From Lachnospiraceae bacterium (lineage in GTDB: Bacteria; Bacillota; Clostridia; Lachnospirales; Lachnospiraceae): 64,000 nucleotides of DNA. The notes under the pieces are model-generated. The model saw only the letters and a list, made by a program, of their open reading frames with translations, did no database searches and was not told the DNA's origin. Positions within the stretch are counted from its first letter, which is position 1, and each line of letters opens with the position of its first letter. A program made the position numbers and the translations under genes. Positions 1-64,000 of this stretch are shown here, piece by piece. The stretch is taken from contig JAGAQG010000012.1 of assembly GCA_017622875.1 (NCBI GenBank), forward strand, positions 26,625 through 90,624, read 5' to 3'.

Positions 1-26
1 AGAGTTCTTACAGATAAGGTGATGAC

Positions 27-827
27 ATGAATAGAGAAAAACTGATACAGGTATTTGAACAATATGTATCCGATTATGATTTGAATGATCCCAATATTTA
101 TTTAAAATATGTCCATACAGGGAAAGTGGCAGAAAACAGTGAATGTATTGCAAGATCCCTGGGGCTTTCTGAGACTGATATTGATCTTGCATGGGAAATT
201 GGTATGCTTCACGATATTGGAAGATTTGAGCAGCTGCGCAGGTTTGATACATTTCTGGACAGCATTTCCATCAATCACGCGGAATTTGGCGCAGATCTTC
301 TGTTTCAGGAGGGCCTGATAGAGCAGTTTGATGAGGAAACAAAAAATCGTGATCTGATCGAGAAAGCAATTCGATGTCATAATCTGTATCGACTTCCGGA
401 GGGGCTGACAGAAAGAGAAGTTTTATTCTGTCAGGTTATCAGAGATGCAGATAAGGTGGATATTTACAGGGCAAATTATGATACTGGTCTGGATGTGGTT
501 TACCATGTAACAAAGGACGAGCTTCGAAACAGTCTGATTACGCCGGAGGTCTATGAGGTATTCTGTGAAGAGCGTGCAATTCCGCGAACAATCACAAAAA
601 CGGTTGCAGACCATCTGGTAGGGCACATTGCGCTGAGTTTTGAACTGGTCTATCAAAAGAGCAGAGAGCTTGCGGCGGAACAGGGATATGTATGGAAACT
701 TTTGGACACAACTTTTGATAATCCTCGGACAGTTGACACAATGAGAAAAATTTGTGATAAAATAAAAAACTGGTATCAGGAGAATGTACCGCAGGAGGTG
801 ACTGATTGTGAAAAGCACATTGATTAA
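27..827 (+). CDS. HD-domain phosphohydrolase
   Basis: Predicted cytosolic metal-dependent phosphohydrolase of the HD superfamily, 266 aa. The metal-binding signature is visible: H30, then the H62-D63 pair in MLHDIGRF, then H84 in INHAEFG, and a later RDADKVD motif. The family hydrolyses nucleotides or phosphodiesters, but the substrate cannot be read from this sequence. There is no signal peptide or membrane segment. The ATG follows a weak AAGGTGA site. The 3' end overlaps the next small gene by 20 nt, so the two are probably co-transcribed. The upstream context is outside the window. Confidence 0.85.
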   Translation: MNREKLIQVFEQYVSDYDLNDPNIYLKYVHTGKVAENSECIARSLGLSETDIDLAWEIGMLHDIGRFEQLRRFDTFLDSISINHAEFGADLLFQEGLIEQFDEETKNRDLIEKAIRCHNLYRLPEGLTEREVLFCQVIRDADKVDIYRANYDTGLDVVYHVTKDELRNSLITPEVYEVFCEERAIPRTITKTVADHLVGHIALSFELVYQKSRELAAEQGYVWKLLDTTFDNPRTVDTMRKICDKIKNWYQENVPQEVTDCEKHID

Positions 828-999
828 AGATACGACAAAATCGGAACGAATTGCGTTGATCAGGGAATGGATTCCGGTAGATGATGGATTAGAAGACTGC
901 GAAATCGATCTTTGGGAAATGTATCGCGATTATATTGAGGGAAAAAAAGAGATTGCAGAAATCAATGCGGAATTTCAGACGGATTATTTTGCGGAATAA
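808..999 (+). CDS. small acidic hypothetical protein, GTG start
   Basis: A 63-residue acidic protein that I do not recognise as a family of known function. The start is GTG, 8 nt after a very good AGGAGGTG site that lies inside the end of the HD gene. This strong site is the main reason to believe it is translated. It is rich in Glu, Asp and Ile and has no membrane segment or cysteine motif. The 20-nt overlap suggests translational coupling with the HD phosphohydrolase, and it sits 20 nt before the AEC transporter. No function is proposed. Confidence 0.7.
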   Translation: MKSTLIKDTTKSERIALIREWIPVDDGLEDCEIDLWEMYRDYIEGKKEIAEINAEFQTDYFAE

Positions 1000-1019
1000 C
1001 GAAAGAAAAGGGAAAAGAT

Positions 1020-1928
1020 ATGCAGGAAATTTTAGGACGCGCAGGGTGTTTTGTGGCCATTATCATTATGGGCTACATACTGCGCAAGAAAAACTTTTTT
1101 AAAGAAGGCGATTTTACAGTATTGTCGAAAATTGTCTTAAAAATCACATTGCCGGCGGCTATTGTATCAAGCTTTGCCAGTAAGGATATTGATCTGTCAT
1201 TAATGACGCTGGCGCTGATCAGTTTTGGTGCAGGTGCGTTGTATATGGTGATTATGTATATCATCAATATAAAAAGAGGGAAAGATGCGCAATCTTTCGA
1301 AAGTTTAAATACAACAGGATATAATATTGGAAACTTTACACTGCCTTTTGTACAGAGCTTTGTAGGACCGATTGGCGTGATTACAACCAGCCTGTTTGAT
1401 GTTGGGAATGCATTCATTTGTCTGGGTGGTGCAGTCAGCATCGCAAGAGTCATCAAAGAAGGCGGAAAAGTTTCTATTAAGAAAATTTTAAAATCGTTGT
1501 CCAAATCAGTTGCTTTCGACAGCTATATTGTAATGGTTACATTGACGTTGCTTCATATAAAACTTCCAAGTGTTGTAGTTTCTTTTGCGGATATCATTGC
1601 AAACGGAAATGCATTTATGGCAATGTTGATGATTGGTGTCGGATTCAAATTAAGCGGGGATAAATCTCAGATCGGTGCAATTGTGAGAGTTCTTGGGGTA
1701 CGTTATGGAATTGCGATATTAGTTGCATTGGGATGTTACTTCCTGACTCCGTTTTCTTTAGAAGTGCGTCAGACTTTGGTGATTCTTGCGTTTAGTCCGA
1801 TTGCATCAGCAGCACCGGCATTTACAGGAGAAATGAAGGGAGATGTTGGTTTATCAAGTGCAATTAATTCTATTTCTATTATATGTAGTATCATTATCAT
1901 CGTAACACTTTTAGTAATCATGTTATAA
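1020..1928 (+). CDS. AEC-family transporter (auxin efflux carrier-like permease)
   Basis: Integral membrane permease of 302 aa, hydrophobic along its length with about ten predicted helices. It has the AEC-family layout of two helical bundles with polar breaks: an N-terminal LPAAIVSSF region and a C-terminal SPIASAAPAF region. Bacterial members export or import organic acids such as malate; the substrate here is unknown. The start follows AAAGGGAAAAG. It ends just upstream of a hairpin that separates it from ppiC. It probably forms an operon with the two genes before it. Confidence 0.85.
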   Translation: MQEILGRAGCFVAIIIMGYILRKKNFFKEGDFTVLSKIVLKITLPAAIVSSFASKDIDLSLMTLALISFGAGALYMVIMYIINIKRGKDAQSFESLNTTGYNIGNFTLPFVQSFVGPIGVITTSLFDVGNAFICLGGAVSIARVIKEGGKVSIKKILKSLSKSVAFDSYIVMVTLTLLHIKLPSVVVSFADIIANGNAFMAMLMIGVGFKLSGDKSQIGAIVRVLGVRYGIAILVALGCYFLTPFSLEVRQTLVILAFSPIASAAPAFTGEMKGDVGLSSAINSISIICSIIIIVTLLVIML

Positions 1929-1951
1929 ATCATAAATCTATTGAGTCAAAG

Positions 1952-2002
1952 TCTCCTTTGTGGTAAACTGTCAGAAGTTATTGACACACAAAGGAGATTT
2001 TT
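1952..2002 (+). promoter_or_regulatory. hairpin that overlaps the ppiC ribosome-binding site
   Basis: An 11-bp perfect inverted repeat (TCTCCTTTGTG at 1952-1962 and CACAAAGGAGA at 1987-1997) is followed by a T-run. It looks like an intrinsic terminator for the AEC operon. The right arm also contains the AAAGGAG ribosome-binding site of ppiC, 8-10 nt before its ATG. A TTGAGT/TAAACT pair with 17-bp spacing at 1941-1969 could start a ppiC transcript inside this element, which would leave the site unpaired. Confidence 0.6.
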
Positions 2003-2005
2003 TAT

Positions 2006-2740
2006 ATGAGCAATCAGGAAATTTTAGCAACCGTTGCAGGAGATGTGATCACTGCGGCAGATTTAAACGCATTTATTCAGTCTATGCCAAAGGAACAACA
2101 GATGTATGCATCCAGCCCACAGTTCCGTCAGCAGATGTTAGAACAGCTGATCAACTGCCGTCTTTTTGCAAAATATGCAGAAGAATTGAAATTAGATGAA
2201 ACAGAAGAGTTCAAAACAATCTTAAACAATGCAAGAAAAGATATCCTTGCAAGCATGGGAATCGGTGAAGCAGTTCGCAATGTAGAAGTGACAGAAGAAG
2301 AACTGAAGGAATTCTACGAAGCAAACAAACAGCGTTTTGAAAAAGGTGCAACTGTCAGCGCGAAACACATTCTTGTAAAAGAAGAAGCAAAATGTCAGGA
2401 AATCTTAGAAGAAGTGATCGCTGGAAAAGCTTTTGAAGAAGCTGCACAGCAGTATTCTACATGCCCATCAGGACAGAAGGGCGGGGACCTTGGTGAATTT
2501 GGAAAAGGCCAAATGGTAAAAGAATTCGAGGAAGCGGCATTTGCAGCAGAAATCGGTCATGTGGTAGGACCAGTAGCTACACAGTTTGGCTATCATCTGA
2601 TTAAAGTAGAAGCAAAGAATGAAGCAACAGTAGCAGCATTTGAAGAGGTAAAGGAACAGATTCGCAGAAATCTTCTTTCTCAGAAACAGAATCAGGCTTA
2701 TGGAGCAAAGGTTGCAGAATTAAAAGCAAAATATATGTAA
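2006..2740 (+). CDS. cytoplasmic parvulin-type peptidyl-prolyl isomerase
   Basis: Peptidyl-prolyl cis-trans isomerase of the rotamase/PpiC family, 244 aa. The N-terminal half is a SurA/PrsA-like helical chaperone region. The parvulin domain covers roughly residues 112-205, with the signature stretches SAKHILVK, GGDLGEFGKGQM and FGYHLIKV. Unlike PrsA it has no signal peptide or lipobox, so it should act in the cytoplasm on nascent or stressed proteins. It appears to be monocistronic, with its ribosome-binding site inside the upstream hairpin. Confidence 0.88.
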   Translation: MSNQEILATVAGDVITAADLNAFIQSMPKEQQMYASSPQFRQQMLEQLINCRLFAKYAEELKLDETEEFKTILNNARKDILASMGIGEAVRNVEVTEEELKEFYEANKQRFEKGATVSAKHILVKEEAKCQEILEEVIAGKAFEEAAQQYSTCPSGQKGGDLGEFGKGQMVKEFEEAAFAAEIGHVVGPVATQFGYHLIKVEAKNEATVAAFEEVKEQIRRNLLSQKQNQAYGAKVAELKAKYM

Positions 2741-2836
2741 AACTGGCATGGTTCAAAAGTTAAAAACTGGATATTTCAACAAAGCCAAATCTGGTATAAA
2801 GTATCTCCATGAAATTACTTTGAGGAGATGAAAGAC

Positions 2837-3355
2837 ATGATGAAACAGGACAGAAAAATTCAGTATCTTACTTTTACCGGTATTCTGGCAGCAATGATTA
2901 CATTGATGACAGCGTATGTGTGCCATATTCCGATCGGAACCAGCGGCGGTTACGTGCATTTTGGTGATGCACTGATCTACATAGGAGCAGCATTGCTTCC
3001 AAAACCATATGCGATTGCAGCAGCAGTGCTCGGCGGTGGATTGGCGGATCTTTTGACAGCACCAATGTGGGCACCGGCAACGATGATCATCAAAGCATTG
3101 ATCGTTCTTCCGTTTACCAGTAAAACACAGAAGCTTTTGAACGTAAGAAATATTGTGGCATTGTTTATCTGTGCGGCGATTACTTGCGTGGGATATTACC
3201 TTGCGGAATATTTCCTTTTTGGAACATGGGCAGTTTTCTTTGCATCCATTTTTCCAAATATGATTCAAGCATTAGGAAGCGGTATTTTCTTTGTGATCAT
3301 TGCGGCAGCGTTGGAAAAAACACAGTTTAAAAACAGAATGTTCAATCGTGCATAA
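2837..3355 (+). CDS. ECF-type transporter S-component (substrate unknown)
   Basis: Small integral membrane protein of about 172 aa with five to six hydrophobic helices. It resembles substrate-binding S-components of energy-coupling-factor transporters, with the typical GGYVHFGDALIYIGAALL-type loop and a GGLADLL segment. No EcfA or EcfT gene is nearby, so it would use the shared EcfAAT module of a group II system. The start at 2837 (ATGATG) is preferred because GAGGAG lies 9 nt upstream; the earlier ATG at 2828 is too close to it. The substrate, probably a vitamin, cannot be assigned. It ends before a bidirectional terminator. Confidence 0.7.
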   Translation: MMKQDRKIQYLTFTGILAAMITLMTAYVCHIPIGTSGGYVHFGDALIYIGAALLPKPYAIAAAVLGGGLADLLTAPMWAPATMIIKALIVLPFTSKTQKLLNVRNIVALFICAAITCVGYYLAEYFLFGTWAVFFASIFPNMIQALGSGIFFVIIAAALEKTQFKNRMFNRA

Positions 3356-3378
3356 ATCATAGAAAGTTGAACTTATGA

Positions 3379-3412
3379 AAAAGGGTGTCCTTCAAACAGG
3401 ACACCCTTTTGT
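3379..3412. terminator. bidirectional intrinsic terminator
   Basis: A 12-bp perfect stem (AAAAGGGTGTCC and GGACACCCTTTT) with an 8-nt loop. It has A-runs and T-runs on opposite sides, so it can end both the S-component transcript on the plus strand and the fbp transcript on the minus strand. Confidence 0.9.
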
Positions 3413-3425
3413 AATTCGTCAGTAT

Positions 3426-5420
3426 TTAGTTTTCGTGTGCTTCCGGTACAGCACCATTTCTGTATGCTTCCAGTAAAGCTAATAAGTCATCGATCTGTGA
3501 CTGAAGTTCGCGTCCCTGATCTGTTTCAGAAATCTTCATACGAGCACCCATACGTTCAAATACGAGAGCGTCATTTGCGATATCGTGGTTATGGTAAATC
3601 GCATCATGACGTCCTGCAAATGGCTGATGGGAAACGATTCGGATGTTGTGGGAGTCGAAGATCAGCGTATAACCTGCGATACCACTGGTTGGCTGATAAG
3701 CCTTACAGAATCCGCCATCAATAACGATGAGTTTTCCGCTGCCTTTGATTGGGCTTTCCCCTTTCTTTGCCTTTACAGGTACATGACCATTGATGATATG
3801 GCAGTGAGGACCATTCAATCCAAATTCTTTTAATACCTTATCACAGATTTCAGGGTCCTGATAAAGAGTATAGTATGCATTTTTTGGTTCTACCCAAACG
3901 TCATCTATATCTGGAAGGAAGCGTCTTTCAAAAGTAGTCATGCGGTCGCGGCCAAATACAGGGCTGTTACGTCCGGTCCAAAGCCACCACATGAAATCAA
4001 GGCCATATTGTTTTTCCGGCGTACCGATACGGTCATAGGATGCTTTACGACAAAGCTGTTCTGCATAATCTAAAAATTCTCTTCCTGAGCGCTCTTTACC
4101 GCCGATGGTGAAGGAAATCAGTTCACCTTCTTCTGTCATAGGAATGCTTCCGTGGTATAAGAGGTTGCCATTCTGAATCTTATAAAGTCCGCCTTTGGAA
4201 TATAAGAAACGGACATGTTTCTGTAGTTTTTCGCTCTGCTTAAAGGAGAGTGTCAACTGATCGATTACATGGCTTTCATCTTCCGTTAGTTCATATGGAT
4301 TCTTTGGATCGATGGTAGGGAAATCACAATCTAAAAGTTCATATTCCTTACCATTTAAAGTGATTGTGCCTTTTTCATAATCAATCATGTTTAACAAAAG
4401 ACGGTCTTCCATGCCATATTCCGGGCGTCTTAAGATTTTCTGACCTTCCAGTTTAAATAAGATGATGGTGATCGCTTTGTACATACGGGCAGAGAGCAGT
4501 TTGTCTTTTTCTGTATATTCGTCTGCATCCGATCCTGTTAATTTTACATTGAAGCAGCTGGTATCACAGTCTTTGTACACTTCGTTTGCAAAGATAGAGA
4601 GCGGACGAAGGGAAATACCGTAGCCTGTTTCGATGACATCCAGGTTATTATAGTGGATAGAGTTGGAAAGTACAGTAGCAACCAGCGTTCGGGAACCACG
4701 GGCAGCGCCCATCCAGAGAATATCGTGATTACCCCACTGAATATCGACACTGTGATGTTCACAAAGCTCATCCATAACGATATCGGCACGAGGACCTCTG
4801 TCAAAAATATCTCCAACAATATGTAAATGGTCTACAGCAAGACGTTTAATCGCTTCGGCAATCGCAGTGATCACGTCATCCGCCTGTCTTGTATCAATAA
4901 TGGATGTAACGATGTTTTCGTAGTAATCCTTTTTTTCCTGTTCTTCCTGATTAACATTCATCAATTCATTGATGATATAGGCATAGCTCTTTGGAAGTGC
5001 TTTACGAACCTTGGAACGGGTATATTTTCCGGCAACGTGTCGGCACAGACCAATGAGACGGTGGATGGTGATGCGATACCATTCTTCCATATCTTCTGTT
5101 TCTTTTGCAATCAGTTCCAGTTTTTCTTCCGGATAATAGATTAAGGTTGCAAGCTCATCTCTGTCACGACGGGATAAGCTGTTTCCGTAAAGTTCATCCA
5201 GTTTTTCCTTAATGACACCGGAACAGGAATTTAAAATGTGCTGAAAAGCTTCGTATTCTCCATGGATATCGGAGATGAAGTGCTCTGTTCCTTTTGGTAA
5301 ATTTAAAATGGCCTGAAGGTTGACAATCTCTGTACCTGCGGCCTGAACAGTCGGATACTGTTTGGCGAGCAGCTGAAGATAATGCAGTTCCTCAGGTTTA
5401 TAGTTCTTTCTTGATTTCAT
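3426..5420 (-). CDS. fbp: class III fructose-1,6-bisphosphatase
   Basis: Gluconeogenic fructose-1,6-bisphosphatase of the class III, manganese-dependent type found in Bacillus and Clostridia, 664 aa as usual for the class. It carries calcineurin-like metallophosphatase motifs: ISDIHGEYEAF near residue 50, DIFDRGPRAD, QWGNHDILWMG and the late NGHVPV. It converts fructose-1,6-bisphosphate to fructose-6-phosphate in the cytosol. The ATG follows a GGGGGAAA site. It is monocistronic, with the terminator at 3379-3412. Confidence 0.96.
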   Translation of the reverse strand: MKSRKNYKPEELHYLQLLAKQYPTVQAAGTEIVNLQAILNLPKGTEHFISDIHGEYEAFQHILNSCSGVIKEKLDELYGNSLSRRDRDELATLIYYPEEKLELIAKETEDMEEWYRITIHRLIGLCRHVAGKYTRSKVRKALPKSYAYIINELMNVNQEEQEKKDYYENIVTSIIDTRQADDVITAIAEAIKRLAVDHLHIVGDIFDRGPRADIVMDELCEHHSVDIQWGNHDILWMGAARGSRTLVATVLSNSIHYNNLDVIETGYGISLRPLSIFANEVYKDCDTSCFNVKLTGSDADEYTEKDKLLSARMYKAITIILFKLEGQKILRRPEYGMEDRLLLNMIDYEKGTITLNGKEYELLDCDFPTIDPKNPYELTEDESHVIDQLTLSFKQSEKLQKHVRFLYSKGGLYKIQNGNLLYHGSIPMTEEGELISFTIGGKERSGREFLDYAEQLCRKASYDRIGTPEKQYGLDFMWWLWTGRNSPVFGRDRMTTFERRFLPDIDDVWVEPKNAYYTLYQDPEICDKVLKEFGLNGPHCHIINGHVPVKAKKGESPIKGSGKLIVIDGGFCKAYQPTSGIAGYTLIFDSHNIRIVSHQPFAGRHDAIYHNHDIANDALVFERMGARMKISETDQGRELQSQIDDLLALLEAYRNGAVPEAHEN

Positions 5421-5606
5421 ATTAATTTTCCCCCCTGTTTGGACTGATCAAAGTCCATATCGTTTTCCCCTAACAATAGTCTAAAATACAAGGCAGACAA
5501 AAGCAAGAAGAGAATTTTTGATTCTTAAGATTTTCATAAGCGCTATAAAAGAGGAAGGGAATTATGATATGATAAGAACAGAAAAGGACATAGAAAGGGA
5601 AAAGCT

Positions 5607-6788
5607 ATGCAGAAATTTACATATTATACACCGACACAGGTCGTGTTTGGAAAAGAAACAGAATTAGAAGCTGGAAAACTGATCAAAAAGTATGGCGGTA
5701 CGAAGGCACTGATCGTTTATGGCGGAGGAAGTGTTGTTCGGAGCGGACTTTTGAACCGTGTGAAAGATGCACTTTCAGAGTCAGGAGTGGCTTTTGCTGA
5801 ATGGGGCGGTGTCAAGCCTAATCCAAGACTTTCTCATGCACAGGCAGGTGCGGAATATGCGATTTCTGAAAAAGTGGATTTTGTATTGGCTGTGGGTGGC
5901 GGAAGCACCATTGATACTGCAAAGGGAATTGCTCATGGCGCAGCAAATCCGGGAACAGATCTTTGGGATATCTGGACAAAGAAAGTACCTTTGGAAAAAT
6001 CGCTGCCGGTAGGAATCATTTTGACGATTTCGGCTGCTGGAAGTGAGATGAGTGATTCGGCAGTGCTGACAAATGAAGAAATCGGCAAGAAGTCGAGACT
6101 TGGAACTGTGTTGAATCGTCCGCAATTTGCCATTATGAATCCGGAACTGACCTATACTTTGCCAAAGTACCAGATTGCATGTGGAATTGCGGATATCATG
6201 ATGCATACATTGGAACGATATTTTATTCCGAATCAGCATAATCGAATGACGGATGAGATTGCAGAAGGACTTCTTAGAACAGTGATAGATAACGGAAGGA
6301 TTGCTGTAAATGATGGGGCGGATTATGATGCCATGAGTGAAATCATGTGGTGTGGAAGCTTGTCGCACAATGATCTTACGGGACTTGGACGTGTGAAAGA
6401 CTTTTCAGTACATAAATTCGGACATGCATTAAGTGCAAAATTTGATGTGGCGCATGGAGCCTCACTGACGACTATTTGGGGAGACTGGGCAAACTATGTT
6501 TATGAAAATGATCCGGAGAGATTTCAGCATTACGGAAAGGCTGTGTGGGGAATCGAAACAGAGGATGTAAAAGCGGCAGCCAGAGAAGCAATTGAACGTA
6601 CGGTTTCTTATTTTAAAGAAATCGGTATGCCGACCTGCCTTTCAGAGTTGGGCGTAGGCATTCTGGACGAAGAAACTTTAAAGAAGCTTTCTTTAGATGC
6701 GACGATGGGAGGCACCATAGAGCTTTCTCATATCAGAAAACTGAATGTTCAGGACGTTTATCAGATTTTTTGCATGGCAAATCACTAA
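5607..6788 (+). CDS. iron-containing alcohol dehydrogenase (BdhA/YqhD-like)
   Basis: NAD(P)H-dependent group III alcohol dehydrogenase of 393 aa, the usual size. The nucleotide-binding GGGSTIDTAKGIAHGA motif lies near residues 98-113. Metal ligands sit in the GIADIMMHTLERY segment and in the FSVHKFGHAL and DVAHGA segments. It is closest in pattern to butanol dehydrogenase BdhA and the aldehyde reductase YqhD, so it probably reduces aldehydes during fermentation. The start follows AAAGGGAAAAG. It is followed by a MerR regulator with its own promoter. Confidence 0.9.
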   Translation: MQKFTYYTPTQVVFGKETELEAGKLIKKYGGTKALIVYGGGSVVRSGLLNRVKDALSESGVAFAEWGGVKPNPRLSHAQAGAEYAISEKVDFVLAVGGGSTIDTAKGIAHGAANPGTDLWDIWTKKVPLEKSLPVGIILTISAAGSEMSDSAVLTNEEIGKKSRLGTVLNRPQFAIMNPELTYTLPKYQIACGIADIMMHTLERYFIPNQHNRMTDEIAEGLLRTVIDNGRIAVNDGADYDAMSEIMWCGSLSHNDLTGLGRVKDFSVHKFGHALSAKFDVAHGASLTTIWGDWANYVYENDPERFQHYGKAVWGIETEDVKAAAREAIERTVSYFKEIGMPTCLSELGVGILDEETLKKLSLDATMGGTIELSHIRKLNVQDVYQIFCMANH

Positions 6789-6805
6789 AAATATTTGAAA
6801 TGATA

Positions 6806-6836
6806 TTGACTTTGACGTTACGGAAAGTATTATCCT
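6806..6836 (+). promoter_or_regulatory. MerR-type promoter with long spacer
   Basis: A TTGACT -35 box (6806-6811) and a TATCCT -10 box (6831-6836) are separated by 19 bp. That is the over-long spacing activated by MerR-family regulators. The spacer contains a GACGTTACGG core resembling known MerR-family operator dyads. It lies just before the merR-like gene, implying autoregulation. Confidence 0.65.
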
Positions 6837-6860
6837 TTGAATCACAGAGGAGGGAACGAC

Positions 6861-7622
6861 ATGGAATATAGTATCAAAGAATTATCAGAGCTTGCGGGAG
6901 TCAGTGCGCGGACTTTACGCTATTATGATGAAATCGGACTGCTTACCCCGTCAAGAGTAAATGGTGCGGGATATCGCTACTATGGAAAAAAAGAAGTGGC
7001 GATCTTACAGCAGATTTTATTTTACCGGGAGCGGGGACTGGAATTGAAAACCGTTCAAAAAATCATTTATGATAAGGATTTTGATATGCTGGAAGCCATG
7101 GAGGAACATCTTCTGGAACTGGAGAAGCAAAAAGCCGAGACAGAGGCTTTGATTCGGACAGTGAAAAAGACGATTCAGTCTATGAAAGGAGAATGCGAAA
7201 TGAGTGATAAAGAAAAATTTCAGGCCCTGAAGGAGAAGAAAATCCGTGAAAATGAAGAGGCTTATGGAAAAGAAGCACGTGAAAAATATGGTGATGAACA
7301 GGTCAGTGAATCGAACAGAAAAATGTTAGATATGACAGAAACACAGTGGGAGAGATTCATGGCGCTGGAAAAAGAAATCTTAGAACGTCTGGAAACTGGA
7401 GTTAAGAACGGACTGACAGCTGACAGCGCGGAGGCGAAAGAAATCGTAACACTTCATAAAGAATGGCTGTGTATGACCTGGAAGCAGTACAATGCGCAGG
7501 CACATAAAGGTGTCGCGGCGATGTATATTGCAGATGAACGATTTACAAAATATTATGATCGAAATGTAAAGGGCTGCGCAAAGCTTCTAAATGAAGCGGT
7601 ACAGTTCTGGGTAGGAAAATAA
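6861..7622 (+). CDS. MerR-family regulator with TipAS-like effector domain
   Basis: Transcription regulator of 253 aa. Residues 1-70 are the winged-helix MerR domain (YSIKELSELAGVSARTLRYYDEIGLL pattern), followed by a coiled dimerisation helix. The C-terminal half, starting near residue 115, resembles the TipAS antibiotic-recognition domain of TipA and Mta. The family bends long-spacer promoters when it binds small hydrophobic ligands. The start at 6861 follows AGAGGAGGG; the in-frame ATG 24 nt earlier lacks such a site. It lies 9 nt before the SDR gene, which may share the transcript. Confidence 0.85.
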   Translation: MEYSIKELSELAGVSARTLRYYDEIGLLTPSRVNGAGYRYYGKKEVAILQQILFYRERGLELKTVQKIIYDKDFDMLEAMEEHLLELEKQKAETEALIRTVKKTIQSMKGECEMSDKEKFQALKEKKIRENEEAYGKEAREKYGDEQVSESNRKMLDMTETQWERFMALEKEILERLETGVKNGLTADSAEAKEIVTLHKEWLCMTWKQYNAQAHKGVAAMYIADERFTKYYDRNVKGCAKLLNEAVQFWVGK

Positions 7623-7631
7623 GGAGAATCT

Positions 7632-8339
7632 ATGAATTTTAAAAATAAAGTAGCAGTCATTACAGGCGGTGCTCATGGTATCGGCAAAGCAATTGCAGAG
7701 GAATTTGCAAAAGAGGGTGCGAAGGTCTGCATTATTGATAAAGCAGAAGGAGAACATTTTGTAGGCGATATCAGTGATAAAAATGTTTTGGAAACTTTTG
7801 CAGAGAAGGTCATAAAAAAATATGGAAAAATCGATTATCTGATCAACAATGCACTTCCGATCATGAAAGGCATCGATGAGTGCACTTATGAAGAATTTCA
7901 GTATGCTTTAAGTGTAGGAGTGACAGCACCATTTTATTTGTCAAAATTATTTCTGCCATACTTTGGCGAGGGAGCATCCATCATTAACATTTCCTCATCC
8001 CGTGATCGTATGAGTATGCCTCAGACCGAAAGCTACACTGCTGCAAAAGGAGGAATCGCAGCACTTACCCATGCATTGGCGGTCAGCCTCTCAGGAAAAG
8101 TACGTGTAAATTCAATTTCTCCAGGCTGGATAGATACAGATTATACAGTTTATGAGGGGCCTGATGCATTTCAGCAGCCGGCAGGCAGAGTTGGAAATCC
8201 CTTGGATATTGCCAATATGGTGCTATTCCTTTGCTCAGATAAAGCAGGATTTATCACGGGAGAAAATATCTGCATTGATGGCGGCATGACAAAACAGATG
8301 ATTTACCATGGGGATCATGGATGGAAGCTGGAAATCTAA
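7632..8339 (+). CDS. SDR-family NAD(P)-dependent oxidoreductase
   Basis: Classical short-chain dehydrogenase of 235 aa. The Rossmann motif TGGAHGIGKAIAEEF is at the N-terminus, NNA follows in the central part, and the catalytic set includes the IINISSS serine and the YTAAKGG tyrosine/lysine. A C-terminal ENICIDGGMTKQM loop is typical of the family. The substrate is unknown. The start follows TAAGGAG, 9 nt after the MerR gene. Its stop codon overlaps the stop of the convergent AraC gene. Confidence 0.9.
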   Translation: MNFKNKVAVITGGAHGIGKAIAEEFAKEGAKVCIIDKAEGEHFVGDISDKNVLETFAEKVIKKYGKIDYLINNALPIMKGIDECTYEEFQYALSVGVTAPFYLSKLFLPYFGEGASIINISSSRDRMSMPQTESYTAAKGGIAALTHALAVSLSGKVRVNSISPGWIDTDYTVYEGPDAFQQPAGRVGNPLDIANMVLFLCSDKAGFITGENICIDGGMTKQMIYHGDHGWKLEI

Positions 8340-9553
8340 TGCAGGATGCTGTTTTTGTATTCTGTCGGCGATTTTCCAATTAGTTTTTTAAATGTTTTCG
8401 TAAAATAGCAGATATCAGGGATTCCACAGTATTGTGCAATCGTCTGAATCTGCATATTTGTAGAATTTAATAAAAATACAGCGTGTTCAATACGTTTGCC
8501 GGTCACATATTCAGTCAATGTGTGGCCGGTTTCTTTTTTGAATACAGTTGACAGGTAACTTGGATTTACATTGAGAAGCTTTGCCTGTGCACTTAAACTT
8601 AAATCAGCTGCTAAATCAGTGTCAATGTGGACAAGAACCTTTCTTACCAATGTTGAATATCCCTTTAAAGAATGGTTTCTTACAAGCAGTGTATATTTTC
8701 TGGCCATTTCTTTAACAAGTAAAGTAATACCGTTCTCCGAGGTTTGTAATTCAATCTTTCTTGCAAAGTGCGAAGAGAGGTGATCAATATGGACAGGATG
8801 AACAGCACCATTTTCAGCCGCTTTTCGAAGTAGAGTATTCATAATAATCGCATAATTTTTCGCGTTTCTGACTCGATCTGCAAGTCGCAGTTCCGTCCCT
8901 TTAATATTGATCAAATTTACATACATTTCGATTTTATGAAGCTGACCATGAGATACAATTTGCAGAAATTCATTTTCAGAATTATATATCTGTTCGATTT
9001 GCTCCATGGAGTGAAAAAGTTCGTCAGAAGAGTAGGCGTATTTTTCTTCAGCCTCATGAATTGGCTCCAAATTATGAAGTTCTTTGATAGAAAATGCATC
9101 CATAGAACCCCAAAGCGTTGCGGCAAAGGTATTGATCAATGTAAACAGCATCGAAGAATCGGTAACAAGAGGGACTTTGTTGTAACAGTCACGAAAATGC
9201 GGATAAATTTCTGGGGAAATATGGAATTCCTGTGCTTTATCTAAAATCATATGTGTATCCCAGGGAACCAGTGTATATGGGCCAACCAAAAGACAACAGT
9301 TTCCCGGCTCCGGTAATCGAAGAATCAGATAATTAAAAAGAAATTCATCATAAGCCTTATAAATAATTTTTTCCTGACAGGAACTGCAGAAATTTTTAAT
9401 GTAATTTACATAATGAATTTCCGGATAAATGATTTTTCTGATTCCAAAATCATGAATTTCTGCATTTTCATAAGGTTCCTGTAAAAGAGATACATGCAGA
9501 TGCATATTTTCTAAAATATTTTCTAAAAAATGAAGTTCAGACTGATACCACAT
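8336..9553 (-). CDS. AraC-family regulator of the GPH/GH2 module
   Basis: Transcription regulator of about 405 aa. The C-terminal ~100 residues contain two helix-turn-helix motifs of the AraC/XylS type (LLNVNPSYLSTVFKKETG and CGIPDICYFTKTFKKL). The N-terminal ~250 residues are a sensor region with a LLVGPYTLVPW segment that also has a counterpart in the regulator at 13.4-14.6 kb. The start at 9553 follows GGGAAAGG; an in-frame extension of 20 codons upstream has no such site. It is divergent from the symporter at 9717, its probable target. Confidence 0.88.
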   Translation of the reverse strand: MWYQSELHFLENILENMHLHVSLLQEPYENAEIHDFGIRKIIYPEIHYVNYIKNFCSSCQEKIIYKAYDEFLFNYLILRLPEPGNCCLLVGPYTLVPWDTHMILDKAQEFHISPEIYPHFRDCYNKVPLVTDSSMLFTLINTFAATLWGSMDAFSIKELHNLEPIHEAEEKYAYSSDELFHSMEQIEQIYNSENEFLQIVSHGQLHKIEMYVNLINIKGTELRLADRVRNAKNYAIIMNTLLRKAAENGAVHPVHIDHLSSHFARKIELQTSENGITLLVKEMARKYTLLVRNHSLKGYSTLVRKVLVHIDTDLAADLSLSAQAKLLNVNPSYLSTVFKKETGHTLTEYVTGKRIEHAVFLLNSTNMQIQTIAQYCGIPDICYFTKTFKKLIGKSPTEYKNSILH

Positions 9554-9716
9554 AATCCTTTCCCTTCCATTATAAATTAACTCTATTATTGTAGAAAATT
9601 TATAAAAAATCAAGAAAATATAAAAATATTACAAAAACAGTAAAAATAATCATCATGGAATACTTAAGAAATGAATTAATATAGGAATATTAAAAATGAT
9701 TCAAAGGAGAGTTATT

Positions 9717-11111
9717 ATGGGTAATGAAAAGAAACTCCGTCCTTTTGGATGGAAAGACAAAGTCGGTTATATGCTTGGAAACATTGGTAACGACTTTACA
9801 TTTATTTTTGCCAGCTTATTCCTGACAGTATTCTATACAGACGTTTTAGGAATCAATGCAGGTCTTGTAGGAACCATGTTCCTGGTTTCAAGAATTATAG
9901 ACGCTTTTACAGATACAGCAATGGGACGTATCGCTGATAAAACGAAAGCAACGAAAAATGGTAAATTTAAACCATGGCTGCTTCGTGCATGCGGTCCGGT
10001 AGCACTTGCTTCCTTCTTAATGTATCAGACATTTTTAATGGATGCTTCCATGACAGTCAGAGTCATCTATATGTTCGTTACATACCTGTTCTGGGGAAGT
10101 ATCTGCTATACAGCAATCAATATTCCATATGGATCTATGGCATCCGTTATGAGTGCTGAAGCGGATGACAGGGCTTCACTTTCTACATTCCGTGGCGTAG
10201 GTTCTTTAATTCCACAGGTTGTTGTCGGTGTTGTAATGCCGGGATTTCTTTATAAAACACTGGAAGATGGCACTAAAATTGCAAATGCAGAAATGTTCCC
10301 TAAAATTGCTTTGGTAATGTCAATTTTGGCAGCTGCATGTTATATCGCCTGTTATTTTATGTGTACAGAACGTGTGAAAGTGACAGAAAGCGCACAGAGT
10401 ATCTCATTTAAGGATACTTTAAAAGCACTTGTTTCTAATAAGGCATTGATTGGTCTTGCAATTGTTTACATCTGCTTCCTCGGCGCCCAGATGCTGAACC
10501 AGACAATTAACAATTACATTTTTAAAGATTATTTTGCAAATACAATGGGCCTGACAGTAATGAATGCTGCAGGTATCGCACCGGCCCTCATTCTTGCACC
10601 ATTGGCAGTGCCTCTTGCCCGTAAGTTTGGCAAGAAAGAATTAGGTATTTTTGCTGCTGTTTCCGGTGCAGTTGCATTTTTCTTATTATTCATTTTAAGA
10701 ACAAGCAATATGTGGCTGTATGTAGTAATCAATATTGTAGGTCTTCTTGGATTTGGTTTATTCAACCTGATTATTTGGGCTTTTGTAAGCGATGTTATTG
10801 ACGACCAGGAAGTTCGTACCCATGTGCGTGAAGATGGTACGATTTATGCAGTATGCTCTTTCGCACGTAAACTTGGACAGGCAATTGCCAGTGCACTTGG
10901 CGGATGGTCTTTGGCATGGATTGGATACGTAGAAGGCTCTGTTGTAGGACAGTCACCAGATGTATTAAATGGTATTTACAATATCGCAACATTAGTTCCT
11001 GCGATTCTGTATTTAATCGTTGGTCTGAGCCTTGTATTCATTTATCCGCTCAGCAAAAAGAAAGTTGCTGAAAATACTGCTGAATTAAAAGCAAGAAAAG
11101 GTGAAATCTAA
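9717..11111 (+). CDS. GPH-family glycoside:cation symporter (module 1)
   Basis: Twelve-helix major-facilitator-type symporter of the glycoside-pentoside-hexuronide (MelB/XynP) family, 464 aa. It begins with the usual LRPFGWKDKVGYMLGNIGND stretch, and a conserved DAFTDTAMGRIAD motif follows. It should import a glycoside with a cation across the membrane. The start at 9717 follows AAAGGAGAG, 9 nt upstream. Its TAA overlaps the ATG of the GH2 gene (TAATG), so import and hydrolysis are translationally coupled. Confidence 0.9.
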   Translation: MGNEKKLRPFGWKDKVGYMLGNIGNDFTFIFASLFLTVFYTDVLGINAGLVGTMFLVSRIIDAFTDTAMGRIADKTKATKNGKFKPWLLRACGPVALASFLMYQTFLMDASMTVRVIYMFVTYLFWGSICYTAINIPYGSMASVMSAEADDRASLSTFRGVGSLIPQVVVGVVMPGFLYKTLEDGTKIANAEMFPKIALVMSILAAACYIACYFMCTERVKVTESAQSISFKDTLKALVSNKALIGLAIVYICFLGAQMLNQTINNYIFKDYFANTMGLTVMNAAGIAPALILAPLAVPLARKFGKKELGIFAAVSGAVAFFLLFILRTSNMWLYVVINIVGLLGFGLFNLIIWAFVSDVIDDQEVRTHVREDGTIYAVCSFARKLGQAIASALGGWSLAWIGYVEGSVVGQSPDVLNGIYNIATLVPAILYLIVGLSLVFIYPLSKKKVAENTAELKARKGEI

Positions 11112-13399
11112 TGAGAAGAATCCTCAATATTAATGAGAACTGGACATTTCTAAAAAATGCAGAAAAAGTTCCTGCAGAAATGCCGGAGACAGCAGAAGTG
11201 ATCAATTTGCCTCACACATGGAATGCCAGTGATGGTCAGGATGGTGGAAATGATTATTTCAGGGGTTCATGCTGCTATGTGAAAAAAATCAGGAAAGACG
11301 AATTGCCTGATGGAGAATTGTACTTTTTAGAAATCAATGGTGCAAATAATTCCGCGGATGTGTATGTTAATGGGAAAAAACTGGCACATCATGACAATGG
11401 CTATTCCACATGGCGCGTGAACATCACAGGTGTACTGGAAGAGAATAATATAATTGCAATCATTGTTGACAATGCACCGACAGAGCTTGTATATCCTCAG
11501 ACAGCGGATTTTACATTTTATGGTGGCTTGTACAGGGATGCCAATGTAGTTGCTGTACCGAGAACACATTTCGAACTTGAAAGCTTTGGGGGAAAAGGTC
11601 TGAAGATTACTCCAATCATGGAAGGTGCAGATGCAAAAGTGGCTATCGAGGTATCTGCAACAGAGCTTCAGACAGGGGATCAATATAGATATATTATTAA
11701 AGATGCCGCTGGTCAGATTGTTGAAAAAACACAAACAGTAGAAAAAGAGTGGAATTTCACAATTGAAAATGTACATTTGTGGGATGGTACAAAAGATCCG
11801 TATCTGTATATGGCAGAAGCTATGATCATTAGAGGAGAAGAAATCGTTGATCAGGTTTCTGCAAGATTCGGCTGCAGAAGCTTTCGAATCGATCCGGAAA
11901 ATGGTTTTATTTTAAATGGCAGAGAATATCCGCTTCGTGGTGTTTCACGTCATCAGGACCGTTTGGGAATCGGAAATGCATTACTTCCGGAACACCATTT
12001 AGAAGATATGGATTTTATCTGCGAGATGGGAGCAAATACGATTCGTTTGGCACATTATCAGCATGATCAGTATTTTTATGATCTTTGTGATGAACGCGGT
12101 ATGGTTGTGTGGGCTGAAATTCCGTACATTTCCAGACATATGCCAGAGGCGAATGACAACACAATTCTGCAGATGAAAGAACTGATCATTCAGAATTACA
12201 ATCATCCATCTATCGTAGTTTGGGGACTTTCTAACGAAATTACAATGGACGGAGCGAAAGATCCTGACATGATCAAACAGCATCGAATCTTAAATGATTT
12301 GGTGCATGAGATGGACAAAACGCGTCCAACAGTTATTGCATGTATTTCTACTTGCGAAATGGATGAGGAATATGTTCATATTCCGGATGTTGTTTCTTAT
12401 AATCATTATTTTGGCTGGTATGGAGGAAGTGTAGCAGATAATGGTCCATGGTTCGATAAGTTTCATGAGAAATATCCTAATACACCAATCGGTGTCAGTG
12501 AATATGGATGTGAAGCATTGAACTGGCACACATCAAACCCGAAACAGGGGGATTATACGGAAGAATATCAGGCATATTACCATGAGGAACTGATCAAACA
12601 GTTATTCACACGTAAATATATTTGGGCAACTCATGTCTGGAATATGTTTGATTTCGGTGCGGATGCGAGAGCAGAAGGCGGCGAAAATGGTCAGAACCAT
12701 AAAGGCCTTATGACGATGGACAGAAAGTATAAAAAAGATGCTTTTTATGCGTATAAGGCATGGCTGTCTGACGAACCATTTGTACATCTGTGTGGAAAAC
12801 GTTACATTGACCGTGTGGAAGATGTGACCAAGGTAACTGTTTATTCAAATCTTCCGGAAGTAGAACTCTTTGTAAATGGAGAAAGTCTTGGAAAGAAAAA
12901 AGCTGAAGATCACTTTTTCCGTTTTGAAGTACCAAATGTCGGGGAGTCGGAGTTGGTTGCAGTTGCGGGAGAATGCCGCGATGAAAGTAAAATTCGTAAA
13001 GTGGATAAACCGAACGAAGATTACATCTTAAAAGAAGCTGGTGCAGTATTGAACTGGTTTGATGTAACAGAAGTGGAAGGAAAATGTTCACTGAATGATA
13101 CTTTGGGTGATGTCATGAAAACTCTTCGTGGAAAGCTTTGGTTTGCAAAATTGTTCCTGATCCTGGCAAAGAAGATGGGAGATGGACAGAAGCAACCGAA
13201 GAAAGCGGATGAAAAGGAGAAAAAGCCTAAGAAAAAGAAAAGTGCTGCTGCCGGTATGGACAGCGGTACGATGAATCTGATTTCAGGTTTAACAGTACTT
13301 CGATTTACAAGCATGCTTGGCATGAGAAATGTTCACTTTACAAAAGAAGAGCTTTTGAAACTGAATAGACAATTAAATAGAATCCCTAAAAAATCTTAG
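11111..13399 (+). CDS. glycoside hydrolase family 2 enzyme with Lys-rich C-terminal tail
   Basis: Retaining beta-glycosidase of GH2 (beta-galactosidase or beta-glucuronidase type), 762 aa. It has sugar-binding and immunoglobulin-like domains at 1-265, then a TIM barrel. The acid/base is E376 in GLSNEI and the nucleophile is E464 in GVSEYG. There is no signal peptide, so it works in the cytoplasm on substrate brought in by the adjacent symporter. After about residue 655 it carries an extra helical tail broken by a Lys-rich linker (KKADEKEKKPKKKK), somewhat like the tails of the GH3 enzymes downstream. Sugar specificity is not certain. Confidence 0.92.
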   Translation: MRRILNINENWTFLKNAEKVPAEMPETAEVINLPHTWNASDGQDGGNDYFRGSCCYVKKIRKDELPDGELYFLEINGANNSADVYVNGKKLAHHDNGYSTWRVNITGVLEENNIIAIIVDNAPTELVYPQTADFTFYGGLYRDANVVAVPRTHFELESFGGKGLKITPIMEGADAKVAIEVSATELQTGDQYRYIIKDAAGQIVEKTQTVEKEWNFTIENVHLWDGTKDPYLYMAEAMIIRGEEIVDQVSARFGCRSFRIDPENGFILNGREYPLRGVSRHQDRLGIGNALLPEHHLEDMDFICEMGANTIRLAHYQHDQYFYDLCDERGMVVWAEIPYISRHMPEANDNTILQMKELIIQNYNHPSIVVWGLSNEITMDGAKDPDMIKQHRILNDLVHEMDKTRPTVIACISTCEMDEEYVHIPDVVSYNHYFGWYGGSVADNGPWFDKFHEKYPNTPIGVSEYGCEALNWHTSNPKQGDYTEEYQAYYHEELIKQLFTRKYIWATHVWNMFDFGADARAEGGENGQNHKGLMTMDRKYKKDAFYAYKAWLSDEPFVHLCGKRYIDRVEDVTKVTVYSNLPEVELFVNGESLGKKKAEDHFFRFEVPNVGESELVAVAGECRDESKIRKVDKPNEDYILKEAGAVLNWFDVTEVEGKCSLNDTLGDVMKTLRGKLWFAKLFLILAKKMGDGQKQPKKADEKEKKPKKKKSAAAGMDSGTMNLISGLTVLRFTSMLGMRNVHFTKEELLKLNRQLNRIPKKS

Positions 13400-13412
13400 T
13401 TTAATCATGAAA

Positions 13413-13450
13413 GGGAGGGGCGGCGATTTGCCGCCCCTCCCTCATTTTTT
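13413..13450. terminator. bidirectional GC-rich terminator
   Basis: A 12-bp perfect stem, GGGAGGGGCGGC and GCCGCCCCTCCC (13413-13424 and 13430-13441), with a 5-nt loop and a T-run on the plus strand. It lies between the convergent GH2 gene and AraC gene and abuts the AraC stop codon. Confidence 0.9.
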
Positions 13451-14638
13451 GTGCCTTTCACGATATTCTAAAGGAGAAATATCTGCTATTCGCTTAAATA
13501 CCCTGCAAAAATGACTTTGTGAAGAGTAACCTAAATAGGAACTGATTAAGAGAATGGTCTTATCAGTGTATTTTAATAGATATTTGGCCTCGGATATTTT
13601 TATATAATGAATATAATCCGACAAATTCATTCCAGATTCGTCTTTAAATTTGGTGGATAAGTGACTGCGGCTGATATATAAAGCATCCGCAATTTCCTCT
13701 GTTTTAATTGCGTCTGACAGATGATGCCGTACATAGGAGGCTACATTTGTTATAAGCTCGGATTGGTTCCTCTGATATCTTAATGCCGCTACCTGTTCGG
13801 TGTATTGTTTTACCATATGATACTGTAAATTAAAAATCTGTTCCACATTGTGTAACTGTTCACATTTTTGAATATAAGAGTCACTTAAGGAAAATGCATC
13901 ATCAACATTCATACCGCCTCGAATTGCAGAGCGGCATACCAGTGTGGTGCTGATGATAAATGTATTTTTCATCTGACGTAGCATATCACGAGCAATGGAG
14001 CCGGGACGTACCGCTGGGGCACTTTTCATCCACTTTTCAAGTTCCGCAGTATCCCCTCGACGGATGATATCCAGCATTTGCTGTTCGACCTGATAGGAAT
14101 TGTAGGCATCCGCTGTTGAGAGATTATCGTCTGCAGGCGGAAGGTCATGATCTTCGGCGAATGCACGACTTAACTGCAGCTGGTTATCCTCTAAAATTTC
14201 AAGGTCATTAAGCGTTAATTTTTCCCCTGTCATAACGTGATTCATGGTGCAAAGCACCTGCAGGATACTTTCTAATGGCATTGGTACGATAGATTTCAAT
14301 GCTTCTACATATTCCGAAACTTCTTCGGGAGCAACGCCGAGTGCAAATGCGGATTTTCGCATATCCTGTTCCGATTGGGGTGTCAGTCTTGCTGGTCCAA
14401 TGATAAGTCTCGTTTCTGCCTGTCTGATAATTCCATAATAATCAAAGTCCTCTGTAATATAATACCCAATCTTTTTTTGCAGCTCTAAAAGTGTCTGTTC
14501 ATAAGGCATGATAGGGTCCTTTGGGAATGCTACAATAGAATGAAAAAAGCTCATGGAATGTCCCTGATAGATACGAACGGGAGTTCCACACAGATTTCCA
14601 ATGGTAGTACATAAATATTCCAAATCGATAGAGCTCAT
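13442..14638 (-). CDS. AraC-family regulator of the rhamnosidase module
   Basis: AraC/XylS-type regulator of 398 aa. Two C-terminal helix-turn-helix motifs are visible (ADALYISRSHLSTKFKDE and LGYSSQSHFCRVFKRI). The N-terminal sensor region contains a LIIGPARLTP segment that parallels the first AraC regulator, suggesting the two are distant paralogs. The start at 14638 follows TTAGGAGAACC; the 53-codon in-frame extension reaches into the neighbouring gene and is not credible. It is divergent from the GPH gene at 14757. Confidence 0.88.
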   Translation of the reverse strand: MSSIDLEYLCTTIGNLCGTPVRIYQGHSMSFFHSIVAFPKDPIMPYEQTLLELQKKIGYYITEDFDYYGIIRQAETRLIIGPARLTPQSEQDMRKSAFALGVAPEEVSEYVEALKSIVPMPLESILQVLCTMNHVMTGEKLTLNDLEILEDNQLQLSRAFAEDHDLPPADDNLSTADAYNSYQVEQQMLDIIRRGDTAELEKWMKSAPAVRPGSIARDMLRQMKNTFIISTTLVCRSAIRGGMNVDDAFSLSDSYIQKCEQLHNVEQIFNLQYHMVKQYTEQVAALRYQRNQSELITNVASYVRHHLSDAIKTEEIADALYISRSHLSTKFKDESGMNLSDYIHYIKISEAKYLLKYTDKTILLISSYLGYSSQSHFCRVFKRIADISPLEYRERHKK

Positions 14639-14756
14639 ATAGGTTCTCCTAATATATGATAAAACAAATGTATCATATATAAAACAAATATACAAGGAAA
14701 AGGGAGGGCAATAGGATAAACTGAATACAACAAATATAATACGAGAGGTTGATCCG

Positions 14757-16214
14757 ATGAAATTACTTGAGAAGAAATTTTTTGACAGCCGTATCAAATC
14801 GGCGAATGTTACAAGAAGCGAAAAATGGCTCGGCTACTTGCTTGGACCATGCGGCGCATTGCTCCTAAATGCAGTGCTGGCTACTTATTTGAATGTATAT
14901 TACACAGACGTTTTAAATCTCACAGGAATCTGGGGCGGAATGTTCTTAATGGTATTCCCGATCGTATCAAAGATTATCGATGCGATCACCAACGTCATTA
15001 TGGGATATATTATTGACAGAACCAAAACCCGACATGGAAAAGCAAGACCGTGGCTGCTTTTGTCTGCGCCATTGGTGTGCATATCCGGAATTTTGCTCTT
15101 TACGGTTCCAAGCGGAAGCACAACTGTGCAGGTCATCTGGGTAATGCTTTCCTATAATTTCTTTTATTCCATTTCCTACACCATGTATAACATGAGCCAT
15201 AACCTGATGGTTCCGTTATCAACAAGAGATACCACGGAGCGCGGAGGCTTATCAGTATTTAACCAGATTGCTACCATTATGATGAGTGGAATTTTAGTTG
15301 CCCTCGTTTTCCCGATGGTCATTATGCCAACGCTTGGTGTTGACCGGGCAAAATGGATTATAGTCATGTCAATCCTGTCAATTTTAGCATTGCCATTAAC
15401 CCTGATGGAATATTTCTTTACGAAGGAACGAGTGACGGAAGAGACTGCAGGTCAGGAAGAAGAGGAGGTTTCCTTTAAGGAACAGTTAAAAGCAATTTTT
15501 ACGGATAAATATATGCTGATCATTTTTGCATATTTTTTAATCTATACGATTGGTACAAGCTTTAAAAACCTTGGACTGGTATATTTTTCAAACTATGTGC
15601 TTGGAACTTATAATGACGGAATTACCCAGACGATGCTTTCAGTCATCGGCGGTCTTCCAATGGGAATCGGCATTTTTGCAGTATGGCCTTTAGCAAAGAA
15701 ATTCGGTAAAAGAAATGTGACTATGTGGGGCTTTGTACTCTATGCCATTGGAAGTGGTATCTGTTGGTTTGTGCCTGACAACATGACAATTGTACTGATT
15801 GGACAGTTTATTAAAAATATTGGTGGTCTGCCATGTGCTTATGTATTTATGGCATTGTTTGCAGATACATTGGATCATATTGAATGGAAGAAAAATATCC
15901 GTTGTGACGGTATCGCAATGTCTGTTTATAACATCATTGCAGTTGCAAGTATCGGTGTATGTACAGGAATTTTCAATATGATGTTAAGCTCTGCAGGTTA
16001 CATAGCCCCGACTTTAAATGCAGCCGGGGAAACGATTGCTGCAGTTCAGCCAGCAGCAGTACAGAGTACTATTACATTTGCATTTGTTGGATTAGAAACG
16101 ATTACAGGTATTGTTTTGGCAATACTTCTTATCTTCCTTGATGTTGAAAAAACAATTGGTCAGAAGCAGAAGGAAATTGAGGCAAGAAGAGCCGGAGGAT
16201 GCGCAAATGATTAG
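14757..16214 (+). CDS. GPH-family glycoside:cation symporter (module 2)
   Basis: Second GPH/MelB-like symporter, 485 aa and about twelve helices. It carries the family motifs [16 protein letters not shown] near the start and [27 protein letters not shown]. It should import the substrate of the rhamnosidase and GH3 enzymes that follow. The ATG follows GAGAGG with an 8-nt gap. It overlaps the GH78 gene by 8 nt, so the pair is co-translated. The promoter must lie in the 118-bp AT-rich gap shared with the divergent AraC gene. Confidence 0.9.
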
Positions 16215-18774
16215 AGCGATTCGTCTGCGAACAGAATATTTGAAAAATCCTATTGGGATTGATTATACGAGACCGCGGTTAAGCTGGAACTGTGAAGGCT
16301 GCATCAGACAGACCGCCTATCAGGTGATTGCGGAGGATGAATATGGTAAACAGCTTTGGGATTCCGGAAAGATTAACTCTTCCAAAATGGTACATATCCC
16401 TTGGTGTGGCGAAGCGCTGGACAGCAGAGCTTTTGTGACCTGGAAGGTACGACTTTGGGATGAAAACGATGTGCAGGGAGAATGGTCGGAAGAAGTACAT
16501 TTTGAATTGGGGCTTCTTCATCAAACGGATTGGAAGGCAAGCTGGATTACCGGGAATTATACCGTAAATAAGAAAAAACGTTATCCGGTGGACTGCTTTA
16601 GAAAGAAATTTACGGTAAGTCATCCGGTCAGAAAAGCCAGAATCTATGCAACTGCCTGTGGATTGTATGAATCCAGTTTAAACGGAGAAAAAAACGGTGA
16701 ATTTGTACTGGCACCGGGAGTTACAGATTATAAAAGACGTGTACAGTATCAGACCATCGATGTGACAAAACAGTTGATGCAGGGGGAAAACGAATGGACG
16801 GTCTTTCTGGCAGACGGCTGGTATCGTGGCAGCACAGGGGCATGGGGTCTGGTAAACCAGTATGGTACGGAAACGAAGTTTTTAGGTCAGCTTGAGATTA
16901 CATACGAAGATGGAAGTATGGAAACGATCATTTCTGATGAAAGCTGGGATTGGAGTAATGACGGACCAATCCGCTTTGCAGATAATAAAGATGGCGAAAT
17001 AGTGGAAGCTTTTCGTGTGCCTTCCTATACCGGAAAAGCAAAATGTACTACACACTCTGTGATCCCGACAGCTTCTAATAATGTGAACAATAAGGAAAAT
17101 GAAAATTTTCAGGCAAAACTTATGATTTCGCCTTCCGGAAAGAAGATTTTAGATTTTGGACAAAACTTTGCCGGATATGTATCTTTTTCCATAGATGCAA
17201 AAGATGGGGACAAAATCATACTTCGTTTTGGGGAAATGCTGGATGATCAGGGAGAGTTTACTCAGCAAAATATCCAGTTATCCAATAAGAAAAAGACAAC
17301 GCCATTACAGCAGGTTGTTTATACCTGCAAGGAAGGGAGAAACGATTATAAAACCAGATTTGCAATTTTTGGTTTTCAATATGTAGAGCTAGAAACCACA
17401 TTGCAGATCAAAGCGGAAAACTTTACAGGGATTGCGGTATATTCTGCATTTGAACAAACGGGATTCTTTGAAAGCTCTAATCAGTTACTTAACCGACTGG
17501 TGGATGCGACACTTTGGTCTACCAAAGGAAACAGTGCAGATCTGCCTACAGACTGCCCAACGAGAGAACGCCATGGCTGGACGGGAGATGCACAGATCTT
17601 CTTTAAAACAGCATCTTACTTAGTGGACTATGCACCTTTTGCAAAGAAATATTTACGAGATGTCTACGATTGGCAAAAGCCAAATGGGATGCTGCCTCAG
17701 ATCGTGCCGGAGGGCGGAATTGACAGCTATATGAACTGGATGAACGGAAGTGTTGGTTGGTCAGACGTAGGAATCATTATCCCTTATCAGTTTTCTAAAA
17801 TCTTTGGGGATCATGAGATTTTGAAAGAATATTATGACGGAATGAAAGCTTATGCGCATTTTATGCAGAGCAGATGCGGCAAGTGGGGAGGTCCGTTTGC
17901 GAAATCTGTGAAGGTGAAAGGAACGTCAAAAAAATATCTGGTAAATCGCGGGCAGTCCTATGGGGAATGGGCAGAACCACAGGAAGTATGTTGCTTCAAA
18001 TGGTATGATTTTGCGGCACCGCACCCGGAGGTATCTACAGCATACACCTCCTATATGATGAGACTCATGGAAGAAATTGCAGAAGAGCTGGGAAAGACGG
18101 CGGATATTTCAAATTTCCGGGAATATAAAGAAGGCTGCAGATCGGCTTATCAGAAGTTAGTGAAAACAGAAGAATTTTCATTGGACACCGACAGACAGGC
18201 ACAGCTGGTGCGTCCATTGGCTCTTAAACTGCTGGATGAGGAACAGACTTCCTATGCAAAGAAACGTCTGATCACGGCGATGGAAAACTATGGCTGGAGA
18301 CTTGGAACAGGCTTTTTATCAACACCGTTTATTCTAAAGATTTTGGCAGACATTGACATCGAAGCTGCCTATAAGCTTTTGGAAAATGAAGAAATTCCAG
18401 GATGGCTGTCTATGCCGAAAGCAGGAGCAACCACAATCTGGGAATCCTGGGAAGGACCAAACGCCAAAGGAAGTGGTGTGGGTTCTTTGAATCATTATTC
18501 CAAAGGTGCTGTTTGTGAATGGCTGTTTGAATCTATGTGTGGCATTCAGGTAGCTGGAGAAAATGAATTTATTCTTGCACCGAAACCGGGCGGTCATTTT
18601 ACTCATGCGAAAGCTAAATATAACAGTGTCTACGGTTGGGTAAGCTGTGGCTGGAAGAAACGGAAGGACGATTCTTATGAATATGAAATCGTTGTTCCAT
18701 CCAATACAACGGCAAAAGTTATCTTGCCGGACGGCAGAGAAACCATCTGTCAGGCTGGAACCTATCTATTTTAA
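16207..18774 (+). CDS. GH78 alpha-L-rhamnosidase
   Basis: Inverting alpha-L-rhamnosidase of glycoside hydrolase family 78, 855 aa. It has N-terminal beta domains and then an (alpha/alpha)6 barrel. The catalytic segment is [15 protein letters not shown] with D449, E454 and D461, the same spacing as the acidic residues of characterised GH78 enzymes, and the distal E746 lies in TTIWESWE. It lacks a signal peptide. The start at 16207 follows CCGGAGGATG; the earlier in-frame ATG lies inside the symporter gene. It should remove terminal rhamnose from imported glycosides such as rutinosides or saponins (inference). Confidence 0.94.
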
Positions 18775-18780
18775 TGCTTG

Positions 18781-18804
18781 GAGGACGTTTAATGAGACGT
18801 CCTC
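18781..18804 (+). promoter_or_regulatory. intergenic hairpin between GH78 and GH3 genes
   Basis: An 8-bp stem, GAGGACGT at 18781-18788 and ACGTCCTC at 18797-18804, sits between the rhamnosidase stop and the GH3 start. It has no T-run, so it is more likely an mRNA-stability or processing element than a terminator. It also makes the upstream ATG at 18774 a poor start for the GH3 gene. Confidence 0.45.
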
Positions 18805-18824
18805 TGTTTGAATGGAGTAAAAAT

Positions 18825-21185
18825 ATGGAGATAGAAAAAGTTATAGAAAATATGTCTTTGGAGGATAAGATTGCCCTTGGCAGTGGTAAGGATTTTTGGC
18901 ATACCAAAGAAATGGAACAATACGGCATTCCGTCCATGATGATGGCAGACGGACCTCATGGCTTACGTAAGCAGGAAGATACAGCAGACATGCTTGGTGT
19001 GAACCAATCTGTACCGGCAACCAGCTTTCCGACGGCAGTGACCTCTGCCTGCAGTTGGGACAGAGAATTGCTGAAGCTGGAGGGAGAAGCAATCGGGAAA
19101 GAAGCACTTGCCAATGGAGTAGGTGTTGTACTGGGACCGGGAGCTAATATTAAAAGGAATCCTCTTTGTGGAAGAAATTTCGAATATTTTTCGGAAGATC
19201 CGTATCTGACAGGAGAATTGGCGGCTGCTTTTATTCAGGGAGCAGAGAGTACAGGGTCAGGAACCAGCTTAAAACATTTTGCATTAAATAATCAGGAACA
19301 TAAGCGATTTAATTCAGATAGTATCGTAGACGAACGTGCGATGAGAGAAATTTATCTGACAGGTTTTGAAGCAGCAGTGAAAAAAGGAAAACCATCCACA
19401 GTGATGTGTGCCTATAATAAGATCAATGGAGAACATTGCTCTGATAATCGGGAATTACTGACGGATATTCTGCGAGAAGAATGGGGCTTTGATGGCATGG
19501 TCGTAACGGACTGGGGCGCGATGAGTGACCGTATCAAAGGTTTTCAGGCGGGCTGTGATTTGTGTATGCCGGGAGGTGCTTCTTTTATGGAAAAAGAGGC
19601 AGCGCGAGCAGTTCAAAATGGAAGATTGGACGAAGAATTGATCAATGCATCGGCAGAAAGAATTTTAAAGGTGGTCTGCCATGGACAAAAAGCGATTCAG
19701 GATGCGAAGGCTGTGGATATGGAGGCACATGATACACTTGCAGAAAGAATTGCAGCAGAAAGTGCGGTACTTCTGAAAAATGAGGGAAATATATTGCCAC
19801 TGTCTAAAGAGGAAGAAACGGTGTTTGTCGGAGCTATGGCAAAAGAGATTCGCTATCAGGGGGCAGGAAGCAGCCACATCAATCCATGGAAACTGACATC
19901 GGTGACAGATGCTTGTCCGGAAGTACCTTTTGTGCAGGGATGTTTGTCAGATGGAAGTACCACAGAGGAGCTTTTAAAAGAAGTAAGAGATGCTGCGGCA
20001 AAAGCAAACAAGGTGGTCGTGTTTGCAGGACTGACACCAAAGTATGAATCAGAAGGGTTTGACCGGGAAACTATGCAGATGCCGGAAGGACATCTTCGTA
20101 TGATCGAAGCGGCAGCAGAGGTCAATGAAAATGTGATCGTGGTGCTGATGTGTGGAAGTGTGATAGAACTGCCTTGGATCAAAAAGGTAAAAGGACTTTT
20201 GTATATGGGACTTCCAGGGGAAGCGGCAGGCAGAGCAATCAAAGAATTATTATTCGGAGCTGTTACTCCGTCCGGAAAGCTGGCAGAGAGCTGGATCATA
20301 AAAAAAGAAGATTGTATTTGTGATTCTTATTACAGCGGTTCCATAAAAGATGCGCAATATCGGGAGTCTGTGTTTGTAGGATATCGATATTATACCAGTG
20401 CGAAGATACCGGTACGCTTTCCGTTTGGTTTTGGACTGTCCTATACGAATTTTTCTTACTCAGATTTGAAAATCAAAGGAAACCAGGTAAGCTGTAAGGT
20501 TACCAATATCGGCGATGTATCTGGAAAAGAAATCGTACAATTATATATAGAACCAGCGGATTCAAAAATCTATCGCCCTGTGCGGGAGTTAAAAGGATTT
20601 GAAAAAGTAGAGCTGGCTCCGGGAGAGAGCAGGATCGTTTCTTTTACATTGACAGACAGAAGCTTTGCGATTTGGGACGGCGAATGGAAAATCTCGGAAG
20701 GAATTTATCACATTTGTATAGGAAAGAACTGCGAAGAGATTGTTTTAACTGCTAAGATTCAAAAGGATGGTTTGAAAACGGAGGAGTTCTCGAACAGATT
20801 GCTCCATGCGCCACAGTGGTATTACGAATTAAAAGGAATTCCGACACAGGAAGACTTTGAAGCCTTACTTGGAAGAAAAATTGTCGAAGAACCTTTGAAA
20901 AAAGGGAAATTTACCATGGACAATACAGTGATGGAAATGAAAGACTATTCGTTCATTATGAAAATCATGTATAAAGCAGTGGAAGCGACGGTTGCCAAAG
21001 GATTTGGCGGAAAAGTGGACTATAATAATCCAGAGTTCCGTATGATGATGTGTTCTGCAGCGGATGCCTCATTGACAGGAATGAAGATCAGTGGAGGTAT
21101 GAACAACTACGTTTTGGAGGGAATGTTGGAAATCGCAAACGGACATTTGTTAAATGGAATACTTAAAATGCTAGGAATTTTATAG
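18825..21185 (+). CDS. GH3 beta-glycosidase, copy 1
   Basis: Cytoplasmic beta-glucosidase-type enzyme of glycoside hydrolase family 3, 786 aa. It has a TIM barrel, an alpha/beta sandwich and a fibronectin-III-like domain (RPVRELKGFEKVELAPGES). The nucleophile is D229 in VVTDWGAMSDR, and KHFALNNQEHKR is the conserved Lys-His loop. A C-terminal ~100-residue tail follows. The start at 18825 follows GGAG with a 9-nt gap and gives the same nucleophile number (D229) as the next GH3 copy, supporting this choice. It probably removes beta-linked sugars after or alongside the rhamnosidase. Confidence 0.92.
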   Translation: MEIEKVIENMSLEDKIALGSGKDFWHTKEMEQYGIPSMMMADGPHGLRKQEDTADMLGVNQSVPATSFPTAVTSACSWDRELLKLEGEAIGKEALANGVGVVLGPGANIKRNPLCGRNFEYFSEDPYLTGELAAAFIQGAESTGSGTSLKHFALNNQEHKRFNSDSIVDERAMREIYLTGFEAAVKKGKPSTVMCAYNKINGEHCSDNRELLTDILREEWGFDGMVVTDWGAMSDRIKGFQAGCDLCMPGGASFMEKEAARAVQNGRLDEELINASAERILKVVCHGQKAIQDAKAVDMEAHDTLAERIAAESAVLLKNEGNILPLSKEEETVFVGAMAKEIRYQGAGSSHINPWKLTSVTDACPEVPFVQGCLSDGSTTEELLKEVRDAAAKANKVVVFAGLTPKYESEGFDRETMQMPEGHLRMIEAAAEVNENVIVVLMCGSVIELPWIKKVKGLLYMGLPGEAAGRAIKELLFGAVTPSGKLAESWIIKKEDCICDSYYSGSIKDAQYRESVFVGYRYYTSAKIPVRFPFGFGLSYTNFSYSDLKIKGNQVSCKVTNIGDVSGKEIVQLYIEPADSKIYRPVRELKGFEKVELAPGESRIVSFTLTDRSFAIWDGEWKISEGIYHICIGKNCEEIVLTAKIQKDGLKTEEFSNRLLHAPQWYYELKGIPTQEDFEALLGRKIVEEPLKKGKFTMDNTVMEMKDYSFIMKIMYKAVEATVAKGFGGKVDYNNPEFRMMMCSAADASLTGMKISGGMNNYVLEGMLEIANGHLLNGILKMLGIL

Positions 21186-21195
21186 AAAATCATAT

Positions 21196-21237
21196 AAAAT
21201 ATGCTTATTGAACACAAACGTTTGATAAGCATATTTT
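21196..21237 (+). promoter_or_regulatory. long hairpin with embedded CAAACGTTTG palindrome
   Basis: A 13-bp perfect stem (AAAATATGCTTAT at 21196-21208 and ATAAGCATATTTT at 21225-21237) encloses the 10-bp palindrome CAAACGTTTG (21215-21224). The outer stem ends in TTTT and could act as a terminator for the first GH3. The inner CG-centred palindrome resembles LacI-family operators, though it is not a good cre match. Confidence 0.5.
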
Positions 21238-21266
21238 ACGTTGCGTATAAAAAACAGGAGAACCAC

Positions 21267-23600
21267 ATGAATATAGAACAGATCTTGGAAAAAATGACCT
21301 TGGAAGAAAAAATTGCCCTTTGCAGCGGAGCGGATTTCTGGCACACGAAAGAAATGAAGCATCTTGATATTCCGTCAATGATGATGTGTGACGGGCCCCA
21401 CGGACTTCGTAAACAGGAAGAAAGTGCCGACATGCTTGGAATCAATGAGCCCGTAGCGGCTACCAGTTTTCCGACAGCGGTTTTATCAGCCTGCAGCTGG
21501 GACAAAGAGCTTCTGAAAAAAGAAGGGGAAGCCATTGCCAGAGAAGCCATTGCAAACAATGTCAGCATGGTCCTTGGGCCGGGAGCCAATATTAAGAGAA
21601 ATCCTCTTTGCGGGCGAAATTTTGAATATTTTTCCGAAGATCCGTATCTTTCAGGAAAGCTTGCAGCGGCCCATATTTCAGGTGCGGAAAAAACGGGAAC
21701 AGCAGCAAGCTTAAAACATTTTGCATTAAATAATCAGGAATATAAGAGATTCTCATCCGACAGTCTTGCAGATGAAAGAACAATGCGGGAGATTTATCTT
21801 GCAGGTTTTGAAACAGCAGTGAAAGATGGAAAGCCTTCTACCGTGATGAGTTCCTATAACAAGATCAATGGTGTATTCAACTCAGACAATGAATGGCTTT
21901 TAACGAAGTTACTACGTGAGGACTGGGGATTTGACGGTCTTGTAGTTACCGACTGGGGCGGCATGAGCGACCGCATTGAGGCGTTCAAAGCAGGATGTGA
22001 TCTGATGATGCCGGGCGGTTCTGAATATATGGAAAAAGAGGCCGCAATGGCAGTTAGGAATGGAGCACTTTCTGAAGAAGATGTAACAAGAAGTGCCAGA
22101 AGAGTTCTGGAGCTTCTTGCGAAAACAAAACGTGAAACGTCGGAACCGGCAGATATGGAGAAACATTACGAGCTGGCAAGGCAGATTGCAGAAGAAAGCG
22201 CAGTTCTTTTGAAAAATGAAGATGAAATGCTGCCTTTAAAAGAGGAGTCAGAGGTCGTATTTGTAGGTCATATGGCAAAGGAAATCCGTTATCAGGGTAC
22301 AGGAAGCAGTCATATCAATCCATGGAAACTGGTGAATGTAACGGATGCATGCCCGAATGTAAGATTTGTGGAAGGATGTCTTTCGGATGGAAGTACCAAT
22401 GAAGCACTCTTAAAAGAAGCTGAGGCTGCTGTAAAATCTGCGAAAAAGGTCGTTGTCTTTGCGGGACTGACAGAAATCTATGAGTCAGAAGGCTTTGACA
22501 GAGAACATATGAAAATGCCAGAAGGTCACGTAAAAATGATCGAACATATGGCTAAGGTAAATCCTAATATAATCGTTGTACTTATGAGCGGCAGTGCAAT
22601 TGAAGTGCCTTGGATTGACAGAGTGAAAGCAGTCCTGTATATGGGACTTCCGGGAGAGGCCGGTGGAGAAGCAGTTGCGAATTTATTGTTCGGAAAAGCA
22701 AATCCTTCAGGAAAACTGGCAGAGACATGGCCTCTTAGTTACGACGATTGTATTTGCAAGGATTACTATGGGGAACCACACAAAGACGCACAGTATCGTG
22801 AAGGAATTTATGTCGGCTATCGCTATTATGAATCGGCAAATGTAAAGGTGTGTTTTCCTTTTGGATATGGGTTATCTTATACGGAGTTTGCTTACAGCGA
22901 TTTGAAAGTGGAAGGCAATCGCGTATCCTGTACCGTAGAAAATACGGGAAATGTGGCGGGAAAGGAAATCGTCCAGTTTTATATTGAACCGGTAAACAGC
23001 CGCGTTCACAGACCTGTACGGGAACTGAAAGGATTTGAAAAGATAGAACTTGCTCCGGGAGAGAGTAAAAAAGTTGCATTTACATTAAATGACAGAAGCT
23101 TTGCAATCTGGGATGGCAGATGGAAAGTACCGGATGGATATTATAACGTCTGCATCGGAAGAAACAGCCATGAAATGTGTCTTGCGGAAGAAATCTATAT
23201 AAAAGGTGTGGAAATTTCAGATGCAGAGAATCTGCCAGAGTGGTATCGTTCGTTTGAAGGAATTCCATCTCAGAAGGACTTGGAAACACTTCTTGGCAGA
23301 AAAATCGTTGAAAATCCAATACGTAAGGGTGAATTTACGAAAGAAAATACCGTCATGGAGATGAAAGAACACTCCCTGATCATGAAAATTGTATATTTCT
23401 TTATGGAAACAGTCATGGCAAAAAAATATGGCGGCAAGGATTATTCAAATCCAACTTTTAAAATGATGATGATCATGTCCATGGACTGTTCAGTCAGCGG
23501 AATGCAGGTCAATAGCGGTATCAAAGGCCATCTGTTACAGGGACTTGTGGAAATTGCGAATGGAAGATTTTTGAAAGGTATAAAATTAATGTTTAAATAG
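21267..23600 (+). CDS. GH3 beta-glycosidase, copy 2
   Basis: Paralog of the preceding GH3 enzyme, 777 aa, with near-identical layout: FWHTKEM near the N-terminus, KHFALNNQEYKR, nucleophile D229 in VVTDWGGMSDR, an FnIII-like domain and the same C-terminal tail (NTVMEMKEHSLIMKI). The start at 21267 follows ACAGGAGAACC. The two genes are clearly a tandem duplication that has since diverged; specificity may differ in aglycone or linkage. There is no signal peptide. Confidence 0.93.
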   Translation: MNIEQILEKMTLEEKIALCSGADFWHTKEMKHLDIPSMMMCDGPHGLRKQEESADMLGINEPVAATSFPTAVLSACSWDKELLKKEGEAIAREAIANNVSMVLGPGANIKRNPLCGRNFEYFSEDPYLSGKLAAAHISGAEKTGTAASLKHFALNNQEYKRFSSDSLADERTMREIYLAGFETAVKDGKPSTVMSSYNKINGVFNSDNEWLLTKLLREDWGFDGLVVTDWGGMSDRIEAFKAGCDLMMPGGSEYMEKEAAMAVRNGALSEEDVTRSARRVLELLAKTKRETSEPADMEKHYELARQIAEESAVLLKNEDEMLPLKEESEVVFVGHMAKEIRYQGTGSSHINPWKLVNVTDACPNVRFVEGCLSDGSTNEALLKEAEAAVKSAKKVVVFAGLTEIYESEGFDREHMKMPEGHVKMIEHMAKVNPNIIVVLMSGSAIEVPWIDRVKAVLYMGLPGEAGGEAVANLLFGKANPSGKLAETWPLSYDDCICKDYYGEPHKDAQYREGIYVGYRYYESANVKVCFPFGYGLSYTEFAYSDLKVEGNRVSCTVENTGNVAGKEIVQFYIEPVNSRVHRPVRELKGFEKIELAPGESKKVAFTLNDRSFAIWDGRWKVPDGYYNVCIGRNSHEMCLAEEIYIKGVEISDAENLPEWYRSFEGIPSQKDLETLLGRKIVENPIRKGEFTKENTVMEMKEHSLIMKIVYFFMETVMAKKYGGKDYSNPTFKMMMIMSMDCSVSGMQVNSGIKGHLLQGLVEIANGRFLKGIKLMFK

Positions 23601-23710
23601 TGCAAAATTTTTTGTAAAATTTAAATTAAAATATTGCATAATATCTGAGAGGGAAATATAATATTAATAGGTAGAAAGAAACAAAGCAGTATTTAGGAGG
23701 ACCTTGTTGC

Positions 23711-24061
23711 ATGAGTATTGAATTTGCAGAATTTACGGAAAAACTTGTTTCTATTTCAGATTTTAGTCAGGGAAAAGCTGGAAAAATTTTTACAGATGTA
23801 GCTGAAAATAACAGAGAATACATTGTATTAAAAAATAATCAGCCAACAGCAGTTGTAATTTCGGTAGAAGAGTATAAAGACACACAACGCAAACTTGCCA
23901 GATTTGAAAAGTTCCTTGATATGATTGAAAACATGAGACTTTTAAAAATAGCAGAAAGTCGAGCCCCATATGGCGCAACATCTTTAGAAGAGTTAGTTGC
24001 GGAAGAAGGGCTTAGCATGGAGGAACTGGAAGAGCTTGCTAAAACTGTGGAGCTGGAATAA
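23711..24061 (+). CDS. RelB/Phd-like antitoxin
   Basis: Small DNA-binding antitoxin of 116 aa. The N-terminal ~60 residues have the Phd/YefM fold signature, with ENNREYIVLKNNQPTAVVIS followed by VEEYKD. The C-terminal acidic region, roughly residues 80-116, would wrap the toxin. The ATG follows AGGAGGACC. It overlaps the toxin gene by one base (TAATG), giving coupled expression. Such antitoxins usually repress their own promoter in the 110 bp upstream. Confidence 0.85.
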   Translation: MSIEFAEFTEKLVSISDFSQGKAGKIFTDVAENNREYIVLKNNQPTAVVISVEEYKDTQRKLARFEKFLDMIENMRLLKIAESRAPYGATSLEELVAEEGLSMEELEELAKTVELE

Positions 24062-24420
24062 TGCAGTGGAAAATCAAGATTTTACAGGAAGCGAAAAAAG
24101 AATACTATAAGCTGGATGGTTCGGTTAGAAAGCAAGTATTAGCAGGAATTCTTAAAGTTTCCAAATCACCTTTACCAAGCCCTAATGGATATGGAAAACT
24201 GTTAGGGAATAAAAACGGAAATAACCTGACTGGATTCTTTAAGATAAAATACAGGGAAATTGGAATTAGAGTAGTCTATACATTAGTTCCTTCAGAACGA
24301 ATTATGAATATTGTAGTTATATCAGAGCGGGATGAAAATTTTTGTTACGATGTAGCTGCAAAACTGTATAAAATATATGGTGAAAAAATATTTGAAAATT
24401 TCTTTGACGATTTTATGTAA
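24061..24420 (+). CDS. RelE/ParE-superfamily toxin
   Basis: Toxin of 119 aa with the RelE/ParE fold pattern: KIKILQEAKKEYYKL at the start, then GYGKLLGNKNGNNLTGFFKIKYREIGIRVVY. Members either cut mRNA at the ribosome or inhibit gyrase; the sequence alone does not decide. It is translationally coupled to the antitoxin before it. The reading frame is intact, so the module is probably active. Confidence 0.85.
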   Translation: MQWKIKILQEAKKEYYKLDGSVRKQVLAGILKVSKSPLPSPNGYGKLLGNKNGNNLTGFFKIKYREIGIRVVYTLVPSERIMNIVVISERDENFCYDVAAKLYKIYGEKIFENFFDDFM

Positions 24421-24453
24421 TATGCCAGAAAATGAGGAGAATTTAAAGGAGAG

Positions 24454-25194
24454 ATGAAGCAGCGTTTTTACTGGATTGACAACATCAGAGCGATTGCTAT
24501 GATCAGCATGATCATCTACCATGCGGTTTGGGACTTGGTCTGGCTTTATGGCATGGACTGGAGCTGGTACAGAAGTAATCTGGCCTTTCTATGGCAGCAA
24601 AGTATCTGCTGGACCTTTATTCTTTTGTCAGGATTTTGCTGGAGTTTCAGCAAAAATCCATTAAAACAGGGGCTGATTGTTTCCGGCGGTGGTCTGCTGG
24701 TTACGCTCGTGACAATGATCTTTTCTTATGACAGCAGAGTTATTTTCGGTGTCCTGAACCTGATCGGTGCTTCTGCATTACTGATGATTCCATTAAGAAA
24801 ATATTTTGAAAAAATTTCCGCAGGAGCGGGGGCAGTTCTGATGTTTTTACTGTTTGCATTTACCTACGGAATCAATGACAGGGAGTTAGGCTTTTTCGGA
24901 TTAAAATTACTGGAGCTTCCATGGGCTTTTTATAAAAATATGGTTACTACATTTTTAGGTTTCCCATTTCCATTATTTTATTCTTCGGATTATTTCTCCA
25001 TTTTCCCATGGACATTTCTTTATTTTACGGGATATTTCCTGTACAGGCTGTGGAAAGAAGAAAAAATACCTGGGGCGAAATGCTTCAATAGAAAACTGCC
25101 TGTTTTAACAGCACTTGGCAAGAAATCACTGCTTATTTATATGCTTCATCAGCCGATCATTTATGGAATATTAGAACTTATTTTTGGTAGTTGA
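24454..25194 (+). CDS. DUF1624-type membrane protein (acyltransferase-like)
   Basis: Integral membrane protein of 246 aa with six to seven hydrophobic helices. The N-terminal RFYWIDNIRAIAMISMIIYHAVWD pattern matches the DUF1624 family, related to the catalytic domain of heparan-alpha-glucosaminide N-acetyltransferase and the wider membrane acyltransferases. The conserved N-terminal His and Asp are present. Function in bacteria is undefined. The ribosome-binding site AAAGGAG lies close to the ATG. Confidence 0.75.
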   Translation: MKQRFYWIDNIRAIAMISMIIYHAVWDLVWLYGMDWSWYRSNLAFLWQQSICWTFILLSGFCWSFSKNPLKQGLIVSGGGLLVTLVTMIFSYDSRVIFGVLNLIGASALLMIPLRKYFEKISAGAGAVLMFLLFAFTYGINDRELGFFGLKLLELPWAFYKNMVTTFLGFPFPLFYSSDYFSIFPWTFLYFTGYFLYRLWKEEKIPGAKCFNRKLPVLTALGKKSLLIYMLHQPIIYGILELIFGS

Positions 25195-25299
25195 AACAAA
25201 CTAAAGATAGGTGTATATTGGTGATGAAAGAAATGACTAAGCAAAGTTTGCCCGTTCTATTAGGCGAATGATGCAGATAGATAAGGAAGTGTACGAACG

Positions 25300-27657
25300 A
25301 TGACATTAAAAGATTTGAAAATCGGAAAAAGTGCGGTAGTTACATCTGTAGGCGGCGAGGGCCAGTTACGTCAGCACTTTTTAGATATGGGTGTGATTCC
25401 GGGAGCAGAAGTTACACTGGTAAAATATGCCCCAATGGGAGACCCGATGGAGCTTCGTATTCATGGATACGAACTGACTCTGCGACTTGCAGATGCGGAA
25501 AAAATTGGAATTGAGCCAATTGAAGCCCCAAAGGATGCTTCATTGACATCCGCGAGAAATTCAGCGTCAAAACGTGAGCATCCGGGTCTTGGAGAAGGCG
25601 GCCGATTCCATGAAAAAGCAACAGAAAATCCGCTGCCAAAGGATACAAAACTGACCTTTGCATTAGCAGGAAATCAGAACTGTGGAAAAACCACACTTTT
25701 TAATCAGCTGACAGGAGCAAATCAGCATGTAGGTAACTTCCCTGGTGTAACTGTAGACCAGAAAAGCGGTCCGATCAAAGGACATTCAAATACATTGGTA
25801 ACAGACCTTCCGGGAATCTATTCCATGTCGCCATACAGCAGTGAAGAAATTGTTACAAGACAGTTTATTATTAATGAAAAACCGACCGGCATCATTAATA
25901 TCGTAGATGCGACAAATATTGAGAGAAATCTGTATCTGACCATGCAGTTAATGGAACTGAATGTGCCGATGGTACTGGCTTTAAATATGATGGATGAGGT
26001 GCGCGGTAATGGCGGCGCAGTTTATATCAATGAAATGGAAGAACTGTTAGGAATTCCGGTCATCCCTATTTCAGCAGCGAAAAACGAAGGTGTTGATGAA
26101 CTTGTAAAACATGCAATTCATGTAGCAGCTTATCAGGAACGTCCATTGAGAACTGATTTTTGCGATAAGGATGAAGAGGGCGGTGCAGTACATAGATGCT
26201 TACATGGAATCATTCATCTTATTGAAGACCACGCGAATGCAGCAGGAATTCCAGTCAGATTCGCGGCAACAAAATTAATCGAAGGTGACTCGAGAATTCA
26301 GACTGCATTGAATCTTTCCCAGAATGAAGAGGAAATGCTTGAACATATTATCTGTCAGATGGAAGAAGAACGAGGACTTGATCGTGCAGCGGCCATTGCA
26401 GATATGAGATTCTCGTTTATTCAGAAATTAGTAGATAAAACAGTTGCAAAACCACAGGAAAGCAAAGAACATGCCAGAAGCCGGAGGATGGACAAAGTCC
26501 TGACTGGAAAATATACAGCCATTCCGATGTTTATTTTGATCATGGCATCAGTCTTTTATCTGACTTTTAATGTAATTGGTGCATGGCTCCAGGGCATTGT
26601 AGAGATGGGCGTGGAAGCACTGACAGTGCTGGTGGGGAACTGGCTGGTATCTGCTGGTGTCAGCCAAACATTACAGTCGCTAATTATGGATGGTATTTTT
26701 GCCGGTGTAGGAAGTGTCCTGAGTTTCCTCCCAATCATTGTTGTACTGTTTTTCTTCTTGTCTTTACTGGAAGATACAGGATATATGGCACGAGTAGCCT
26801 TTGTAATGGATAAACTGCTTCGTAAAATTGGACTTTCCGGCCGAAGTATTGTACCAATGCTCATTGGTTTTGGGTGTACCGTTCCAGGTGTTATGGCAAG
26901 CCGTACCTTGCCTTCTGAACGCGACCGTAAGATGACAATTATGCTGACCCCATTTATGAGCTGTTCAGCGAAGCTTCCGATTTATGGATTTTTTACACAG
27001 GCATTTTTCCCGGAACACAGTGGAATCATCATGGTAGGATTATATTTCCTTGGAATTGCTGTAGGTATTGTGACTGCATTGATCTTTAAGAGTACAATGT
27101 TTAAAGGAGAGGCAGTTCCATTTGTCATGGAACTTCCGAACTACCGTATGCCAGGTGCGAAAAATGTTGCGCAGCTTCTGTGGGAGAAAGCAAAGGATTT
27201 CTTACAGAGAGCATTTACAGTAATCTTTGTAGCCACAATTGTAATCTGGTTCTTGCAGAACTTTAGCCTGCATTTTAGTATGGTACAAAATACAGAAGAC
27301 AGTATTTTAGCAGCAGTTTCCGGTGTTATTGCACCAATTTTCATGCCGCTTGGATTTGGAGACTGGAGAATCTGTACAGCGCTTGTGACAGGTTTCCTTG
27401 CAAAGGAAAGTGTTGTTTCCACACTGACTGTTCTTTTTGGAACAACAGCAGCTCTTCAGGCAGCAATCAGTCCATCGACAGCAGCAGCTCTTTTGGTATT
27501 CTGCCTGTTATATACTCCTTGCGCAGCAGCGATTGCTTCTGTAAAACAGGAGCTTGGTGGAAAATGGGCAGTTGGAGTAGTCTTTGAGCAATGTGCCATT
27601 GCATGGGTTTGTGCCGCAATCGTAAAAATTATTGCATTATTTTTAGGAATTTCATAG
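25300..27657 (+). CDS. feoB: FeoA-FeoB fusion ferrous iron transporter
   Basis: Ferrous iron uptake protein of 785 aa. Residues 1-75 are an SH3-like FeoA domain (LRQHFLDMGVIPGAEVTLV). A linker rich in charged residues follows, then the FeoB G domain with Walker A GNQNCGKT at 124-131 and the NFPGVTVDQKSG switch. Gate helices follow, with the GFGCTVPGVMASRTL segment. FeoA-FeoB fusions are known in anaerobic Firmicutes. It sits in the plasma membrane and imports Fe2+. No clear Fur box is seen in the 105 bp upstream. Confidence 0.95.
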   Translation: MTLKDLKIGKSAVVTSVGGEGQLRQHFLDMGVIPGAEVTLVKYAPMGDPMELRIHGYELTLRLADAEKIGIEPIEAPKDASLTSARNSASKREHPGLGEGGRFHEKATENPLPKDTKLTFALAGNQNCGKTTLFNQLTGANQHVGNFPGVTVDQKSGPIKGHSNTLVTDLPGIYSMSPYSSEEIVTRQFIINEKPTGIINIVDATNIERNLYLTMQLMELNVPMVLALNMMDEVRGNGGAVYINEMEELLGIPVIPISAAKNEGVDELVKHAIHVAAYQERPLRTDFCDKDEEGGAVHRCLHGIIHLIEDHANAAGIPVRFAATKLIEGDSRIQTALNLSQNEEEMLEHIICQMEEERGLDRAAAIADMRFSFIQKLVDKTVAKPQESKEHARSRRMDKVLTGKYTAIPMFILIMASVFYLTFNVIGAWLQGIVEMGVEALTVLVGNWLVSAGVSQTLQSLIMDGIFAGVGSVLSFLPIIVVLFFFLSLLEDTGYMARVAFVMDKLLRKIGLSGRSIVPMLIGFGCTVPGVMASRTLPSERDRKMTIMLTPFMSCSAKLPIYGFFTQAFFPEHSGIIMVGLYFLGIAVGIVTALIFKSTMFKGEAVPFVMELPNYRMPGAKNVAQLLWEKAKDFLQRAFTVIFVATIVIWFLQNFSLHFSMVQNTEDSILAAVSGVIAPIFMPLGFGDWRICTALVTGFLAKESVVSTLTVLFGTTAALQAAISPSTAAALLVFCLLYTPCAAAIASVKQELGGKWAVGVVFEQCAIAWVCAAIVKIIALFLGIS

Positions 27658-27664
27658 CCAGATT

Positions 27665-27707
27665 TTGACAATAGTCCTATAGTTTGTTATAATCTATAGG
27701 ACTATTG
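27665..27707 (+). promoter_or_regulatory. consensus promoter embedded in an inverted-repeat operator
   Basis: A perfect TTGACA (27665-27670), 17-bp spacer and perfect TATAAT (27688-27693) drive the kinase/transketolase genes. A 13-bp perfect inverted repeat, CAATAGTCCTATA (27669-27681) and TATAGGACTATTG (27695-27707), brackets the -10 box. Each arm contains a small dyad, ATAG-N2-CTAT. This is a strong repressor-operator layout; there is no T-run, so a terminator is less likely. Confidence 0.75.
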
Positions 27708-27744
27708 CTATGTTGGGTCGACAGTGATTGATTAGGGGGTAATC

Positions 27745-29349
27745 ATGATGGATAAAATGACGGCAAAGAATCTTATTTTAGAAGGAAAGACAGTCCTCGG
27801 CATTGAACTTGGTTCTACAAGAATCAAAGGGGTATTGTTAGATAATAATCATGAAATGCTTGCACAGGGCGGGTTTTCCTGGGAAAATCGTTTAGAAAAT
27901 GGTATTTGGACATATCATATGGATGAAGTCTGGAGTGGGCTTCAGGCTTGCTTTGCAGATTTAAAAGCAAATGTGAAAAAAGAATATGATGTTGAATTAA
28001 CGAATATCGGTGCCATCGGTATCAGTGCAATGATGCACGGATATCTGGTGTTTAATGAAAATAATGAGCTGTTGGCTCCGTTTAGGACATGGAGAAATAC
28101 CATGACTGACGAAGCGGTGAAAATTCTTGTGAAAGAATTTGACTATCAGATTCCACAGAGATGGAGCATTGCCCACCTTTACCAGTCAATTTTAGATGAC
28201 CATGATTATATCAAAGACATTCGCTATATGAGTACTCTGGCTGGCTATGTACACTGGATGCTTACGGGAGAAAAGGTTCTGGGTGCAGATGATGCTTCTG
28301 GTATGTTCCCAATCGATATTGATACAAAAGATTTTGATGCAGGAATGCTTGAAAAATTCGATGCTCTTGTGGCAGACAAAGGATACCCTTGGAAATTAAA
28401 AGAAATTTTACCAAAAGTATTATTAGCTGGGGAGTCCGCAGGTACTTTAACAGAAAAAGGTGCAAAACTTCTTGACCCGACAGGCGGATTGAAGTCAGGA
28501 ATTCCACTTTGCCCGCCAGAAGGTGACGGTGGCACAGGTATGGTTGCAACAAACAGTGTCAAGGTACGTACAGGTAATGTCTCTGCAGGTACATCCGTAT
28601 TTTCTATGATTGTACTTGAAAAGAAGCTTTCAAAAGTATATCCTGAGATTGACCTTGTAACGACACCGGATGGAAGTCTGGTAGCAATGGTACATTGTAA
28701 TAACTGTACCTCAGATTTGAATGCATGGGTTGCAGTTTTCAAAGAATTCTGCGATACTTTCGGTGTGGAAATGGATATGGATACTCTTTATGGAGGTCTG
28801 TACCGTAAAGCTTTAGAAGGAGATAAGGACTGCGGCGGACTGCTCGCATATAATTATTTCTCTGGAGAGCATATCACCCATTTCTCAGAAGGACGTCCAT
28901 TGTTCGTACGTGAACAGAACTGTAAATTTACTCTGGCGAACTTCATGAGGACTCATTTATGCACTTCTCTTGGTGCCATTAAAGTCGGAAATGACCTTCT
29001 GGTAGAAAATGAGGGCGTAAAAGTAGACTGTATCTATGGCCATGGCGGATTGTTCAAAACAGAAGGTGTAGGTCAGAGAATCATGGCAGCAGCTTTAAAT
29101 ACATCTGTTTCTGTCATGAAGAGTGCAGGCGAAGGCGGTGCATGGGGAATCGCAGTACTTGCAGCTTACATGCAGTGGAAAGAGGAAAATGAATCGCTGA
29201 GCGATTATTTAGAAAATAAGGTTTTTGCAGATGCGGAAAGTACAACACTTGCTCCAGATCCTGAAGACGTAGCAGGATTCCAGGTGTTTATCGAAAGATA
29301 CAAAGCAGGTCTTGCAATCGAAAGAGCAGCTGTAGAAAGCTTAAAATAA
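27745..29349 (+). CDS. FGGY-family carbohydrate kinase
   Basis: Sugar kinase of the FGGY family (xylulokinase, ribulokinase, gluconokinase group), 534 aa. The N-terminal phosphate loop [15 protein letters not shown] is at residues 19-33. [11 protein letters not shown] and [16 protein letters not shown] mark the adenosine-binding half. The substrate is most likely a pentulose, because a split transketolase follows 60 bp downstream, but this is inference. The ATG pair at 27745 and 27748 follows AGGGGGT; either could be used. It is expressed from the operator-bracketed promoter at 27665. Confidence 0.88.
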
Positions 29350-29408
29350 ATTTAACGTAATTAAGTCCCAGTTACATCAAGGGCTTATAATATAGGAAGG
29401 AAAAACTT

Positions 29409-30236
29409 ATGGAGATTTTAGAATTACAGAAAATCGCAAATGAAGTCCGCAAAGGTATTGTGACTTCCGTACATTCTGCAAAAGCTGGCCATCCAGGTGG
29501 ATCTTTATCAGCAGCAGATATTTTGACTTACCTTTATTTTGAAGAAATGAATGTGAACCCACAGGATGACAAAAATCCTGACAGAGACAGATTTGTTCTG
29601 TCGAAGGGTCATGCAGCGCCTGCATTATACAGCGTACTGGCTCATAGAGGATATTTTCCAGTAGAAGATCTTGTGACGCTTCGTCATATTGGTTCCTATC
29701 TTCAGGGACATCCGGATATGAAGAACATTCCGGGGGTTGATATGTCCACAGGTTCTTTAGGACAGGGCGTTTCAGCAGCAGTTGGTATGGCAATTGCAGG
29801 AAAGCTTGATAACAAAGACTATACTGTATACGCCTTATTGGGTGATGGTGAAATTCAGGAAGGTCAGGTTTGGGAAGCTGCTATGCTGGCAGGTCACAGA
29901 AAGCTTGATAACCTTGTAGTAATCGTTGACAATAACGGATTACAGATTGATGGTAATATCGCTGACGTAAACAGCCCATATCCAATTGACAAGAAATTTG
30001 AAGCATTCAATTTCGAAGTGATCAATCTGGAAGATGGTAATGATATGGCGCAGATTGCAGAAGCAATCAAAAAAGCGAAAGCAGTTGTTGGAAAACCAGC
30101 CGCAATCATTGCAAAAACTGTGAAAGGAAAGGGAGTTTCCTTCATGGAAAATCAGGCTGGATGGCATGGAGTTGCTCCTAATGATGAACAGTATGCAGCA
30201 GCAATGGCAGAATTAGAGAACGGAGGCATCGCATAA
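29409..30236 (+). CDS. transketolase, N-terminal subunit
   Basis: Thiamine-diphosphate-binding half of a split transketolase, 275 aa. It has GHPGGSLSAADILTYLYF near residue 25, a SKGHAAPALYSVLA motif, and the ThDP/Mg motif GDGEIQEGQVWEA ending in DNNGLQIDG. With the next gene it transfers two-carbon units in the non-oxidative pentose phosphate pathway. Its TAA overlaps the ATG of the C-terminal subunit. The ATG follows AGGAAGG. Confidence 0.93.
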   Translation: MEILELQKIANEVRKGIVTSVHSAKAGHPGGSLSAADILTYLYFEEMNVNPQDDKNPDRDRFVLSKGHAAPALYSVLAHRGYFPVEDLVTLRHIGSYLQGHPDMKNIPGVDMSTGSLGQGVSAAVGMAIAGKLDNKDYTVYALLGDGEIQEGQVWEAAMLAGHRKLDNLVVIVDNNGLQIDGNIADVNSPYPIDKKFEAFNFEVINLEDGNDMAQIAEAIKKAKAVVGKPAAIIAKTVKGKGVSFMENQAGWHGVAPNDEQYAAAMAELENGGIA

Positions 30237-31180
30237 TGGCAGAAGTAAAAACAATCGCAACAAGAGAAAGCTATGGCAAAACTCTGGCAGAACTTGGTGC
30301 TGAAAATCCTAATATCGTTGTATTAGATGCCGATCTTGCAGGCTCTACAAAAACAGGTGTGTTTGCAAAAGCATTCCCTGAAAGACACATTAACTGTGGT
30401 ATCGCAGAAGGAAATATGATGTCTGTAGCGGCAGGTCTTGCAGCATCAGGAAAGACTGTATTTGCATCTTCTTTTGCAATGTTTGCATCAGGACGTGCTT
30501 ACGAACAGATTCGTAACTCGATCGGTTACCCACACTTAAATGTAAAGATTGGTGCCAGCCATGCAGGTATTTCAGTAGGTGAAGATGGTGCAACTCATCA
30601 GTGTAACGAAGACTTTGCAATCATGCGTTCTATTCCAGGTATGGTAGTAATCTGTCCATCTGATGATGTAGAAGCAAGAGCAGCAGTTCGTGCAGCAGCA
30701 GAATATGACGGACCGGTTTATTTAAGATTAGGCCGTCTTGCAGTGCCAGTATTTAATGACCCTGAAAATTATAAATTTGAAATGGGTAAGGGCGTTGTAA
30801 TGAAAGAAGGAACTGATGTATCTATTTTTGCAACAGGTCTGGAAGTAAATGAAGCAATCGGTGCAGCAAAGCTTTTAGAAGCAGACGGTATCAATGCAGA
30901 AGTTATTAACATTCATACAATCAAACCAATTGACAAAGAATTAGTTGCAGCATCTGCTAAGAAAACTGGCAAAGTTGTAACCGTAGAAGAACACTCTATC
31001 ATCGGCGGTTTAGGAAGTGCAGTTTGTGAAGCACTTTCTGAAACAGTGCCAACACCAGTTCTTCGTATTGGTGTAAATGATGTTTACGGCGAATCAGGCC
31101 CTGCAAAGGCCTTGATTGCGAAATATGGCCTTGATTCCGAAGGTATCTACAAAAAAGTAAAAGAGTATTTAGGAAAATAA
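30236..31180 (+). CDS. transketolase, C-terminal subunit
   Basis: Pyrimidine-binding and C-terminal domains of the split transketolase, 314 aa. It contains INCGIAEGNMMSVAAGLA, which has the catalytic Glu of ThDP activation, and HAGISVGEDGATHQ. It is co-translated with the N-terminal subunit and forms the active heterotetramer with it. It ends 10 nt before brnQ, so the transporter may share the transcript. Confidence 0.93.
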   Translation: MAEVKTIATRESYGKTLAELGAENPNIVVLDADLAGSTKTGVFAKAFPERHINCGIAEGNMMSVAAGLAASGKTVFASSFAMFASGRAYEQIRNSIGYPHLNVKIGASHAGISVGEDGATHQCNEDFAIMRSIPGMVVICPSDDVEARAAVRAAAEYDGPVYLRLGRLAVPVFNDPENYKFEMGKGVVMKEGTDVSIFATGLEVNEAIGAAKLLEADGINAEVINIHTIKPIDKELVAASAKKTGKVVTVEEHSIIGGLGSAVCEALSETVPTPVLRIGVNDVYGESGPAKALIAKYGLDSEGIYKKVKEYLGK

Positions 31181-31190
31181 TTAGGGGATT

Positions 31191-32501
31191 ATGAATCGAT
31201 TATCGAAAAAAGACAGGATATTGGTGGGACTTACCATCTTTTCCATGTTTTTTGGTGCAGGTAATCTGATATTCCCTCCATATTTAGGAAACCAATCCGG
31301 AATCCATGTATGGATTGCCACAGCAGGATTTGTTGTGACTGCGGTTGGATTTCCAATTTTAGGAATTATCGCACTGGCAAAAGCGGGAGGAATTGTGGAA
31401 TTAGCAAAGAGAGTCCATCCACTTTTTGCCAGTGTCTTTGTTTTACTATCCTATATTTCTATCGGGCCAGGACTTGCGATTCCAAGAACTGCAAGCACTT
31501 CTTTTGAAATGGCTATTTTACCGTTTTTGACAGCAGCAGATGGGGTAAGAGCAGCTCAGCTAATGTATTCGGTGGTATTTTTTACAGTGGCATTTTTGGT
31601 TGTATTAAAGCCGGAAAAGTTGACAGAGCGTTTGGGAAAAATACTGACCCCATGTCTGCTTACCCTGATTGCAATCATTTTTATCAGAACAGTTTTAGGG
31701 GCTAAAGGAAATTATGGTATACCGATCGGAGAATATGAGACAGGCGCATTCCTGAAAGGATTTTTGGAAGGATATCAGACCATGGATGCGATTGCGGCAC
31801 TGAATTTTGGAGCAGTCATTGCGATTGGAATATGTGCCAAAGGGATTGAAGAAGAAAAACAGCTGATCAATGAAACCACGAAAGCAGGAATTATCGCAGG
31901 CATTTTACTGCTTGTGGTCTATTGCGCATTGAGCTATATTGGAGTTTCAGTGAGTGGAGAATTTCAGTCAGGCTCCAATGGAGCAGAGGTTCTGACCTAT
32001 ACAGTAAAAACACTGTTTGGGCCGGTGGGACTGATTCTGCTTGGAATTGTGTTCGTAATCGCATGCTTTAATACTTGTGTCAGCTTATTGTGCTGCTGCA
32101 GTGAATATTTCCACAGATTAATTCCGAAAGTATCTTATACCGCATGGGCAGTGATTTTTGCAGTGATCAGCTGTATGATCGCAAACTTGGGTCTGAATAC
32201 AATTTTAAGTATTTCTGTACCAATTTTACATGCGATTTATCCGTTGACGCTGGTGCTGATCTTATTAGCACTGATTCATCCATGGATTCAAAAGTGGAAA
32301 TATGTATATCCATGCAGTATTTTATTTACGGGGGTTACAAGCATTGTTTATGTGCTTGATACATTGAATGTGAAGATTCCGGGAGTTACAGGAATTTTGT
32401 ATAGCTTACCGTTGTATGAACAGGAGCTTGCCTGGATATTGCCGGCGGTCATTGGGATTCTGATTGGAATTTTATTATCAAAAGTGAAAAAGACGGTTTA
32501 A
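31191..32501 (+). CDS. brnQ: branched-chain amino acid:cation symporter
   Basis: LIVCS-family transporter of 436 aa with about twelve helices. The N-terminal GLTIFSMFFGAGNLIFPPYLG motif is diagnostic. It imports leucine, isoleucine and valine with Na+ or H+. The ATG follows TTAGGGGAT only 10 nt after the transketolase gene. It ends at a terminator. The link to pentose metabolism is only positional. Confidence 0.93.
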   Translation: MNRLSKKDRILVGLTIFSMFFGAGNLIFPPYLGNQSGIHVWIATAGFVVTAVGFPILGIIALAKAGGIVELAKRVHPLFASVFVLLSYISIGPGLAIPRTASTSFEMAILPFLTAADGVRAAQLMYSVVFFTVAFLVVLKPEKLTERLGKILTPCLLTLIAIIFIRTVLGAKGNYGIPIGEYETGAFLKGFLEGYQTMDAIAALNFGAVIAIGICAKGIEEEKQLINETTKAGIIAGILLLVVYCALSYIGVSVSGEFQSGSNGAEVLTYTVKTLFGPVGLILLGIVFVIACFNTCVSLLCCCSEYFHRLIPKVSYTAWAVIFAVISCMIANLGLNTILSISVPILHAIYPLTLVLILLALIHPWIQKWKYVYPCSILFTGVTSIVYVLDTLNVKIPGVTGILYSLPLYEQELAWILPAVIGILIGILLSKVKKTV

Positions 32502-32532
32502 AGGGGCGTTATAAACGCCCCTTAAGTTATTT
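32501..32532. terminator. terminator after brnQ
   Basis: Stem AAGGGGCGTT and AACGCCCCTT (32501-32510 and 32514-32523) with a 3-nt loop and a T-rich tail. It lies between the convergent brnQ and degV-like genes. Confidence 0.85.
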
Positions 32533-32554
32533 TATGAGAAAGAATGAAAAGGGA

Positions 32555-33442
32555 TTAATCTTCACGTTTTTTGCCCCAGAAGAAAAGTGCAACAGTTCCA
32601 GGACCTGTATGGCTTCCGATGGTAGTGCCCACAGAGTTGATGAGGATGTCACCATCAATCTTCGGGAAGCGTTCTTTGACTAAGTCTGCCACAGCCTGTG
32701 CGTCTTCATAGCAGGCAGAATTGGAAATGTAACATTTTCCTGAATAATCTGTACCATTTTCAACGAGTTCAGCCATTTTATCTACAATCGCAAGAATTGC
32801 TTTTTTCTTTGTGCGAATCTTAAATCTTGGAATTAATTTACCTTCAGAGCTTACATTTAACAATGGACAGATATTCAAAAGGTTTCCAACAAAACCGGAG
32901 GTTTTGGAAACACGTCCGCCCTTAACGAAGAATGTAAGATCAGAGGAGAAGAACCATGCATGGCAGTAATATTTGTTTTCTTCAGCCCATGCAGCCAATT
33001 CTTCAGCTGACATTCCGCTGTCTCTTAGATCCGCTAATTTGTCCATGAAAAGACCATATCCGGAAGAAGCGTTTAAGGAATCAATCACATAAATCTTTCT
33101 GTCTGGATATTTTTCCATCATTTCATCTCTTGCAATGCATGCAGAGTTGTAAACGCCGGAAATACCGGAAGAGAGTGTTACATGAACAATATCTTTTCCT
33201 TCTTTTAAGTATGGTTCAAAATATGTCATAAATTCATCAGCATTGATCTGGGATGTCTTTGTGTCGGCACCATCGACCATGGCCTGATAGAATTTGTCGA
33301 AAGGCATGGATTCGCCTAAATCGTCTAAGTACTGTTTGCCATCTAATTCAAAATGGAAACAAATGTAAGAAATGTCTCTGTTCTGAAAATGTTCTTTTGT
33401 TAAGTCTGCGGTGGAGCAGCAGCTTAAAACATAGTTACTCAT
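32555..33442 (-). CDS. DegV-family fatty-acid-binding protein
   Basis: DegV/EDD-fold protein of 295 aa. It shows the N-terminal VLSCCSTADLT, a THVTLSSGISG-like STSSG loop (VTLSSGISGVYNSA) and a C-terminal IGSHTGPGTVALFFWGK motif. Family members bind fatty acids and some (FakB) present them to the kinase FakA for phosphorylation. No fakA is in the window. The ATG follows TCGGAGGTAATT. Monocistronic. Confidence 0.9.
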   Translation of the reverse strand: MSNYVLSCCSTADLTKEHFQNRDISYICFHFELDGKQYLDDLGESMPFDKFYQAMVDGADTKTSQINADEFMTYFEPYLKEGKDIVHVTLSSGISGVYNSACIARDEMMEKYPDRKIYVIDSLNASSGYGLFMDKLADLRDSGMSAEELAAWAEENKYYCHAWFFSSDLTFFVKGGRVSKTSGFVGNLLNICPLLNVSSEGKLIPRFKIRTKKKAILAIVDKMAELVENGTDYSGKCYISNSACYEDAQAVADLVKERFPKIDGDILINSVGTTIGSHTGPGTVALFFWGKKRED

Positions 33443-33576
33443 AATTACCTCCGAAACAACATGTAGTTTTAATTACTATATAACAAATGCGCCAAAACTA
33501 CAAGATAAAAATGTAACAAATTTGATTGCAATTCTTTGGATATCTATTAAAATACTATACAAAGGAGAGAAAAGTT

Positions 33577-34269
33577 ATGTCACAAGTCATAAAAAAAATA
33601 CAAAATGAGCTGTTTTCTATGCAGGATTTAAAATACAGAGATTTTCAGAGCAAACTGATGCCGACGGTAGATAAGGAAAAAGTCATCGGAGTGCGTACAC
33701 CACAGCTTCGAAAATTTGCCGGTGTATTTGCAAAAACGGAAGAGGCAGCAGAATTTTTAAAGGTTCTGCCACATGAATATTACGAGGAAAATAATCTGCA
33801 TGGAGAACTGATTGTAAAAATGAAAGATTTTGATCAGTGTATCGCAGAGCTGGACAGGTTTCTTCCATATGTAGATAACTGGGCGACCTGTGATATGATA
33901 TCACCGAAGGTTCTGAAAAAATACCCGGAAAGGCTAATGGAAAAAGTAAAGTTATGGATTCAGGCAGAGGAAACCTATGTGGTACGATTCGCAATGGGCT
34001 GTCTGATGAATTATTATCTGGAAGAACATTTTACAATGGAATGCCCGGAACTGGTGGCAGGTGTACATTCTGAGGAATATTATATTCAGATGATGCAGGC
34101 ATGGTATTTTGCCACTGCGCTTGCGAAACAATATGATGCCATTTTACCGTATCTTTTAGAAAAGAAGTTAGATACGTGGGTGCATAATAAAACGATTCAG
34201 AAAGCGGTGGAGAGCTATCGTATTACACCGGAGCAAAAAGTCTATTTAAAAACATTAAAAATCAAATAG
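33577..34269 (+). CDS. AlkD-like DNA alkylation repair protein
   Basis: HEAT-like-repeat protein of 230 aa related to AlkC/AlkD DNA glycosylases. Helical repeats are visible, with GVRTPQLRKFA near residue 38, DNWATCDMISPKVL in the middle, and SEEYYIQMMQAWYFATALAK. The DNA-facing Trp and Asp of AlkD-like proteins appear to be present. The start at 33577 follows CAAAGGAGAGAA; the upstream in-frame ATG at 33526 lacks such a site. The lesion specificity is unknown. Confidence 0.85.
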   Translation: MSQVIKKIQNELFSMQDLKYRDFQSKLMPTVDKEKVIGVRTPQLRKFAGVFAKTEEAAEFLKVLPHEYYEENNLHGELIVKMKDFDQCIAELDRFLPYVDNWATCDMISPKVLKKYPERLMEKVKLWIQAEETYVVRFAMGCLMNYYLEEHFTMECPELVAGVHSEEYYIQMMQAWYFATALAKQYDAILPYLLEKKLDTWVHNKTIQKAVESYRITPEQKVYLKTLKIK

Positions 34270-34294
34270 TTTTTTATTTGATACATACACAAAG

Positions 34295-34336
34295 CAAAAG
34301 CTGCCAGGTAGTAAATGCCTGACAGCTTTTGTATTG
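34295..34336. terminator. bidirectional terminator
   Basis: Imperfect stem CAAAAGCTGCCAGG and CCTGACAGCTTTTG with one mismatch and a 9-nt loop, between the convergent alkD-like gene and the ABC permease gene. Confidence 0.8.
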
Positions 34337-34352
34337 AAAAAGAGAATAAAAA

Positions 34353-35654
34353 TTATTCATATCGCAAAGCTTCAATAGGATTTAATTTTGCAGCTTTATT
34401 TGCCGGATAATATCCGAAGAATACACCAATAAATACGGAGAATGTAACGGATAATATAATTCCGTTAATGGATGGCTGTACCGCAAATCCAAGTACATTC
34501 GTTGCAATTGCAGCGATTCCAATTCCCAAAAGGATTCCGATGATCCCACCGATGATACAGATTACGATAGATTCTACGATGAACTGTGTACGGATGGAGC
34601 TATTGGTAGCTCCAAGAGCTTTTCTCGTTCCAATTTCACGTGTTCGTTCAGTAATAGATACTAACATAATGTTCATAACACCAATACCGCCTACAAGAAG
34701 GGAAATTCCGGCGATGACTGCGATTGCCATGGAAATCGTAGATACCATTTCTGTAAGAGAGGAAAGCATGCTTTCCATACTGGAAGTGGAAATCTCAAAA
34801 TCTTCATTGTTTCGATAATAGTTATTGTTGAAAAATGCTTCTATCGTATCGCAGAATTCTGTGGAATCAACACCGGTAGCGGTAGCTACAGTGAAGGAAG
34901 AAAAACCGGTTGTTGAACGGGTTTCTTCACGGGCTGCATACAATGGGAGGTATACAGTCGTAGGAAGCTCTGTAGAATCAGAAGTTGCTGCGATGGAAGA
35001 GCTTTCTTCGTATTCATAGACACCGATGATGGTGTACTGATAATAGCGATTCTTGATAAATACATCGATTACTTCACCGATTGCGTCGAAATATTGTCCT
35101 CCGAACATGGTATCTACCAGATCATCAGCGACAAACACGACCTTTCGGCTTTCTTCCTGATCTCTGTCAGTGAAGGTACGGCCAGCAACAATGGTAAGCT
35201 CTTCATTTTCAAGGTAATCCGAATTCACACCTGTAATCGTTACACTGCTGGATAAATCACCGTCTTCAGCGGTACCGCTTCCAACAGATTCAGATAAAAA
35301 GATTCCCTGAATGCTGTCTGTATACTCTGAACGGAATTCTGCAATCATTTCATCAGTGATATAATCATCATCACTCATAGAAGCGTTTCGGCTAAAAGAA
35401 CCGAAATTTCGTCCGGTAGAAGTAATTTCCTCGTCCTCGCTCTCTACTCTGGAAACGCTGACAGTAATATTATTTGCACCAATACTTTCCATGGAGGAAG
35501 TAACAGTGCCATTGATGGAATCACCAACGGTCATGATGGCAATGACAGATGCGATACCGATAATGATGCCAAGCATGGTCAGAAGTGTACGCATAATATT
35601 GGAGCGAAGACCGTTCAGCGCTAAAATAATATTTTCCCAAAATAAAAATAACAT
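34353..35654 (-). CDS. MacB-like ABC transporter permease
   Basis: ABC permease of the MacB/FtsX type, 433 aa. One N-terminal helix (residues 20-43) precedes a large extracytoplasmic MacB_PCD domain rich in Ser, Thr, Glu and Asp, and then three C-terminal helices with the [18 protein letters not shown] and [19 protein letters not shown] motifs. It completes an export system with the ATPase and adaptor genes just upstream on the same strand. Members export peptides, antibiotics or lipoproteins. Confidence 0.9.
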
Positions 35655-35655
35655 A

Positions 35656-36351
35656 CTATTTCACCCTTTCTGACACGATTCTTCCGTCCTGAATTGTAAC
35701 GATACGTCCGGTTTCTTCTGCAAGCTCTTTGGAATGCGTGATCAGGACGATGGTCTTTCCCTGTTCATAATTTAATTTATGGAAAATATCCATAATGGTA
35801 CGACCTGTTTCAGAATCCAGCGCACCGGTCGGTTCATCCGCGAGGATGATGGAAGGGTTATTGGAAAGAGCCCTTGCAATGGCAACACGCTGTTTTTGAC
35901 CGCCGGATAATTCGTCAGGTTTGTGGGTCATACGATCTTTCATTCCTACCATTTCCAGAAAATGTTCCGCGCGTTCCCTGCGTTCCTTTTGAGGAACACC
36001 TGCATAAAGCATTGGGAGTTCCACATTTTTCAGAGCAGTTGTTCGACTGATCAGGTTATAGGTCTGAAAAACGAAGCCGATTTTCTGATTGCGGATGTGA
36101 GAGAGTTCTTTGTCCTTTGCATCTGCGATGGAAATACCATCTAAGATATAGGTCCCTTCTGTAGGACGGTCCAAAATGCCGATGATGTTCATCAGCGTTG
36201 TTTTACCGGAACCGGATTCCCCGACGATGGAGACAAATTCCCCTTCATTGATATCAAGGCTGATTCCGTGAAGAATTTCCAATTCATTTTCCTGGTGCTC
36301 ATAAAATCGTTTTACGATATTGTCCAGATGAATCATAGAAGTAGTTTCCAT
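35656..36351 (-). CDS. MacB/LolD-like ABC transporter ATPase
   Basis: ATP-binding subunit of 231 aa. Walker A is GESGSGKTT, the signature is [19 protein letters not shown], and Walker B is [12 protein letters not shown]. It pairs with the permease 1 nt downstream and powers export. The ATG follows AAGGAGG. No drug or peptide specificity can be read. Confidence 0.95.
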
Positions 36352-36362
36352 AGGATACCTCC

Positions 36363-38219
36363 TTAAAATCCGCCTGGGCCACCGCCGGAAGGCATACCGC
36401 CGCCGCCATTTCCGCCACGGTCACCGCTGCCAGAAGGCATACCGCCACCGGAAGGCATACCACCGCCGCCGTTAAAGAGTCCGCTGAGGGCGTTCCTGTC
36501 TTCCTCGTCAGAAGTTCCTGTAGTATTATTCATGATCATTGGAGTGGTGAGATAAACAGTCATTCCTTCGGAGATTTCATCGCTGATAACTTCTGTATAG
36601 TAATCTGTTTCAAGGCCTGTTTCTACCTCAATTGTTTTCTTTTCTCCATCAACGTCAACAGTAATTGTCGATTTCCCGTCAGGAGTTGTGGTGACTGCAT
36701 CATAAGGAACAGTCAATGCATTCTCGGATTCTTCAAGAGAAATACTGATTTTTGCGGTCATACCTGCGCGAAGGTTCTTATCGGCTTCATCAATAGATAC
36801 TTTGATCGTATAGGAAGCACTGGAGCTTACAGCCCCCATTGCGCCACCTGTGCTGGCTGGAGCAATCGCTACATAGGTAACTTCACCTGTCATTTCCGCA
36901 TCGCCGGTAGCATCGGTTTTGATGTAAGCAGGCATACCTTTTTCAATAGAAGCGATATCATATTCATCTACGGAAGAAGTAACGATGAAGTTTTCGTTGT
37001 CCTGAATTGTGTAGACATCGCCGCCTTCAAATACGTTTCCTTCTGTAACATTTAAGGAAGTGATCACACCGCTCATGGTTGCTTTTACCACACAATCATC
37101 GATAAGCTCTGTATATTCATTGATTGTCTTTTCTTCCTGAGTTTCAGAAATCAGCTGATCTTCAAGGGCTGCTTTCTGATACTGCAGATCAGCTTTTTCT
37201 ACAGATTCATCGTAGGATTCCCATGCGGAATCTAATTTATCTTTGGCCTGTTCCAGAGTAGCCTCAGCTTTGTCTAAGTTTGCTTCTGCCTGTGAAACTG
37301 CTGATTTTGCGGATTCATATGTAGACTTTGCATTTTCGTAAGCTGATTTAATTGCCAATAATTCATTGTACCGGGTTGCAGCAGTATCATATGCCTTCTT
37401 TTTGGTATTAACGTTCCCCTGCGCTTCATCGACTTTTGCCTGAGCGTCAGAAACAGTAAGTTCATAGGAGGTGCCATTTTCTTCTGCTTTTTTAGCTTCG
37501 GATAATTTCACCTGTGCAGCAGCCAGTTCATTTAATGCATCGTTGTATTCTTTTTCATAAGTTGTTAATGCATTTGGTGTTGCATTTAACTCATCTGCAA
37601 TTGCTTCATAAGCAGCCTTTGCCTTATTGTAAGCGGATGCTGCGCTGGATAAAGAGCTTTCAGCAGAAGAAAGTTCTTCCGCAGCTTCATCATAGCTGTC
37701 TTCTGCATCATTTTTTGATGCAGCAGCTTCTTCTAAAGGATCAAATGCAGCATCTAATGTATCATTATAGTCGTCTGTATAATCTCCCTCTAAAGCCTCA
37801 ATCTGTGCGTTGATAGAAGCATTGTGCTGTGCTTTTGCAAGCTCTTCTTCATAATCAGAAGCATCAAACTCGCAGATAATGGTTCCTTCCTCTACGTAAT
37901 CACCTTCTTTAACATAAACAGCCACAACCTCCAGGTCTTTTAAACTGGTATTAACTGTTTTAGTTTCAGCACTGGCAACTGTACCCGTAGCACTAATAGA
38001 GTTCGCGAGTGTCTGACGTTCAATGACTGCTGTTTCAGTAGTAAAAGCAGCCTCCATATTTTCCTTCATCTTATTTTTTCTGGAATTGAAGGAAACAACG
38101 ACAGCAATTACAGCAATGATGATCACTGCAGCCACTGCCAGTAATATTTTCTTTTTCTTTGACATACTTTTCAGTGGATTTTTCAACTGAAAATTGATTT
38201 TTGGTAGGTTTTTCACCAC
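36363..38219 (-). CDS. membrane-fusion/adaptor protein with long coiled coil and Gly-Met-rich tail
   Basis: HlyD/MacA-type adaptor of 618 aa. A membrane anchor (KKILLAVAAVIIIAVIAVVV) lies at residues 23-44. A biotinyl-lipoyl half follows, then an unusually long Ala/Glu/Lys-rich coiled-coil hairpin (about residues 140-380), then the second lipoyl half and beta barrel. It ends in a tail of GGGMPSGGG-like repeats. In a Gram-positive the adaptor would reach through the cell wall. It heads the adaptor-ATPase-permease operon. The hairpin is much longer than in minimal adaptors. Confidence 0.88.
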   Translation of the reverse strand: MVKNLPKINFQLKNPLKSMSKKKKILLAVAAVIIIAVIAVVVSFNSRKNKMKENMEAAFTTETAVIERQTLANSISATGTVASAETKTVNTSLKDLEVVAVYVKEGDYVEEGTIICEFDASDYEEELAKAQHNASINAQIEALEGDYTDDYNDTLDAAFDPLEEAAASKNDAEDSYDEAAEELSSAESSLSSAASAYNKAKAAYEAIADELNATPNALTTYEKEYNDALNELAAAQVKLSEAKKAEENGTSYELTVSDAQAKVDEAQGNVNTKKKAYDTAATRYNELLAIKSAYENAKSTYESAKSAVSQAEANLDKAEATLEQAKDKLDSAWESYDESVEKADLQYQKAALEDQLISETQEEKTINEYTELIDDCVVKATMSGVITSLNVTEGNVFEGGDVYTIQDNENFIVTSSVDEYDIASIEKGMPAYIKTDATGDAEMTGEVTYVAIAPASTGGAMGAVSSSASYTIKVSIDEADKNLRAGMTAKISISLEESENALTVPYDAVTTTPDGKSTITVDVDGEKKTIEVETGLETDYYTEVISDEISEGMTVYLTTPMIMNNTTGTSDEEDRNALSGLFNGGGGMPSGGGMPSGSGDRGGNGGGGMPSGGGPGGF

Positions 38220-38326
38220 AAATTCCTCCTATTTAAATTATTCTTAAAAATAGTATTGGAAAAATGTGTTCATTTTGTGTTTGAACTGTGAAAAAAGCCG
38301 AAAAATGTGTAAAAAGGACTGATCCG

Positions 38327-39043
38327 TTATCTGGACCAGCCCTCTAAATTACCGTCTTTGATTGCATGAAATAATCGTTTTTTTACTCCCGGATTATCTG
38401 TATTTAATTGTCTAATGAGTGATTTGATATATTCTCGTTTGGTAGAACCGTCTATTGGACATGGATTTTTTGCAATGGGTAGATGATATTTATGCTCAAA
38501 TCCCTTGACCTCAGCTTCCGGTATATAGATCATCGGGCGAATAACAGTAAGCTCTGTTTTATCCAAAAAGGTCACAGGCCAGAAAGAGCAGAAGCGTCCT
38601 TCGTAGACCAATGCAAGCATCATGGTCTCAATTACATCATCCATATGATGTCCATAAGCCACTTTATTGCATCCCAGCTCCTTGGCAGCGTCATTTAAAG
38701 CCCCTTTTCTGAGTCTTGCACAAAGAGAGCAGGCAGAGCCTTCCAGCGTATCGCCTGTCACCATTTCACCGATTTTGGTTGATACAATGTGGTATTCAAC
38801 CCCTAAATCATTACATAACTGTTTAATCTTTGATAAGTCAAAGCCTTCATAGCCCAAATCAACTGTAATCGCAATCAGATCAAACTGTTTGGGATAGAAT
38901 TTCTGAAGGTTCGTCAGTGCATATAAAAGTGTGAGAGAGTCTTTGCCTCCGGAAATTCCTATGGCAATTTTATCACCTTCCTGAATCATTTCATACTCAT
39001 CTACAGCCTGTCTTGTATAGCTTAATAATTTCTGCAATTTCAT
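38327..39043 (-). CDS. TtcA-like tRNA 2-thiocytidine synthetase
   Basis: PP-loop ATPase of the TtcA/TilS superfamily, 238 aa. The ATP-binding GISGGKDSLTLLYAL motif is at residues 28-42, and the GSACSLCARLRKG segment carries the CxxC expected for an Fe-S cluster ligand pair. TtcA enzymes thiolate C32 of certain tRNAs. The start at 39043 follows AAAGGAT; the 22-codon upstream extension is AT-rich without such a site. It lies next to a tRNA-Pro gene, but on the other strand. Confidence 0.85.
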   Translation of the reverse strand: MKLQKLLSYTRQAVDEYEMIQEGDKIAIGISGGKDSLTLLYALTNLQKFYPKQFDLIAITVDLGYEGFDLSKIKQLCNDLGVEYHIVSTKIGEMVTGDTLEGSACSLCARLRKGALNDAAKELGCNKVAYGHHMDDVIETMMLALVYEGRFCSFWPVTFLDKTELTVIRPMIYIPEAEVKGFEHKYHLPIAKNPCPIDGSTKREYIKSLIRQLNTDNPGVKKRLFHAIKDGNLEGWSR

Positions 39044-39143
39044 ATTTAAAATCCTTTCAATTCTATTATAAGTGCTGGAAAGAAGAATTGTAAATATGAA
39101 GAAAAGCATTAAAAGAAAAATGAAAAAATTGTAAAAAATTTTG

Positions 39144-39172
39144 TTGACAAATTTATATCAATACTGTATGAT
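39144..39172 (+). promoter_or_regulatory. sigma-A promoter of tRNA-Pro
   Basis: TTGACA (39144-39149), 17-bp spacer, TATGAT (39167-39172). It predicts a start near 39179, 32 nt before the tRNA. Confidence 0.8.
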
Positions 39173-39210
39173 ATCACTTGTGTCACGCAGGACATGATAA
39201 AAACTGAAAA

Positions 39211-39285
39211 CGGGGTGTGGCTCAGTTTGGCTAGAGCGCCTGGTTTGGGACCAGGAGGTCGCAGGTTCGAATCCTGTCACCCCGA
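39211..39285 (+). tRNA. tRNA-Pro (anticodon UGG)
   Basis: Cloverleaf of 75 nt: acceptor CGGGGTG pairs with CACCCCG followed by discriminator A. The anticodon stem is CCTGG/CCAGG with loop TTTGGGA, giving anticodon TGG. The T arm is GCAGG-TTCGAAT-CCTGT. CCA is not encoded. It decodes CCN proline codons through U34. Confidence 0.96.
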
Positions 39286-39291
39286 TTTTGT

Positions 39292-39322
39292 AAAAGCAGC
39301 ATGAAAGTGTTGCTTTTTTTGT
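39292..39322 (+). terminator. terminator after tRNA-Pro
   Basis: Stem AAAAGCAGCA and TGTTGCTTTT with one G-U pair, 6-nt loop and T-run. It ends the single-tRNA transcript. Confidence 0.8.
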
Positions 39323-39409
39323 TGCCTAAAAATGATTGCTTATCAAAAATAGTAATGAATTAGGATGCTTTATCAAGATAGCTAATTAGTTTTTATAAGA
39401 AAGTCTACT

Positions 39410-39437
39410 TTGACTTATAAATAAGAGTGTGTATAAT
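39410..39437 (+). promoter_or_regulatory. promoter of the glycine riboswitch transcript
   Basis: TTGACT (39410-39415), 16-bp spacer, TATAAT (39432-39437). The predicted start near 39444 lies about 30 nt upstream of the first aptamer. Confidence 0.7.
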
Positions 39438-39471
39438 TGTATACATGCATTTGAATATTGGTCAAATGAAG

Positions 39472-39636
39472 GTTGCAGGAAAGTGGCGGCGAGCCCACCG
39501 AAGGAATAATGCTCTCAGGTATTTCTATAGAAGAAATAAGACTGTAACTGGATGACACGCTGGAGAAGCCCTGAAAAACGGGTGCCGAAGGTGAAAGCGA
39601 ATTTATCGCGAATCTCTCAGGCTAAAGGACAGTGGA
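39472..39636 (+). ncRNA. tandem glycine riboswitch
   Basis: Two consecutive glycine-type aptamers. The first runs from about 39472 to 39548, closed by GTTGCAG/CTGTAAC, and contains CCACCGAAGG and GCTCTCAGG. The second runs from about 39556 to 39636 with GGTGCCGAAGG and the hallmark CTCTCAGGCTAAAGGACAG. It precedes a sodium:alanine/glycine symporter, a classic target. The expression platform is the terminator at 39686. Confidence 0.93.
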
Positions 39637-39685
39637 ATATTTATCGTGAAAAGGTGGCCGCCTTTTGATGATATATATGCTGATG

Positions 39686-39712
39686 TCCGAAGAATAGTTC
39701 TTCGGATTTTTT
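39686..39712 (+). terminator. riboswitch-controlled terminator
   Basis: TCCGAAGAA, 3-nt loop, TTCTTCGGA, then TTTTTT. It sits between the glycine aptamers and the symporter gene, and its pairing is presumably set by glycine binding. Confidence 0.9.
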
Positions 39713-39781
39713 GCTTTATGGACTTTTATCATATGCATAGATAAAAAAGAACATAAAATCAAAAGAGGATGGGATGAAAAA

Positions 39782-41125
39782 ATGGCTATTATTGAAAAAA
39801 TCGTTGCTTTAGTCAACACAGTGTTATGGGACTATGCGTTATTAGTTCTTTTAGTTGGAACAGGTATCTTTTATACTTTCCAGTTGAAATTTATTCAGGT
39901 TCGTAAGTTTGGGAAAGGGATGAAGCTTCTTTTTGGAAACTTTTCGTTAAAGGGAGCAAAGGATCAAAAAGGTCTCAGCTCTTTCCAGGCATTAACAACC
40001 GCAATCGCAGCTCAGGTAGGTACAGGTAATATCGCAGGTGCAGCAACCGCAATTGCAGCCGGCGGCCCTGGTGCAATTTTCTGGATGTGGGTTGCAGCAT
40101 TCTTTGGTATGGCTACTATTTATGCAGAAGCAGTGATGGCACAGTACACAAGAGAAGAAAAGAACGGTACACTCGTGGGTGGACCAATCTACTATATTAA
40201 ATATGTATTCAAAGGAAAATTAGGAAAATTCCTTTCTACATTCTTCTCCGTAGCAGTAATCCTTGCACTTGGATTCATGGGCAACATGGTTCAGTCAAAC
40301 TCTATCGGAAGCTCTTTCCAGAATGCGTTTGGCATTAATCCATTGATCGTTGGTATTATCTGCGCAGTAATCGCAGGATTTATCTTTATCGGTGGTATTA
40401 AACGTATTGCAAGCTTTACTGAAAAAATCGTTCCTTTAATGGCAGTTGTTTATGTGGTAGGATGCTTGATTATCTTAATCATGAACCCGGCAGGATTCGT
40501 AACAGCAATCAAACAGATTTTTGAAGGTGCATTTGCTCCAAATGCAATTCTTGGTGGAGCACTTGGTGTAACAGTTCAGAAAGCAATGCGTTATGGTGTT
40601 GCCAGAGGTCTTTTCTCAAACGAAGCAGGTATGGGTTCTACACCACATGCACATGCAACAGCAGAAGTTGATCATCCGGCAGATCAGGGGCTTGTAGCTA
40701 TGATGGGTGTATTCATTGATACATTTATCATCTTAACAATGACAGCACTCGCAATCCTTTCTACAGGAGTTTTAGGAAACGGAGAAACAGGTTCCGTGCT
40801 TGCCCAGAGCGCATTTAATGTAGGATTTGGTTCCTTCGGTAACGTATTTATCGCATTCTGTATGTTGTTCTTCGCATTTACAACAATCGTAGGCTGGTAT
40901 TACTTTGGCGAAGTAAACGTACGTGCATTATTCGGCGACAAAGCAATCAAAATTTATGCAGTAATCGTAGTTCTCTGCGTTGCAGTTGGTTCTACATTAA
41001 AAGTAGACCTTGTATGGAATATGTCAGATATGTTCAACGGTCTGATGGTACTTCCAAACTTAATTGCATTACTTCCATGCGCAGGTCTTGTGAAAAAACT
41101 TACAAAGGAATACGAAGCAAAATAG
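39782..41125 (+). CDS. sodium:alanine/glycine symporter (AgcS family)
   Basis: AGCS-family Na+-coupled amino acid carrier of 447 aa with about ten helices. The family segments TAIAAQVGTGNIAGAATAI and RGLFSNEAGMGSTPHAHATAE are present. It imports alanine and/or glycine across the membrane; the upstream glycine riboswitch points to glycine as the relevant substrate here. The ATG follows GAGGATGGGATG. It is monocistronic, with a long terminator downstream. Confidence 0.95.
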   Translation: MAIIEKIVALVNTVLWDYALLVLLVGTGIFYTFQLKFIQVRKFGKGMKLLFGNFSLKGAKDQKGLSSFQALTTAIAAQVGTGNIAGAATAIAAGGPGAIFWMWVAAFFGMATIYAEAVMAQYTREEKNGTLVGGPIYYIKYVFKGKLGKFLSTFFSVAVILALGFMGNMVQSNSIGSSFQNAFGINPLIVGIICAVIAGFIFIGGIKRIASFTEKIVPLMAVVYVVGCLIILIMNPAGFVTAIKQIFEGAFAPNAILGGALGVTVQKAMRYGVARGLFSNEAGMGSTPHAHATAEVDHPADQGLVAMMGVFIDTFIILTMTALAILSTGVLGNGETGSVLAQSAFNVGFGSFGNVFIAFCMLFFAFTTIVGWYYFGEVNVRALFGDKAIKIYAVIVVLCVAVGSTLKVDLVWNMSDMFNGLMVLPNLIALLPCAGLVKKLTKEYEAK

Positions 41126-41145
41126 AATATCGTACCCAATGATAT

Positions 41146-41198
41146 AAGGGCGCTGCACATAACAGGTTCTGTTATGAAGCAGTGCCCTTCTTATTTTA
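41146..41198 (+). terminator. long terminator after the symporter gene
   Basis: Outer stem AAGGGCGCTGC and GCAGTGCCCTT with one G-U pair (41146-41156 and 41179-41189), inner stem CATAACAG and CTGTTATG, then a T-rich tail. Confidence 0.85.
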
Positions 41199-41304
41199 AT
41201 AAGGATATATTTCGAAAATCCTAAAGAATATTTCACAAAATAAACAAGATTTTTCTAGTAGGAAATGCTATATTAATGATAGAAAAACAGGGAGGTATAA
41301 AGTT

Positions 41305-42747
41305 GTGAAAAAATTCAGTCTGATATTTATGATGACACTTGTGCTTGGTCTGACTGCCTGTGGCAAAACAGCGGCAAAGCAGGAGACGAAACAGGAAACA
41401 TCGGCAGAAGCAGAAAGTTCGACAGAAACAGAAATGAAAAATTATGAAAACGCTGTGAAAATCCAGCTTTCCAACAGTGAAATATTAGTGGACAGCGAAC
41501 AGATTTCTGAGAATACAGAGGATGCAGTATACAAAGCAAATGACATTATCTTTTATCTGGAAGATCAGGGGATTGAGTATGGCGAAGGAACCTCAGAGGA
41601 TGAACATTCTCAGATAGAGGCAGATGCCCATACCGTGGTACACATAACAAAGGCTGGAACTTATGAAATCAGCGGAATATTGGAAGCTGGACAGATTTTT
41701 GTGGATTTAGGTGAGGATGCCAAGAAGGATCCGGAAGCAGTCGTAACGCTCATTTTAAACAATGCAGATATTACCTGTACTGTAGCACCAGCGATCCTTT
41801 TCTATAACGTATATGAATGTGCGGAAGACGTAGAGGAAGAAGAGGCAGCGATGGATGTTGATACAACTGCTGCTGGAGCTAATTTAGTGCTTGCAGATGG
41901 AAGTACAAATAAAGTGTACGGTTCCTACATTGCGAAAATCTATGAATCCTGTGAACTGAGTGAAGATGGAACAGAGGTTGTAGATTCTAAAAAGCTTCAT
42001 AAATATGATGGTGCATTGTATTCCAAAATGTCTATGAATGTATTTGGTGATACTGGTATTTTGGAAATCAATGCGGAAAATGAGGGGTTAGATACAGAAA
42101 AACATCTCACAATTCATGGCGGAAACATTCGCATTAAATCAGGAAATGATGCAATCAATGTGAATGAAGATAATATTTCCGTATTTACATTAAATAATGG
42201 TACAGTGGATATCGAAATTACAGGTACTACTGGAGAGGGAGATGGAATTGACTCCAATGGATGGCTGATCATTAACGGGGGAACCTTAAATGCTTATTCC
42301 TGTGCGACAAGCGGAGATGCTGGAATAGATGCGGATAAAGGCATTTATATTAATGGCGGTACAGTTGTGGCGACGGGAAATATGAATGCGGAGCTTGCAG
42401 GCGGAAAGCAGGTAAGTGTTTCTTTTAACAGCAAGGAGAAGCTGGAAGGCAGAAAGACCTACAAAGTGAAAGATGAAGATGGAAATGTGGTTATGGAAAT
42501 CTTACCAGTCAATACATTTTCCGTACTTGTAGTTTCTTCAGCAGAACTTACAGAGGATGGAAACTATAGCTTATGGCTCGATGATACGAAGATTGCAGAA
42601 GGAACAAAAGCAGCCATGGGAATGGGTGGTCCTGGCATGGGTGGTCCTGCCATGGGCGGCGATAAGAAGCCTGATGGAGAAATGCCGCATGGAGGGCGTC
42701 CGGAAGGCATGGAGCCGCCTGAAAAACCAGACAGACAGAAAAAATAA
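41305..42747 (+). CDS. Cthe_2159-like carbohydrate-binding lipoprotein
   Basis: Surface lipoprotein of 480 aa. A signal peptide with lipobox LTAC is at residues 16-19, followed by a Gln/Glu/Thr linker. The central ~300 residues form a repetitive parallel beta-helix-like region (LTIHGGNIRI, GDGIDSNGWLIINGGTLNAY, DKGIYINGGTVVATG) typical of the Cthe_2159 family, which includes a polysaccharide-binding protein of Clostridium thermocellum. The C-terminus is a GMGGPGMGG- and proline-rich tail. The start is GTG after GGGAGGT. The ligand is unknown; no enzyme or secretion partner is adjacent. Confidence 0.82.
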   Translation: MKKFSLIFMMTLVLGLTACGKTAAKQETKQETSAEAESSTETEMKNYENAVKIQLSNSEILVDSEQISENTEDAVYKANDIIFYLEDQGIEYGEGTSEDEHSQIEADAHTVVHITKAGTYEISGILEAGQIFVDLGEDAKKDPEAVVTLILNNADITCTVAPAILFYNVYECAEDVEEEEAAMDVDTTAAGANLVLADGSTNKVYGSYIAKIYESCELSEDGTEVVDSKKLHKYDGALYSKMSMNVFGDTGILEINAENEGLDTEKHLTIHGGNIRIKSGNDAINVNEDNISVFTLNNGTVDIEITGTTGEGDGIDSNGWLIINGGTLNAYSCATSGDAGIDADKGIYINGGTVVATGNMNAELAGGKQVSVSFNSKEKLEGRKTYKVKDEDGNVVMEILPVNTFSVLVVSSAELTEDGNYSLWLDDTKIAEGTKAAMGMGGPGMGGPAMGGDKKPDGEMPHGGRPEGMEPPEKPDRQKK

Positions 42748-42771
42748 GTGTACAATAAATAGAAACGCATA

Positions 42772-42815
42772 AAAGAAGAGCAGATGAAACATCAAATTTC
42801 ATCCGCTCTTTCTTA
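42772..42815. terminator. bidirectional terminator
   Basis: Near-perfect stem around AGAGCAGATGAAA and TTTCATCCGCTCT with a T-rich flank on each strand, between the convergent lipoprotein and hydrolase genes. Confidence 0.8.
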
Positions 42816-43448
42816 TTATGGAATATAGAAAATATGATTTCCATGTTCAATCACTCGTGTGAGTGCATTGTCGAACCATGTGCTGGTGCAGCGAACTGAA
42901 CGGAAATATAAAGCTCCGTTGGAGTTGTCTTCACCCTGCATGACTCTGGATACGGCTTCCACTGTATATGGTGAAATTCGTACAGAATCGATTCTTCCGT
43001 CTACAGTCGGGGAAAATTGTGCTCTACCATTGTGTTTCTGGTAAACAACTTCTGTTACTGTGTCAGGGAAGGAGCCACTGTTCACTCGGTTCATAATGAC
43101 ATTGGCTACAAGCATTTTTCCGGCAAGGTCTTCAGTGCCGGCTTCAGCTTCTACTATTTTAAGAAGTGTTATATAATCTTTTTCGTTTAATCTGTAAATA
43201 TATTGCTCCTCGACCCTGGAGGGATCGGGATCCGGTTCATCTGCTTGTACTTCTGTTTCGACGTTTTCTTCCCCTGTCTGGATGGTTGCTGTCTGAACTG
43301 TGCTTTCTGAAAGCTTTACTTCTTCAGCAAGAGCATCTTCTGCAGCGTATACTCCTAATGTTGTAAGGCTGCAAGAGTTTGAGAATGTATTGCTTGCAAA
43401 GAGGATTGCTCCAAGTGCAAGTGCTGCATTCCGATAGCATCTACGCAT
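42816..43448 (-). CDS. SleB-like cell wall hydrolase
   Basis: Secreted peptidoglycan hydrolase of 210 aa. An N-terminal signal peptide (about residues 1-36, ending near VYAA) is followed by an acidic Thr/Glu linker. The Hydrolase_2/SleB domain at 88-210 includes KIVEAEAGTEDLAGKMLVANVIMNR and the catalytic Glu (VEAEAG). SleB-type enzymes are lytic transglycosylases used in spore germination or cell wall turnover. The ATG follows AAAGGAGAGT. Whether it is spore-specific cannot be said. Confidence 0.88.
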   Translation of the reverse strand: MRRCYRNAALALGAILFASNTFSNSCSLTTLGVYAAEDALAEEVKLSESTVQTATIQTGEENVETEVQADEPDPDPSRVEEQYIYRLNEKDYITLLKIVEAEAGTEDLAGKMLVANVIMNRVNSGSFPDTVTEVVYQKHNGRAQFSPTVDGRIDSVRISPYTVEAVSRVMQGEDNSNGALYFRSVRCTSTWFDNALTRVIEHGNHIFYIP

Positions 43449-43616
43449 TCATACTCTCCTTTTCTTTTTATTCAATTATTGGCAAAATTGCCAGAGTTTA
43501 TACAAAGGAAAATTTTTCCTCTGTCTTGCTACGAGTATGAATTATATCTTTTTCAGAAGGGGAATGCAATAGAGTTGTTACAAGTTTGTTAAGTATGTAT
43601 GAAAAGTTTTTTTCGG

Positions 43617-43645
43617 AATGTAACGATAATGTGAATGGGTGTCAA
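43617..43645 (-). promoter_or_regulatory. candidate promoter of the cell wall hydrolase gene
   Basis: On the minus strand TTGACA (43645-43640), 17-bp spacer, TACATT (43622-43617). It would give a ~160-nt leader before the hydrolase start. Nothing else is visible in 43449-43900, which is AT-rich and without a credible reading frame. Confidence 0.4.
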
Positions 43646-43910
43646 AAAATATTGTAAAAAAGCAAAATAGTATATGCAAAATGACGAATAGGAGAAAAAT
43701 GATTTTGTTAAATACTGTCAAAAATGTGGGAGGTAAATTGTGCGATATTACTTTTGAGAAATAAATTGCGACCATTTTGCATCATTTTTTGGATAAAAAA
43801 GGAGATTTAGAAAGAAATTGCTCTACGAATTAGTTAATTGAGAAATTGAACATTCAATTTGTTAAAATGAAAGAAATTGATAAAATACTTAAAATTATTA
43901 CAAAAAAAGA

Positions 43911-43939
43911 TTGACAAATAAAAATGTATCTGATAATAT
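43911..43939 (+). promoter_or_regulatory. strong extended -10 promoter of an orphan transcript
   Basis: Perfect TTGACA (43911-43916), 17-bp spacer and TAATAT (43934-43939) preceded by TGA, an extended -10 feature. The predicted start is near 43946. No protein-coding gene of usual size lies downstream before the terminator at 44203. Confidence 0.7.
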
Positions 43940-44034
43940 ATAACTAACAAAAGAGAAACACCTAATAAAAAAGAAGAAACATCAGAATTGATGAAAAGGA
44001 AATTAGGTAAATAAGTCCAGGAGGTACGGTCCAA

Positions 44035-44061
44035 TGGCTTCGGAGGTTTCAAACAAATAAT
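44035..44061 (+). CDS. eight-residue micro-ORF in the orphan transcript
   Basis: ATG at 44035 with AGGAGGT 8 nt upstream, encoding MASEVSNK. The ribosome-binding site is as strong as those of real genes in this window. The short length makes function uncertain; it may only set ribosome loading on the RNA. Confidence 0.3.
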
Positions 44062-44202
44062 CGAAATCTACAGATGAAAGGTTGAAAAGTAAAACAGGTC
44101 CAATGGCTTAGTTAAATAAAAATAAGACAATAGGCATTTTACATATCTTTGATAAAAATAGAAAGAGGTAGATTCCACCAGAAAATTAAATAATTAAATT
44201 AA

Positions 44203-44234
44203 AAAGCCTGTCGCGAAGACAGGCTTTCTTTTGT
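44203..44234. terminator. bidirectional terminator
   Basis: AAAGCCTGTC, loop GCGAA, GACAGGCTTT, then CTTTT. It ends the orphan RNA on the plus strand and the ECF S-component gene on the minus strand. Confidence 0.9.
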
Positions 44235-44245
44235 ATGTATTTTAA

Positions 44246-44830
44246 TTATTTGTCTAATTCGAAGAACAGACCGGATTTTAAAAGTGCCGGACGAAGTGCC
44301 ATATAAACGGCTACAGAAACGATTGTAGAAGTTATCGCGTTGATACTTGTAGAAGCAACATTCCATGCAAGCGTCAATTCAGCAGCAGGCTTTCCTAAGA
44401 TCAGAAGCTTATAATAATAGCCTACCAGAGGATCAAAAATGACATTGAACAGCAAACCTGCAATTGCAGCAATGAGTGTCCATTTGAATACGTGCTTTTT
44501 ATCTGTTGATGTTGTGATATGTCCAAGCTTATGTGCCACAAATCCTGTAATCAAACCAATGCAAAGCTTTAAGATAAATGTTTTTGGTGCATACAGAATG
44601 TAGACAGGATCAAATAAATCACCGATTGTCATACCAAGGGCACCACCCAGGCCGCCGTAAAAGCCTCCAAGCAATAAAGCACCAAGCACACAGACTGCAT
44701 TTCCAAGATGGATAGAAGTTGCATCACCGCCAGGAAGTGTGATCTTGATCTGGCAGAAGGTAAAGACAACGTAGGAGAGTGCTGCGATTACACCCACCAT
44801 AACAGTTTTCTGAATTTTCATATTTCTCAT
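44246..44830 (-). CDS. ECF-type S-component, riboflavin/YpaA-like fold (substrate unknown)
   Basis: Integral membrane protein of 194 aa with about six helices. The TSIHLGNAVCVLGALLLGG motif and GMTIGDLFDPVY loop are typical of energy-coupling-factor substrate-binding subunits of the YpaA/QueT kind. No EcfAAT module is present, so it would share a housekeeping one. The start at 44830 follows GAGGAGG; an in-frame extension of 36 codons lacks such a site. No preQ1, FMN or TPP riboswitch is visible upstream, so the substrate is left open. Confidence 0.8.
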   Translation of the reverse strand: MRNMKIQKTVMVGVIAALSYVVFTFCQIKITLPGGDATSIHLGNAVCVLGALLLGGFYGGLGGALGMTIGDLFDPVYILYAPKTFILKLCIGLITGFVAHKLGHITTSTDKKHVFKWTLIAAIAGLLFNVIFDPLVGYYYKLLILGKPAAELTLAWNVASTSINAITSTIVSVAVYMALRPALLKSGLFFELDK

Positions 44831-45038
44831 AAGTAGTTCCTCCTCAAGTTGCTTGAATATAAGATATTCAATTCTCATGAGCATATTATAGCTTTGAGTG
44901 GCTGTTTTACCACTGCCAATTTTGGAAAATTTAACCATACCAGTTTGAAAAGAAGATTAGAGTGAGAACATTGATACAGAAGTTGATTTCAAGTATAATG
45001 ATAAATAATTATGACTTAACTTTAGGAGAATATTGATT

Positions 45039-46277
45039 ATGAGGTTTTTTCATTTGGCAGATTTACATCTGGGAAAATGTATTCATGGGTATTCCATGAT
45101 CGAGATGGGAGATCAGCCGTTTTTTATAGAACAGTTATTAAAGAAGGCGGAAGAATTGAAACCGGATGCAGTTTTGATTTCCGGAGATGTTTACGACAGA
45201 GCAGTGCCGTCTAAGGAAGCAGTAAGATTGTTTGACGATTGTTTGACAGAGCTTGCCAAAAGAAAGATACCGGTGCTGATGATTGCGGGAAACCACGATT
45301 CCGGTTCCAGACTGGCATTTGGAGATAAGTTATTATGTCATCAGGGCATTTATATTGCGGGAGAGATAAAAAAGAATATGTCCTGTGTGACATTGCAGGA
45401 TGCTTACGGACCAGTGCATTTCTGGCTGGTACCATACCTGTTTCCGGCAGCTGCGAATGTGGTATTGGACAGAGAGGATCTGAAGGATTATGACAGTGCC
45501 ATGAGAGCACTGCTGGAAGCGCAGAAAATTGATTTTTCAGAGCGTAATGTGATCTTGTCCCATCAGTTTGTAGTAGCAGGTGGTGAGAAACCAAGTATGG
45601 GAGGTTCTGAAACAACCGTCGGAGGAATCGGACAGATTGATGCGGCAATGTTTGAAAACTTTGAATATGTGGCCTTGGGACATATTCACAATGCACAGCG
45701 AATGGGCAGTGAAAAAGTCAGGTATGCAGGTTCGCCTCTTTGTTACCATTTCAGTGAAGCTGAACAGAAAAAGGGGCTTACAGTCGTGGAACTAGGCAAA
45801 AAAGGAACGTTGAAAGTAACGGTAGAAGAGATTCCAATACTTCATAAGATGCAGGAGATTTCCGGAACAATGGAGGAATTGCTGAATACAGAAATTAAGA
45901 AAAACAGTTATATCCGTGCGGTCATCAAACAGGAGCTTTTGCCGCCGCAGGCAGTGGAAACATTAAGAACTTATTTTAGTTCAAAAGAATGTGTGCTGAT
46001 GGAAGTTGTACGTGATTTTTCTTTTAAAAAAGGAAACGGGGAAATCAAAACAGCAAAAGATGTGCGAAAGCTTTCATTAGAAGAACTTTTTAATGAATTT
46101 TACAGTCATCAATGCGGTGGAGAACTGCCGGAAACTCATATAAACAGTTTGATTTCTTTTGTTGCTGAACAGAGCAGGAATGGTGCAGATGAAGACTCGG
46201 AAAAAGAACGAATCCATGCAGCAAAGCAGCTGATTGAATATGCGGGAAAATGTCAGAGTGAGGGGGAAACTGTATGA
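45039..46277 (+). CDS. sbcD: SbcD exonuclease subunit
   Basis: Mre11-type nuclease subunit of the SbcCD complex, 412 aa. Phosphoesterase motifs are in order: HLADLHLGK near residue 5, ISGDVYDR, AGNHDSGSR, LSHQFV and ALGHIHNAQR. It processes hairpins and DNA ends with SbcC. The ATG at 45039 follows TTAGGAG; a TTG two codons earlier is an alternative. It overlaps sbcC by 4 nt (ATGA). Confidence 0.95.
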   Translation: MRFFHLADLHLGKCIHGYSMIEMGDQPFFIEQLLKKAEELKPDAVLISGDVYDRAVPSKEAVRLFDDCLTELAKRKIPVLMIAGNHDSGSRLAFGDKLLCHQGIYIAGEIKKNMSCVTLQDAYGPVHFWLVPYLFPAAANVVLDREDLKDYDSAMRALLEAQKIDFSERNVILSHQFVVAGGEKPSMGGSETTVGGIGQIDAAMFENFEYVALGHIHNAQRMGSEKVRYAGSPLCYHFSEAEQKKGLTVVELGKKGTLKVTVEEIPILHKMQEISGTMEELLNTEIKKNSYIRAVIKQELLPPQAVETLRTYFSSKECVLMEVVRDFSFKKGNGEIKTAKDVRKLSLEELFNEFYSHQCGGELPETHINSLISFVAEQSRNGADEDSEKERIHAAKQLIEYAGKCQSEGETV

Positions 46278-48604
46278 GACCATTAAAACTGACAATGACA
46301 GCCTTTGGGCCTTATGCGCAAAAAACAGAGATAGATTTTAGAAAATTGAATCAGGGAGTTTATTTGATCACAGGGGATACCGGTGCAGGGAAAACGACGA
46401 TTTTTGATGCAATCGTTTTTGCACTTTACGGGGAAGGCAGCGGCAGTGAAAGAAACAGCGACATGTTTCATAGTGACTATGTGGATAAATTTACTGATAC
46501 GGAAGTGGAACTGGAGTTTTCTTGCCGTGATAAGGAATATAAAATCCTTCGTACCATTCATTATAAGAAGAAGCGCGGCGGAGGCGTGGGTTCGCTCAGC
46601 AAAAATGCTGTGCTGTACTGCAAAGAGGAGCTTCCTGTTGAAAAGGAAACAGCTGTAAATGAAAAGGTGACAGAGATTTTAGGACTGGACGAGAAGCAGT
46701 TTCGTCAGATTGTCATGCTTGCGCAGGGAGAATTTCGCAAATTTTTAGAGTCAAAGAGTGATGCGAGAGAACAGATTTTAGGAAGACTTTTTGACAATCG
46801 CATCTATGTGGATTTTCAGAATCGCCTGAAAGAGGCGGCGGAGCTGCTTAGAAAAGAGCGGGAGGAGAAAGAACGTGAGATAAACTTCTGCTTAAAAGAT
46901 GGTATTAGTATAGAACAGTTAAAAGAGCAGAGAGAACTATGTGAAAATAAGAAATTAGATGTGGAAGAGCAGATTTCGGTACTTAATCAGGAATATGAAA
47001 TCCTGCAGCATAGACAGCAAAGTGTTAGAACTTATCAGGAAAAGCTGGATGATTTAAAACGTACGGAAACGAATGAAGTATCTGCGATAGAAAAGCTCAG
47101 AGAAAAAACAGCTCTTAGCAGAAAACTTGAGAAAGAAATGCAGGAGAATGAGAAATTTATCCCGGAAATTGATCTGTTAAAGAATGAGATTCAAACGCTT
47201 CGAAAACGGACAGATGAATTTGAAAAGCGTATATATGAATATGAAAAACAAAGAACGGTTTTAGAACAGAAACAAAAGAGCTTTATCCAGTTGCGAAAGG
47301 AATACGAAATTTCTGAAAGCAGATATATGGAAAAGAATCGACTGTTTTTAAATGGACAGGCGGGAATTCTTGCGCGTGAACTTAGAAATCGATTGGAAAC
47401 GGAGGAGTATGCAGTCTGCCCGGTGTGCGGTACTTCTGTGGGATATGAGCAGATTGCTCATCTGGCTGCTATGGAAAGAGGCATTCCATCTCAGGATGAG
47501 GTGGAGCAGATCAGGGCCCAGATGGAGCAGAAACGGGAAGCGGCTGTGAAATGTGCTGAAGAATGTAAAGTGGCGAAAAATACGTTGGAACTGTCCGAAA
47601 AAGAAGTGCATCTGATTGCGAAGGAACTGTTCGGTAAAGAGATTAAGGAAGACATTCTGGTATATCAGGAAAAGAAAAATGGATTAAAGCACAGAAAAAA
47701 TGAATTGGAAATCAGGGTGCAGACTTTAGAAAATCAAATATCAGAGACAGAGCGAAGAACCATACGCTGTCGTGAGGAGATAAGCAATCTTCAGGGGCAG
47801 CAGAAAACATTGAGTCTGCATAAGGAAGAGATTCGAGGGTCAATAGAAGTAATTTTGGCAGCAGAGGGGTGGCTTACATCCTGCGAAGACTGCCAGGGTA
47901 TGATCGGAAGCCTGGAAAAGGAACTGACAGAAAAGAGAACTTTGAGAACGACTTTGGAGAAAGAAAGAGAAGGTCTGTTAATTCTTCTGGAAAAATGCAA
48001 AAATGCATTAAAGATGATTACAGAACTTCAAGAAGAACTGAAAAGAACAGAAAGTGCTTATCAGAATCTTGGAAAGCTTTCTGCTATTGCGAATGGTCAG
48101 TCTGGGGAAGGCGGAAAATACAGCTTTTCAAGATATGTATTGGGTACATTTTTTGAGGAAATCATTGAACAGGCAAATTATCACCTGAACCACATGACAG
48201 GGGGAAAATATGAGTTGATCCGTAAAGCGGAGGCAGACCGAAAAAATGAATCTGCAGGTCTTGGTATGGTAATTTTTGATGCCTATACAGGGGAACAGCG
48301 AGATACGGCCTCTCTTTCAGGAGGAGAATCTTTTCAGGTATCTTTATCACTGGCGTTAGGACTTTCAGATGTAGTAAGGAGCCACAGTGGTGGTTATACA
48401 CTGGATACCATGTTTATTGACGAAGGATTTGGTTCTCTGGATGAACAGGCACTGGATCAGGCGATGGAAGTACTGCAGGAACTTTCAGGAGATTCCAGAC
48501 AGATTGGAATCATTTCCCATGTTGGAAAGCTTTCTGAAAATATTTCACAAAAAATTTATGTGCAAAGAAGCCCGAAAGGTAGTAGTATTCAGATTATGAG
48601 ATAA
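46274..48604 (+). CDS. sbcC: SbcC ATPase subunit (short form)
   Basis: Rad50-type ATPase of 776 aa, shorter than the ~1,000-1,150 aa of many SbcC proteins because the coiled-coil arms are short. Walker A is GDTGAGKT (34-41), and the zinc hook CPVCG starts at C382, midway. The signature is SLSGGESFQVSLSLALG near residue 680, and Walker B is MFIDEGFGSLD. It is co-translated with sbcD and works with it in DNA end processing and hairpin cleavage. Confidence 0.94.
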   Translation: MRPLKLTMTAFGPYAQKTEIDFRKLNQGVYLITGDTGAGKTTIFDAIVFALYGEGSGSERNSDMFHSDYVDKFTDTEVELEFSCRDKEYKILRTIHYKKKRGGGVGSLSKNAVLYCKEELPVEKETAVNEKVTEILGLDEKQFRQIVMLAQGEFRKFLESKSDAREQILGRLFDNRIYVDFQNRLKEAAELLRKEREEKEREINFCLKDGISIEQLKEQRELCENKKLDVEEQISVLNQEYEILQHRQQSVRTYQEKLDDLKRTETNEVSAIEKLREKTALSRKLEKEMQENEKFIPEIDLLKNEIQTLRKRTDEFEKRIYEYEKQRTVLEQKQKSFIQLRKEYEISESRYMEKNRLFLNGQAGILARELRNRLETEEYAVCPVCGTSVGYEQIAHLAAMERGIPSQDEVEQIRAQMEQKREAAVKCAEECKVAKNTLELSEKEVHLIAKELFGKEIKEDILVYQEKKNGLKHRKNELEIRVQTLENQISETERRTIRCREEISNLQGQQKTLSLHKEEIRGSIEVILAAEGWLTSCEDCQGMIGSLEKELTEKRTLRTTLEKEREGLLILLEKCKNALKMITELQEELKRTESAYQNLGKLSAIANGQSGEGGKYSFSRYVLGTFFEEIIEQANYHLNHMTGGKYELIRKAEADRKNESAGLGMVIFDAYTGEQRDTASLSGGESFQVSLSLALGLSDVVRSHSGGYTLDTMFIDEGFGSLDEQALDQAMEVLQELSGDSRQIGIISHVGKLSENISQKIYVQRSPKGSSIQIMR

Positions 48605-48626
48605 ATAATATAGAGGTGAAGCTATC

Positions 48627-49559
48627 ATGTACAGTTATTCATTGACACAATGGATGTTGTTCTTTTTCTGGTATTGCTTTGTTGGATGGATCTGGGAATG
48701 CTTTTATGTATCTGCAAAACGTGCATGGAAGACAAAGAAGCTGGAATTCATTAACCGTGGATTCCTTCATGGTCCATTTATTCCAATCTATGGATTTGCG
48801 GCAATTACCATATTACTGGCAACGATCCGCTTGAGGGAGAATACACTGGCGGTGTATGTGTTAGGAGCATTGACGGCAACCTTGTTCGAACTGGTCACAG
48901 GAACGGCAATGGAACGTCTGTTTAAAGTGAAATACTGGGATTATAGCGATTTGCCGTTAAATTATCATGGTCATATTTGTTTATTTGTATCCTTGTTTTG
49001 GGGATTTTTTTCCGTACTTTTGGTACGGGTTATTCACGTGCCGGTAGAAAGGGCTTTGTTACGGGCGCCGGAACTGGCCTGTGAAATCGCTGCGTTTGCA
49101 CTGATGGCAGTATTTTCCTATGATACTTCTGTATCTTTCAACGAAGCGATGGATCTGCGGGAACTGCTGGAGTCCCTCAGTGAAAGTAATGAAACGCTGC
49201 AGAAACTGGAGAGAAGAGTGGATGCAGTTGTGGCATTTGCGCCGATTACAGATATAGATGATCTGAAAGAAATCAAACAGAATATAAAAGAAACCGTGAT
49301 GTATAATGTGGAAAGACTTCGAAAACAGAGTACAGAGCGTTTGAAGAGATTAAAAGAACATTTGGAACTTCCGGAATGGAAAAATGCGGTTGAGAGAGAT
49401 GAGATTTTAGAGCAGATCGAACTGCAGATGCGTAAGATCTTTTCACGTCAGAATAAGCAATATCTGCGTGCTGCAAGACAATTGCGTCGAAATCCGACCC
49501 TGATATCATTAAAACATAAGGAATCTTTGGAAAAGTTAAAGAATTTGTTGAAAAAGTAG
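48627..49559 (+). CDS. CmpB-type (ABC transporter type IV) membrane protein
   Basis: Membrane protein of 310 aa with about six N-terminal helices (residues 1-165) and a soluble helical C-terminal half rich in Lys, Arg and Glu. The FVGWIWECFYVSAKR and NRGFLHGPFIPIYGFAA stretches match the putative ABC-transporter type IV family (CmpB), of unknown function. The ATG follows AGAGGTGAAG, 22 nt after sbcC. It is possibly in the sbcDC operon. Confidence 0.8.
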   Translation: MYSYSLTQWMLFFFWYCFVGWIWECFYVSAKRAWKTKKLEFINRGFLHGPFIPIYGFAAITILLATIRLRENTLAVYVLGALTATLFELVTGTAMERLFKVKYWDYSDLPLNYHGHICLFVSLFWGFFSVLLVRVIHVPVERALLRAPELACEIAAFALMAVFSYDTSVSFNEAMDLRELLESLSESNETLQKLERRVDAVVAFAPITDIDDLKEIKQNIKETVMYNVERLRKQSTERLKRLKEHLELPEWKNAVERDEILEQIELQMRKIFSRQNKQYLRAARQLRRNPTLISLKHKESLEKLKNLLKK

Positions 49560-49590
49560 GGTTAAACATGTTGTTTTTTGCAAAATTTGC

Positions 49591-49619
49591 TTGTGTTTGT
49601 GTTGATTTGGAAGTATAAT
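49591..49619 (+). promoter_or_regulatory. promoter of the microcompartment shell pair
   Basis: TTGTGT (49591-49596), 17-bp spacer, TATAAT (49614-49619). It gives the two shell genes their own start of transcription. Confidence 0.6.
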
Positions 49620-49668
49620 AAATCCAGGAATATGTAAAAATGTATCAATCCAATAGGGGGATTTTACT

Positions 49669-49968
49669 ATGGCAGGAAAATATGATGGACAGGCCATTGG
49701 AATGTTTGAATTAGATAGTCTGGGGGCTTGCTACGTTGCTTTAGACGCAGCTGCAAAGACAGCAAATATTTCTGTACAGGGCGTAGAAAGAAACCGTTTA
49801 AAAAGCGGTGCATGCGTTAAAATCAGAGGCGGCATTTCTGACGTAAAAGCAGCGATGGAAGCTGCCATCTTGGCAGCAGCACCATATGGAAAAGTGACAG
49901 CACAGAACGTCATTGCTTCACCAGGCGAAGGCATTGATGTCGCTATGGAAATGACAATTAATAAATAG
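49669..49968 (+). CDS. BMC-domain microcompartment shell protein 1
   Basis: Single-BMC-domain protein of 99 aa, the size of hexameric shell proteins. The domain pattern is present: GMFELDSLGACYVALDAAAKTANISV, then the KIRGGISDVKAAMEAAILAAA helix and a short C-terminal strand with GEGIDVAMEM. It would form hexagonal tiles of a protein shell. It is followed 12 nt later by a second BMC gene and has no metabolosome enzymes nearby. The ATG follows AGGGGGAT. Confidence 0.9.
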   Translation: MAGKYDGQAIGMFELDSLGACYVALDAAAKTANISVQGVERNRLKSGACVKIRGGISDVKAAMEAAILAAAPYGKVTAQNVIASPGEGIDVAMEMTINK

Positions 49969-49980
49969 GAGGAAATGCAG

Positions 49981-50250
49981 ATGAGATACGGAGCTTATGC
50001 GATTATAGAAGTATTAGGAAGCGCAAATGCAGTGATTTGTATTGATCAGATGTTAAAAACATCAGATGTGCATTTTCTTTCTAAGAATACGAAATGTGGT
50101 GGACATACAACCCTGGTTATGGGCGGCGAGGTTTCAGCAGCACAGGCAGCTGTAGATGCAGTGAAAGACAATCAGGTGTGTGAAGTGTTCATGTCAGCAG
50201 TGATTTCTGCACCATCTGATGAACTTAGAAGAATCGTCGAAGGTAAATAA
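49981..50250 (+). CDS. BMC-domain microcompartment shell protein 2
   Basis: Second single-BMC-domain protein, 89 aa: YGAYAIIEVLGSANAVICIDQML, then VMGGEVSAAQAAVDAVKD. It is clearly divergent from its neighbour. The start at 49981 is preferred over 49975 because AGGAGG lies 8 nt upstream. The pair would be co-expressed and may form a mixed sheet. It has no pore or enzyme annotation and ends at a terminator. Confidence 0.88.
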   Translation: MRYGAYAIIEVLGSANAVICIDQMLKTSDVHFLSKNTKCGGHTTLVMGGEVSAAQAAVDAVKDNQVCEVFMSAVISAPSDELRRIVEGK

Positions 50251-50269
50251 TTTAAGAAGCAAAATAATG

Positions 50270-50300
50270 AGAGGTGCTCGAGTTGAGCACCTCTTTTTTA
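50270..50300. terminator. terminator after the shell pair
   Basis: AGAGGTGCTC, loop, GAGCACCTCT, then a T-run (50270-50300). It lies between the convergent shell and aldolase genes. Confidence 0.88.
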
Positions 50301-51275
50301 GTCCATATCATGAAGTTCATTATAGAAATTGGTATAATCTGTTCGTTTTGCCTTCTGAAATGCAATCGCAGAGGATGGATGGGAGTTTAGGATTCCTGTC
50401 ATCAGGTAAGGCAGGTCAAAGCCCCATGTGTAATTCTGCTTCATTTCAGTCATATGCTTTTCAATGAATCTCATCATTGGAACCAGATTGTATTTTGGGT
50501 TTTTTAAGAAGCCAAGCAGAGATTCCAGATAGCAGTTTCCTGCACCACGTCCCATACCGCAGACAGTAGCGTCCAGGATACTTGCACCATAGCGGAGCGC
50601 TTCAATCGTATTTGCGAAAGCGAGCTGCTGGTTGTTATGTCCATGATAGCCGACCAGTTTGCCATATTTTCCGGCAACCTCGGAGTAACGGTCTGTCAAA
50701 TCACAAATCTGTTCCGGATAGAAGGAACCAAAAGAGTCTACCACATAAATACAATCAACACTTGTTTTGGAGAGAAGCTCTAATGCGCCCATGATATCAC
50801 GGTCATTGACTTTGGAAACAGCCATGATATTGACTGTTGTTTCATAGCCCTTTTCATGGATATCTTCAATCATATCGATGGCTGTCGGAAGCTGGTGGAT
50901 GTAGGTTGCAATACGGTACATATCAACAACGCTGTCCTGTTTTGGGAGAATGTCTGTTTTGTAGTCTGTACGTCCTGCATCAGCCATAACGGAAATTTTT
51001 AACGGAGAATTGTTTTCTCCAACGATTGCACGGATGTCTTCTTCATCACAGAATTTCCATTTTCCGAAATCCTCTACATTAAAAAGATTCTTGCTGGCTT
51101 TATATCCAAACTCCATATAATCGACGCCGGATTTAATATTGGCCTGATAAAGGTCTTTTACAAATTCATCGGAAAATTCAAAGTTGTTTACGAGTCCGCC
51201 GTCTCTTAAGGTACAGTCCATGACCTGCAGGTCCGGACAGTAGGAGAGTAATGTTCTGTCAATTTTTCTAGCCAT
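50298..51275 (-). CDS. HMGL-like aldolase-domain protein
   Basis: TIM-barrel protein of 325 aa in the HMG-CoA lyase/4-hydroxy-2-oxovalerate aldolase superfamily. The metal-binding VMDCTLRDGGLVNNF motif is near residue 20, VSKVNDRD and VVDSFGSFYPEQ lie in the middle, and YHGHNNQQLAFAN supplies the conserved His. The reaction is unknown. It lies downstream of tyrA-aroA on the same strand, so a link to aromatic or keto-acid metabolism is possible. The start at 51275 follows GTGAGGAATA; the 29-codon extension crosses the operator and is rejected. Confidence 0.82.
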   Translation of the reverse strand: MARKIDRTLLSYCPDLQVMDCTLRDGGLVNNFEFSDEFVKDLYQANIKSGVDYMEFGYKASKNLFNVEDFGKWKFCDEEDIRAIVGENNSPLKISVMADAGRTDYKTDILPKQDSVVDMYRIATYIHQLPTAIDMIEDIHEKGYETTVNIMAVSKVNDRDIMGALELLSKTSVDCIYVVDSFGSFYPEQICDLTDRYSEVAGKYGKLVGYHGHNNQQLAFANTIEALRYGASILDATVCGMGRGAGNCYLESLLGFLKNPKYNLVPMMRFIEKHMTEMKQNYTWGFDLPYLMTGILNSHPSSAIAFQKAKRTDYTNFYNELHDMD

Positions 51276-51304
51276 AATAATATTCCTCACTTTAAATAAC
51301 TTTA

Positions 51305-51365
51305 GCACTTTAAAGTGCAAATGTATAAATAATAAGATAAAGGGTTGACGTAAAATTGTCAACCC
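51305..51365 (-). promoter_or_regulatory. aldolase promoter region with palindrome and terminator-like stem
   Basis: On the minus strand TTGACA (51362-51357), 17-bp spacer and TATCTT (51339-51334), followed by the 14-bp palindrome GCACTTTAAAGTGC (51305-51318). The -35 box lies in an 8-bp stem GGGTTGAC/GTCAACCC (51342-51365) that may also terminate aroA. CTTTAGCAC overlaps the palindrome (51300-51308) and also occurs in the tyrA operator. Confidence 0.55.
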
Positions 51366-51381
51366 CTAGAATAACATATTT

Positions 51382-52653
51382 TTATAGGTTCAGCAAATCT
51401 TCATAGAAGTTCGGATAGCTGATTTTGACACAATCCGCATCCTGAATCTCAGTTTCACCTTCTGCAGCCAGTGCTGCGACAGCAAAGGACATTGCAATGC
51501 GGTGGTCTAAATGCGAATCAATTTCTGCACCGTGAAGAGGGTATCCGCCTTCAATGATCATTCCGTCCTCCGTGCCAGTGATATGTGCACCCATACGGGA
51601 TAAATTGTCGACCATGACTGCAATACGGTCAGATTCTTTGACTTTTAATTCAGCTGCATCTTTGATGACTGTGGTACCTTCTGCAAAACATGCCATGACT
51701 GCAATCATAGGAAGCTCATCGATCAGTGTAGGGATGATTTCGCCTTCAACAGTCGTTGCTTTTAAATTGCTGTGACGTACAAGAATATCTGCTACAGGTT
51801 CGCCACTGTTTTCACGTTTGTTAAGTAAAGTCATATCAGCGCCCATAGCCTGGCAGACACGAATCAGCCCATCGCGGGTCGGGTTGATTCCTACATTTTT
51901 TACTAAAATTTCAGAACCTGGAACGATTAAACCGGCTGCGATAAAATATGCCGCAGAGGAAATATCTCCCGGAACCTCGATTTTTTGGCCGATCAATTCA
52001 GGATCAGGAGAAATCGTTGCAGTTTTTCCTTCGGTAATTACATTGGCTCCAAAACCGCGAAGCATCAGTTCCGTATGATTTCTGGAAACAGAAGGTTCTG
52101 TCACACTGGTAAGCCCGTCCGCATAAAGTCCTGCAAGCAGTACACAGGATTTTACCTGAGCAGAAGCGACTTTTGAGTGGTAATGGATTCCATGGAGCGG
52201 AGCCCCAACAATGCGAAGCGGTGCACAGTTATTTCCACGAATGCTGGTAATATCAGCACCCATCATGGAAAGCGGTTCCATGATACGCTTCATTGGGCGT
52301 GACTGAATGGATTCATCACCGTTTAAAGTCGTCTCAAATTTCTGCCCTGCAAGAATACCGGAAATCAGGCGGGTCGTTGTGCCGGAATTTCCGACATCCA
52401 GCATGGAGTTGGATTTTGTCAGCCCATGAAGTCCTTTTCCATGGACTAAAATTTTAGATGGTGTATTTTCAATCTCAATACCAAGGCGGCGGAAGCAGTC
52501 GATTGTAGAAAGACAGTCAGCACCCTGCAAAAAGTTCGTGACTTCTGTAGTACCTTTTGACAAAGCCCCAAACATGACTGCGCGATGAGAAATCGATTTG
52601 TCCCCCGGAACAGTTACTTCGCCTTTTAATGGATGTTCATATTTTAATTTCAT
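51382..52653 (-). CDS. aroA: 5-enolpyruvylshikimate-3-phosphate synthase
   Basis: EPSP synthase of 423 aa, the sixth step of the shikimate pathway. It shows GDKSISHRAVMFGALSKG near residue 18, NSGTTTRLISGIL in the 90s, VKESDRIAVMVDNL and the C-terminal DHRIAMSFAVAA. The Ser/Thr/Arg binding residues are intact. It lies 5 nt after tyrA and is surely co-transcribed with it. The product feeds chorismate for aromatic amino acids. Confidence 0.96.
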   Translation of the reverse strand: MKLKYEHPLKGEVTVPGDKSISHRAVMFGALSKGTTEVTNFLQGADCLSTIDCFRRLGIEIENTPSKILVHGKGLHGLTKSNSMLDVGNSGTTTRLISGILAGQKFETTLNGDESIQSRPMKRIMEPLSMMGADITSIRGNNCAPLRIVGAPLHGIHYHSKVASAQVKSCVLLAGLYADGLTSVTEPSVSRNHTELMLRGFGANVITEGKTATISPDPELIGQKIEVPGDISSAAYFIAAGLIVPGSEILVKNVGINPTRDGLIRVCQAMGADMTLLNKRENSGEPVADILVRHSNLKATTVEGEIIPTLIDELPMIAVMACFAEGTTVIKDAAELKVKESDRIAVMVDNLSRMGAHITGTEDGMIIEGGYPLHGAEIDSHLDHRIAMSFAVAALAAEGETEIQDADCVKISYPNFYEDLLNL

Positions 52654-52658
52654 AATAA

Positions 52659-53762
52659 TTACCTTTCATAAACTGTATAACGGTGCTTGTTCAGAAGAGC
52701 AGCAGCCTTTTTGCATGGCTCTTCTTCGTAAAACTCGATCTTTAATACAGCTTCTTCAAACTCACGATTGTTGACGATACCGATATTTTTCAAGTTGATC
52801 TGGTTGCATGCCAGAATTGTAGCAACTGTGGCAATTCCACCGGTTTCATCCACCAGATCTACATATAATACGTAAGCCTTTTTGATCGGTCCATGAGAAA
52901 CGTCGGTAATCGAGTTTCTGTAATCTCTGGATTCTTCAAACAGGTCATAAATATCCTGTCCTCGTTCTTCATCGAGAGAAGCCTTGATTTCCTTCATGCT
53001 CTCAATGTATTTATCCAGAAGTTCGGAAATGTTTTCATGATTCGTCATACAGATCTGCTCCCACATGACAGGAGAAGAGGATGCGATTCTTGTAATATCT
53101 TTAAATCCACCGGCAGCCACGGTCTTCATATATTGCTGCTCACAGTCGTTATGTTTTACCAGATTTACCAGTCCTGCGGCGATCAAATGCGGAAGATGAC
53201 TGATAGCGGCAGTAATATAGTCATGCTGTTTATAATCAAGAACCAGCGGAAGGGCTTTTAAAGAACCGATAAATTCCACATAATCCTCAACTGCCTCTTT
53301 GGAAACTTTTTCAGTCGGAGTCACTACATAATAAGCATTTTCAATTAAATGTCTTTTGGAATTGTGAAGTCCCGTCTTTTCAGAACCAGCCATCGGGTGG
53401 CCGCCGATAAAGTTTTCTTCCATACCAAGCTCGGTGACTTTGGTATGAATATCTGTCTTTGTACTTCCTACATCAGTGATAATGCAGTCTTTTTTGATGA
53501 CCGGTTTTAAATCGGCCAGATATTTCGCGTTATAGGATACTGGGGCGCAAAGGAAAATGTAATCGCATTTTGAAAATGCGTCTCCTACCTCATAGCATCC
53601 TTCATCAATCAGATTTTCGGAAAGTGCCAGGTCAACCGTTTCCTTGTGACCGGAGGTGGCAACGATATGTATCTGTGGATAGAAGTGGCGAACTGCCTTG
53701 GCGATAGAGCCGCCAATGAGTCCAAGTCCCACAAAACCGATAATTTCAGGCTGTTTTTTCAT
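52659..53762 (-). CDS. tyrA: prephenate dehydrogenase with C-terminal ACT domain
   Basis: Tyrosine-pathway prephenate dehydrogenase of 367 aa. The NAD-binding GFVGLGLIGGSIAKAVR motif opens the protein, GGHPMAGSEKTGLHN carries the catalytic His region, and a C-terminal ACT domain (VDLVDETGGIATVATIL) at about 290-360 implies feedback control, probably by tyrosine. It is the first gene of the tyrA-aroA transcript, with a palindrome at its promoter. Confidence 0.94.
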   Translation of the reverse strand: MKKQPEIIGFVGLGLIGGSIAKAVRHFYPQIHIVATSGHKETVDLALSENLIDEGCYEVGDAFSKCDYIFLCAPVSYNAKYLADLKPVIKKDCIITDVGSTKTDIHTKVTELGMEENFIGGHPMAGSEKTGLHNSKRHLIENAYYVVTPTEKVSKEAVEDYVEFIGSLKALPLVLDYKQHDYITAAISHLPHLIAAGLVNLVKHNDCEQQYMKTVAAGGFKDITRIASSSPVMWEQICMTNHENISELLDKYIESMKEIKASLDEERGQDIYDLFEESRDYRNSITDVSHGPIKKAYVLYVDLVDETGGIATVATILACNQINLKNIGIVNNREFEEAVLKIEFYEEEPCKKAAALLNKHRYTVYER

Positions 53763-53788
53763 AAATATTGCTCCTTTATCACATAAAT

Positions 53789-53838
53789 GTGCTAAAGCAC
53801 GTACATTTCATTATAATTGAGAAAGGTAAAAAAAACAA
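53789..53838 (-). promoter_or_regulatory. tyrA promoter and start-site palindrome
   Basis: On the minus strand TTGTTT (53838-53833), 17-bp spacer and perfect TATAAT (53815-53810). The inverted repeat GTGCTTTAGCAC (53800-53789) follows, sitting at the predicted transcription start, a typical repressor position. It shares the 9-mer CTTTAGCAC with the aldolase upstream region. Confidence 0.65.
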
Positions 53839-53977
53839 TAAAAGATGAGAAGAAAAATAAATTATGCAAATTAACGAAAAAGGTTGCTATTTTTGTGAAA
53901 TTTTAGTACAATGTACCCATGTGGCGGTCATAGAGGAGTGTGGTTGTCATAATGCAAAAGTATTGGAGGATATCGAC

Positions 53978-56053
53978 ATGTATGTTTACACAACAGATCA
54001 GATTCGCAACGTTGTAGTTTTAGGACACGGCGGTTGCGGAAAAACAAGCTTAGTAGAGGCTATGGCTCATGTATCAGGTCTGACAAGTCGTATTGGTAAA
54101 GTGTCAGATGGAAATACACTGAGCGATTATGACAAAGAAGAAATTAAGAGAAAATTCTCTATCAGCACATCCGTAGTACCTATCGTTTGGAGAGAAATTA
54201 AAATTAACTTTTTAGATACACCAGGTTACTTTGACTTTGTTGGTGAAGTAGAAGAAGCAGTTGCAGCAGCAGACGCAGCGATCATCGTTGTTTCCGGTAA
54301 AGCAGGCGTTGAAGTAGGAACACAGAAAGCTTGGGATTTATGTGAAAAATACAACCTTCCAAGAATGTTCTTTATTTCTGAAATGGACGTTGACAACGCT
54401 TCCTTCCGTGAAGTTGTAGAAGACTTAACAGAAATGTATGGAAAGAAGATCGCTCCTTTCTATCAGCCAATCCGTGAAAATGAAAAATTCGTTGGTTACG
54501 TTAACGTTGTTAAGAACTCAGGACGTCGTTTCACAGAAATCGGTAAGAGAGAAAAATGTGAGATTCCTGAATATTGTAAACCAAATCTTGAAATCTACCG
54601 TGAAGCACTTATGGACGCTGTTGCTGAAACAAGTGAAGAATTCATGGAAAGATATTTCGCAGGCGAAGAATTTACACCAAGTGAAATCATTGCTGCATTA
54701 AGATTCAATGTAGCTGATGCAAGCATCATTCCTGTATCTATGGGTTCCAGCACAGAACTTCGTAACATTCATAACTTAATGAATGATATCGTAGAACTGT
54801 TCCCAAGCCCGGACAAGAGAAAATGCGCTGGTATCAATACAAAAGCTAACAACATTTTCGAAGCAAACTATGACTTCGCAAAAGCAAAAACAGCTTATGT
54901 ATTCAAATCCATCGTTGACCCATTCATCGGTAAATACTCTTTAGTAAAAGTTTGCTCAGGCGTTTTAAAACCAGAAGATGTAATGTACAATCAGGCACAG
55001 GATATCGAAGAAAAATTAAACAAATTATACGTAATCCGTGGTAATAAAACAGAAGAAGTAAAAGAACTTCATGCAGGTGATATCGGTGCGATCGGTAAAT
55101 TATCTGCAAAAACAGGCGATACACTTTGTACAAAGAATAACGTAGTGATGTACGCTAAGACAGAAATGTCTAAACCATATACATACAAGAGCTACAAGGC
55201 TAAGAATAAAGGCGATGAAGACAAGATCTCTCAGGCTCTTGCAAAATTAATGGAAGAAGACCTTACATTAAAGACAGTAAACGACAGTGCAAACCGTCAG
55301 ACATTGATCTATGGTATGGGCGATCAGCACTTAGACGTCGTAGTTTCCAAACTTCTTGAAAGATACAAAGTAGAAGTAGAACTTGGAAAACCTAAGATTG
55401 CTTTCAAAGAAACAATCAAAAAGAACTCTGACGTTGATGCAAAATACAAAAAACAGTCTGGTGGACATGGTCAGTACGGTCACGTTAAGATGAAATTTGA
55501 ACCTTCAGGAGACCTTGAAGAAGCTTACACATTCGAACAGGTTGTTGTTGGTGGTGCAGTTCCTAAGAACTACTTCCCAGCAGTAGAAAAAGGTTTACAG
55601 GATTCTGTAGGAAAAGGACCTTTGGCTGGATACCCAGTAGTAGGTGTAAAAGCCACATTATACGATGGATCTTACCATCCGGTAGACTCTTCTGAAATGG
55701 CATTCAAGATGGCTACTATCCAGGCATTTAAACAGGGCTTCATGGATGCGAAACCAGTTCTTCTTGAACCGATCGTTAACATGAAGGTTATCGTACCTGA
55801 TAAATACACAGGTGACGTTATGGGTGATTTGAACAAACGTCGTGGCCGTGTACTTGGTATGAATCCAATCGGCGGCGGAAAGACTGAAGTTGAAGCAGAT
55901 ATCCCAACAATGGAAATCTATGGATACTCTACAGACTTACGTTCTATGACACAGGGTAGCGGAACATATTCTTACGAATTTGCAAGATATGAACAGGCTC
56001 CATCAGATGTTCAGGAAAAAGAAGTTGCTGAAAGAGCGAAAGAAGCTGAATAA
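53978..56053 (+). CDS. elongation factor G paralog with altered GTPase motifs
   Basis: EF-G/FusA2-like five-domain translation factor of 691 aa. The P-loop is GHGGCGKTS (16-24). Switch II is DTPGYFDF (80-87) with Tyr84 where EF-G has the catalytic His (DTPGH). The guanine-specificity motif is SEMD (134-137) instead of NKMD. The domain IV core GGHGQYGHVKMKF is intact. It should bind the ribosome, but GTP hydrolysis or nucleotide preference may differ. It is probably not the housekeeping EF-G. The start at 53978 follows TTGGAGGATATC; a 38-codon Cys-rich extension upstream is rejected. Confidence 0.88.
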   Translation: MYVYTTDQIRNVVVLGHGGCGKTSLVEAMAHVSGLTSRIGKVSDGNTLSDYDKEEIKRKFSISTSVVPIVWREIKINFLDTPGYFDFVGEVEEAVAAADAAIIVVSGKAGVEVGTQKAWDLCEKYNLPRMFFISEMDVDNASFREVVEDLTEMYGKKIAPFYQPIRENEKFVGYVNVVKNSGRRFTEIGKREKCEIPEYCKPNLEIYREALMDAVAETSEEFMERYFAGEEFTPSEIIAALRFNVADASIIPVSMGSSTELRNIHNLMNDIVELFPSPDKRKCAGINTKANNIFEANYDFAKAKTAYVFKSIVDPFIGKYSLVKVCSGVLKPEDVMYNQAQDIEEKLNKLYVIRGNKTEEVKELHAGDIGAIGKLSAKTGDTLCTKNNVVMYAKTEMSKPYTYKSYKAKNKGDEDKISQALAKLMEEDLTLKTVNDSANRQTLIYGMGDQHLDVVVSKLLERYKVEVELGKPKIAFKETIKKNSDVDAKYKKQSGGHGQYGHVKMKFEPSGDLEEAYTFEQVVVGGAVPKNYFPAVEKGLQDSVGKGPLAGYPVVGVKATLYDGSYHPVDSSEMAFKMATIQAFKQGFMDAKPVLLEPIVNMKVIVPDKYTGDVMGDLNKRRGRVLGMNPIGGGKTEVEADIPTMEIYGYSTDLRSMTQGSGTYSYEFARYEQAPSDVQEKEVAERAKEAE

Positions 56054-56072
56054 TCAATCTATAAAAAAATGG

Positions 56073-56099
56073 CGGGGACCGATTTGGTCCCCGTTTTTT
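56073..56099. terminator. terminator after the EF-G paralog
   Basis: CGGGGACC, loop GATTT, GGTCCCCG, then TTTTTT (56073-56099). Convergent with the LysR gene, whose stop lies at its edge. Confidence 0.92.
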
Positions 56100-56982
56100 A
56101 ATGGTCAAGTATTTCCATAATAAATTTTTCACAGGCCAGAGATTTTTGTCTGTTCGGATCTGTCAATATACAGATAGAACGGTCTGGCAGTGGCTCTTTA
56201 AAAGTCAATTCTATGATTTTTCCGGAAGTAATTGCCTGTTCGGCAAAAAGTTTCGGTACAAATCCGATTCCCATATTTTGTTCTGCAATTGGTGTGATCA
56301 AGTCTGCAGAGGAGAGTTCAATATCTGGCATTAGATGAATCCCGTGACTGGAAAATAGCTGATTCAGATAAAATCTGCCGGAGGTTTCCTGCTCCAGTGT
56401 AATCAAAGGATATCGGGAGATTTCCTTAAACCCCAGAGGCTTTCCATCAAGATAGGAGAATGCAGTTCCTGCGATTCCTACCATGGAAAAGTTTGAGACA
56501 GGGCGGATATTCAGATCATTGTCGGGGAATGGTGTGGTCATAACAGCAAGATCAAGATCTCCGTTTTTTAAAGCCTCACCTACCAGTTTATAGGTCATAT
56601 TGCAGATACGAAGCTGGATATTCGGATATTTTTCTTTGAATCTGCCAAGAACCGGAATTAAATAATTTCTTAAGGTAGTCTCAGAAGCACCAATCTTAAT
56701 AATTCCTTTTCCTAAATGCAAATATTCTTTTAATTTTTCTTCCCCGTAAGAAAGCTCAGCAAAAGCTTTTGCAACATGTTCAAAGAGCAGTTCTCCCTCA
56801 GGGGTCAGCTGCATTCCTTTTTTGGAACGAATAAAAAGCTTACAATTCAGTTCCTTTTCCAGATTTAAAATATAGTGGCTGACTGTTGGCTGAGTCAGGA
56901 ATAAAGACTTGGCTGCAATCGTAATATTTTGGTAATAGGCCACGTAGTAAAAAACTCGATAAGAATCATAGCTGGCTGACAT
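56098..56982 (-). CDS. LysR-family transcriptional regulator
   Basis: LysR-type regulator of 294 aa. The N-terminal winged helix-turn-helix reads NITIAAKSLFLTQPTVSHYILNLEKEL in the first 60 residues, and the effector-binding periplasmic-like fold occupies 85-290. The start at 56982 follows GGGAGGTAC. It is divergent from the ATP synthase operon across ~175 bp, but whether it controls that operon is unknown. The effector is not predictable. Confidence 0.9.
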   Translation of the reverse strand: MSASYDSYRVFYYVAYYQNITIAAKSLFLTQPTVSHYILNLEKELNCKLFIRSKKGMQLTPEGELLFEHVAKAFAELSYGEEKLKEYLHLGKGIIKIGASETTLRNYLIPVLGRFKEKYPNIQLRICNMTYKLVGEALKNGDLDLAVMTTPFPDNDLNIRPVSNFSMVGIAGTAFSYLDGKPLGFKEISRYPLITLEQETSGRFYLNQLFSSHGIHLMPDIELSSADLITPIAEQNMGIGFVPKLFAEQAITSGKIIELTFKEPLPDRSICILTDPNRQKSLACEKFIMEILDH

Positions 56983-57099
56983 TATTTTGTACCTCCCGTA
57001 TATCAAAATTCATGGACATTTCTAAATTTTTACAAAAAAATTTTGGAAAAAATAAACAAACCATAGATATTTTGAATATTATAACAAATAAATATTTAT

Positions 57100-57128
57100 T
57101 ATACAAATGGTTTTCCCTAAAGTATAAT
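57100..57128 (+). promoter_or_regulatory. candidate ATP synthase operon promoter
   Basis: TATACA (57100-57105), 17-bp spacer, perfect TATAAT (57123-57128). The predicted start near 57135 leaves a ~20-nt leader before the small reading frame at 57156. Confidence 0.55.
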
Positions 57129-57155
57129 GTCACCAATTTAAAAAAACAGGAGAGG

Positions 57156-57209
57156 ATGTGGTTTTACGGAAAAGCTAACAACAGCTCTTATGGAGGAATT
57201 AAATTGTGA
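57156..57209 (+). CDS. 17-residue leader peptide overlapping atpB
   Basis: Reading frame MWFYGKANNSSYGGIKL with a good AGGAG site 4-5 nt upstream. Its stop lies 17 nt inside atpB in another frame. atpB itself (ATG at 57190) has only a weak ribosome-binding site, so translation may be handed over from this leader. No atpI or atpZ gene is present. Confidence 0.4.
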   Translation: MWFYGKANNSSYGGIKL

Positions 57210-57852
57210 AACAGCATTTACCATTCCAATCTTCGGAGGAATTGACGTAGGAGAATCGGTGGTAGTCAGCTGGATTATTATGGCAGTACTCGTATTATTG
57301 TCCATTGTTCTTACCAGAAATCTGAAGGTAGAAAACCCCGGAAAAGGCCAGCTTTTACTGGAAATGGCAGTTGGCGGTCTGCATGGGATGGTAAATGGAA
57401 TGGTAGGTGAGAAAGGTAAGCGATATGTTCCATATCTGATGACAGTGTTGGTTTATATCGGGTTTGCAAATGTGATTGGTCTGTTTGGATTTAAGCCCCC
57501 TACAAAAGATCTGACAGTAACCATTGCACTGGCGGGCATGAGTATTGTATTGATCGAATTTGCAGGAATCCGGGAAAAAGGTACAAAGAAATGGTTAAAG
57601 AGTTTTGCAGAGCCGGTTGCAATCATGACCCCGTTCAACATTCTTGAAATTTTAATCAAACCGTTGTCATTGTGTATGCGACTTTTCGGAAATGTACTGG
57701 GAGCATTCGTTATTATGGAACTGATCAAGATTATGGTCCCAATCGCACTTCCAGTTCCATTCAGTTTATATTTTGATATTTTTGATGGCTTGATTCAGGC
57801 GTATGTATTTGTATTTTTAACATCTTTGTTTATTAAAGAGGCAATTGAATAG
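57190..57852 (+). CDS. atpB: F1Fo-ATP synthase subunit a
   Basis: Membrane subunit a of the Fo motor, 220 aa with five to six helices, at the short end for the family. The essential arginine lies in LCMRLFGNVLGAFV near residue 162, and the last helix reads FDGLIQAYVFVFLTSLFI. It forms the ion path with the c ring. The start ATG lacks a strong ribosome-binding site and overlaps the leader frame. It is the first gene of atpB-E-F-(HA)-G-D-C. Confidence 0.93.
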   Translation: MEELNCETAFTIPIFGGIDVGESVVVSWIIMAVLVLLSIVLTRNLKVENPGKGQLLLEMAVGGLHGMVNGMVGEKGKRYVPYLMTVLVYIGFANVIGLFGFKPPTKDLTVTIALAGMSIVLIEFAGIREKGTKKWLKSFAEPVAIMTPFNILEILIKPLSLCMRLFGNVLGAFVIMELIKIMVPIALPVPFSLYFDIFDGLIQAYVFVFLTSLFIKEAIE

Positions 57853-57906
57853 AATTTTTGAAAAAATGTTTGCGTGAAAAGGATTACGCAGAAAGGATGG
57901 TTTTTT

Positions 57907-58131
57907 ATGTCAACATTATTAGCAATTGGTGCAGGTATTGCAGTATTTACAGGTGTAGGAGCCGGTATCGGTATTGGAGTCGCAACCTCCAAGGCAGCAG
58001 AAGCAATCGCAAGACAGCCGGAAGCAGAGTCAAAGATTATGAAGATCTTAATGCTTGGTTGTGCGTTGGCAGAAGCAACCGCAATTTATGGTTTCGTTAT
58101 TGCGCTTTTGATTATTATCTTTTTGAAATAA
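57907..58131 (+). CDS. atpE: F1Fo-ATP synthase subunit c
   Basis: Two-helix proteolipid of 74 aa. The loop ARQPEA is at 35-40 and the ion-binding carboxylate is E56 in ALAEATAIYG. The glutamine and serine that define Na+-binding rings (Q32, S66 in Ilyobacter tartaricus numbering) are I23 and A57 here, so the ring is more likely proton-coupled. The start at 57907 follows AGAAAGGAT; an earlier in-frame ATG adds 11 residues and lacks such a site. Confidence 0.95.
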   Translation: MSTLLAIGAGIAVFTGVGAGIGIGVATSKAAEAIARQPEAESKIMKILMLGCALAEATAIYGFVIALLIIIFLK

Positions 58132-58152
58132 AGGAAAGGCAGGGAAAGACAA

Positions 58153-58641
58153 GTGCTACAGTTTAGTCCTTTTAACTTAATCTGCATCGTGCTGAACCTG
58201 CTGATTCTCCTGGTGCTGATGAAAAAATTTTTATATAAGCCGGTGCTGGGAGTTATTGCAAAGCGTCAGGAATTACTGGATAGTCAGTTTGAAAAAGCAA
58301 AGGCCTGTCAGGAAGAAGCCCAGCAGTTAAAAATGCAGTATGAATCTTCCCTCTCTGAAGCAAAAGAAGAAAAACGTAAGATTATCAGAGAAGCAAAGGC
58401 ACAGGCAGATGCGGAAGCTGAAACAATCGTTGCACAGGCAGAGGAAGAAGCAAAACAGATTGTGATGGAAGCAAAGAAAACGGGTCTTGATGAATTAGAA
58501 AAGGCAATTAAGACTGCGGATACGGAAATTACAAAACTGGCAGTTGAAGCTGCATCAAAAATCGTATCACAGGCATCCTGTGAAAAAAATGATTATGAAA
58601 TTTATGAGGAATTCCTAAAAAAAGCAGGTGAAAAAGAGTGA
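58153..58641 (+). CDS. atpF: F1Fo-ATP synthase subunit b
   Basis: Peripheral stalk subunit of 162 aa. One N-terminal membrane helix ([19 protein letters not shown]) is followed by a long charged helix rich in Glu, Lys, Ala and Gln. The start is GTG after AAAGGCAGGGAAAG. It overlaps the next gene by 4 nt (GTGA). It would bind the delta portion of the fused protein encoded by the next gene. Confidence 0.92.
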
Positions 58642-60653
58642 AACAGACAGTAATGAAATACGTGGAAATGCTTGCAAAACTGCAGATTCCGGAAAATGCA
58701 ATTCTGCAGACCAGCGAAATATTCTCTTCAATTCCGCAGGTGAAAGAAACACTTGCTGATCCGGGAATTTTGCTTTATAAGAAGCATCATTTGATTGAAA
58801 CAGTCTTCCCGCAAAAAGTGCAGGATGTTTTAAAACTCCTGTGTGATGATCAGGAGATTGCTCTTTGGGATGAAATCGTAGAAAAGAGAAAACAGAAGAC
58901 ACCTCAGAGTGAAGAATGTCTGGAGGTCATTTTAACTTACGTGACGGCACCTACTGAAGAACAGCTGGAAGGAATCAAAAACTTCCTGAAAAAGAAATAT
59001 GGTGCCAAAGAAATCCATATGGTTGAAAAGAAAGATGCGTCCATTGGCGGCGGATTTAAGCTTCAGGTCGGGATGGATGAATATGACTGGAGTACAAAAG
59101 AAAAAACACGTCAGTTACAAGAAAAACTGTATACAGTCGCAAAAGAGCAGTCTGGCAGCGGTAAAGAGATTATTTCTATTTTAAAAGAAGAAATTGAGAA
59201 CTTTGATGCACAGATTCAGGGAAGAGAAGTTGGATATGTAAACTTTGTAGGTGATGGAATCGCCAATGTTGATGGCGTGGAACATGCGGAATACGGAGAA
59301 ATATTACTTTTTGATACCGGTGTGAAAGGAATGGTGCAGGATATCAGAAGAGATGAGATAGGTTGTATTCTTTTCGGCAGAGAAGGCGAATTAAAAGAAG
59401 GTACCCGCGTGGTACGAACAGGGAAAAGGGCCGGTATTTCAGTAGGTGAAGGATTCCTTGGACGTGTTGTTAATGCACTTGGGACACCCATTGATGGCCT
59501 GGGCGAGATTGAAGCTTGTGGATATTATCCACTTGAGCGAAAAGCACCGGGCATCGTGGAACGAAAGTCTGTAACAGTACCTATGGAAACAGGAATATTG
59601 GCAATCGATTCCATGTTCCCAATCGGACGAGGACAGCGTGAGCTGATCATTGGTGACAGACAGACTGGAAAAACATCTATTGCGATTGATACAATTCTGA
59701 ACCAGAAAGGTAAGGATGTCATCTGTATCTATGTGGCAATCGGGCAGAAAGCGTCAACCGTTGCCAAATTAGTAAATACTTTAAAGAAAAATGATGCAAT
59801 TAACTATACGGTAGTTGTTTCAGCGACTGCCAGTGAACCGGCATCTTTACAATATATTGCCCCTTATGCAGGTACCGCTATGGCAGAATACTTTATGCAT
59901 CAGGGAAAAGATGTACTGATCGTTTACGACGATTTATCGAAGCACGCAGTGGCATACCGTGCATTGTCCCTTCTTCTGGAGAGGTCTCCCGGACGAGAAG
60001 CATATCCGGGAGATGTCTTCTACCTTCATTCCAGACTGCTGGAGCGTTCCAGCCGTTTAAGTGAGGAATATGGAGGAGGCTCTATCACTGCACTTCCGAT
60101 TATCGAGACACAGGCAGGCGATGTGTCTGCTTATATACCGACCAATGTAATTTCCATTACAGACGGACAGATTTTCCTGGAAAGCAATCTGTTTTTCTCA
60201 GGAATGCGTCCTGCAGTGAATGTGGGTCTTTCTGTTTCACGAGTAGGCGGAGCAGCCCAGACAAAGGCAATGAAAAAGGCTGCCGGAAGTATCCGAATAG
60301 ACCTGGCACAGTATCGTGAAATGGAAGTCTTTACCCAGTTTGCATCCGATCTGGATGATGCCACGAAAGAGCAGCTGGCATATGGCGGAGGGCTGATGGA
60401 ATTACTCAAACAGCCTTTATGTCATCCGATGAGTCTGCACGAGCAGGTAATTACATTGTTTTTAGCTTCTAAAAAACAGTTTTTATTTGTGGAAAAGAAG
60501 CAAATCAAAGAATATCAGCAGGCATTTTTGAAGTATTTTGAAGAAGAGCATGCTGAGATTGTAAAAGAAATTGAACAGAAGAAAGATTTGTCAGAAGATT
60601 TGAAAGAGCAGATCTTAGAAGCAGCAGAAAATTTTAAAAGCAGGTGGAAATAA
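58638..60653 (+). CDS. atpHA: fused F1 delta-alpha subunit
   Basis: One continuous 671-residue protein. Residues 1-172 are a complete delta subunit, ending with the family's [18 protein letters not shown] short SGSGKE linker leads directly into alpha. Walker A GDRQTGKT is at 339-346, about 170 residues later than in a stand-alone alpha, and [13 protein letters not shown] and [14 protein letters not shown] are intact. No in-frame ATG, GTG or TTG with a ribosome-binding site occurs near the junction. F1 normally has three alpha and one delta, so this fusion needs cleavage, a three-delta stalk, or a separate delta elsewhere. The start is GTG, overlapping atpF. Confidence 0.93.
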
Positions 60654-63323
<2,670 letters not shown>

Positions 63324-63340
63324 ACCCTTGAATATTCGGG

Positions 63341-63388
63341 AGCATTGTGCTAAACTTATTAGAGTTTTTGTAAGGAGTACAATGCTCT
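63341..63388 (+). promoter_or_regulatory. inverted repeat between atpC and leuS
   Basis: GAGCATTGT (63341-63349) and ACAATGCTC (63380-63388) form a 9-bp stem with a 30-nt loop. It may end the atp transcript or be a leuS element. The 113-nt gap is too short for a T-box leader. Confidence 0.4.
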
Positions 63389-63436
63389 TTGCGCAAAATA
63401 AAAAATTTATCTGAATACTTAGACGAGGTGAGAAAG

Positions 63437-64000
63437 ATGGCAGTTCCTTTTAATCATAGGGCAGTCGAAGCAAAATGGCGTAAGAACTGGGAAGAACACC
63501 CGGTAAACGTTGACGACGGAAAAAAACCAAAATATTACTGTCTGGATATGTTCCCATATCCATCAGGAAACGGACTTCACGTAGGTCATTGGAGAGGATA
63601 TGTAATCTCTGACGTATGGAGCCGTTATAAATTAATGCAGGGACACTATATCATTCATCCAATGGGATGGGATGCGTTCGGTCTTCCAGCAGAAAACTAC
63701 GCAATCAAAATGGGTGTTCATCCAGCGATTTCTACAGCAGAAAACGTAAAGAACATCAAAAAACAAATCAACGATATCGCAGCTCTTTATGACTGGGATA
63801 TGGAAGTAAACACAACAGATCCGGAATTCTACAAATGGACACAATGGATTTTCGTAAAAATGTTCAAAGCAGGTCTTGCATATGAAAAAGAGATGCCAAT
63901 CAACTGGTGTCCGGACTGTAAGACAGGTCTTGCAAATGAAGAAGTAGTAAACGGATGCTGCGAACGTTGTGGCGCTCCTGTTACTAAGAAAAACTTAAAA
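63437..64000 (+). CDS. leuS: leucyl-tRNA synthetase (5' part)
   Basis: First 188 residues of leucyl-tRNA synthetase. The class I HIGH-like motif is in FPYPSGNGLHVGHWRGY, followed by MGWDAFGLPAENYA; a CxxC pair (NWCPDC) begins the zinc region. The ATG follows GAGGTGAGAAAG. The gene continues past the end of the window. It charges tRNA-Leu in the cytosol. Confidence 0.95.
   Translation, partial: MAVPFNHRAVEAKWRKNWEEHPVNVDDGKKPKYYCLDMFPYPSGNGLHVGHWRGYVISDVWSRYKLMQGHYIIHPMGWDAFGLPAENYAIKMGVHPAISTAENVKNIKKQINDIAALYDWDMEVNTTDPEFYKWTQWIFVKMFKAGLAYEKEMPINWCPDCKTGLANEEVVNGCCERCGAPVTKKNLK

Follow-up and report, generated by a model that had tools for sequence, protein, structure and literature searches.

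V/A-type ATPases carry two or three peripheral stalks on a three-fold head, as is proposed below for the enzyme described here, although they are built from different subunits and their stalks are attached without an OSCP-like delta subunit. The b-delta fusion of mycobacteria is present as one copy per complex. According to PMC12229609, every ATP synthase described to date has one a subunit per complex, held by one peripheral stalk. One engineered exception comes from the same source, in which Ueno et al. (2025) deleted the N-terminal domain (N-domain) of delta in the PS3 enzyme and fused the remaining C-terminal domain (C-domain) to alpha (PDB 9jc1). This enzyme can hold as many as three b2 stalks, every one with its own a subunit. 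Its H+/ATP ratio is 5.8 versus 3.0; in cryo-EM, classes with 0, 1, 2 and 3 stalks accounted for 15, 51, 26 and 8%, respectively. It was argued that the N-domain, located on the three-fold axis, limits the enzyme to one stalk. Natural N-domain-free fusions were also named, one from Acidaminococcus fermentans and others under UniProt entries G4Q3K6 and A0A1I2C5T3 (PMC12229609). Among the papers listed, judged by titles and abstracts, no other deals with a delta-alpha fusion, in a search that left preprints and most subscription journals outside.

The fusion described here lies in a window of 64,000 nucleotides (the whole stretch of DNA analysed, C65:26625-90624) from the genome of a gut bacterium of the Lachnospiraceae. 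It belongs to a complete F1Fo operon with the order a-c-b-(delta-alpha)-gamma-beta-epsilon, in which all subunit families are recognized by Pfam. The features are as follows:

57190..57852, + strand: subunit a (atpB), 220 aa; PF00119, E 2e-45
57907..58131, + strand: subunit c (atpE), 74 aa from ATG; PF00137; start in the ORF list at GTG 57874
58153..58641, + strand: subunit b (atpF), 162 aa, single copy; PF00430; stop overlaps the fusion start
58638..60653, + strand: delta-alpha fusion (atpH-atpA), 671 aa; ORF, Pfam, NCBIfam and N-domain HMM
58638..58901, + strand: delta N-domain part of the fusion, residues 1-88; six helices (AF2) and N-domain HMM
58914..59132, + strand: delta C-domain part of the fusion, about residues 93-165; AF2, C-domain HMM and alignment with PDB 9jc1_I
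59148..59225, + strand: linker and former N-terminal helix of alpha, residues 171-196; from the sequence, with low model confidence at 171-194
59652..59675, + strand: Walker A of alpha, GDRQTGKT, residues 339-346; from the translation
60654..61547, + strand: subunit gamma (atpG); PF00231, E 8e-90
61544..62950, + strand: subunit beta (atpD); PF00006
62916..63323, + strand: subunit epsilon (atpC); PF02823 and PF00401

Alpha, beta, gamma, epsilon, delta, a, b and c are thus all encoded, with Walker A motifs in both alpha (GDRQTGKT) and beta (GGAGVGKT), as is proper to an F1Fo enzyme. The operon holds one a gene and one b gene only. No stand-alone atpH or atpA occurs within it, as an earlier sequence-only reading of the window had reported. 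It is flanked by a LysR-type gene on the minus strand and by leuS, both named from sequence. Assignment to the N-ATPases was rejected, since TIGR03324 scored 612 bits, below its cut-off of 750.5, and delta is also present. A b-delta fusion of the mycobacterial type (NF009961, PRK13428) was rejected as well, because b is separate and scored 39.7 with PRK13428 against a cut-off of 328. The two arrangements are alike in welding delta to another subunit of the stator side; they differ in that delta of the window sits on alpha, which gives three copies per complex if all chains stay fused.

The fused reading frame runs through 671 codons without interruption from a GTG start that shares the letters GTGA with the TGA stop of atpF. 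Pfam assigns residues 22-164 to OSCP/delta (65.5 bits) and residues 196-666 to the barrel, nucleotide-binding and C-terminal domains of alpha, while the NCBIfam atpA model TIGR00962 scores 760.5 bits (cut-off 484.45). Together with the match to the N-domain HMM, this confirms that the chain is a complete delta, with both domains, joined to a complete alpha in one polypeptide, the central claim of the sequence-only reading. That reading had also allowed for a base error at the junction. The same layout in 46 distinct full fusions (class B below), including one from a complete genome, overturns this; the observation is judged correct and goes beyond chance. Walker A and many other alpha residues are invariant across the 25 class B sequences of alignment A1. 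No evidence favouring a sequencing or assembly error, or a decaying gene, was found, and either explanation is regarded as extremely improbable.

Structure prediction yields the same layout. The AF2 model of the window chain, a single-chain model built from 25 class B sequences (mean pLDDT 69), contains six N-domain helices at residues 3-86, an alpha/beta C-domain at 95-170, a poorly predicted linker, a helix at 176-189 and then the alpha barrel, with pLDDT values of 74-88 at residues 1-80 and 75-80 at 101-150. A model of an N-domain-free relative (L126), also single-chain, is of low confidence with a mean pLDDT of 70. In Foldseek searches of the PDB, 9jc1 chains took ranks 1, 3 and 8 for the window model and filled ranks 1-3 for the relative. 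The whole-chain rmsd to 9jc1 is large (12.0 and 9.3, respectively), as expected because the models contain poorly predicted parts; among the matches listed (50 entries for each model), the structure-alignment rows cover mainly the alpha part, and 9jc1 is not one of them.

Like the PS3 construct, the window chain joins the C-terminus of delta to the N-terminus of alpha through a short linker, and residues 9-573 of PDB 9jc1_I align with residues 101-667 of the window chain (E 4.8e-184). The delta C-domain is in frame with the alpha N-terminus and the operon has no separate alpha, as in the kind of enzyme described by Ueno et al. Unlike the construct, from which delta residues 2-104 (the N-domain) were removed and in which epsilon was truncated (PMC12229609), the window keeps an N-domain, recognized by its HMM. 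The comparison with Acidaminococcus fermentans is similar, as delta and alpha are fused there too within an F-ATPase operon, whereas its N-domain is absent according to PMC12229609.

A survey of Lachnospiraceae for the same fusion and for stand-alone atpH, as suggested in the sequence-only reading, placed this chain among many relatives. The fused chain served as query against 397 genomes from this family, at least 353 of which matched at E <= 1e-30; to these were added the 80 best named loci from a contig scan that met at least 592 relatives. Merging loci with identical alpha residues 20-400 reduced 191 loci to 167 sequences, namely 165 that were classified and two canonical outgroups. Among the matches listed, the 165 distinct sequences comprise 44 with separate delta and alpha (class A), 46 with full delta plus alpha, the window included (class B), and 75 with the delta C-domain plus alpha (class C, to which L070 was reassigned by hand from B). 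At least 26 of the 397 genomes carry class B and at least 46 carry class C; because the relatives listed are a part of the whole, fusion prevalence is a lower bound within the family, and it was counted only there. Class C was also met in other families of the same phylum, in a survey from whose listed matches 27 genomes, mostly those with weak matches, were re-inspected.

The class assignments were supported by HMMs of the two delta domains, built from 43 stand-alone class A deltas. The N-domain HMM matched 43/43 class A sequences (the training set), 46/46 of class B, window included, and 0/75 of class C. The C-domain HMM matched 43/43, 46/46 and 75/75, i.e., all 121 fusions; reversed sequences gave 0 matches with both. 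The 44th class A sequence (L103), whose delta had been missed by BLAST, was held out, and its separate delta ORF matches at E 2.6e-22 and 2e-18. The C-domain, on which the b stalk docks, is consequently the sole part of delta left in class C. Class B includes Lachnospiraceae GAM79 (L109, the complete genome), 'Lactobacillus' rogosae, Agathobacter ruminis, Pseudobutyrivibrio xylanivorans, Oribacterium parvum and Ruminococcus flavefaciens, and class C includes Butyrivibrio hungatei, Shuttleworthella satelles, Absicoccus porci and Mogibacterium. Class C, which like the PS3 construct is without the delta N-domain, is a known kind because of that construct and the natural cases named with it, and is represented here by 75 distinct sequences. 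Class B, which keeps the N-domain, is new relative to the fusions presented in PMC12229609.

The ion specificity of the enzyme can be read from subunit c, in which the Na+ ligand set consists of Gln32, Glu65 and Ser/Thr66 (PMC2359735). In a by-eye alignment, the c subunit of the window (GAGIGIGVATSK...CALAEATAIY) has no Gln at the first position and Ala after the key Glu; lacking both Gln32 and Ser/Thr66, the fused enzyme is therefore H+-type under this rule. The same genome contains, on contig C37, a second, canonical operon with the order a-c-b-delta-alpha-gamma-beta-epsilon, in which delta (a 183-aa frame) and alpha (a 502-aa frame) are separate. It resembles the fused operon, as class A does generally, in gene order and in all subunit families, and differs in having a stop and a new start between delta and alpha. 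By eye, the ligand positions of its c subunit hold Gln, Glu and Thr, which makes this enzyme Na+-type by the same rule. Its alpha is 59% identical to the fused alpha. The sequence-only reading was unaware of this operon, which lies outside the window, and of relatives that keep only the delta C-domain. Membranes of Pseudobutyrivibrio ruminis are reported to show Na+- plus H+-dependent ATP synthase activity (review PMC11026938, citing Schoelmerich et al. 2020), and P. xylanivorans has a class B fusion (L119).

Once the fusion is confirmed, the mismatch raised in the sequence-only reading, three alpha and one delta per F1, is a real one, and several ways around it can be weighed. The same gene might yield free alpha by internal initiation, so that one chain in three would be fused. 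All 44 class A alphas begin with ATG, GTG or TTG behind a strong Shine-Dalgarno (SD) sequence (median duplex energy -15.3), in 43/44 exactly 8 codons before the IISIL helix. The window has no ATG, GTG or TTG in frame within the 26 codons around its alpha start, in agreement with the sequence-only reading, and an internal start from these codons was rejected for it. An ATT does stand at the right place; ATT is a rare start codon. Junctions entirely without ATG, GTG and TTG are found in 18/46 class B chains (the window and 17 others) and 30/75 class C chains, and windows without a start codon are rarer in the background elsewhere in alpha (183/790 for B, 331/1295 for C).

Internal initiation could draw on the 28/46 class B and 45/75 class C junctions in which one of the three codons does occur somewhere. 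The share of these with a strong SD (-7 or better, scored where a start codon is present) is nevertheless close to background, at 0.18 versus 0.13 in class B and 0.22 versus 0.23 in class C, with medians slightly stronger than background (-5.25 versus -3.9 in B, -5.4 versus -4.7 in C). The strong-SD candidates of class B number five and are spread over four positions. A start codon at +3, within the alpha helix, is shared by 16/75 class C chains, six of them with a strong SD, as against 1/46 in class B. A shortened alpha may accordingly be made from the +3 start in a few class C chains. Judged by these codons and their SD contexts, a second product by internal start is not a conserved class B feature, and this explanation of the stoichiometry is considered very unlikely.

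Another way out, put forward in the sequence-only reading, was a further delta encoded elsewhere. This is true of the window's own genome, which has the C37 operon, and does not serve as a general answer because many fusion genomes have no second copy. When 72 fusion genomes were searched with PF00213 for delta and with atpA TIGR00962 for alpha, the fused chain was the sole F-type alpha over the cut-off and the sole delta match in 26 (8/26 with class B, 18/46 with class C), and 18 of these 26 genomes are at least 95% complete. A stand-alone alpha exists in 44 of the remaining 46, in one case cut by a contig end and in one split over two frames; the last two, G362 and G168, were scored as holding a second delta, which lies at a contig end. 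A split delta with its N-domain encoded by a separate gene was also considered and rejected, since PF00213 gave a single match (E <= 0.001) in each of the 26 fusion-only genomes. As neither a further delta nor a gene for free alpha or for a detached N-domain was found in these genomes, their F1 must, as far as gene content tells, be built from the fused chain, trimmed or not.

Two of the three chains may be trimmed by a protease, or the fused chain may enter hybrid or partial assemblies as the only one of its kind, together with stand-alone alpha from a second operon. The window's genome and 45 others of the 72, having a second delta or alpha, would permit this. Hybrid heads, as distinct from trimming, find no partner among the F-type alphas and deltas searched for in the other 26 genomes, and in the window's genome the candidate alpha shares 59% identity and comes from an operon whose c is Na+-type. 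Trimming or hybrid assembly is rated as unlikely, though less so than internal initiation.

The preferred reading is that the chain is used as made, which would place three delta-alpha chains in each F1 head. The delta C-domain of each chain would dock on its own alpha (in cis) and form a ready site for a b2 stalk, while the single dimple on the F1 symmetry axis would be filled by one delta N-domain, leaving the other two hanging free. With a stalk site on each chain, the head could take one stalk, probably more. Every further b2 stalk would come with an a subunit of its own, so that more ions would be moved per ATP, which would help ATP synthesis on a weak gradient; in many relatives the N-domain, being in surplus, would since have been lost (class C). 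The most probable outcome of an uncut fusion is an F1 with three places where a stalk can dock. The sequence-only reading had pointed in this direction by proposing a stalk that holds three deltas; in the light of PMC12229609, a precedent missing from that reading, a sharper version is one b2-stalk dock per alpha. We infer that the chain is not trimmed, that docking is in cis, that one N-domain is docked and that more than one stalk is carried. An H+-type F1Fo of this description, with three uncut chains per head, C-domains docking in cis and probably more than one stalk, is held with moderate confidence.

The retained N-domain bears directly on stalk number. As it holds canonical enzymes to one stalk according to PMC12229609, class B may have a single stalk, and its retention in class B speaks for a capping role. 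The fusion could then be a neutral or assembly-helping weld in a single-stalk enzyme, with one delta functioning normally and two as idle passengers; this is the main rival and is given slightly less than even weight. The N-domain is kept in 46/46 class B chains, its divergence does not exceed that seen in class A in three of four identity bins, the one-stalk limit has been ascribed to this very domain (PMC12229609), and the operon has one a and one b gene, so that extra stalks would need raised translation of both. On the other hand, the delta C-domain is retained in all 121 fusions, and the N-domain changes recurrently among fused chains, most simply by loss, as between L061 and L201 within genus g44, which suggests that the extra N-domains matter. 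A further-reaching version of the multi-stalk reading is a natural F1Fo with two to three b2-a stators on one rotor and a higher H+/ATP ratio, in which the class B enzyme of the window would be a step toward repeatedly evolved, N-domain-free multi-stalk enzymes, which in some species would share the cell with a single-stalk Na+ enzyme; this is advanced as a tentative proposal.

The history of the fusion was followed on an alpha tree of 151 of the 167 sequences, with the N-terminal columns excluded; the other 16 each share more than 93% identity with a retained row of their own class. The tree requires a minimum of 21 changes between classes A, B and C, compared with a mean of 65.7 in 100 label shuffles. 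At least 8 changes fall between fused and separate and at least 14 between N-domain present and absent among fused chains; an alpha+beta+gamma tree, with missing data (beta for 95 and gamma for 137 of 151 rows), gives 24, 10 and 15 changes, respectively. Uncollapsed trees only were used, because collapsing weak branches inflates the counts. Independent pairs on fully supported branches number just 3 for fused/separate and 5 for the N-domain, and the counts of 8 and 14 therefore rest partly on weak branches.

Among related bacteria, the delta-alpha fusion has apparently arisen on several occasions. One class B chain (L118) sits among separate-gene rows such as L114 (Mediterraneibacter catenae), and tree neighbours of unlike class include L126 (C) with L047 (B) and L201 (C) with L061 (B), the latter two from genomes G043 and G358 of genus g44. 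Operon exchange may account for some of the class B chains that are nested in C. Parsimony is blind to gain versus loss; we infer that class C arose by loss rather than gain of the N-domain, with class B as a plausible intermediate toward it. At 75-80% alpha identity, conservation of the delta N-domain is 0.367 in class B versus 0.340 in class A, and B is also higher in the two closer identity bins; at 70-75% it is lower in B (0.279 versus 0.329). The delta C-domain is better conserved in class B than in A in 4/4 bins at equal alpha divergence. The alpha N-helix is most conserved in class A, less so in B and least in C in three of four bins; in the remaining one A equals B.

If each alpha does carry a stalk dock, stator number becomes an evolvable trait, along with the ion cost of ATP that depends on it, and the fused arrangement would allow natural turbines with more than one side stalk, as recently engineered. 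Anaerobes of gut and rumen living on weak gradients would be a natural setting for multi-stalk enzymes. Relatives with separate genes, a full fusion or the C-domain only offer a ready comparison that makes the stalk question testable, and cultured species are available in Pseudobutyrivibrio xylanivorans and Agathobacter ruminis (class B) and Butyrivibrio hungatei (class C). Ech hydrogenase was considered as a partner in an H+ circuit and rejected for the window's own genome (87.7% complete), in which PF00346 had no match; rnfC gave three matches over the cut-off in this genome.

At locus L205 (positions 1129-3489, contig C33 of genome G068), subunit b lies in frame with the delta C-domain, the domain that docks the b stalk, and with alpha, giving one b-deltaC-alpha chain of 787 aa. 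In this genome, which is 96% complete, the chain is the sole delta and the sole F-type alpha detected and, through its b portion, the sole match to the subunit b family PF00430. An F1 head built from it would carry three b subunits, an odd count for stalks made of b pairs. A b-like segment also occurs at the other end of a full delta-alpha (class B) fusion, at L066 (G293:C37). Its frame of 758 aa bears an additional charged C-terminal tail, within which residues 683-757 match subunit b at 35% identity.

Fusions of the delta C-domain to alpha occur in other families of the phylum, among the matches listed, at loci L234-L236, L238-L240, L243, L244, L249, L252 and L257. Alpha of these fusions shares 53-65% identity with the window's alpha, except at L238, which is cut by the locus end and shares 41%. 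At L239, the match to the OSCP/delta family PF00213 extends upstream across stops.

At L253 and L254 (G743 and G580), the delta C-domain is instead joined to b, in frames of 281 and 285 aa, and alpha is a separate gene; no delta N-domain was seen at either locus. Both match PF00213 only weakly, one at 5.7e-5 and the other, below the cut-off, at 6.9e-4. Read from these frames, the layout could be one more arrangement in which several stalks might attach.

Unusual frames that match delta domains occur as well. At L251 (G676), an ORF of 86 aa holding the C-domain alone adjoins a separate alpha; judged from the frame, delta here lacks its N-domain although it is not fused. A delta frame of 299 aa at L237/L256 (G441:C36) has two tandem C-domain matches. 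Five loci of genus g470 (L241, L242, L245, L246, L248) have short ORFs, in frames of 109-164 aa, that match only the N-domain, with no ATPase subunit matched within the fetched stretch; these are possibly chance matches or a split delta.

Variation extends to Fo. A class C subclade, with only the delta C-domain on alpha, has an aberrant Fo (L105-L108; also L161-L164, L167-L169 and L195-L200). Its c subunit, about 110-160 aa, carries a long N-terminal extension, and subunit a of L105-L108 is about 270-296 aa, with 24-29% identity to the window's a. At L102, two c subunit ORFs stand in tandem (3315-3530 and 3630-3845) and score equally against the window's c.
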